Positions 1-20,825 of a DNA stretch of 20,825 bases are shown here, in pieces (within the stretch, counting starts at the first letter, position 1; each line of letters begins with the position of its first letter). The stretch lies in IMG/VR virus record IMGVR_UViG_3300037993_000129, positions 1 through 20,825 of that record; one strand, written 5' to 3'. The position numbers and the translations under genes are program-made. The notes under the pieces were generated by a model. That model ran no database searches. It was given only the letters and a program-made list of their open reading frames with translations, and had not been told where the DNA came from. Source of the DNA: a virus.

Positions 1-405
1 GAGGATCGTGAACAGTTCCTTGGCGCGCGCAGTGGATACCCGGTGCGTCGCAAGGTCTTTCATGATCTGCGCCTTTTCGGTGTCGGCGGCCTGAAGCTGC
101 GTGCGGGTGGCGGCGAGCTGGCGCTCCAGTTCGGTGGACCTGGTACCAAACTCTTTCTCTTTGGCGCTTAACGCCTGTGTCTTCTGCGTATAGTCGGCGG
201 TACGAGTGAAGCCGCCCACGAATCGGGATGCCAGCGCCTCGTTTTTGGCGTAGCGTTCGCGCAGGAAGGTTGCCATTTCCGCGTCGTCGCCCGCTGCTTC
301 CGCGATACAGGATTCGAGTAGCGCCTTATCGATAGCGGCACCCCGGATCGTACGCGTAGCCAGCCATGCCTGCAAGTCTGCGTGAGTCGGAATAAAGCGC
401 GTCAT
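1..405 (-). CDS. coiled-coil, scaffold-like phage protein (partial)
   Basis: This reading frame is open from the ATG at 405 to the window edge, so only the first 135 residues are seen and the C-terminus is missing. The start follows a good ribosome site (AAAGGAAC, about 7 nt upstream) and overlaps the stop of the 36-aa gene as ATGA. The N-terminal third looks like a small helical domain. From about residue 75 on it is rich in Lys, Glu, Gln and Ala with heptad-like spacing (for example KEKEFGTRSTELERQL), which suggests a long coiled coil. Its place at the downstream end of the virion cluster, together with this composition, fits a scaffolding or other assembly protein that precedes a capsid gene. 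That role is inferred from context; no family was recognised. Confidence 0.75.
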   Translation of the reverse strand, partial: MTRFIPTHADLQAWLATRTIRGAAIDKALLESCIAEAAGDDAEMATFLRERYAKNEALASRFVGGFTRTADYTQKTQALSAKEKEFGTRSTELERQLAATRTQLQAADTEKAQIMKDLATHRVSTARAKELFTIL

Positions 406-512
406 AATATGTTCCTTTCAGTCGCCCCTGTACGGGTCGGTTGCTGAATCACTGCAATAAACTGTTGTGCCCCGCCGCCTGCGTTTTCGAGTTGTCGTCT
501 CCGCTTATCCAT
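402..512 (-). CDS. small hypothetical phage protein, 36 aa
   Basis: A short ORF starts with ATG at 512, preceded by AGGCGAGCG, a moderate ribosome site. It begins MDKRRRQLENAGGG and ends in RNIL. Its TGA overlaps the ATG of the next gene as ATGA, the same coupling used by many neighbours, and it fills the gap between the 121-aa gene and the scaffold-like gene. The N-terminus is basic and the remainder polar; there is no membrane segment. The function is unknown. The main support is the snug fit between its neighbours, so it could still be only a translational bridge rather than a functional protein. Confidence 0.5.
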   Translation of the reverse strand: MDKRRRQLENAGGGAQQFIAVIQQPTRTGATERNIL

Positions 513-522
513 CGCTCGCCTG

Positions 523-888
523 TCACGCTAACGTATTGGGCTTCGGCGATTCGGCCATGCCGGGGCTGGACACAATCGACCTTTGTGCGCTGCGTATCGC
601 TTCCGACGCGGCCCGTAAGGCTTTTGAAGCTGTTGGGTAACTCTGCCCCATTTCGAGCAGTTGAGCTTCGGCGGCCCGGAGCGCCTGAATGTCCTTCTGC
701 AACTTCGCGTCGGCGGGGCCTGCTGTACCGCTGCCGGGTTGTCCGCCCTCCGCACCTGAGCTGTCGGGAGAACCGCTGCCGGGAATACGTCCCGCGTTGT
801 TATCCGCATCCTGCCCTTGAGCGGATGGAGCGTTCATGCCCGCGAGCATCGAGGGGGAGGCCGAAGCGGGAGAGTTAAGTTCAGGCAT
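523..888 (-). CDS. hypothetical phage protein, 121 aa
   Basis: The first half is low-complexity and rich in Ser, Pro, Gly and Ala. From about residue 60 to 108 it becomes an Ala/Gln/Arg-rich helix (DAKLQKDIQALRAAEAQLLE) likely to form a coiled coil. A disordered arm plus a helical domain fits a small virion or assembly protein, and it lies just upstream of the scaffold-like gene. The ATG at 888 has only a weak ribosome site; no better start is visible. The family was not recognised. A second frame over the same DNA gives an Arg-rich product and is judged a shadow. Confidence 0.7.
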   Translation of the reverse strand: MPELNSPASASPSMLAGMNAPSAQGQDADNNAGRIPGSGSPDSSGAEGGQPGSGTAGPADAKLQKDIQALRAAEAQLLEMGQSYPTASKALRAASEAIRSAQRSIVSSPGMAESPKPNTLA

Positions 889-994
889 CGAAAGTGATCT
901 TAAACGTTATACAAAGGGCCAGAGTTAAAGTTACGACCGGGTGTAACGGAGTCGAATCGCTACACCCTGCCGTGTCCCGAAGCGGCAGACGATA

Positions 995-1039
995 CTACCG
1001 CTTCTTCATTCGGCGCATGCCACGGCGTTTCTTTGCCAT
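995..1039 (-). CDS. tiny basic peptide, 14 aa (19 aa from an alternative TTG)
   Basis: This ORF encodes MAKKRRGMRRMKKR, in which 9 of 14 residues are Lys or Arg. The ATG at 1039 lacks a clear ribosome site. A TTG at 1054, in frame, sits directly after the stop of the upstream tiny ORF and would add five residues (MRRIV), which suggests reinitiation by terminating ribosomes. Both tiny ORFs end in a K-K-R type tail followed by TAG. Such a peptide could bind nucleic acid or ribosomes, but this is a guess. The ORF is short enough to have arisen by chance, though the composition and the paired layout argue against that. Confidence 0.35.
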   Translation of the reverse strand: MAKKRRGMRRMKKR

Positions 1040-1054
1040 AACGATGCGACGCAA

Positions 1055-1117
1055 CTACCGCTTTTTGACGCGATGCCGTCCGCGCTTTCGCTCGGCGACA
1101 CGTTCGTTGGTAAACAT
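1055..1117 (-). CDS. tiny basic peptide, 20 aa
   Basis: An ATG at 1117 follows a near-ideal ribosome site (GGAAGGAGTAGACGCA) and opens a 20-codon ORF, MFTNERVAERKRGRHRVKKR, ending in TAG. Nine residues are Lys or Arg, mostly in the C-terminal half. The strong ribosome site with correct spacing is the main evidence that it is translated. It is the first ORF after the terminator at 1212-1258, with a second basic ORF directly behind it. The function is unknown; a nucleic-acid-binding peptide or a translated leader for the downstream genes are both possible. Confidence 0.5.
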   Translation of the reverse strand: MFTNERVAERKRGRHRVKKR

Positions 1118-1211
1118 TGCGTCTACTCCTTCCCCGACCGTCACCAGATTGGAGTCCGGCCTATCGGTACTAAGTGATGGACGACCACTTAAGCCTTAAA
1201 CGCGCCCTGAA

Positions 1212-1258
1212 ACGCAAAAAGGCCCGGCAACAGAGGGTGATGTCTGTTGCCGGGCCTT
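1212..1258 (-). terminator. intrinsic terminator ending the virion operon
   Basis: Bases 1219-1233 and 1244-1258 are perfectly complementary (15 bp, including GGCCCGGCAACAG) around a 10-nt loop. Read on the minus strand, the stem runs into a T tract (TTTTTGCGTTTC). It lies about 120 nt downstream of the stop of the last tail-region gene and ahead of the next minus-strand genes. Confidence 0.9.
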
Positions 1259-1337
1259 CAGCTATCCCGAACCGAGTCTTGGGAGAATCAGTCTGGAGCG
1301 TCCGGGGAACGTATCGTGCCGCGATGAACGTCCTTCA
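1212..1337 (-). ncRNA. candidate small RNA, about 125 nt
   Basis: A sigma-70-like promoter (1344-1372) and an intrinsic terminator (1212-1258) on the same strand enclose roughly 80 nt without a convincing ORF. The predicted transcript would start near 1337 and end in the T tract near 1212. Internal short complementary segments (TCCC with GGGA; ATCG with CGAT) allow some secondary structure before the terminator. No known RNA family was recognised. It could instead be a promoter whose transcripts partly read through into the tiny basic ORFs. Confidence 0.45.
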
Positions 1338-1343
1338 GACAAG

Positions 1344-1372
1344 ATAGTACATACAGCGTAAGGCAATGTCAA
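1344..1372 (-). promoter_or_regulatory. sigma-70-like promoter
   Basis: On the minus strand there is TTGACA at 1372-1367, a 17-nt spacer, and TACTAT at 1349-1344. The -35 is perfect and the -10 matches 4 of 6 consensus bases. It lies just after the stop codon at 1379 and points toward the terminator at 1212-1258. Confidence 0.55.
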
Positions 1373-1378
1373 ATGCGG

Positions 1379-1705
1379 TTATTGTATTTCGACATGAAAT
1401 GTGCCGCCGCCGACCATCAGGACCATAAGGTCGCCAACAGGCGAGTGCGCGCCGGTGACGCCGGAGCGGTAGGTGCGGGAGGACCCGCCCGCAGGGAGCT
1501 GGTATCCGTAATTGGTGCTGGAGAGAGCGCCGCCCAGTGTGCTCTGGCGTCCTACATAGAGCGCACCCGATGCGTCCGTTTGCAGGTTTACCTCGTATCC
1601 GGCGCCGGGCGCGTTTGCATCCAGCTGCGCCTGTATCAATGCCAGCAGCTGATGCGGATTGGAGTCGGAAAGCGTGATTGTACCAGCTACATAGCCGGAA
1701 GGCAT
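1379..1705 (-). CDS. hypothetical tail-region protein, 108 aa
   Basis: The start chosen is the ATG at 1705 (MPSGYVAGTITLSD), which follows CAGGA at about 9 nt spacing; an upstream ATG at 1735 has no ribosome site. The protein has an early helical stretch (NPHQLLALIQAQLDANAPG), then Gly/Ser/Thr-rich beta-type sequence with DASGALYVGRQSTLGG and a hydrophobic end (GDLMVLMVGGGTFHVEIQ). There is no signal peptide, unlike the three genes before it. It is the last gene before the operon terminator. A small virion decoration or tail component is plausible, but the family was not recognised. Confidence 0.75.
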   Translation of the reverse strand: MPSGYVAGTITLSDSNPHQLLALIQAQLDANAPGAGYEVNLQTDASGALYVGRQSTLGGALSSTNYGYQLPAGGSSRTYRSGVTGAHSPVGDLMVLMVGGGTFHVEIQ

Positions 1706-1795
1706 AAGAGGAAATCCTGTTGCGGCTGCGCCCATACGGGAATACTAGCACGGGCGGTTATCCGCGTCTCAGCTAAATTTAGACCAAGCATCATC

Positions 1796-3055
1796 TCAAC
1801 GCAGCCACACGCCAGCGCAGAGCATTTCCGGGAACATCAGCGCAATGACACCCGATCCGAAACTTCCTGCACCGCTCGCGCCAGGTACGTTCAGCAAAAA
1901 GTTAAAGGCGTCGTTCATCGTCGTGTTCGGACTCGCCAAGTTCCCCAGGCAGATTTCATGACCGCCCAGAGAGTTGTAGTTGTTGCATCCGCTGGGGCCA
2001 TCGGGATAGATTACTACCATCGGAGTTATCCCCAGCGCTTGGTACTGCTGCACTGTGACTACCATGTTTCCACCCCCACTCCAGGACGGCTCTACAACCT
2101 GATCGGTTGACGTAAACTGGAACATCTGCTGATTCGATTGAATCTGAGACAGATTTGCCCCGGTGATTTGCAGATATGGACTGGCAGCCGCAGCGAGATC
2201 AGCCGTATATCCGGTCGCATAAGTCGAGGTTCCGAATTGGCCATTGAGCGCTGTAATTACATTGGCTGATCCGTTGTTTGTGTAACTGCTCGAATTGTAA
2301 GGCTGGAACCAACTCATCTGCGCCCACGCCGATACTGTACGGGATTGTGCGGGTCGCGCATCCGGGCTCAGGCAGGTGCTGCTTGCGCCGTACACCCTCG
2401 TTGGCACATTACCGGCCCAAAAGGCTAACTCACCGCCCCACGACGGGCCATAGTAGCCGAGGGTCGTCGGGACGAACCCAAGAGCCCCGGACATCACCCA
2501 GGAAACATCGCACGCGACCGCCTGAAACTGCACAGGGAAATTCCCGCCGCAATTTTCGCAGGCGGTTGTATTCGACCACGGATACTCCCAAAGAATGATT
2601 CCAACACCCTTTCCTCCGACCGGATTTGGTTTGTCAAGATATTGCTGAATGATTATGACCGGTGTTGTAGTGATCCCGGAGGACGAACCGAAGCACGAGT
2701 ATGCAAAGCCAGAATATCCACCGCCCCCGTGCCAGCAGTTGATCCAGAACAAAGAAGACAGCGCCACTCCGTGCGGGGCGAAAGCGCTCTGCATACAGTT
2801 CCACGCAGGAAGTGAGGTTGAGCAATTACTGGAAGCGTTACAACTGTTGAGACTGTCAACGCAGATCTGGGTTATACAGTCCGTGCTGGCAATTGTTGTG
2901 CCCGCTGGAGACGTGTAGGCTGTGTTGGCAATGGCAGCAAAAGTCAACGAGCCTTTGGTTGCTGGGCACGCCGCGCACGTGTCGGTGTTAGTACAGTTAG
3001 CTGCGATGGCCGGAATTGCTGAAAGGATACAGAAAAGAAGCAGATGCAGTCTCAT
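1796..3055 (-). CDS. exported Cys-rich protein with signal peptide, 419 aa
   Basis: The N-terminus is a clear Sec signal peptide (MRLHLLLFCILSAIPAIAA), with likely cleavage near residue 18-19. The mature protein is rich in Cys, Asn, Ser, Gly, Trp and Tyr. About a dozen cysteines lie in its first 110 residues, with more near CENCGG, CNNYN and the C-terminus, which suggests disulfides formed outside the cytoplasm. No catalytic motif or known family was recognised. Aromatic-rich segments (WHGGGGYSGFAYSCFG, SWGGELAFWAG) would suit a carbohydrate-binding or adhesive surface. Its ATG overlaps the stop of the upstream adhesin-like gene as ATGA, so it is translationally coupled to it. A signal peptide is unexpected for a virion part. 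Confidence 0.8.
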   Translation of the reverse strand: MRLHLLLFCILSAIPAIAANCTNTDTCAACPATKGSLTFAAIANTAYTSPAGTTIASTDCITQICVDSLNSCNASSNCSTSLPAWNCMQSAFAPHGVALSSLFWINCWHGGGGYSGFAYSCFGSSSGITTTPVIIIQQYLDKPNPVGGKGVGIILWEYPWSNTTACENCGGNFPVQFQAVACDVSWVMSGALGFVPTTLGYYGPSWGGELAFWAGNVPTRVYGASSTCLSPDARPAQSRTVSAWAQMSWFQPYNSSSYTNNGSANVITALNGQFGTSTYATGYTADLAAAASPYLQITGANLSQIQSNQQMFQFTSTDQVVEPSWSGGGNMVVTVQQYQALGITPMVVIYPDGPSGCNNYNSLGGHEICLGNLASPNTTMNDAFNFLLNVPGASGAGSFGSGVIALMFPEMLCAGVWLR

Positions 3056-3849
3056 AAAATTCCTATTGCCACTGACGGCGGTTGTATGGCCACCACAAAC
3101 CCTCCATTACGCGCGGAGGAGCTCAGCGCCCATGCAGGAGATTGATTTCCGACAGAACTATTCAATGCATAGTTGCCCTGTATGCCAGATCCTGCCGCCA
3201 TTGGATTGTAAAAAGACAAGTTGATATAAGCCCCTCCGGGCTGAGTGGGTATCGTACCGCCAGTTGCAAATACGACCACAAATGCCACGAGAATATCGTT
3301 CGCGATAGTGCTCGTGCATTGCGTCACGTTGTTAGAATTGACCGCGGTGCTGGTAGTTGTGCCCCATCCATAGCAATCGATCACCAAACTCGCCGGAAGG
3401 CCGGCAAATTCCACCATGTAAATAATAGTGTCCAGAACAGTCGGCGCGCTGGAATAAGTAATGGAAAGCGTTGTACCGCCGGTCCCCGCAGCACACACAC
3501 TATATGCATAGAATCTGTCGCTAGCAACGCCACCCACGGTCTGCGCCGCTAGCAGCGAAGTAAACGATATGTTGGACAGAGTTAAGGAACTTATCGTTAG
3601 GGATGACGTGCTGGACCCGGAAGCCACCGCGAGTATGCCGCAGTGGCCACTTGCCATCGCACTGACTGTAAACGTCTGGGTAGCACCGCCGCCTGTCACA
3701 TTGTCAGCCGTCGAGGTCTGCACGTAAGTAACCGGAGATGGACGGACAGCGGCTGAACTGCCAATAAGCACAATTTTCTGGGCTTCGATGGGAGGAATTA
3801 CAAGTGACCAGATAAGTATGCCGAGCGAAGTTGCTTTTAGGGCTACCAT
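3052..3849 (-). CDS. exported beta-sandwich adhesin-like protein, 265 aa
   Basis: The start taken is the ATG at 3849, seven residues inside the longest ORF, because AAAGGCGATCGG gives a well-spaced ribosome site and it overlaps the stop of the tail-fibre-like gene by 7 nt. Residues 1-23 form a signal peptide (MVALKATSLGILIWSLV, then IEA before Gln). The rest is Ser/Thr/Gly-rich with alternating hydrophobic residues typical of beta sandwiches. The pattern (an opening YVQTSTADNVTGGG, a central LTISSLTLSN, later LSITYSS and a MVEFAGLP strand) resembles a class of secreted repeat-type domains common in environmental bacteria. That resemblance is from memory of the pattern. It is probably a surface or fibre-associated adhesin; no enzyme motif is seen. 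Confidence 0.78.
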   Translation of the reverse strand: MVALKATSLGILIWSLVIPPIEAQKIVLIGSSAAVRPSPVTYVQTSTADNVTGGGATQTFTVSAMASGHCGILAVASGSSTSSLTISSLTLSNISFTSLLAAQTVGGVASDRFYAYSVCAAGTGGTTLSITYSSAPTVLDTIIYMVEFAGLPASLVIDCYGWGTTTSTAVNSNNVTQCTSTIANDILVAFVVVFATGGTIPTQPGGAYINLSFYNPMAAGSGIQGNYALNSSVGNQSPAWALSSSARNGGFVVAIQPPSVAIGIL

Positions 3850-5801
3850 CCGATCGCCTTTCTCAGCCATCCGTGGTTTCGCTTCAGTTTCTCAATTTCT
3901 TTTTGTTGTTCCTGAACAGTCCTGACAGTAAGGGCAAGTATGGCGTTCTGGTCAATCGATCGTGGTCCCTGCGCGTCGAAACCATCACCCAATTTTGGAT
4001 CGACTGAGGCCACCTGCTCCGCGATGAATCCCCAGCGAATACGCTCTGGTCTATCCTTGTATGCGAACGCTTCTGGCGTCAACTTCATCAGGAGAGGAGT
4101 GGCGCTTTCGAGCAGCGAGAACCGAGTCTTAAATCGCGCTGAAGAAACCGTACAAGTCAGCGACGCGTTTACGGTCACGGTTGACGTATTGAGGCATAGC
4201 GCGTTTGGTGTTCCCGAAGAAGCCCCGAGTCCGCTCAATGTAATCGATGAACTCGCTGATGTGAACCCACCTGTAAGCGTCGATAGGCCGGTAACTCCAA
4301 GGGTTCCGCTATCGCTGATGCCTCCGGCTACCTGGCTTAGATAGGTGCTGGCCACTACCGAGTTGATCAACTGCATTTCCGTGCCGTCATAGTACATCGG
4401 ATACATTTGGCCTGAGGTGACGGTGTTGGATGCGGACGTGATCGCGCCACCCAGGTAGACATTGACGGTCCCTATGCTTGCCACGTTGAGCGTCATGGCC
4501 CCTGTGCTGGTTGCGCCGGCCACAAAATAGCCCTGCATATTTGTGTAACTAACGGCCCCGGACGGGATGCCAGGGCAGGTGGGAGTATTGGCTGACGCAG
4601 AACCGTTGCAAAGGTAGGTGTTTCCGCCGCCGCTACCGCTGTTGAGTTGCTGAGTCCAGGTGTTCGTCGATCCGCATTGGTACGTGTTCTGTCCTGCTGT
4701 CGCGCCGGTTACAAAGGCCATTTCACCAGCAGTGCATGTGCCTGGCAGATTGCCACTTGTCGATACAACAATCATAGGCAGCGTGTGAGTGGAACTTCCG
4801 AGGTTAACAGTCCCAGCCCCGGAGGTGACGCCTGCCACAGTTGCGGTTCCAGTAAAGGTTGGGCTGGCTTTTGGTGCGAGGCTTGACAGCAGCGTGCCCG
4901 AGTCCTGTGAATACCCACTTGAATTGTAGTCCACGACATCACCGCTGACACCGTTCGGCACCGTACACCAATACGTCCCGCTCGCATTGTCGTTCCCACA
5001 CCAGAGATGAGCCGACGAATCGAAACCGGAAACACCCTGACCACTTACGGTTGTTTTGCTCAGGATTGAGGCTTCCGCCGCGCGAAACGTTCCGCTCTCG
5101 CTCGACGAACAGGAGTTCCCCCACCAGTAGGTTCCGTCATAAGTAAACGCCTGGATCGTGCTGCCCGAGAGCACGGCGGGCGCGCAGCCTTGATTGAACG
5201 AAGAGGGAAGCGTCCAACTCCGTGCTGTCGAATCGTTGATGAGTTGCAGCCAGATGGGACCAGAACCGTGTGCGTCTCCATTCAGGGCGATAACTGGATT
5301 GCCTCCTGACGCTGTGACGATAAAAAAGTTGCTTGCGCTAAGGTCTAACGTCGTCGTGCCCGTCGTCCACGTGTAGGTCTTCGCCGAATTCATATCGAAC
5401 GCTTTGGAGGCCAGAATCGATCCATCCGAATTCTGCGACAGATTAGCGCCTATTAGCGCCGATCCGTTGCCTTGGTTCAGCGCCACGCTTCCGCTGGTTG
5501 CCCCTGCGTTGACGTTGCAGGTTGAACCAGTGGCGCAGGCTTGACCGTTAATAGTGATCGTGCTGCTTCCATTGCTTACCAGCGCCCAACTATAAGGACC
5601 GGGAGCCGCGCCCTGGCACGCCGACAAATGGTTCAGCTGTGTGTTGTACTGCAACGGCGTACCGGGACTGCCGCACGCGCCGCTCGGGTCCGACAGTACA
5701 TTAATAATAGACGGAATGTTAATCTGAGCCGAAGCGTCGTCAGAGAACACAAATAAAGCGGACAACAACAACACCAACAACAACACCAGCTTCTTATACA
5801 T
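3843..5801 (-). CDS. tail-fibre-like protein with signal peptide and C-terminal S74 chaperone domain, 652 aa
   Basis: Residues 1-25 form a signal peptide with an ASA cleavage site before Gln26. Residues about 30-540 are Ser/Thr/Gly/Asn-rich beta-structured fibre sequence. The last 100 residues match the S74 intramolecular chaperone pattern: SSARFKTRF at 553, LTPEAFAYKD, RIRWGFIAEQV, SIDQNAILALTV, then an EQQKEIEKLK coiled coil. In this family the domain helps trimerise fibres and then cuts itself off using a Ser-Lys pair; here Ser554 and Lys558 are at the expected spacing. A signal peptide would send the product to the periplasm, where it could not join a virion assembling in the cytoplasm unless the peptide is ignored or the protein acts on the cell surface. 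The start overlaps the 78-aa gene by 8 nt. Confidence 0.9.
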   Translation of the reverse strand: MYKKLVLLLVLLLSALFVFSDDASAQINIPSIINVLSDPSGACGSPGTPLQYNTQLNHLSACQGAAPGPYSWALVSNGSSTITINGQACATGSTCNVNAGATSGSVALNQGNGSALIGANLSQNSDGSILASKAFDMNSAKTYTWTTGTTTLDLSASNFFIVTASGGNPVIALNGDAHGSGPIWLQLINDSTARSWTLPSSFNQGCAPAVLSGSTIQAFTYDGTYWWGNSCSSSESGTFRAAEASILSKTTVSGQGVSGFDSSAHLWCGNDNASGTYWCTVPNGVSGDVVDYNSSGYSQDSGTLLSSLAPKASPTFTGTATVAGVTSGAGTVNLGSSTHTLPMIVVSTSGNLPGTCTAGEMAFVTGATAGQNTYQCGSTNTWTQQLNSGSGGGNTYLCNGSASANTPTCPGIPSGAVSYTNMQGYFVAGATSTGAMTLNVASIGTVNVYLGGAITSASNTVTSGQMYPMYYDGTEMQLINSVVASTYLSQVAGGISDSGTLGVTGLSTLTGGFTSASSSITLSGLGASSGTPNALCLNTSTVTVNASLTCTVSSARFKTRFSLLESATPLLMKLTPEAFAYKDRPERIRWGFIAEQVASVDPKLGDGFDAQGPRSIDQNAILALTVRTVQEQQKEIEKLKRNHGWLRKAIGW

Positions 5802-6030
5802 CGTTCGGCCTCGTGTCCCTTTTATCCACCCAGTTCATATTCATCGCGCGCCCCTTGTGAAAGTTCACTTCGAGCTTACCCGTATAGCTTAACCGGTCGA
5901 TTGTAGCGAGTACATCCGACATGGAAGATGCGGGCAGGCGGACTTCGGTCACTACACGCGCCGAAGGCACGGCCCCGGTCAGGTGCGACAGCGACGACCC
6001 GTTCAGCAACGGTTTAGCAGTGTCCGCCAT
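5794..6030 (-). CDS. hypothetical phage protein, 78 aa
   Basis: This small protein lies between the portal (12 nt gap) and the tail-fibre-like gene (8 nt overlap). It has no signal peptide or membrane helix. Residues 25-62 (VVTEVRLPASSMSDVLATIDRL, then TGKLEVNFHKGRAMNMNW) look like an alpha/beta fold. The C-terminus is polar (VDKRDTRPNDV). The ribosome site is weak, so translation may depend on the upstream gene. The function is unknown; conserved small genes next to portals often encode head or connector accessory proteins. Confidence 0.75.
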   Translation of the reverse strand: MADTAKPLLNGSSLSHLTGAVPSARVVTEVRLPASSMSDVLATIDRLSYTGKLEVNFHKGRAMNMNWVDKRDTRPNDV

Positions 6031-6042
6031 ACACGTATCGTA

Positions 6043-8247
6043 TCAGTGCGCAGAGGTACGTACAGTCGAGTCGCCGCCCGGCTTAGGCTCCAGTTTGGGA
6101 GCGCGTGAGAACGTTTCCGGCCTGCCGCGCTGACCGCCCTTACCCTTGCCGCCACCGCCCTGACCTTGTAACGCACCCTGTACACGAGCCTGAATCTCAA
6201 GCTGCGCGATCCACTTTTCGATCTCGTTGCGGGCTTCGCGCATACCACCATTCTCTGTATCAGGCACCATGCAAGGCCCAAAATCCTTCACATCAAATGT
6301 ATTAGCAAGCGTCCACCAGCTTAATGGGAACCCAACCTTCATAAGTTGCAGGAAGAATAATTTACGGGTCGTGCTGTTAAATTCGTTCAACGAGTAAGGC
6401 GTGACCTCGAAGTTGAAGTTACCTTTATGCCACCGGGCGCGCTCGAACTGCGCGACGGCCATAGGTTGAAGGTAGTTGCCTGTGTCCTGCTCGTGACGCC
6501 ACATGCCGTCCGGGTCCTGCGTCATGTCGAGCGTTACAACTTTGCCATCCGAGTCTTTCATGCGCGTCAGCGGCACAAGCGTCCCCGGTTCGAAGTCGAA
6601 GTCTTCTTCGGTTACGCCATCCGGCCCCAGCATCTGCATGCGGCGCGCGGCGGTCGCGAACTGGAACCAGTCGGACTTCCACATTTCGCCGAGGTCGCGT
6701 ATCGCGGCTTCCATGTTGCGGGACTCGTCTTTTACGAGCGGACCCATCGCTTCGAGTAATTTCTCGGTTGAGTCGCCGGCCGGGGTCTGACGGGCACGAG
6801 CGAGCGCGGTCACGTCGGCCACGCCCATCTGCTCTTTCATCATGGCGGGCAGGATCTTGGCCGCGACTTCGGCAATGGCCGGGTCCACCCGGTACCAGTC
6901 GCGCGGCAGCATCGGAACGAACTGACCGGCCGCGTTGTTCAGGGTCATGTCGAGGCCGACGCGCAAGCCAGGCATACGCGGGTTCGTGGTTTGCAGCATC
7001 GACTGTGCGCTGCTGCCACGGTCGTAAAAGGCGGACGGGTTCAGCGACAGGTTCATCTGGTCGCCGAGACCGCGCCAGAGTTCGATAGCGAGTTTCTCCA
7101 GAGACTGACCGTATCGCGTGACCGGCATCCCAAGGAAGTTCCACGCCTGATCGTCGCAGCGCATCTGGACGCACGGCACCATGCCGTCCCAACGGTAACT
7201 GGACTGGTGCTCGGGCGCGGGATTAACAATACAGGAATCGGTTGCGATAATCAGACGCCGGTTAGGGTACAGCATGCAGTCTTCGCGGCGCGCGGTACGG
7301 TGTTCCGGGCGACCGCCCTGTAAGACGCGCCCGGTCTCGATCTCCTGACCGACGAACGGGACCGTGTACGACCACGACGTACCCCAAACGCCATCGGGAC
7401 CCATAATCTGGCGCGGGGAGCCTGTTTCGTTAACGGAGTCGTCGTCCACATAGATGTAGTACACGTCTACCGTGTCCCAGGTCGAGGCTTCTTCGGGTTG
7501 CCGCGCACCTTGGCCGAAACGCTTCAGGACAGCGGAAGCAAACTTGACGGCCTGCGCGATCACCATACCTTTACCGAGAGTATTGACGCGGTTCGCCTTG
7601 ATATTGTCGCGTTGCAGCGGGAACATGCGCCAAACCTGATGGATCGGCATTTTCTTGCGCATCGCGACGGCGTAGGCGGTCTGGATCTGAAGGTCCGGCG
7701 CGAGTCCGAGCGGGAGTACGTCGAGCGGGCCGTAGGCGTCCCAGACGATATCGCCCTTGCGCCTGTATTTTGGGTCGTAGCGGGGTCCGAGGTAGCCTGT
7801 GCCCGTGGCGCAGGCATACTGCCACGCGGCGCGCACTCGGCGGTCGGCGAATGTCATGTTCTGCCATGCCATGAAGCCCTTGTTCAGGATCTGGTTCTGT
7901 TCGCGGTAGATTTCGGAGGACTTGAAGGAAGGGATGATGCGGAGGTTGGTTTGAGCGGCAACGATCTCACGGTAGTTGCGGACCGTGCTCTCGGTCTTAA
8001 CGCTGCTTAAGGACTGTACGTCGGTGACGGCGAAGTCGCCGTTGATGATGTCGAAGCCATCAGGGATGTACTTGTAGGCAGGTTGCAGCCGCAGGTAAGA
8101 GCGCGCGTCCGACAGCATCTGCTGCGACCACGCGAAGATTTCATCTGGTGATCCGGGGAGCCATTCCTGACGGGAGTGGTTAAGTTCGAATGGAGCAGGC
8201 GCGAGATAAGCGGTATCAATCGGCGAGTGGCCGGGGTGACGGTTCAC
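6043..8247 (-). CDS. portal protein, 734 aa
   Basis: This large acidic/aromatic protein has the overall character of a phage portal. The N-terminal region holds helical stem segments (SPDEIFAWSQQMLSDARSYL), followed by YREIVAAQTNLRIIPSFKS and a middle with many aromatic and Pro residues (GDIVWDAYGPLDVLPLGLAP). A long helical part follows (PAIAEVAAKILPAMMKEQMG and GDSTEKLLEAMGPLVKDES), and the tail is Gly/Lys/Gln-rich. Portals form the dodecameric ring at one capsid vertex through which DNA is pumped by the terminase. The length is at the upper end for the family. It starts with GTG at 8247, 4 nt after the previous stop, with a weak ribosome site. The family assignment rests on composition, length and location, not a diagnostic motif. 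Confidence 0.8.
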   Translation of the reverse strand: MNRHPGHSPIDTAYLAPAPFELNHSRQEWLPGSPDEIFAWSQQMLSDARSYLRLQPAYKYIPDGFDIINGDFAVTDVQSLSSVKTESTVRNYREIVAAQTNLRIIPSFKSSEIYREQNQILNKGFMAWQNMTFADRRVRAAWQYACATGTGYLGPRYDPKYRRKGDIVWDAYGPLDVLPLGLAPDLQIQTAYAVAMRKKMPIHQVWRMFPLQRDNIKANRVNTLGKGMVIAQAVKFASAVLKRFGQGARQPEEASTWDTVDVYYIYVDDDSVNETGSPRQIMGPDGVWGTSWSYTVPFVGQEIETGRVLQGGRPEHRTARREDCMLYPNRRLIIATDSCIVNPAPEHQSSYRWDGMVPCVQMRCDDQAWNFLGMPVTRYGQSLEKLAIELWRGLGDQMNLSLNPSAFYDRGSSAQSMLQTTNPRMPGLRVGLDMTLNNAAGQFVPMLPRDWYRVDPAIAEVAAKILPAMMKEQMGVADVTALARARQTPAGDSTEKLLEAMGPLVKDESRNMEAAIRDLGEMWKSDWFQFATAARRMQMLGPDGVTEEDFDFEPGTLVPLTRMKDSDGKVVTLDMTQDPDGMWRHEQDTGNYLQPMAVAQFERARWHKGNFNFEVTPYSLNEFNSTTRKLFFLQLMKVGFPLSWWTLANTFDVKDFGPCMVPDTENGGMREARNEIEKWIAQLEIQARVQGALQGQGGGGKGKGGQRGRPETFSRAPKLEPKPGGDSTVRTSAH

Positions 8248-8251
8248 GGAC

Positions 8252-8488
8252 CTATTCTAACTCTAAACCAACGTATTCAAAACGCGAACGATGCGATCCG
8301 TCAGGCCACTGCACAATGTCGAACCACAGATCAAAGGGACGGATACGCAGCCTGGGTCCGGGCAATTCGGCTCCGGTAAGAGACACATAGACTACCATTC
8401 TCTCGTCAGTCTCCGAATGAGCGCCCACACCCAGCACCTGATAGAGACCGCCTTTATAATGACGCCAGATACCGGCAGCGACTTTCAT
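8252..8488 (-). CDS. DUF1653 domain protein, 78 aa
   Basis: The start is set at the ATG at 8488 because it overlaps the previous stop as ATGA, has GAAGGGCAAA as a ribosome site, and gives the usual domain length; upstream ATGs would extend into the 281-aa gene. The sequence follows the DUF1653 pattern closely: GIWRHYKGGLYQVLGVGAH, SETDERMVVYVSL, then a glycine turn and LRIRPFDLWFDIV, ending with SRFEYVGLELE. DUF1653 proteins are small beta-barrel proteins found in bacteria and phages, with no firmly established role known to me. It sits between a CxxC protein and the portal. Confidence 0.85.
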   Translation of the reverse strand: MKVAAGIWRHYKGGLYQVLGVGAHSETDERMVVYVSLTGAELPGPRLRIRPFDLWFDIVQWPDGSHRSRFEYVGLELE

Positions 8489-9330
8489 TTTGCCCTTCGT
8501 TCGCGCCATCCCGTGTCTTCGGCGCAAAAGCTTTGCATATTGCCCTGGTTAAACTCCAGCAACTGCGCGTGGAAGTTAGCGTTCAGCGCCTTCCCGTACC
8601 GTTCCGCCGACTTGCGGTCGCTCCGGGCGCGCATCAGTTGCCGCAGCCCAAGGTACCGGCTCGACTGGCTGAACCGGGCGTTTACGCCGTCGCGGACCTT
8701 CTTGCGTTGTTCCTGAAAATACTCACGATGCGTCTCGCGCCGCGCCGACATCAGATTTGTCTCCCAGCCGCTGATCTCTTTCTGGACGCGGTTGTACGAG
8801 TGTATGTCGGTAAGCTCGATCCGCTTCATACCAGGCTCGGTCGGTTCGTTGTTGCGGCCCGGAATGTAGTAGCGGTTCAGGCCGCGGGCGAGCTGGTCAA
8901 CCGTATAGTTGGCGCGCTCGTAGATCACGAGCGGTTCGAAGCGGCGCGCGTTCAAAGGTACGCCTTCGCCGGGTAAGGTGACGCGGCGCAGGGCGGGCGC
9001 GGTACAGGTGGTCAGGTTGCCTTCCGCGTCTTCAAGAGCGCTGCCGCAGACTTTGGCGTACGGTAAGTCGCGCGGGTTCTGCCTGTACTCTTCGTGCTCA
9101 CCGTGACAATGCAGGCAACGGTAGACAGCGGTTCGCTGAAAGGTGGTGGAGTGCGTGTCGTAGTCCATTGCCCAGTCGGGTAAGGCGTCGAGCGCTGCGT
9201 GGAACAGGTCGGCGTGCTCGTGGACCGGCTGTGCGACCCCGGCGTCGTCCAGCACTTGAATAACGCGGGCGGGTGTGGCGGGCGCAGTGGCGACCGGCGA
9301 CAGAACGTCTACTTCGGTTGCGGTTGGCAT
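8485..9330 (-). CDS. CxxC zinc-ribbon-like phage protein, 281 aa
   Basis: Residues about 72-110 carry CLHCHGEHEEYRQNPRDLPY, then C at VCGSAL and C at TTCTA, consistent with a zinc-binding ribbon, although the spacing is loose. The middle is mixed alpha/beta (RRFEPLVIYERANYTVDQLA). The C-terminal 110 residues are a highly charged helix rich in Arg, Gln and Glu (RRETHREYFQEQRKKVRDGV). The start at 9330 lies inside the end of the 49-aa gene, so the two are coupled. It lies two genes upstream of the portal. A virion assembly or DNA-binding role is possible; the family was not recognised. Confidence 0.75.
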   Translation of the reverse strand: MPTATEVDVLSPVATAPATPARVIQVLDDAGVAQPVHEHADLFHAALDALPDWAMDYDTHSTTFQRTAVYRCLHCHGEHEEYRQNPRDLPYAKVCGSALEDAEGNLTTCTAPALRRVTLPGEGVPLNARRFEPLVIYERANYTVDQLARGLNRYYIPGRNNEPTEPGMKRIELTDIHSYNRVQKEISGWETNLMSARRETHREYFQEQRKKVRDGVNARFSQSSRYLGLRQLMRARSDRKSAERYGKALNANFHAQLLEFNQGNMQSFCAEDTGWRERRAK

Positions 9331-9458
9331 AGTCTCTCAATTAAAGTGTCAGCGGTCAGTACAGCGCAGTCGGCAAGGTGCTCCGGGTCAATGCGCTCCG
9401 GGTCCGCCAGCCTTAGCAGACCCAGCAGGATGTCGCGCGCCAGTTCGTCTCTGTTCAT
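9309..9458 (-). CDS. small hypothetical phage protein, 49 aa
   Basis: The ATG at 9458 follows an excellent ribosome site (CAGGAGACGTGG) and overlaps the stop of the KTSC gene as ATGA; its own stop lies 22 nt inside the next gene. The product starts MNRDELARDILLGLLRLADP and ends TLIERLCQPQPK. It is strongly amphipathic and helical, with acidic and leucine-rich faces, and could form a small helical bundle or bind a partner protein. The function is unknown. The overlap on both sides and the strong ribosome site make it likely to be real. Confidence 0.75.
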   Translation of the reverse strand: MNRDELARDILLGLLRLADPERIDPEHLADCAVLTADTLIERLCQPQPK

Positions 9459-9721
9459 CCACGTCTCCTGAATGTATTGGTGCTGCGGCGGCCGCTCTTA
9501 GTGGTGCCGGACACCATCTTAGTCTCCGGGTAGCTGCCTCTGATCTTATCGTGAAAGTATGATCCCGGCGAACCGGTCTGGAACAGCGTATCCGCTACAG
9601 TCTGTGGAACACGGCTGTACGCGTAGACAGCACCATTCACAAACTGTATAGCAAGGGTCTGCGCTTCCGGGTCGTAATCGCCCGCGTTCAGATGCCGGGA
9701 CTGGAGGCCGCGCCACGCCAT
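9455..9721 (-). CDS. KTSC domain protein, 88 aa
   Basis: The first 65 residues match the KTSC pattern. SRHLNAGDYDPEAQTLAIQF leads into NGAVYAYSRVPQTVADTLF, then SPGSYFHDKIRGSYPE. In the family the closing segment usually reads like F-N-x-x-I-R-x-x-Y. KTSC domains occur alone or fused to lysyl-tRNA synthetase-like or other proteins, and are common in phages; the molecular role is not settled. The C-terminal 20 residues are basic and Ser/Thr-rich. The start follows ACAGGCGTAAGTGC, a usable ribosome site, and the stop overlaps the 49-aa gene as ATGA. Confidence 0.88.
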   Translation of the reverse strand: MAWRGLQSRHLNAGDYDPEAQTLAIQFVNGAVYAYSRVPQTVADTLFQTGSPGSYFHDKIRGSYPETKMVSGTTKSGRRSTNTFRRRG

Positions 9722-9725
9722 GCAC

Positions 9726-10082
9726 TTACGCCTGTATAGTCAGCACCTGCGACATCAGTGTATCGGCATCGACGCGACCGCCGAATCCGGCGATTACGAA
9801 GGCCAGATAGTTTGCCGCGTTATTGCCGTCCACGCCGGGCGGGGCTTCCGTATAAATGGCCTGCTTCAGCGTGTCACCGCGCGCCGCCCACAGTTGCGCC
9901 TGACGTTCGGCGTCCGCGAGACCTTCAACGTCGTCGGGTATCTCGCCTATGGCGTCCGGGTCGCCCGGATGTTGCGAATGCGGAGAGTGTCGCAGATCGA
10001 GCGGGTTATGGTCGCGCGACGGAAGGCTTCCCGGTATAAAGAAGCCTTCCTCCGTCGCGCACAGCTTTACAAACAGCGTCAT
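9726..10082 (-). CDS. hypothetical phage protein, 118 aa
   Basis: The start overlaps the stop of the 112-aa gene as ATGA. Residues about 20-45 are rich in His, Pro and Asp (SRDHNPLDLRHSPHSQHPGD) and probably disordered or metal-binding. Residues 50-118 look helical (GLADAERQAQLWAARGDTL, then ANYLAFVIAGFGGRVDAD). The 5' part of the coding sequence contains a very stable inverted repeat (10014-10060). The function is unknown. Confidence 0.7.
   Translation of the reverse strand: MTLFVKLCATEEGFFIPGSLPSRDHNPLDLRHSPHSQHPGDPDAIGEIPDDVEGLADAERQAQLWAARGDTLKQAIYTEAPPGVDGNNAANYLAFVIAGFGGRVDADTLMSQVLTIQA
10014..10060. repeat. 17-bp inverted repeat inside a coding sequence
   Basis: Bases 10014-10030 (GCGCGACGGAAGGCTTC) are complementary to 10041-10060 except for a 3-nt insertion, with a 10-nt loop. 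In the minus-strand mRNA it lies at codons 8-23 of the 118-aa gene and hides an AGGAGG-like sequence (GGAGGAAGG) in one arm. It lacks a T tract, so it is not a standard terminator. Confidence 0.8.
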
Positions 10083-10417
10083 GCGGGTGCCGGAGTTGCG
10101 GCCTTGACCTGCGCAGCCTGCAATGCGTTAAGCGCCGCCACGATCTCGTCGATGGTAGTCGAGAGAGTCGCGGCAGGCACGGCCTGCGCAGCAGGCACAG
10201 TCGCGTTGACAACAGTGGTCACGACCGACTTCTTCGCCGCGCCGGCCGAAGCGACACCCGCGAACAGACCTTCTACGGATACAACCGTATTAAAGATCGT
10301 GTTGAACGCGGGTCCGTATACCGGAATGGCCGCAATGACCGGTTCGAGCGGCTGAACGACGGCGGTCACCTTACCGGAGACGCCGCCGATGGATTTGAGG
10401 ACGCTCAGGAAGCTCAT
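10079..10417 (-). CDS. hypothetical small Ala/Val-rich phage protein, 112 aa
   Basis: The protein is rich in Ala, Val and Thr with hydrophobic stretches at about residues 19-55 (VVQPLEPVIAAIPVYGPAFN, then FNTVVSVEGLFAGVAS). The Pro and Gly content makes these borderline as membrane helices. The C-terminal third is an Ala-rich helix (TIDEIVAALNALQAAQVKAA). Similar small Ala/Val-rich proteins in phages are seen near the head and lysis genes, where some are labelled holin-like, but no diagnostic feature is present. It follows the 153-aa gene after 2 nt and overlaps the 118-aa gene as ATGA. Confidence 0.72.
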   Translation of the reverse strand: MSFLSVLKSIGGVSGKVTAVVQPLEPVIAAIPVYGPAFNTIFNTVVSVEGLFAGVASAGAAKKSVVTTVVNATVPAAQAVPAATLSTTIDEIVAALNALQAAQVKAATPAPA

Positions 10418-10419
10418 GG

Positions 10420-10881
10420 CTAGCTGGTCGCCCCCGTTGTAGGTTTTGCCTGCGTCTGCGATGGTGTGGATGCGCCGCCTAGAGCCGTGATGAGCACAGG
10501 CAGCACGGCACCCAGCGTCTGCGTAATAATCGTTGTCGTCAGGGTCGTGATGTTGGCAATATTCGCCGCGACCTGCTCAGCGGATACGCCGACGCCGCCT
10601 ACGATAGCGTCACCGGTACCGGTGCGTACCGGGTCCACGGATGTCTGGTTCTCGGTCATACCGGTTTGCCCGGCCTGCACGAGTCCGAGCGTCGCAAGGT
10701 GTTTGACGGTCTGGTTGTCCTGCGCCACGGACAGGTTAAAGGCTTGCCACGCCGAATCGTTAGCGCCATTGTTGCCTGTGCGGCGGCGGGCGTCCGCGGT
10801 GTTATCTTCGACGATCTGCTTCATGTTAAGCGCGACTTCGCCGGAAACGGGGTTCAGTACTGCTGCTGTAAAATCGGCCAT
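10420..10881 (-). CDS. hypothetical phage protein, 153 aa, first gene after a promoter
   Basis: The ATG at 10881 has a clear ribosome site (AGGAGAAAGTAACGA) and is the first gene downstream of the promoter at 10916-10945. Residues 1-60 are polar with Asn-rich helix segments (MKQIVEDNTADARRRTGNNG). Residues 100-138 are Thr/Ile/Leu-rich and hydrophobic (NIANITTLTTTIITQTLGAV, then LPVLITALGG), which could be one membrane helix or a hydrophobic assembly helix. The tail is Ser/Thr/Gln-rich. It forms a tight group with the 112- and 118-aa genes. The family was not recognised. Confidence 0.75.
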   Translation of the reverse strand: MADFTAAVLNPVSGEVALNMKQIVEDNTADARRRTGNNGANDSAWQAFNLSVAQDNQTVKHLATLGLVQAGQTGMTENQTSVDPVRTGTGDAIVGGVGVSAEQVAANIANITTLTTTIITQTLGAVLPVLITALGGASTPSQTQAKPTTGATS

Positions 10882-10915
10882 TCGTTACTTTCTCCTGTAG
10901 AAGGCTACGGGAGCA

Positions 10916-10945
10916 ATTATAGACTTGTCAGGTACGAAACGTCAA
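10916..10945 (-). promoter_or_regulatory. strong sigma-70-like promoter
   Basis: On the minus strand there is TTGACG (10945-10940), an 18-nt spacer and a perfect TATAAT (10921-10916). Transcription would begin near 10909, about 28 nt ahead of the ATG of the 153-aa gene, leaving room for its ribosome site. It probably drives the portal and tail set down to the terminator at 1212-1258. A GGTAC/GTACC inverted pair (10931-10935 and 10956-10960) overlaps it and could be an operator. Confidence 0.8.
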
Positions 10946-10969
10946 TCGCGTTGCTGTACCATTGTGAAT

Positions 10970-11149
10970 ATGCAGCAAATATATCTGAAGCGCGACGAAC
11001 TGGTGCCGCAGATCAAAGGACAAGACCCGGAAGGTTACATCTCCACCGACGGAGGTTTCATCGCCGTGGAAACGAAAACGACGGAGCCGACCCGGACCAT
11101 GACAGAAGCCACGCCACCAGGATCAGGACCGCGATCACCACAAGGATGA
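10970..11149 (+). CDS. possible 59-aa plus-strand protein within the minus-strand cluster
   Basis: This frame runs opposite to its neighbours, from ATG 10970 to TGA 11149. The first 35 residues (MQQIYLKRDELVPQIKGQDP, then EGYISTDGGFIAVE) read like an ordinary protein with codon use resembling genes in the window, and lie in a stretch that otherwise holds only a minus-strand promoter. The second half is antisense to the end of the 67-aa membrane-protein gene and is low-complexity. No ribosome site is visible. It may be a small antisense gene, the remnant of one, or a chance frame. Confidence 0.35.
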   Translation: MQQIYLKRDELVPQIKGQDPEGYISTDGGFIAVETKTTEPTRTMTEATPPGSGPRSPQG

Positions 11150-11261
11150 TGTACACGATACGCCGGATCGGGTCGGGGATGCCTGGGATCTGGGACAGTA
11201 CCCAGAAGATCAGGCCGACGATAATCAGGAATGCGAGGATCGTAATGGCTGTGCTAATCAT
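11058..11261 (-). CDS. two-helix membrane protein, holin candidate, 67 aa
   Basis: Two hydrophobic helices, about residues 5-24 (AITILAFLIIVGLIFWVLSQ) and 34-54 (RIVYIILVVIAVLILVAWLL), flank a short loop with Pro and Arg (IPGIPDPIRR). The C-terminus is short and basic (PRR). This is the layout of small two-helix phage and bacterial membrane proteins, some of which act as holins that open the inner membrane at lysis. It is placed 21 nt after the large terminase. No endolysin was found in the window, so the lysis role is only suggested. The ribosome site is poor (ACAGGC too near the ATG). Confidence 0.75.
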   Translation of the reverse strand: MISTAITILAFLIIVGLIFWVLSQIPGIPDPIRRIVYIILVVIAVLILVAWLLSWSGSAPSFSFPRR

Positions 11262-11282
11262 GCCTGTATGGTACCGCTTTCG

Positions 11283-13511
11283 CTATTTGACCGGGTCGCC
11301 TGTTATGCCGGTCGGCACTTCCTGCGACCCGTACGCCCACTGCGCGTATTGGCGTTCGCGGTGCGGCTTCTGCATCGATTCGCCGTTCGCGCCCAGCAGC
11401 AGCGACTGGTCATAGGCGGCGTGCGCCGGGTTGCGGCCCGAGTACGCCATGATCTTGCTGGCGCGCCAGTAATTCACGTCCCACGAGTAGAAGCTCTTGA
11501 GCACGAACCCGAGCGCCATGATCCGGTCGTCTTTGCCGCCGTACCCGGCGCGGAGCTGCTGTTCCAGTTCGTCGCCTTCCAGACTTTGCATTTCCTTGAC
11601 GAAGAACGGAGAGCAGACTTCGATCTCGCCGTCGCGCAGCGCCTTAACGATCATCTCGATCATGGCGGCGCGAAAGTAGAAGTTGGTAAACACGCCCATC
11701 TTTTGCGCTTTAGACAGGTCGGGTCGCCGGTCGTCTATCTTGCGGTCGTTCCACATGTGGAAGTTAGTCCAGTTCATAAGACGCAGGATGTTCTGGACCA
11801 CGTCGCCTTTGCCTTTGCACTCGATACACATACGGGGCTGCTGGGTCTGGCCGTGGCGGCCCTTGACGCTGTACCATGTGCCTATGGCTAACAGGAAAGG
11901 CCACACGTCGAGCGCGCTAAGATGACCACTGGCGAATTCGAGGACCTGCTTGGTCGGTCCTTCGAGGGAGTATTTTCGGACGCCTTCGATACAAGTCGAA
12001 TCTTTGTCGATGCCGTCCCCCGTGTCGCAGCCGAATCCATACTCGAAACCCTCTATAGGCGGTTCCCAAATATAGATTTTGTCCACACTGCCCTTCTTGC
12101 TGTCGCTTTCAAGCGACCAGCCGCCGAACTTGAGCGGCACCAGCTCGAACGGTATCTTGACCCCGCCGCCTGCGTCCGCGTCTATCCTGATCGGCGGCAG
12201 GTCGTGGTTGATTAATATGTCGGACGGCTGAATGCGCGCCGGCACGAATTCCAAAGGGCCACGAAGGCCGAAGACGCCCCATAGAGGCTGCGAATGAGTA
12301 TTTGTACGGTAAAAGTTAATTGTGTCCACGTCGAACACGGTGATATTGCTGGATTGGAACGCTTCGTCGTCGTTGGCGGGCATCTCCTGAAAGAATTTGT
12401 TAAGTTTGTTTTCGGCCATATAGCGCCCGCGCTCACACTGGTAGAACCACAGTTGTTCGAGCGACAGATGCCAATTGGACCCCATGTGTTTCGACAGGTA
12501 TGGAGTAGCTCTCACGTACTCCTCGGCCATTTTTGCGTGGTTAGTAACCCAATCCGGTATCCAGGATAAGTAGTCGTCCGGTACCGGACTGCGTTTGATA
12601 TCGGCTTCCTTAGGATACAGGCCACCTGTAAACCACGGAAAGAACGCGGGGCGCAACTTGCCTTTGCGCAAAGGCCACTCGGACTTAGCCGTTTCCCACT
12701 TACGATGCCACTCGTTATTGATGCCTTCGGCTGTACCTTCAAGCGCAAGGAAGCTACGCGGCGATGAGTGCATAGCACGTAGCAGCGACGAGTCAACCAG
12801 ATTCTCAAGGTTATCGAACTCGGCAACCTCAGAAAGATGAGCTACGTTAGGGGAGTCTCCACGAGCCATACCAGTAGACTGTTGGCCATGTTCCATAGTG
12901 ATTGCTGATCCATTAAAGAACTCCAGCAGCTTTCCGGCCTGGTCTACTTTTCCGAGCTTGCCGGGCTGTGATGAGCCTGGTTGCATCCAGTAAGGCATAC
13001 GAACCAGTACGAACGAAATCAGCTTGAACAGTTTGAGGGTCTTTTTGTCCGTCGAGCTTGCCAAATATGCATTGATGTTGCTGTCGAAGACGACTCTGTG
13101 TAGCAAGATCAGCGTAATAATACGAGAAATTCCCAACTGTCTTGCTTTCAGTATTATCAGGAATATCGCGATCTCGTCGTCTTCCATTTCGGCGATCAGG
13201 TCGAGGAATATCTTTTGCGATTGCCATAGTTCCATCCTTACAGTTCGGTTGTCTGTGTCTTTGATCCAGACGGCGCGTTCGACCCAGTACCAGAAGTCGA
13301 AGGAACAGAGAATGCGCTGGGTCCTGATCCACAACCTCTCTTCTTCGGTAAGCGTGTCCTGCCAGCCTAACAGGGCGCGTCCCTGTGTGTCGTATACGGA
13401 GCGTCCGTCCGGGGTGACGCGGCGAGTAGGAAGCAGGCGCCCGGACTCCTGGTCCTTTTCGACTAAGGTGTCAAGGTGAGAGACGGCGCGGGCGAATTCG
13501 AGGCGCGACAC
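11283..13511 (-). CDS. terL: terminase large subunit (ATPase and nuclease)
   Basis: This DNA-packaging motor protein docks on the portal, pumps DNA using ATP and cuts the concatemer. Residues from the GTG at 13511: KARQLGISR at 122-130 is the variant Walker A loop typical of terminases; VAHLSEVAEF at 223-232 is Walker B with the catalytic Glu; FFQEMPANDDEAFQSS near 373-388 is the conserved link after the ATPase domain. GCDTGDGIDKD near 494-504 opens the RNase H-like nuclease, and GGKDDRIMALG near the C-terminus supplies a further acidic metal ligand. The coding character continues upstream of 13511 (SRRIIDRDTNLWLAHPANRG) with no ATG, GTG or TTG before the next in-frame stop. A CTG at 13592, 8 nt after AAGGA, is the best candidate for the true start and would give 769 aa. 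Confidence 0.93.
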   Translation of the reverse strand: MSRLEFARAVSHLDTLVEKDQESGRLLPTRRVTPDGRSVYDTQGRALLGWQDTLTEEERLWIRTQRILCSFDFWYWVERAVWIKDTDNRTVRMELWQSQKIFLDLIAEMEDDEIAIFLIILKARQLGISRIITLILLHRVVFDSNINAYLASSTDKKTLKLFKLISFVLVRMPYWMQPGSSQPGKLGKVDQAGKLLEFFNGSAITMEHGQQSTGMARGDSPNVAHLSEVAEFDNLENLVDSSLLRAMHSSPRSFLALEGTAEGINNEWHRKWETAKSEWPLRKGKLRPAFFPWFTGGLYPKEADIKRSPVPDDYLSWIPDWVTNHAKMAEEYVRATPYLSKHMGSNWHLSLEQLWFYQCERGRYMAENKLNKFFQEMPANDDEAFQSSNITVFDVDTINFYRTNTHSQPLWGVFGLRGPLEFVPARIQPSDILINHDLPPIRIDADAGGGVKIPFELVPLKFGGWSLESDSKKGSVDKIYIWEPPIEGFEYGFGCDTGDGIDKDSTCIEGVRKYSLEGPTKQVLEFASGHLSALDVWPFLLAIGTWYSVKGRHGQTQQPRMCIECKGKGDVVQNILRLMNWTNFHMWNDRKIDDRRPDLSKAQKMGVFTNFYFRAAMIEMIVKALRDGEIEVCSPFFVKEMQSLEGDELEQQLRAGYGGKDDRIMALGFVLKSFYSWDVNYWRASKIMAYSGRNPAHAAYDQSLLLGANGESMQKPHRERQYAQWAYGSQEVPTGITGDPVK

Positions 13512-13584
13512 AGGGTCCAGCTTGAAGCCGCGGTTCGCGGGGTGGGCGAGCCAGAGGTTGGTGTCGCGGTCGATGATGCGGCGG

Positions 13585-13713
13585 CTATACAGACTTGCAG
13601 TCCTTGCACACTATCTTATAAGGAAACCCTAACCAGTCCACCAGTACGTTAAAAGGCTCATTAGCCGGTATGTCGCGTTTGCAAACACCGCAAACAGGTG
13701 CTTGAGATATCAT
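13585..13713 (-). CDS. zinc-ribbon-like protein, 42 aa
   Basis: The start is set at the ATG at 13713, which overlaps the previous stop as ATGA; a longer frame upstream has no support. The product begins MISQAPVCGVCKRDIPANEP and ends KIVCKDCKSV. Two CxxC pairs (C8/C11 and C37/C40) separated by about 25 residues are the signature of a small zinc ribbon. The middle contains FNVLVDWLGFPY. Its end runs into the region where the large terminase probably starts, so the two genes are likely coupled. It may bind nucleic acid or a protein; the function is unknown. Confidence 0.72.
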   Translation of the reverse strand: MISQAPVCGVCKRDIPANEPFNVLVDWLGFPYKIVCKDCKSV

Positions 13714-13919
13714 GCAGCCAACAGGTAATGTACCGGTCTCGCATCGACCGGCAGCCTGTCCCACGCCTCTTTGCATTCGTCCATCAGGAACGGCAAGGTC
13801 AGGTACGCGGCGCGCTGGTCGTCCGTAAGCGGGTCGGGGTACCCGGATGCCGCGAACAGAGAGAGTTCGAGGTACTGCGCGACAGAGTCGCGGTGCGCCT
13901 GCGCGTCGGGTTTATTCAT
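13710..13919 (-). CDS. hypothetical phage protein, 69 aa
   Basis: The ATG at 13919 is chosen over one 12 codons upstream because it has a ribosome site (GAGGATGAAGACG) and a short overlap with the stop of the small terminase candidate. The sequence (MNKPDAQAHRDSVAQYLELS, then DDQRAAYLTLPFLMDECKEA) is helical, with no membrane segment. Its stop overlaps the zinc-ribbon gene as ATGA. It sits between the two terminase genes, so it may be a packaging accessory protein; this is inferred only from position. Confidence 0.72.
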   Translation of the reverse strand: MNKPDAQAHRDSVAQYLELSLFAASGYPDPLTDDQRAAYLTLPFLMDECKEAWDRLPVDARPVHYLLAA

Positions 13920-14847
13920 CGTCTTCATCCTCATCTGAATCAGATTCGTCGTCATCGTCTTCTATCGCTTCAGCCCTTGCCCCTGTCGGCGCGTCCTGAC
14001 GCTGCATGATAGCGGACAGGTCCACGATTTCCTGATCCATAGACTTAAGGCCGGAAGCGTTGACAGGCGACGACTCCGAGCGCGACCCGGCCAGAGCCAC
14101 TGCGCCGCTGCTGGCAACCGGCACGTTATAGATCGTAGTGCCCGCGCCACGGCCACCAGCGCCCGGCGTCTGGACCAAGCCGGCCTGGCGCGAGAACAGC
14201 TCGGCGTGCTTCACGTTATCGGCGGAAGCCATCGCGAACTCGGCGGTTGCCGCGACTACACGGTCCTTCATAAACGACAGCACCAGCGACGTTTTAGCCG
14301 ATGATTCGACCCAAGCCTGACGGGTGACCCAGGCTATAAGGTCGGCGGCGGGCACGTTAGCCAGCTCGCAAAGCTGTTCTGGTACATGCGACTGCTGCTC
14401 TTTACGCGGTAACGCCCGCCATATCTCCACGTAACGGCGCGCGTCGGCGTTGCCCGTGCGGGCTTCGGCGTCCACATACGAGATATAGTTGCGCCATGTA
14501 GGCTCTACAAAACGGAAGGCGGCGGCGAGCGGCGGGCGGACGCCTGTAACGGCGGGTTCGTGGATGCGTTCAAGGTCCTGTACGGGCGCGGGTGGCAACG
14601 GCGGACGCGGGTTTTGAGTCTGTATCTCCACAACTTTGGGTCCCTGTCGCCGCGATCTGCTCTTTTGAGCATCTCGCGGCTTCGCCGCTGCAACCGCTGC
14701 AACAGCTGCAACGATCTTAGACTTCTGCCCCCTGCCGGACGTTCGCTTCGGCGCGAGCGAGCTTGAAGGCGTCGCGGACGATCTGCTCGGCTTCTTCTTC
14801 GCCGCGGCCTTCCGCTTCGGCGGGTCGCCACTGCCCTGTTTCTTCAT
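13912..14847 (-). CDS. probable terminase small subunit or DNA-binding packaging protein, 311 aa
   Basis: Residues 1-70 are strongly basic and Ala/Lys/Arg-rich (KRKAAAKKKPSRSSATP). Residues 110-215 form a helical domain (EPTWRNYISYVDAEARTGNA, RRYVEIWRALPRKEQQSHVP, AADLIAWVTRQAW). The C-terminus is very acidic (DDDDESDSDEDEDDE). A helical core with charged ends, located upstream of the large terminase, suits the subunit that recognises the packaging site. No sequence signature proves it. The ATG at 14847 gives an unusual 131-nt overlap with the previous gene; the basic arm lies entirely in that overlap, so the true start could be further in. Three near-identical 9-bp repeats (GTTGCAGCK) lie at the end of the arm. 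Confidence 0.65.
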   Translation of the reverse strand: MKKQGSGDPPKRKAAAKKKPSRSSATPSSSLAPKRTSGRGQKSKIVAAVAAVAAAKPRDAQKSRSRRQGPKVVEIQTQNPRPPLPPAPVQDLERIHEPAVTGVRPPLAAAFRFVEPTWRNYISYVDAEARTGNADARRYVEIWRALPRKEQQSHVPEQLCELANVPAADLIAWVTRQAWVESSAKTSLVLSFMKDRVVAATAEFAMASADNVKHAELFSRQAGLVQTPGAGGRGAGTTIYNVPVASSGAVALAGSRSESSPVNASGLKSMDQEIVDLSAIMQRQDAPTGARAEAIEDDDDESDSDEDEDDE

Positions 14848-15205
14848 CGCGTACGTTCTCCATGTGCGGCCGCATCAGGTCGTACTTCATCTGCATGATA
14901 GTGGTCTGGAAGTCGCGCGACCACGGGGCGACGCCGAGAGAGATCGCGAACGCGGCGTCGCGGGACTGGCGCTGCTGATATTCTTCACCTGATTCGGCGA
15001 AGGTGAAACCAGACGGTTGATTTATGTCGGCGCCGTTAACAACAGGCGCAGCAGGAGCAGGCGGCGGCGCGGGCGTTGCAACAATTACAGGGTTGGCACG
15101 TATGGCAGCAGCGTCAGACTCGTATCCCAACACCGTCGCGAGCCTGTCGAACGTGTCCGCCACACGGTCGAGACGCTTCAGCAACTGCTCCTGGAACTCT
15201 TTCAT
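14717..15205 (-). CDS. hypothetical coiled-coil phage protein, 162 aa
   Basis: The N-terminus is a clear amphipathic helix or coiled coil (MKEFQEQLLKRLDRVADTFD). A linker of Pro and Ala follows (residues 45-58), then a conserved-looking block, GFTFAESGEEYQQRQSRDAA, and the sequence APWSRDFQTTIMQMKYDLMR. The C-terminus is a charged helix (EEEAEQIVRDAFKLARAEAN). CAGGTAAGTT precedes the ATG at 15205. Its last 131 nt are also read in another frame by the next gene. The function is unknown; its position before the terminase genes suggests a packaging or regulatory role. Confidence 0.72.
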   Translation of the reverse strand: MKEFQEQLLKRLDRVADTFDRLATVLGYESDAAAIRANPVIVATPAPPPAPAAPVVNGADINQPSGFTFAESGEEYQQRQSRDAAFAISLGVAPWSRDFQTTIMQMKYDLMRPHMENVRDEETGQWRPAEAEGRGEEEAEQIVRDAFKLARAEANVRQGAEV

Positions 15206-15226
15206 AACTTACCTGTATGCCGCGAC

Positions 15227-15796
15227 TTATGTACGCTTCGCATCAGCCTTCGGCTGCTGCTTCGCTTCCAACGACGCGGCGGGCGCGGCCTCGCTTGTCG
15301 CGGCAGGCTGCGTCACGATCTGTTCAAGCGCTTCGAGCTTGGCGCGGAATTCATTCAACACCGCTTCGAACGACTGCTGCGAACGCGCTACCTGAATCGC
15401 ACGGCTGATCGCCGTTGTCACGTCCGCTTCGAGATTCAGGAACGCGGCGGGCGAAAACAGGACCTGTCCGATGTTGCTCTGGATCACGTACTGTTCGCGC
15501 CCGGCAGCGGCGTCGCGCGTCCCGAGGTCGCGGATCGCGTAACCGTGTACGAATGCGTTGCCGGCCGATGCGTCCCAGACTAAGGCATCGATCTCGCCGT
15601 TTGGCTCGTACTGCGCCAATACTACGGCGGGCGCGAAGTATTCCTGCTGATTCGGCGAGCGCGAGTGCGCGGCCATACGTAACAGGACCAGGGAGCCGGT
15701 TTCGAGAGTCTGCGGCGATTCGAGCGTGCGAGGCGCGATGGCGCGGTCCACGATAGCGTGCGCGATCTGTTCGGAAGTGCCTGTAGTAGCGGTCAT
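15227..15796 (-). CDS. hypothetical phage protein, 189 aa
   Basis: A ribosome site (GAAAGGAACGAA) precedes the ATG at 15796 and an extended -10 promoter lies just upstream. Residues about 33-118 look like a beta-rich domain (SLVLLRMAAHSRSPNQQEYF, then APAVVLAQYEPNGEIDALVW and YAIRDLG). Residues 120-165 form a helix (SRAIQVARSQQSFEAVLNEF, then RAKLEALEQIV) that may make a coiled coil, followed by an Ala/Pro/Lys-rich flexible tail. The function is unknown. It appears to start the group that leads to the terminase genes. Confidence 0.75.
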   Translation of the reverse strand: MTATTGTSEQIAHAIVDRAIAPRTLESPQTLETGSLVLLRMAAHSRSPNQQEYFAPAVVLAQYEPNGEIDALVWDASAGNAFVHGYAIRDLGTRDAAAGREQYVIQSNIGQVLFSPAAFLNLEADVTTAISRAIQVARSQQSFEAVLNEFRAKLEALEQIVTQPAATSEAAPAASLEAKQQPKADAKRT

Positions 15797-15824
15797 AGCG
15801 TATTCGTTCCTTTCAAGTTCAAAA

Positions 15825-16031
15825 TTATTGTAGCAAAAAATTACGCGAAAAAGTTACTGAAAAACCTTTACGGCGCGCCGCGCGTGTGCCGGATGCAACA
15901 GGCGTACCGGAGACGGCGGCGACATCGGCGGGGTTCCACCCTGGCGTACCTGGTGCGGCAACAGTAATGTGTTTGCCGCCGCAGGATACGAGCAGTAAAG
16001 CGATGAGTGGTAAAAACGCTTTCATTTTCAT
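15825..16031 (-). CDS. small lipoprotein, 68 aa
   Basis: The start used is the ATG at 16031, which follows GAGGATGAAACC; the longer frame upstream reads through a structured hairpin. The N-terminus (MKMKAFLPLIALLLVSCGGK) is a lipoprotein signal with a lipobox ending at Cys17, so the mature protein would carry a lipid anchor and be sorted to the inner or outer membrane. The mature part is about 50 residues, rich in Gly, Pro, Thr and Ala, with a basic patch (TRAARRKGFS). Small phage lipoproteins can be outer-membrane spanins or exclusion proteins. The 50-aa one-helix protein two genes upstream could be a partner, but this is speculation. Confidence 0.75.
   Translation of the reverse strand: MKMKAFLPLIALLLVSCGGKHITVAAPGTPGWNPADVAAVSGTPVASGTRAARRKGFSVTFSRNFLLQ
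15827..15835 (-). promoter_or_regulatory. extended -10 promoter candidate
   Basis: On the minus strand TGCTACAAT carries the TGn extension of a -10 element and lies in an AT-rich stretch, 31 nt upstream of the ATG of the 189-aa gene. The -35 region (AACTTT at 17 nt) is poor, as is usual for extended -10 promoters. It overlaps the stop codon of the lipoprotein gene. Confidence 0.45.
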
Positions 16032-16043
16032 GGTTTCATCCTC

Positions 16044-16089
16044 TATATGCGTCGTCCGACCTTTCGGTCGGTACGTCGCGTGCCGCGAC
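16044..16089 (+). repeat. TATA-hairpin element copy 1
   Basis: Read on the plus strand: CTCTATAT, arm GCGTCGT (16049-16055), stem CCGACC (16056-16061), loop TTTC, stem GGTCGG (16066-16071), suffix TACGTCGCG (16072-16080). A second hairpin, GTCGCG-TGC-CGCGAC (16075-16089), follows directly. It lies between two minus-strand genes, so relative to them it is inverted compared with the other copies. Confidence 0.75.
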
Positions 16090-16099
16090 GACACTGCGA

Positions 16100-16999
16100 C
16101 TACGATCCCCTGTGGCCGTTGCCGAACGACAGGCGCGGCCTGCCGTCTGTGTATAGCCCGCCCGCGCCGCGCCCAGGTCGCATCAGGCCGCGCGGCCCCG
16201 CGTCGAGCACGCCGTTCACACTCTCATACGCCTTACCTTTCTGGTCGCCCAGCGTCTTTGCGCTCGCGACGTGCGTGCCGGCGCTGACACTGATCCCGGC
16301 GTGCTGCACCGCTACGCCGTCCATGCGGACTTCGATGGACCCGTTGTCCACGGCGATATGCTGATGCGCGGGCGTATGGTCCACGGTCTCGGTCGAGAAC
16401 ACGTAGCCTTCAGCCACGTCGCCGCGGCGGCCGCCTGTTGTGTCGGGCGCGGCGGTGGCGGGTGCCGCCGTAAAGACACGTTTCGCTTCCGCCTGTACAT
16501 CCGCGTCCACGTTCGGGATGTCCGCAAGGAACAGGTGAGACCCTGTGTCGCGCGATCCGTAACCGGGGCGCGGCACCGCCAACCCGTGCTGTTCGCGGAC
16601 CTGATCGGGCGGGAGGCCACCAGGGACCGGGGCGGCATTGACAGTAGCCGAGAAGTCGTGTTCCGTGTGTCTTACTTCGACCTTTCGGTCGAAGTGCGAC
16701 GTATCGCGGCTACTATCGGGTATCTCGTTAGTCAGCTTGACGCCGCCGCTGATGTCGAGATGCTCGGGCGGGCTGCTCACTGGTACGGACCCGCCGATGT
16801 ACATATCGACGCCGACCTGAACGCGCAGGTCCAGCACGGCCATAGGCAGCGTAAGGTGCGGCTGCATCAGGTAATGGCCTTTCAGGAGCTGGCGGAACCA
16901 GTCCGTCAGGATCTCGACCGCTTCGTCGCCGTTCAGGTCGTTATAGGTAAGGGACGCGGGGAGGCGCTGCGGCAGGGACGGGCGCGTGGATGGTGTCAT
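16100..16999 (-). CDS. hypothetical phage protein, 299 aa
   Basis: The ATG at 16999 (MTPSTRPSLPQRLPASLTYN) is preferred to the longest frame, because it overlaps the stop of the 50-aa membrane gene as ATGA. Residues 20-75 look folded (DEAVEILTDWFRQLLKGHYL, then LPMAVLDLRVQVGVDMYIGG). The remainder is beta-rich with repeated short strands (SIEVRMDGVAVQHAGISVSA, then GTHVASAKTLGD) and ends in a Gly/Arg-rich tail. This suits a virion surface or fibre-associated protein, but no family was recognised. A perfect 9-bp stem with a TTTC loop lies inside the gene at 16674-16695. Confidence 0.72.
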   Translation of the reverse strand: MTPSTRPSLPQRLPASLTYNDLNGDEAVEILTDWFRQLLKGHYLMQPHLTLPMAVLDLRVQVGVDMYIGGSVPVSSPPEHLDISGGVKLTNEIPDSSRDTSHFDRKVEVRHTEHDFSATVNAAPVPGGLPPDQVREQHGLAVPRPGYGSRDTGSHLFLADIPNVDADVQAEAKRVFTAAPATAAPDTTGGRRGDVAEGYVFSTETVDHTPAHQHIAVDNGSIEVRMDGVAVQHAGISVSAGTHVASAKTLGDQKGKAYESVNGVLDAGPRGLMRPGRGAGGLYTDGRPRLSFGNGHRGS

Positions 17000-17148
17000 G
17001 TGTGAAGGATACCGTACATGGCGACGGTAAAGGACCCCACGAACCCGCCGAACCAGAACCATGACCATAAGCGCAGGCGGTCGCGCTCACGGACTACGCG
17101 CTGAAACTGGCGCTCCAGGTACATCTGCTTCGACTCGGCTTCAATCAT
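16996..17148 (-). CDS. one-helix membrane protein, 50 aa
   Basis: The ATG at 17148 follows ACAGGAGACGTTTC, a strong ribosome site. The product has a charged, probably helical N-terminus (MIEAESKQMYLERQFQRVVR) followed by a membrane segment rich in Trp, Phe and Gly (LWSWFWFGGFVGSFTVAMYG) and a short tail. It would sit in the inner membrane with the charged part in the cytoplasm. It is the first gene of the leftward transcript and overlaps the next gene as ATGA. Function unknown. Confidence 0.75.
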   Translation of the reverse strand: MIEAESKQMYLERQFQRVVRERDRLRLWSWFWFGGFVGSFTVAMYGILHT

Positions 17149-17178
17149 GAAACGTCTCCTGTATGCTCGTTTCGTTTA

Positions 17179-17309
17179 GTGGCACGACCGTTCAGACCTT
17201 ACGCAGGTCTAACGCCCTCGCGAGGGAAGCACCGGATCAGACCGCTGAACGTCACGTTAACGCCTTGCGTACCCCGGTTTATGCGATCCGCTCTGTTCAG
17301 TCGTGCCAC
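17179..17309 (-). ncRNA. structured leader RNA in the divergent control region
   Basis: A perfect 10-bp outer stem (17179-17188 with 17300-17309, GTGGCACGAC) closes a fully nested set of helices: AGACCT/AGGTCT (17194-17199, 17205-17210), CCCT/AGGG (17215-17226), and CGGATC/GATCCG (17233-17238, 17285-17290), which encloses AACG/CGTT (17248-17258) and ACGC/GCGT (17260-17270). The minus promoter at 17318-17347 predicts a start near 17311, so the RNA would begin at this outer stem and form the leader of the 50-aa gene. An alternative pairing exists: the segment 17245-17250 (CTGAAC on the plus strand) can pair with GTTCAG copies at 17190 or 17295. It resembles no known riboswitch or tRNA. Confidence 0.55.
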
Positions 17310-17317
17310 ACGCAATG

Positions 17318-17347
17318 AATGTACCCTGTACAAACCGGGTGTGTCAA
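17318..17347 (-). promoter_or_regulatory. leftward promoter for the virion genes
   Basis: On the minus strand a perfect TTGACA (17347-17342), an 18-nt spacer and TACATT (17323-17318, 4 of 6) are present. The spacer length equals that of the promoter at 10916-10945. The start site falls at about 17311. Confidence 0.6.
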
Positions 17348-17356
17348 GTCTAAAAT
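17327..17356 (+). promoter_or_regulatory. rightward promoter for a leaderless mRNA
   Basis: TGTACA (17327-17332, 4 of 6), an 18-nt spacer and TAAAAT (17351-17356, 5 of 6) precede the ATG at 17363 by only 6 nt. Transcription would therefore start at or very near the A of the ATG. It overlaps the leftward promoter, so the two should compete. Confidence 0.5.
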
Positions 17357-17362
17357 GGTGAT

Positions 17363-17803
17363 ATGCAGACTACAATTGTTGGCCGCACGGTCGAATATCA
17401 GGTAAATGAGAAGACAGGAGAGTTCAGCGCCAGTTACAACGGCGAGAAGTACGCACATATGACGCTTGCCGGACTGAAGGGCATACTGGAGCGCCAACTT
17501 AAAAAGAAGCCGCTCGACATCGGCGTGATCGAGATCAACAGCAACTACGGCGATAATATGACGATCAGGCACGGTCGTATCATGGGTGTGCATTCGGGTA
17601 ATAACAACCTGATGGTGCAGTGGCGTGGCGACACAGCATTAGAGCAGTACAAAAGCCATTATAGTGACGCCCTGCTGAAGCGCGACACAGACCTGAAGAA
17701 GCTGCAACATTTGTTCGACAAGATGAAGGCAGCGAGCGACGCCTACAACGAGTTCGTACAAGAAAGCAGATTTGACAGGTCGGTTGTAAAGGAGCAGGAA
17801 TGA
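17363..17803 (+). CDS. hypothetical early phage protein, 146 aa
   Basis: This is the first plus-strand gene after the switch region. The ATG at 17363 lies about 7 nt after a -10 element and has no ribosome site, which implies a leaderless transcript. The N-terminal half looks alpha/beta (TIVGRTVEYQVNEKTGEFSA, then LAGLKGILERQLKKKPLDIG). The C-terminal 60 residues are a charged coiled coil (KRDTDLKKLQHLFDKMKAAS). It has no membrane segment or zinc motif and no recognised family. Its place as first rightward gene suggests an early regulatory or host-takeover role. Confidence 0.78.
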   Translation: MQTTIVGRTVEYQVNEKTGEFSASYNGEKYAHMTLAGLKGILERQLKKKPLDIGVIEINSNYGDNMTIRHGRIMGVHSGNNNLMVQWRGDTALEQYKSHYSDALLKRDTDLKKLQHLFDKMKAASDAYNEFVQESRFDRSVVKEQE

Positions 17804-17880
17804 ACGCTCTATATGCTCGCAACGACTCTTCGAGTCCTTGCTCGCGCTCCACGTCGTCGCGCGCGTCGTTCACGCCATGA
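17800..17880 (+). CDS. 26-aa leader ORF coupling two early genes
   Basis: The ATG at 17800 overlaps the stop of the 146-aa gene as ATGA and has a strong ribosome site (AAAGGAGCAGGA). The ORF ends with TGA at 17880, overlapping the ATG of the 338-aa gene as ATGA. The product is Ser/Arg-rich (MNALYARNDSSSPCSRSTSS) and unlikely to fold. As the next gene lacks a ribosome site, the ORF most likely carries ribosomes to it. A hairpin (17820-17840) lies in its middle. Confidence 0.55.
   Translation: MNALYARNDSSSPCSRSTSSRASFTP
17807..17846 (+). repeat. TATA-hairpin element, diverged copy
   Basis: It has the same prefix as copy 1 (CTCTATATGC, 17807-17816), then a hairpin GACTC-TTC-GAGTC (17824-17836) extended by CAA/TTG across a C-C mismatch, and ends in CTCGCG. 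The arm and suffix differ from the four main copies. It lies inside the 26-aa ORF. A similar arrangement with prefix CGCTCTATAGCTC, stem ACGCC/GGCGT and suffix GCTCGCG occurs at 18396-18436 inside the next gene. Confidence 0.4.
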
Positions 17881-18893
17881 ACCCCTACCCGGAACGTATC
17901 TCGGAGCTTCACGATCACTTACACGCCGTCTGGTCGCAGCGCGACACGCAGGCGACGGAGATCCTGCTCGCGGCGCTGCTGCCCGCATCGCTGACCCGGA
18001 TGCGCCGCCCGTGGCTGATACTCGAAACCGATCACCTGTCGCGCGACACATCCGGTGCATGGTTCAGCTTGGGCATGCCCGAACTCGTACAGGCACGGTC
18101 GCTCGCGGTGCCCAGATCCGTCAGGGCGCGCGACTGCCGCCGGTGGTGCGATAACGTACTCGCCGAGGACCCGTTCGACCAACCGGGCGTGTTCGTGGAC
18201 GCCGAGTGGCGCACCCTGCCCAACAGGTCCAGGAGCGCCACGGTGATAGCCAGCTACTATGCGCTGCTCGCGCGATGCGTGCATGTACGAGTGTCACAGC
18301 CAAAGAGCGACATCGGCGTGCGGACCATGAATGCGCGTGAGTCGGACAGGCTGGAACTGGCGAGGTTGACGCGACGGGTGCTTGATAACGCGCATCGCTC
18401 TATAGCTCACGGCACGCCCCAGGGCGTCCCGCTCGCGGCCGCATCAACCGGCGCCGCCACGCCGCAAGCGCTCTATTACTGGTCGGAACTCGTGCAGAAA
18501 CTCGCGCCCGCGCAGCACGATTGGGAGTGTCTGACAGGCAGTGTAGCCGCTGTCGCGCACGGGATCGCGACGCTCTATAACGATGGCCGCGCGCCTGCGT
18601 ATGATGCCGCGGAGCGTGTGTTGCGCGACACCGTGCCTTACGCTACGGCGCGTCTCATACTGGATGCGTCGCACGGGCCGGTCGCGGCGCGCATGGCTCA
18701 TATACAGAGCGGTGGCGTTATAGGGAGCGGCGAGCGCGTGACGGTGGAGCTGAAGCGGCTGGAGCGCGAAGGCGTGTTGACGAAACGTCGCGGCCACCAT
18801 AAGGTGCTGGCGGGCGCGGTCGCGGAGCGGTATAAAGTCGCGCACCAGGACTGGGCGACGCTGCTCGACAGGGACGAAAGGATACTGGTGTAA
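17877..18893 (+). CDS. hypothetical protein with C-terminal winged-helix-like segment, 338 aa
   Basis: The ATG at 17877 is chosen because it overlaps the leader ORF stop as ATGA; a TTG at 17838 would add 13 residues but has no ribosome site. The protein is mostly helical and rich in Ala, Arg and Asp (ISELHDHLHAVWSQRDTQAT; RLELARLTRRVLDNAHRSIA). Near residues 278-310, SGGVIGSGERVTVELKRLER followed by EGVLTKRRGHHKVL resembles the recognition helix and wing of a winged-helix DNA-binding domain. Phage replication or regulatory proteins often carry such a domain, but no catalytic motif was seen, so a primase or helicase call is not justified. The codon use is very GC-rich. Confidence 0.75.
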   Translation: MNPYPERISELHDHLHAVWSQRDTQATEILLAALLPASLTRMRRPWLILETDHLSRDTSGAWFSLGMPELVQARSLAVPRSVRARDCRRWCDNVLAEDPFDQPGVFVDAEWRTLPNRSRSATVIASYYALLARCVHVRVSQPKSDIGVRTMNARESDRLELARLTRRVLDNAHRSIAHGTPQGVPLAAASTGAATPQALYYWSELVQKLAPAQHDWECLTGSVAAVAHGIATLYNDGRAPAYDAAERVLRDTVPYATARLILDASHGPVAARMAHIQSGGVIGSGERVTVELKRLEREGVLTKRRGHHKVLAGAVAERYKVAHQDWATLLDRDERILV

Positions 18894-18896
18894 CGA

Positions 18897-19130
18897 ATGA
18901 TTATATGGTGCAGAGGACCGGAGCAGGTCGGGTCGGTGGTGCGACGGCCTGTGATTAACGACAGTAGTTTGGAAGCCGTCGATCACCCATTCGCCATACT
19001 GCGCGAGGCCACGTACGATGAATACCTGCAACAGGCAATCGACGCAGGTATAGATACCAGCGGACCAAACTGGGGACGCGAAAACTTCGCGCGCCACAGA
19101 GCACTGTTCTACGAAGTCGCAACGGATTAA
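18897..19130 (+). CDS. hypothetical phage protein, 77 aa
   Basis: It starts 3 nt after the stop of the 338-aa gene, with only a weak ribosome site, so it may be coupled. The N-terminus is MIIWCRGPEQVGSVVRRPVI and the middle reads HPFAILREATYDEYLQQAID. It is acidic and small with no membrane segment. The final part (GRENFARHRALFYEVATD) looks helical and aromatic. The family was not recognised. A TATA-hairpin element begins right after its stop. Confidence 0.72.
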   Translation: MIIWCRGPEQVGSVVRRPVINDSSLEAVDHPFAILREATYDEYLQQAIDAGIDTSGPNWGRENFARHRALFYEVATD

Positions 19131-19132
19131 GC

Positions 19133-19171
19133 TATATAAGCGTCGTCTTCGCTCTCGCGAAGGACGCCGCA
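19133..19171 (+). repeat. TATA-hairpin element copy 2
   Basis: TATATAA, arm GCGTCGT (19140-19146), stem CTTCGC (19147-19152), loop TCTC, stem GCGAAG (19157-19162), suffix GACGCCGCA (19163-19171). GCGTC and GACGC also pair, extending the stem across a 2-nt bulge. An alternative second hairpin, CGCCG-CAGT-CGGCG (19165-19178), follows. It lies between the 77-aa gene and the cupin gene. Confidence 0.8.
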
Positions 19172-19209
19172 GTCGGCGACACGAATACGTAAGGTCAGGA
19201 GTACGTTAC

Positions 19210-19572
19210 ATGCCGGTCATTAAAGAAGTCCAGAAACTCTGGGGCACGGAACTGTGGCACCACAACGACACGGACTACTGTATGAAGACGCTGGTGTTGC
19301 GGCACGGCGCACAGTCGTCGCTGCACTACCACAAGGTGAAGCGCGAGACGTTTCTGGTGGTGTACGGGATCGTCTCGCTTCAGGTCGGACCTAACTGGCG
19401 CAACAAGCGCCAAATGCGCCCCGGAGACAGTTTCACAATAGAGCCGGGCGTGCCGCATAGATTCAGAGTCGCAAGCGGGTGCGGCGACGAGGCCATTGTT
19501 GTGGAGGCATCCACCACGCACGACGACGCGGACGTATACAGACTGGAAGAGTCTAAAGTCATTTCCTTATAA
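19210..19572 (+). CDS. cupin, sugar-isomerase-like, 120 aa
   Basis: A single cupin barrel with both motifs intact. Motif 1, G33-x5-H39-x-H41-x4-E46-x6-G53, is perfect; motif 2 is PGDSFTIEPGVPHRF with His83. His39, His41, Glu46 and His83 would hold a divalent metal. The opening (VQKLWGTELWHHNDTDYCMK) and the closing HDDADVYRLEESK resemble the cupin family related to the C-terminal part of bifunctional mannose-6-phosphate isomerase/GDP-mannose pyrophosphorylase and to cupins in sugar-nucleotide clusters. The exact substrate cannot be read from the sequence. It has a strong ribosome site (AGGAGTACGTTAC). It looks like a host-derived metabolic gene, flanked on both sides by the TATA-hairpin element. 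Confidence 0.88.
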   Translation: MPVIKEVQKLWGTELWHHNDTDYCMKTLVLRHGAQSSLHYHKVKRETFLVVYGIVSLQVGPNWRNKRQMRPGDSFTIEPGVPHRFRVASGCGDEAIVVEASTTHDDADVYRLEESKVISL

Positions 19573-19604
19573 GCTCCGTCCTGCGCAGGCGCAGGTACGT
19601 CGCG
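19568..19604 (+). repeat. TATA-hairpin element copy 3
   Basis: TATAA (which includes the cupin stop codon), arm GCTCCGT (19573-19579), stem CCTGCG (19580-19585), loop CAGG, stem CGCAGG (19590-19595), suffix TACGTCGCG (19596-19604), which is identical to that of copy 1. It sits directly at the end of the cupin gene. Confidence 0.75.
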
Positions 19605-19843
19605 GTCGTCAATGCCGGTCGCCACCACAACGACACTAAATTAAATTGAACTTAAAAAGTCAATAATTTTTGACGTGTCGAAAGTCATCGGCGTAAGGCT
19701 CGATGCAGCGCGCAATCCGTGACCTCAACCCCTACACAAAGGCGCGGCGCACCAGTTTACAGGGTGCCCGGCGCACACACTACAGTCGTCGCATGCCGAT
19801 AAGAGACGTTATCGTGAGTGTGACGCGCGTCGCTCGTATCCTT

Positions 19844-19881
19844 TATATAGCGTCGTCTGACCTCACGGTCAGGACGCCGCG
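19844..19881 (+). repeat. TATA-hairpin element copy 4
   Basis: TATATA, arm GCGTCGT (19850-19856), stem CTGACC (19857-19862), loop TCAC, stem GGTCAG (19867-19872), suffix GACGCCGCG (19873-19881). GCGTC pairs with GACGC as in copy 2. No gene starts immediately after it. Confidence 0.8.
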
Positions 19882-20127
19882 GTACACGCCAGGCGCACGC
19901 ATGGAGCTGCGCACGTCCATACGGCGCTATACGTGTCGCTGGCTTAGCCGAGCCGAGCTGTCACACGCTATCGTGCCAGACATATCCACATATCCTGATA
20001 CGTAGATGTACAGGCACGTGTCCCCGTCCCCATGCGGCTATAGACTACCACACTACTATACTGATAGGCCACGTATACCAGATAGACTTCGTAGTTTGTT
20101 GCATATATACGTACGTCTGTACCCCTT

Positions 20128-20144
20128 GACGAGCTTCGCTCGTC
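20128..20144. repeat. perfect 7-bp hairpin with TTC loop
   Basis: GACGAGC (20128-20134) and GCTCGTC (20138-20144) pair around TTC. There is no T tract, so terminator function is doubtful. It resembles the dispersed hairpins in shape but lacks their arm and suffix. Confidence 0.6.
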
Positions 20145-20217
20145 GTCGTGGGCCATCCGTCCGTGCGTTGCTGCCGCGAGCAAGGCAACAAACACGCGAT
20201 AACACGCATATTAATTG

Positions 20218-20246
20218 TTGACTTGCTACACCCGATATACGATCAT
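20218..20246 (+). promoter_or_regulatory. sigma-70-like promoter candidate
   Basis: TTGACT (5 of 6), a 17-nt spacer and GATCAT (4 of 6) lie about 36 nt upstream of the ATG of the 131-aa gene. No other promoter-like sequence of this quality is seen just ahead of that gene. Confidence 0.4.
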
Positions 20247-20281
20247 ACGAGTGTACCTATACGGTACTGGAGTCAATACAA

Positions 20282-20677
20282 ATGCTCACACCTTACGGAC
20301 CTGGTAAGTTCTCTCACCTTATAGACTCGGCCATATACGACGTATCGCTTGACGGCGCATGCGTCGATGAAGCCGGCGACGTCTCAGGACCTTGCGGCTG
20401 GAATGGCCTGATTAACAGCAGTGGCGACACTGACGGACTGCTCCACATGCTCGAACGCGACGTAACAGAGACTCTGTCACTTGAAGACAAAGCATTTCTG
20501 CGTCAACACTTCGCTTGCATCCTGTCTGAAGACAATGACGGATTCGTCAGTGTCGAGTACTTCCCGACGTTCACGCGGGCGCGCGCCGCGTTCGACCAAA
20601 TAGAGCGTGAGATAGAGAGCTGCCCGTACGATGACGAAGACATTGACGACGGTGGCCATGAAGAGGTATGCGAATGA
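20282..20677 (+). CDS. hypothetical acidic phage protein, 131 aa
   Basis: The ATG at 20282 follows TGGAGTCAATACAA, a usable ribosome site, and a promoter candidate. The protein is acidic, with a Gly/Cys/Asp-rich middle (DGACVDEAGDVSGPCGWNGL), a helical part (DKAFLRQHFACILSEDNDGF), an aromatic strand (FVSVEYFPTFTRARAAFDQI) and a very acidic C-terminus (YDDEDIDDGGHEEV). The acidic tail might mimic DNA or bind a basic partner. The family was not recognised. It follows the long non-coding stretch and appears to begin another rightward group. Confidence 0.75.
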   Translation: MLTPYGPGKFSHLIDSAIYDVSLDGACVDEAGDVSGPCGWNGLINSSGDTDGLLHMLERDVTETLSLEDKAFLRQHFACILSEDNDGFVSVEYFPTFTRARAAFDQIEREIESCPYDDEDIDDGGHEEVCE

Positions 20678-20683
20678 GCCAAC

Positions 20684-20764
20684 ATGGACCAGTCGCCAGA
20701 GCTGCAGGCTAAACACCTCGCAGAGGCAGCGCAGTACCGCAGCCTGCAGCGTCAAACTCTCTGA
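20684..20764 (+). CDS. possible 26-aa peptide
   Basis: MDQSPELQAKHLAEAAQYRS is followed by LQRQTL and TGA. It reads as an amphipathic helix with codon use like its neighbours. No ribosome site lies at the right distance. A different ATG (20674) overlapping the 131-aa stop has AGAGG but gives only 12 codons. One of these may be translated, or neither. Confidence 0.3.
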   Translation: MDQSPELQAKHLAEAAQYRSLQRQTL

Positions 20765-20775
20765 CAGTGTAGGGA

Positions 20776-20803
20776 CCGTTCCACGGACCCTGGCACGGAA
20801 CGG
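20776..20803. repeat. 7-bp inverted repeat near the window end
   Basis: CCGTTCC (20776-20782) and GGAACGG (20797-20803) are complementary around a 14-nt loop. No T tract follows within the window, so a terminator cannot be claimed. Confidence 0.5.
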
Positions 20804-20825
20804 CGCCCCGTGCACGCGTACCTAG

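Follow-up and report, generated by a model that had tools for sequence, protein, structure and literature searches.

Dispersed hairpins with covarying stems and a preferred strand in a lineage of tailed phages

A fragment of a tailed soil phage and its relatives, none of them cultured, carry a dispersed family of short hairpins whose functionality is well supported. The strand that folds well is the minus strand, opposite a TATA prefix, and DNA is moderately supported over RNA as the working form. Within pattern scans of IMG/VR and GTDB genomes, the family is found in this phage lineage only. Tentatively, and by analogy with known systems, we regard the elements as phage-private hairpins resembling REPs that a protein may recognise as folded single-stranded DNA.

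The element and its distribution

The window, i.e., the whole 20.8-kb stretch of DNA analysed, is an entire IMG/VR virus record. It encodes structural genes on the minus strand up to ~17.1 kb (terminase large subunit, a portal-size ORF and an S74-type tail protein), with plus-strand genes to their right. The terminases of G001 (52 kb) and G004 (24 kb) are 96% identical in protein to that of the window, followed by those of G002, G003, G005 and G006 (75-78%) and by others near 43%. G001 is syntenic with the window at about 83% nucleotide identity, and G004 aligns with it exactly as G001 does. All the relatives used are metagenomic, and some of their records are incomplete. Among isolates, Tunturiibacter phage Tunturi_1 has the nearest terminase (29% identity), which suggests an acidobacterial host, although this is a guess; a terminase search of GTDB genomes found no prophages of the lineage. 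In G001, a tyrosine recombinase gene (11122-12360) is in two ORFs ~270 nt apart, matching the front and the back of the integrase profile, respectively, and no Rfam intron was found in it. A pentapeptide-repeat-like protein is encoded in G005 at 9534-10100.

Four strict copies are present in the window. The initial annotation had described them as arms GCGTCGT (GCTCCGT in one) and a suffix KACGYCGCR, with 4-nt loops, a TATA prefix on the plus strand and the 6-bp stems CCGACC, CTTCGC, CCTGCG and CTGACC facing their exact complements, and all of this is found in the four copies. The 6-bp stem with its 4-nt loop is, however, not isolated: the hairpin has ~12 bp overall, and all four copies share the arms, a 1x1 mismatch and a 1-nt bulge besides stems that differ in sequence, each still paired. 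Read on the minus strand, the strict form is 5'-GCG-R-CGT-M-[6 bp, mostly GNNA loop]-ACG-A-CGC-WTAYAR-3'. A looser form reads GCGA-[stem, mostly GNNA or GNA loop]-GAGC, in most cases with a TATA-like tail behind it; the tail is lacking in some members (G005 45429, G005 47208 and G002 26956). Lower arms, mismatch, bulge and tail are thus the conserved parts, and the upper stem varies freely while remaining paired.

All the window members fold on the minus strand. Copy 1 (16043-16079, loop GAAA) lies between minus-strand genes, and its AT tail extends into the ribosome-binding region of the small gene 15825-16033. Copy 2 (19133-19170, loop GAGA) is directly past the stop of the plus gene 18897-19130, copy 3 (19567-19603, loop CCTG, outer arm less paired) overlaps the stop of the cupin gene 19210-19572, and copy 4 (19844-19880, loop GTGA) is in noncoding DNA. 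Two looser relatives that had been placed at 17807 and 18396 fit the structure, at 17810-17845 and 18401-18436. The former, with outer arms GCGA...GAGC and a GAA loop, directly follows the stop of the plus gene 17363-17803; the latter lies inside the plus ORF 17877-18893, in a linker of variable length. A related-looking 7-bp hairpin with a GAA triloop, at 20128-20144, is without a TATA tail, and its membership is uncertain.

Several of these sites have counterparts in G001. Those of copies 2 and 4, at 27412-27442 and 28139-28169 (the latter in aligned noncoding DNA), are strict; 27412 and copy 2 both lie between the 338-aa gene and the cupin gene, the preceding small gene being different. In place of copy 3, G001 has a looser form with other arms, also paired (27858-27888). 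The counterpart of the member at 18401 is at 26830-26861, and the position aligned to 20128 (28456) holds a hairpin with another stem and a GGA loop. Further looser members occur in G001, G002, G003 and G005.

Other hairpins were seen nearby. A possible member at 15228-15260, with an inner GAA loop, lies at the 3' end of the minus gene 15227-15796, and a related hairpin ends the counterpart of this gene in G005 (45653-45708). A 7-bp hairpin at 16074-16090 (minus loop GCA) overlaps the suffix of copy 1, and therefore both cannot form together. A 9-bp hairpin with a minus GAAA loop (16674-16695), without arms or TATA, is inside the minus gene 16100-17068.

The elements are more frequent than in shuffled sequence. 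With up to three mismatches, GCGTCGT-N16-KACGYCGC matches the window 20 times, a number that none of 100 shuffles attains (mean 6.75); without mismatches, it matches copies 1, 2 and 4 only. A structural scan required a TATA-like prefix, GC...GC ends, paired arms and at least 5 bp of stem. Applied to the window and five relatives, it gave about a dozen distinct sites where block shuffles gave 0.7, and a scan for GCGA-stem-GAGC allowing G-U gave 11 sites against 1.3 in shuffles. A laxer scan over 625 kb returned 19 rows against 8.4 in shuffles, such that its isolated sites cannot be trusted. Outside the cluster, the scans of G001 give only a weak candidate at 23815. A covariance model, as proposed in the initial annotation, was searched over the 625 kb and scored clearly for the six strict copies only, four in the window and two in G001.

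The initial annotation knew of no described family of this form, and this still holds: no Rfam match exceeded the gathering score, and none was found in the annotated phage collection or in the pattern scans of IMG/VR and GTDB. A blastn search of positions 15850-20825 against annotated phages found nothing. The scans of viral contigs were bound to the strict and looser patterns. With the strict pattern (one listing of at least 80 stretches), nearly all IMG/VR matches listed beyond the relatives lack a paired stem; with the looser ones, a matching stem was found in G001/G004 only, another match (L231) being inside a coding gene. GTDB genomes, scanned with the strict pattern, gave four matches, only one of them with a paired stem. 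This one, in a contig of Sanguibacter hominis (2225-2262), has TATA and a 5-bp stem and is probably due to chance.

Covariation, folding strand and pair types

Covariation was assessed on the six strict copies (four in the window, two in G001) across 12 pairs. Nearly all paired cells are standard (71 of 72, 98.6%). Five pairs have changed on both sides, with 13 double-change cells and not a single one-sided change among the six copies. The covariation score was reached by no shuffle out of 500, and the signal is lost when the partner is shifted by 1-3 columns; these controls remove shared descent only incompletely. Selection for pairing, as claimed in the initial annotation, is thus supported above shuffled sequence. 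Between G001 and the window, two of the six stem pairs have changed on both sides at 19133 and one of six at 19844; in the latter comparison (G001 28139 with copy 4), the loop and the bulge base also differ and both arms are identical. Quasi-palindrome repair is another possible way of maintaining pairing, but the conserved mismatch and bulge, which it should equally have erased, are still present.

The predicted DNA folding energy is lower on the strand opposite TATA in all 17 elements, and RNA folding also prefers this strand in most copies. On this strand, the loops of five of the six strict copies are GAAA, GAGA, GTGA, GAAA and GACA, and those of looser members are mostly of the form G...A (GAA, GTA, GGAA, GATA, GTCAA). 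The exceptions are 19567 (CCTG), G001 27858 (CCTGC), G002 26956 and the in-gene members at 18401 and G001 26830. The outer arms of the looser form, GC-GA...GA-GC, make tandem G.A. In G005, a long hairpin with the outer step doubled (GCGAGCGAG...CGAGCGAGC) is just behind the counterpart of the 338-aa gene. Such tandem G.A, like GNRA loops, is favourable in RNA as well.

The pair types differ from those of background hairpins. The 13 noncoding elements have 157 Watson-Crick pairs and no G-U; in background hairpins folded from these genomes under the same RNA rules, G-U amounts to 12.4%. The difference is in part selection, since the first scans demanded Watson-Crick stems, and the fair sample is the six of the 13 elements (69 pairs) that come from a G-U-tolerant scan. 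A G-U pair is present in two of the three in-gene elements and in the partly coding one. The strand lock and the absence of G-U pairs favour single-stranded DNA as the working form.

Orientation and genomic surroundings

The late-gene strand carries every element of the window, G001, G002 and G005, and the sole exception to this orientation is the clear element of G003. Some are sense to the neighbouring genes (16043 in the window; 26048 in G001; 45429, 45653 and 47208 in G005), others are antisense or in noncoding DNA, both in the window (17810, 18401, 19133, 19567, 19844) and in the relatives (26830, 27412, 27858 and 28139 in G001; 48922 in G005; 26956 in G002). A cis-acting mRNA element would be expected to follow gene direction. 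As the initial annotation noted, the four copies keep one orientation although copy 1 lies among minus genes; the other copies are antisense to plus genes or in noncoding DNA.

The elements form a cluster of ~5 kb around noncoding DNA that includes an AT-rich tract (~19636-19690). The noncoding stretch at 19690-19820, strongly conserved with G001, carries the palindrome CGATAAGAGACGTTATCG (19797-19814), and similar palindromes occur in G002 (26717) and G006 (26395). This region is possibly an origin, an operator or an attachment site; GC skew gave no clear origin. Because the elements cluster beside this AT-rich noncoding region, a part in replication, recombination or DNA processing is suggested.

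Three of the four blocks that diverge between the window and G001 contain an element (~15858-16100, 17367-17876 and 18894-19209), but this may only reflect that both sit between genes. The 243-bp block 15858-16100, comprising a small minus lipoprotein-like gene and copy 1, is missing from G001, whose sequence runs through the site without interruption; a short TAC is common to the junctions. A large structured leader (GTGGCACGAC...GTCGTGCCAC) with an MFE z-score of -2.4 spans 17150-17315, and its place in G001 is taken by a long looser element that precedes a minus gene. Next to it, at 17318-17356, are divergent promoter matches of the sigma-70 type, in a stretch that the relative shares at 92% identity; matches of this kind are weak evidence (four found, 2.4 expected).

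Candidate roles and comparison with known systems

In the protein-recognition reading that we tentatively favour, the minus (late-gene) strand would fold once single-stranded, e.g., at a replication fork, in a recombination intermediate or by supercoil extrusion. A protein would then read the lower arm with its irregularity and the AT-rich tail, the upper stem acting as a spacer, in a manner like that of TnpA-REP on the REP hairpins of E. coli. TnpA-REP reads REPs strand-specifically through tag and bulge, the upper half being non-specific (PMC8266576). The two-sided stem changes, the G...A loops and lower folding energy on the strand opposite TATA, the lack of G-U pairs, the excess of looser forms over shuffles and an orientation independent of gene direction argue for this reading; the absence of PF01797, the orientation in G003 and the members without a tail or a G...A loop argue against it. 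The search for this Y1/HUH transposase profile found no match in six phage records, its control being positive. A protein-binding site, among the roles first suggested, is compatible with these observations.

Only the manner of recognition is compared here, and membership in REPs is not claimed because there is no Y1 transposase in the phage records, no host family with the strict pattern, and the copies diverge in step. Like REPs, the elements are imperfect palindromes of 20-40 nt whose stem changes are complementary; they have a conserved irregularity in the lower stem and a single unpaired tag at one side, and they often follow genes directly and sometimes lie within them. Unlike them, they have a TATA-like tag instead of GTAG or CGTC (PMC3733652), are few and in one lineage rather than many per bacterial genome, and are mostly same-strand single units instead of paired dimers. 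The phages also lack a transposase, although a cognate tyrosine transposase is known for GTAG REPs only. The elements share with integron attC a one-strand hairpin with an extrahelical base and a variable but paired inner part, but they are much shorter and without the attC core sequences, and the variable blocks do not have an element at each border. Dispersed inverted repeats private to a phage group are also known from mycobacteriophages, as the ESAS of cluster K and the 17-bp palindromes of cluster O, with functions that are not known (PMC3203893, PMC4351075). In those repeats, a variable spacer separates conserved arms, whereas here the inner stem varies yet is paired; ESAS are moreover tied to start sites.

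A more specific version of single-strand reading is speculative. A phage protein not yet described would read the strand-locked hairpins by their shape, comprising the lower arm with its mismatch and bulge, the GNNA loop and the TATA tail, and the hairpins would serve in replication or recombination as signals without a parallel among described phage elements.

The main rival, which we consider unlikely, takes the elements as RNA hairpins on leftward (late-strand) transcripts, i.e., as sites of processing, stability or protein binding placed in late-gene leaders for some and in antisense transcripts elsewhere. Several loops are GNRA closed by C-G, which is typical of RNA, copy 1 and G001 26048-26101 are in 5' leaders of minus genes directly before ribosome-binding regions, and the late-gene strand holds every member except that of G003. 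Yet no G-U occurs among the 157 noncoding pairs, many elements are antisense to plus genes, and the sole leftward sigma-70-like match (17347, weak evidence) is to the left of five elements, so that a transcript from it would miss them.

It is improbable that the elements are miniature mobile palindromes of the REP kind, copied by a host single-strand transposase and functionless for the phage. Their size, the tag beside an imperfect palindrome and the sites past stops and in variable linkers do resemble REPs (PMC3733652), and the linker holding 18401 is ~10 residues longer than in G003 and G006. The copies at corresponding sites of two phages have, however, diverged by compensatory change, which implies that they are old and constrained. 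In addition, no empty site of the element alone was found between the window and G001, and the strict pattern revealed no matching family in host genomes. The small mobile repeat considered in the initial annotation is thus matched in REP-like form but not by any element-only insertion.

Terminators or 3'-end stabilising hairpins of plus-strand genes are still less probable. Several elements are within 10 nt of a plus-gene stop codon, but the T-run after the hairpin is absent on both strands, a terminator scan omits the elements, the favourable loops are on the other strand, and copy 1 and two members of G005 lie among minus genes.

Promoters of a phage RNA polymerase, T7-like or N4-like (with a hairpin promoter), are very improbable, despite the TATA adjoining the hairpin. 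The N4 promoter hairpins accept any paired bases in the stem and have a stable G.A loop (PMC4496689); they are also alike in being small DNA hairpins with conserved and freely changing paired positions. The phage elements differ in a longer stem with mismatch and bulge and in the reversed polarity of the loop relative to the AT-rich side: in our reading of the template-strand layout in PMC4496689, the strand with the GNA loop carries the start site 5' of the hairpin, and here the AT-rich side is 3'. The single-subunit polymerase gene suggested by the initial annotation was searched with PF00940, which has no match in eight relatives (some records incomplete) and does find that of T7; the longest ORF of G001 has at most 1182 aa, against ~3500 residues for the N4 virion RNA polymerase. 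The conserved ~23-bp duplex over the start site of T7-like promoters is absent as well, only TATA and the hairpin arms being conserved, with nothing conserved upstream of TATA or downstream of the hairpin. Together with the sigma-70-like matches at 17318-17356, this speaks against the promoter first proposed.

Other candidates were rejected: a -10 box in the tail (no conserved -35 seen by eye), cassettes (variable gene blocks often contain an element, yet none at their left border), Racr mimics of CRISPR repeats (repeat-like sequence absent), a TIGR array (copies dispersed, not tandem; PF01798, the Nop domain of Tas, absent with a positive control) and retron or DGR hairpins (RVT_1 not found).

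Single-stranded DNA as a working form is, to our knowledge, rare outside integrons, IS200/605-type transposons, REPs and N4 promoters. When corresponding sites of two phages differ by compensatory change, this is good evidence that a short noncoding hairpin is functional. If a phage protein reads these hairpins, they would give a new handle on replication or gene exchange in little-known phages, possibly of Acidobacteriota.
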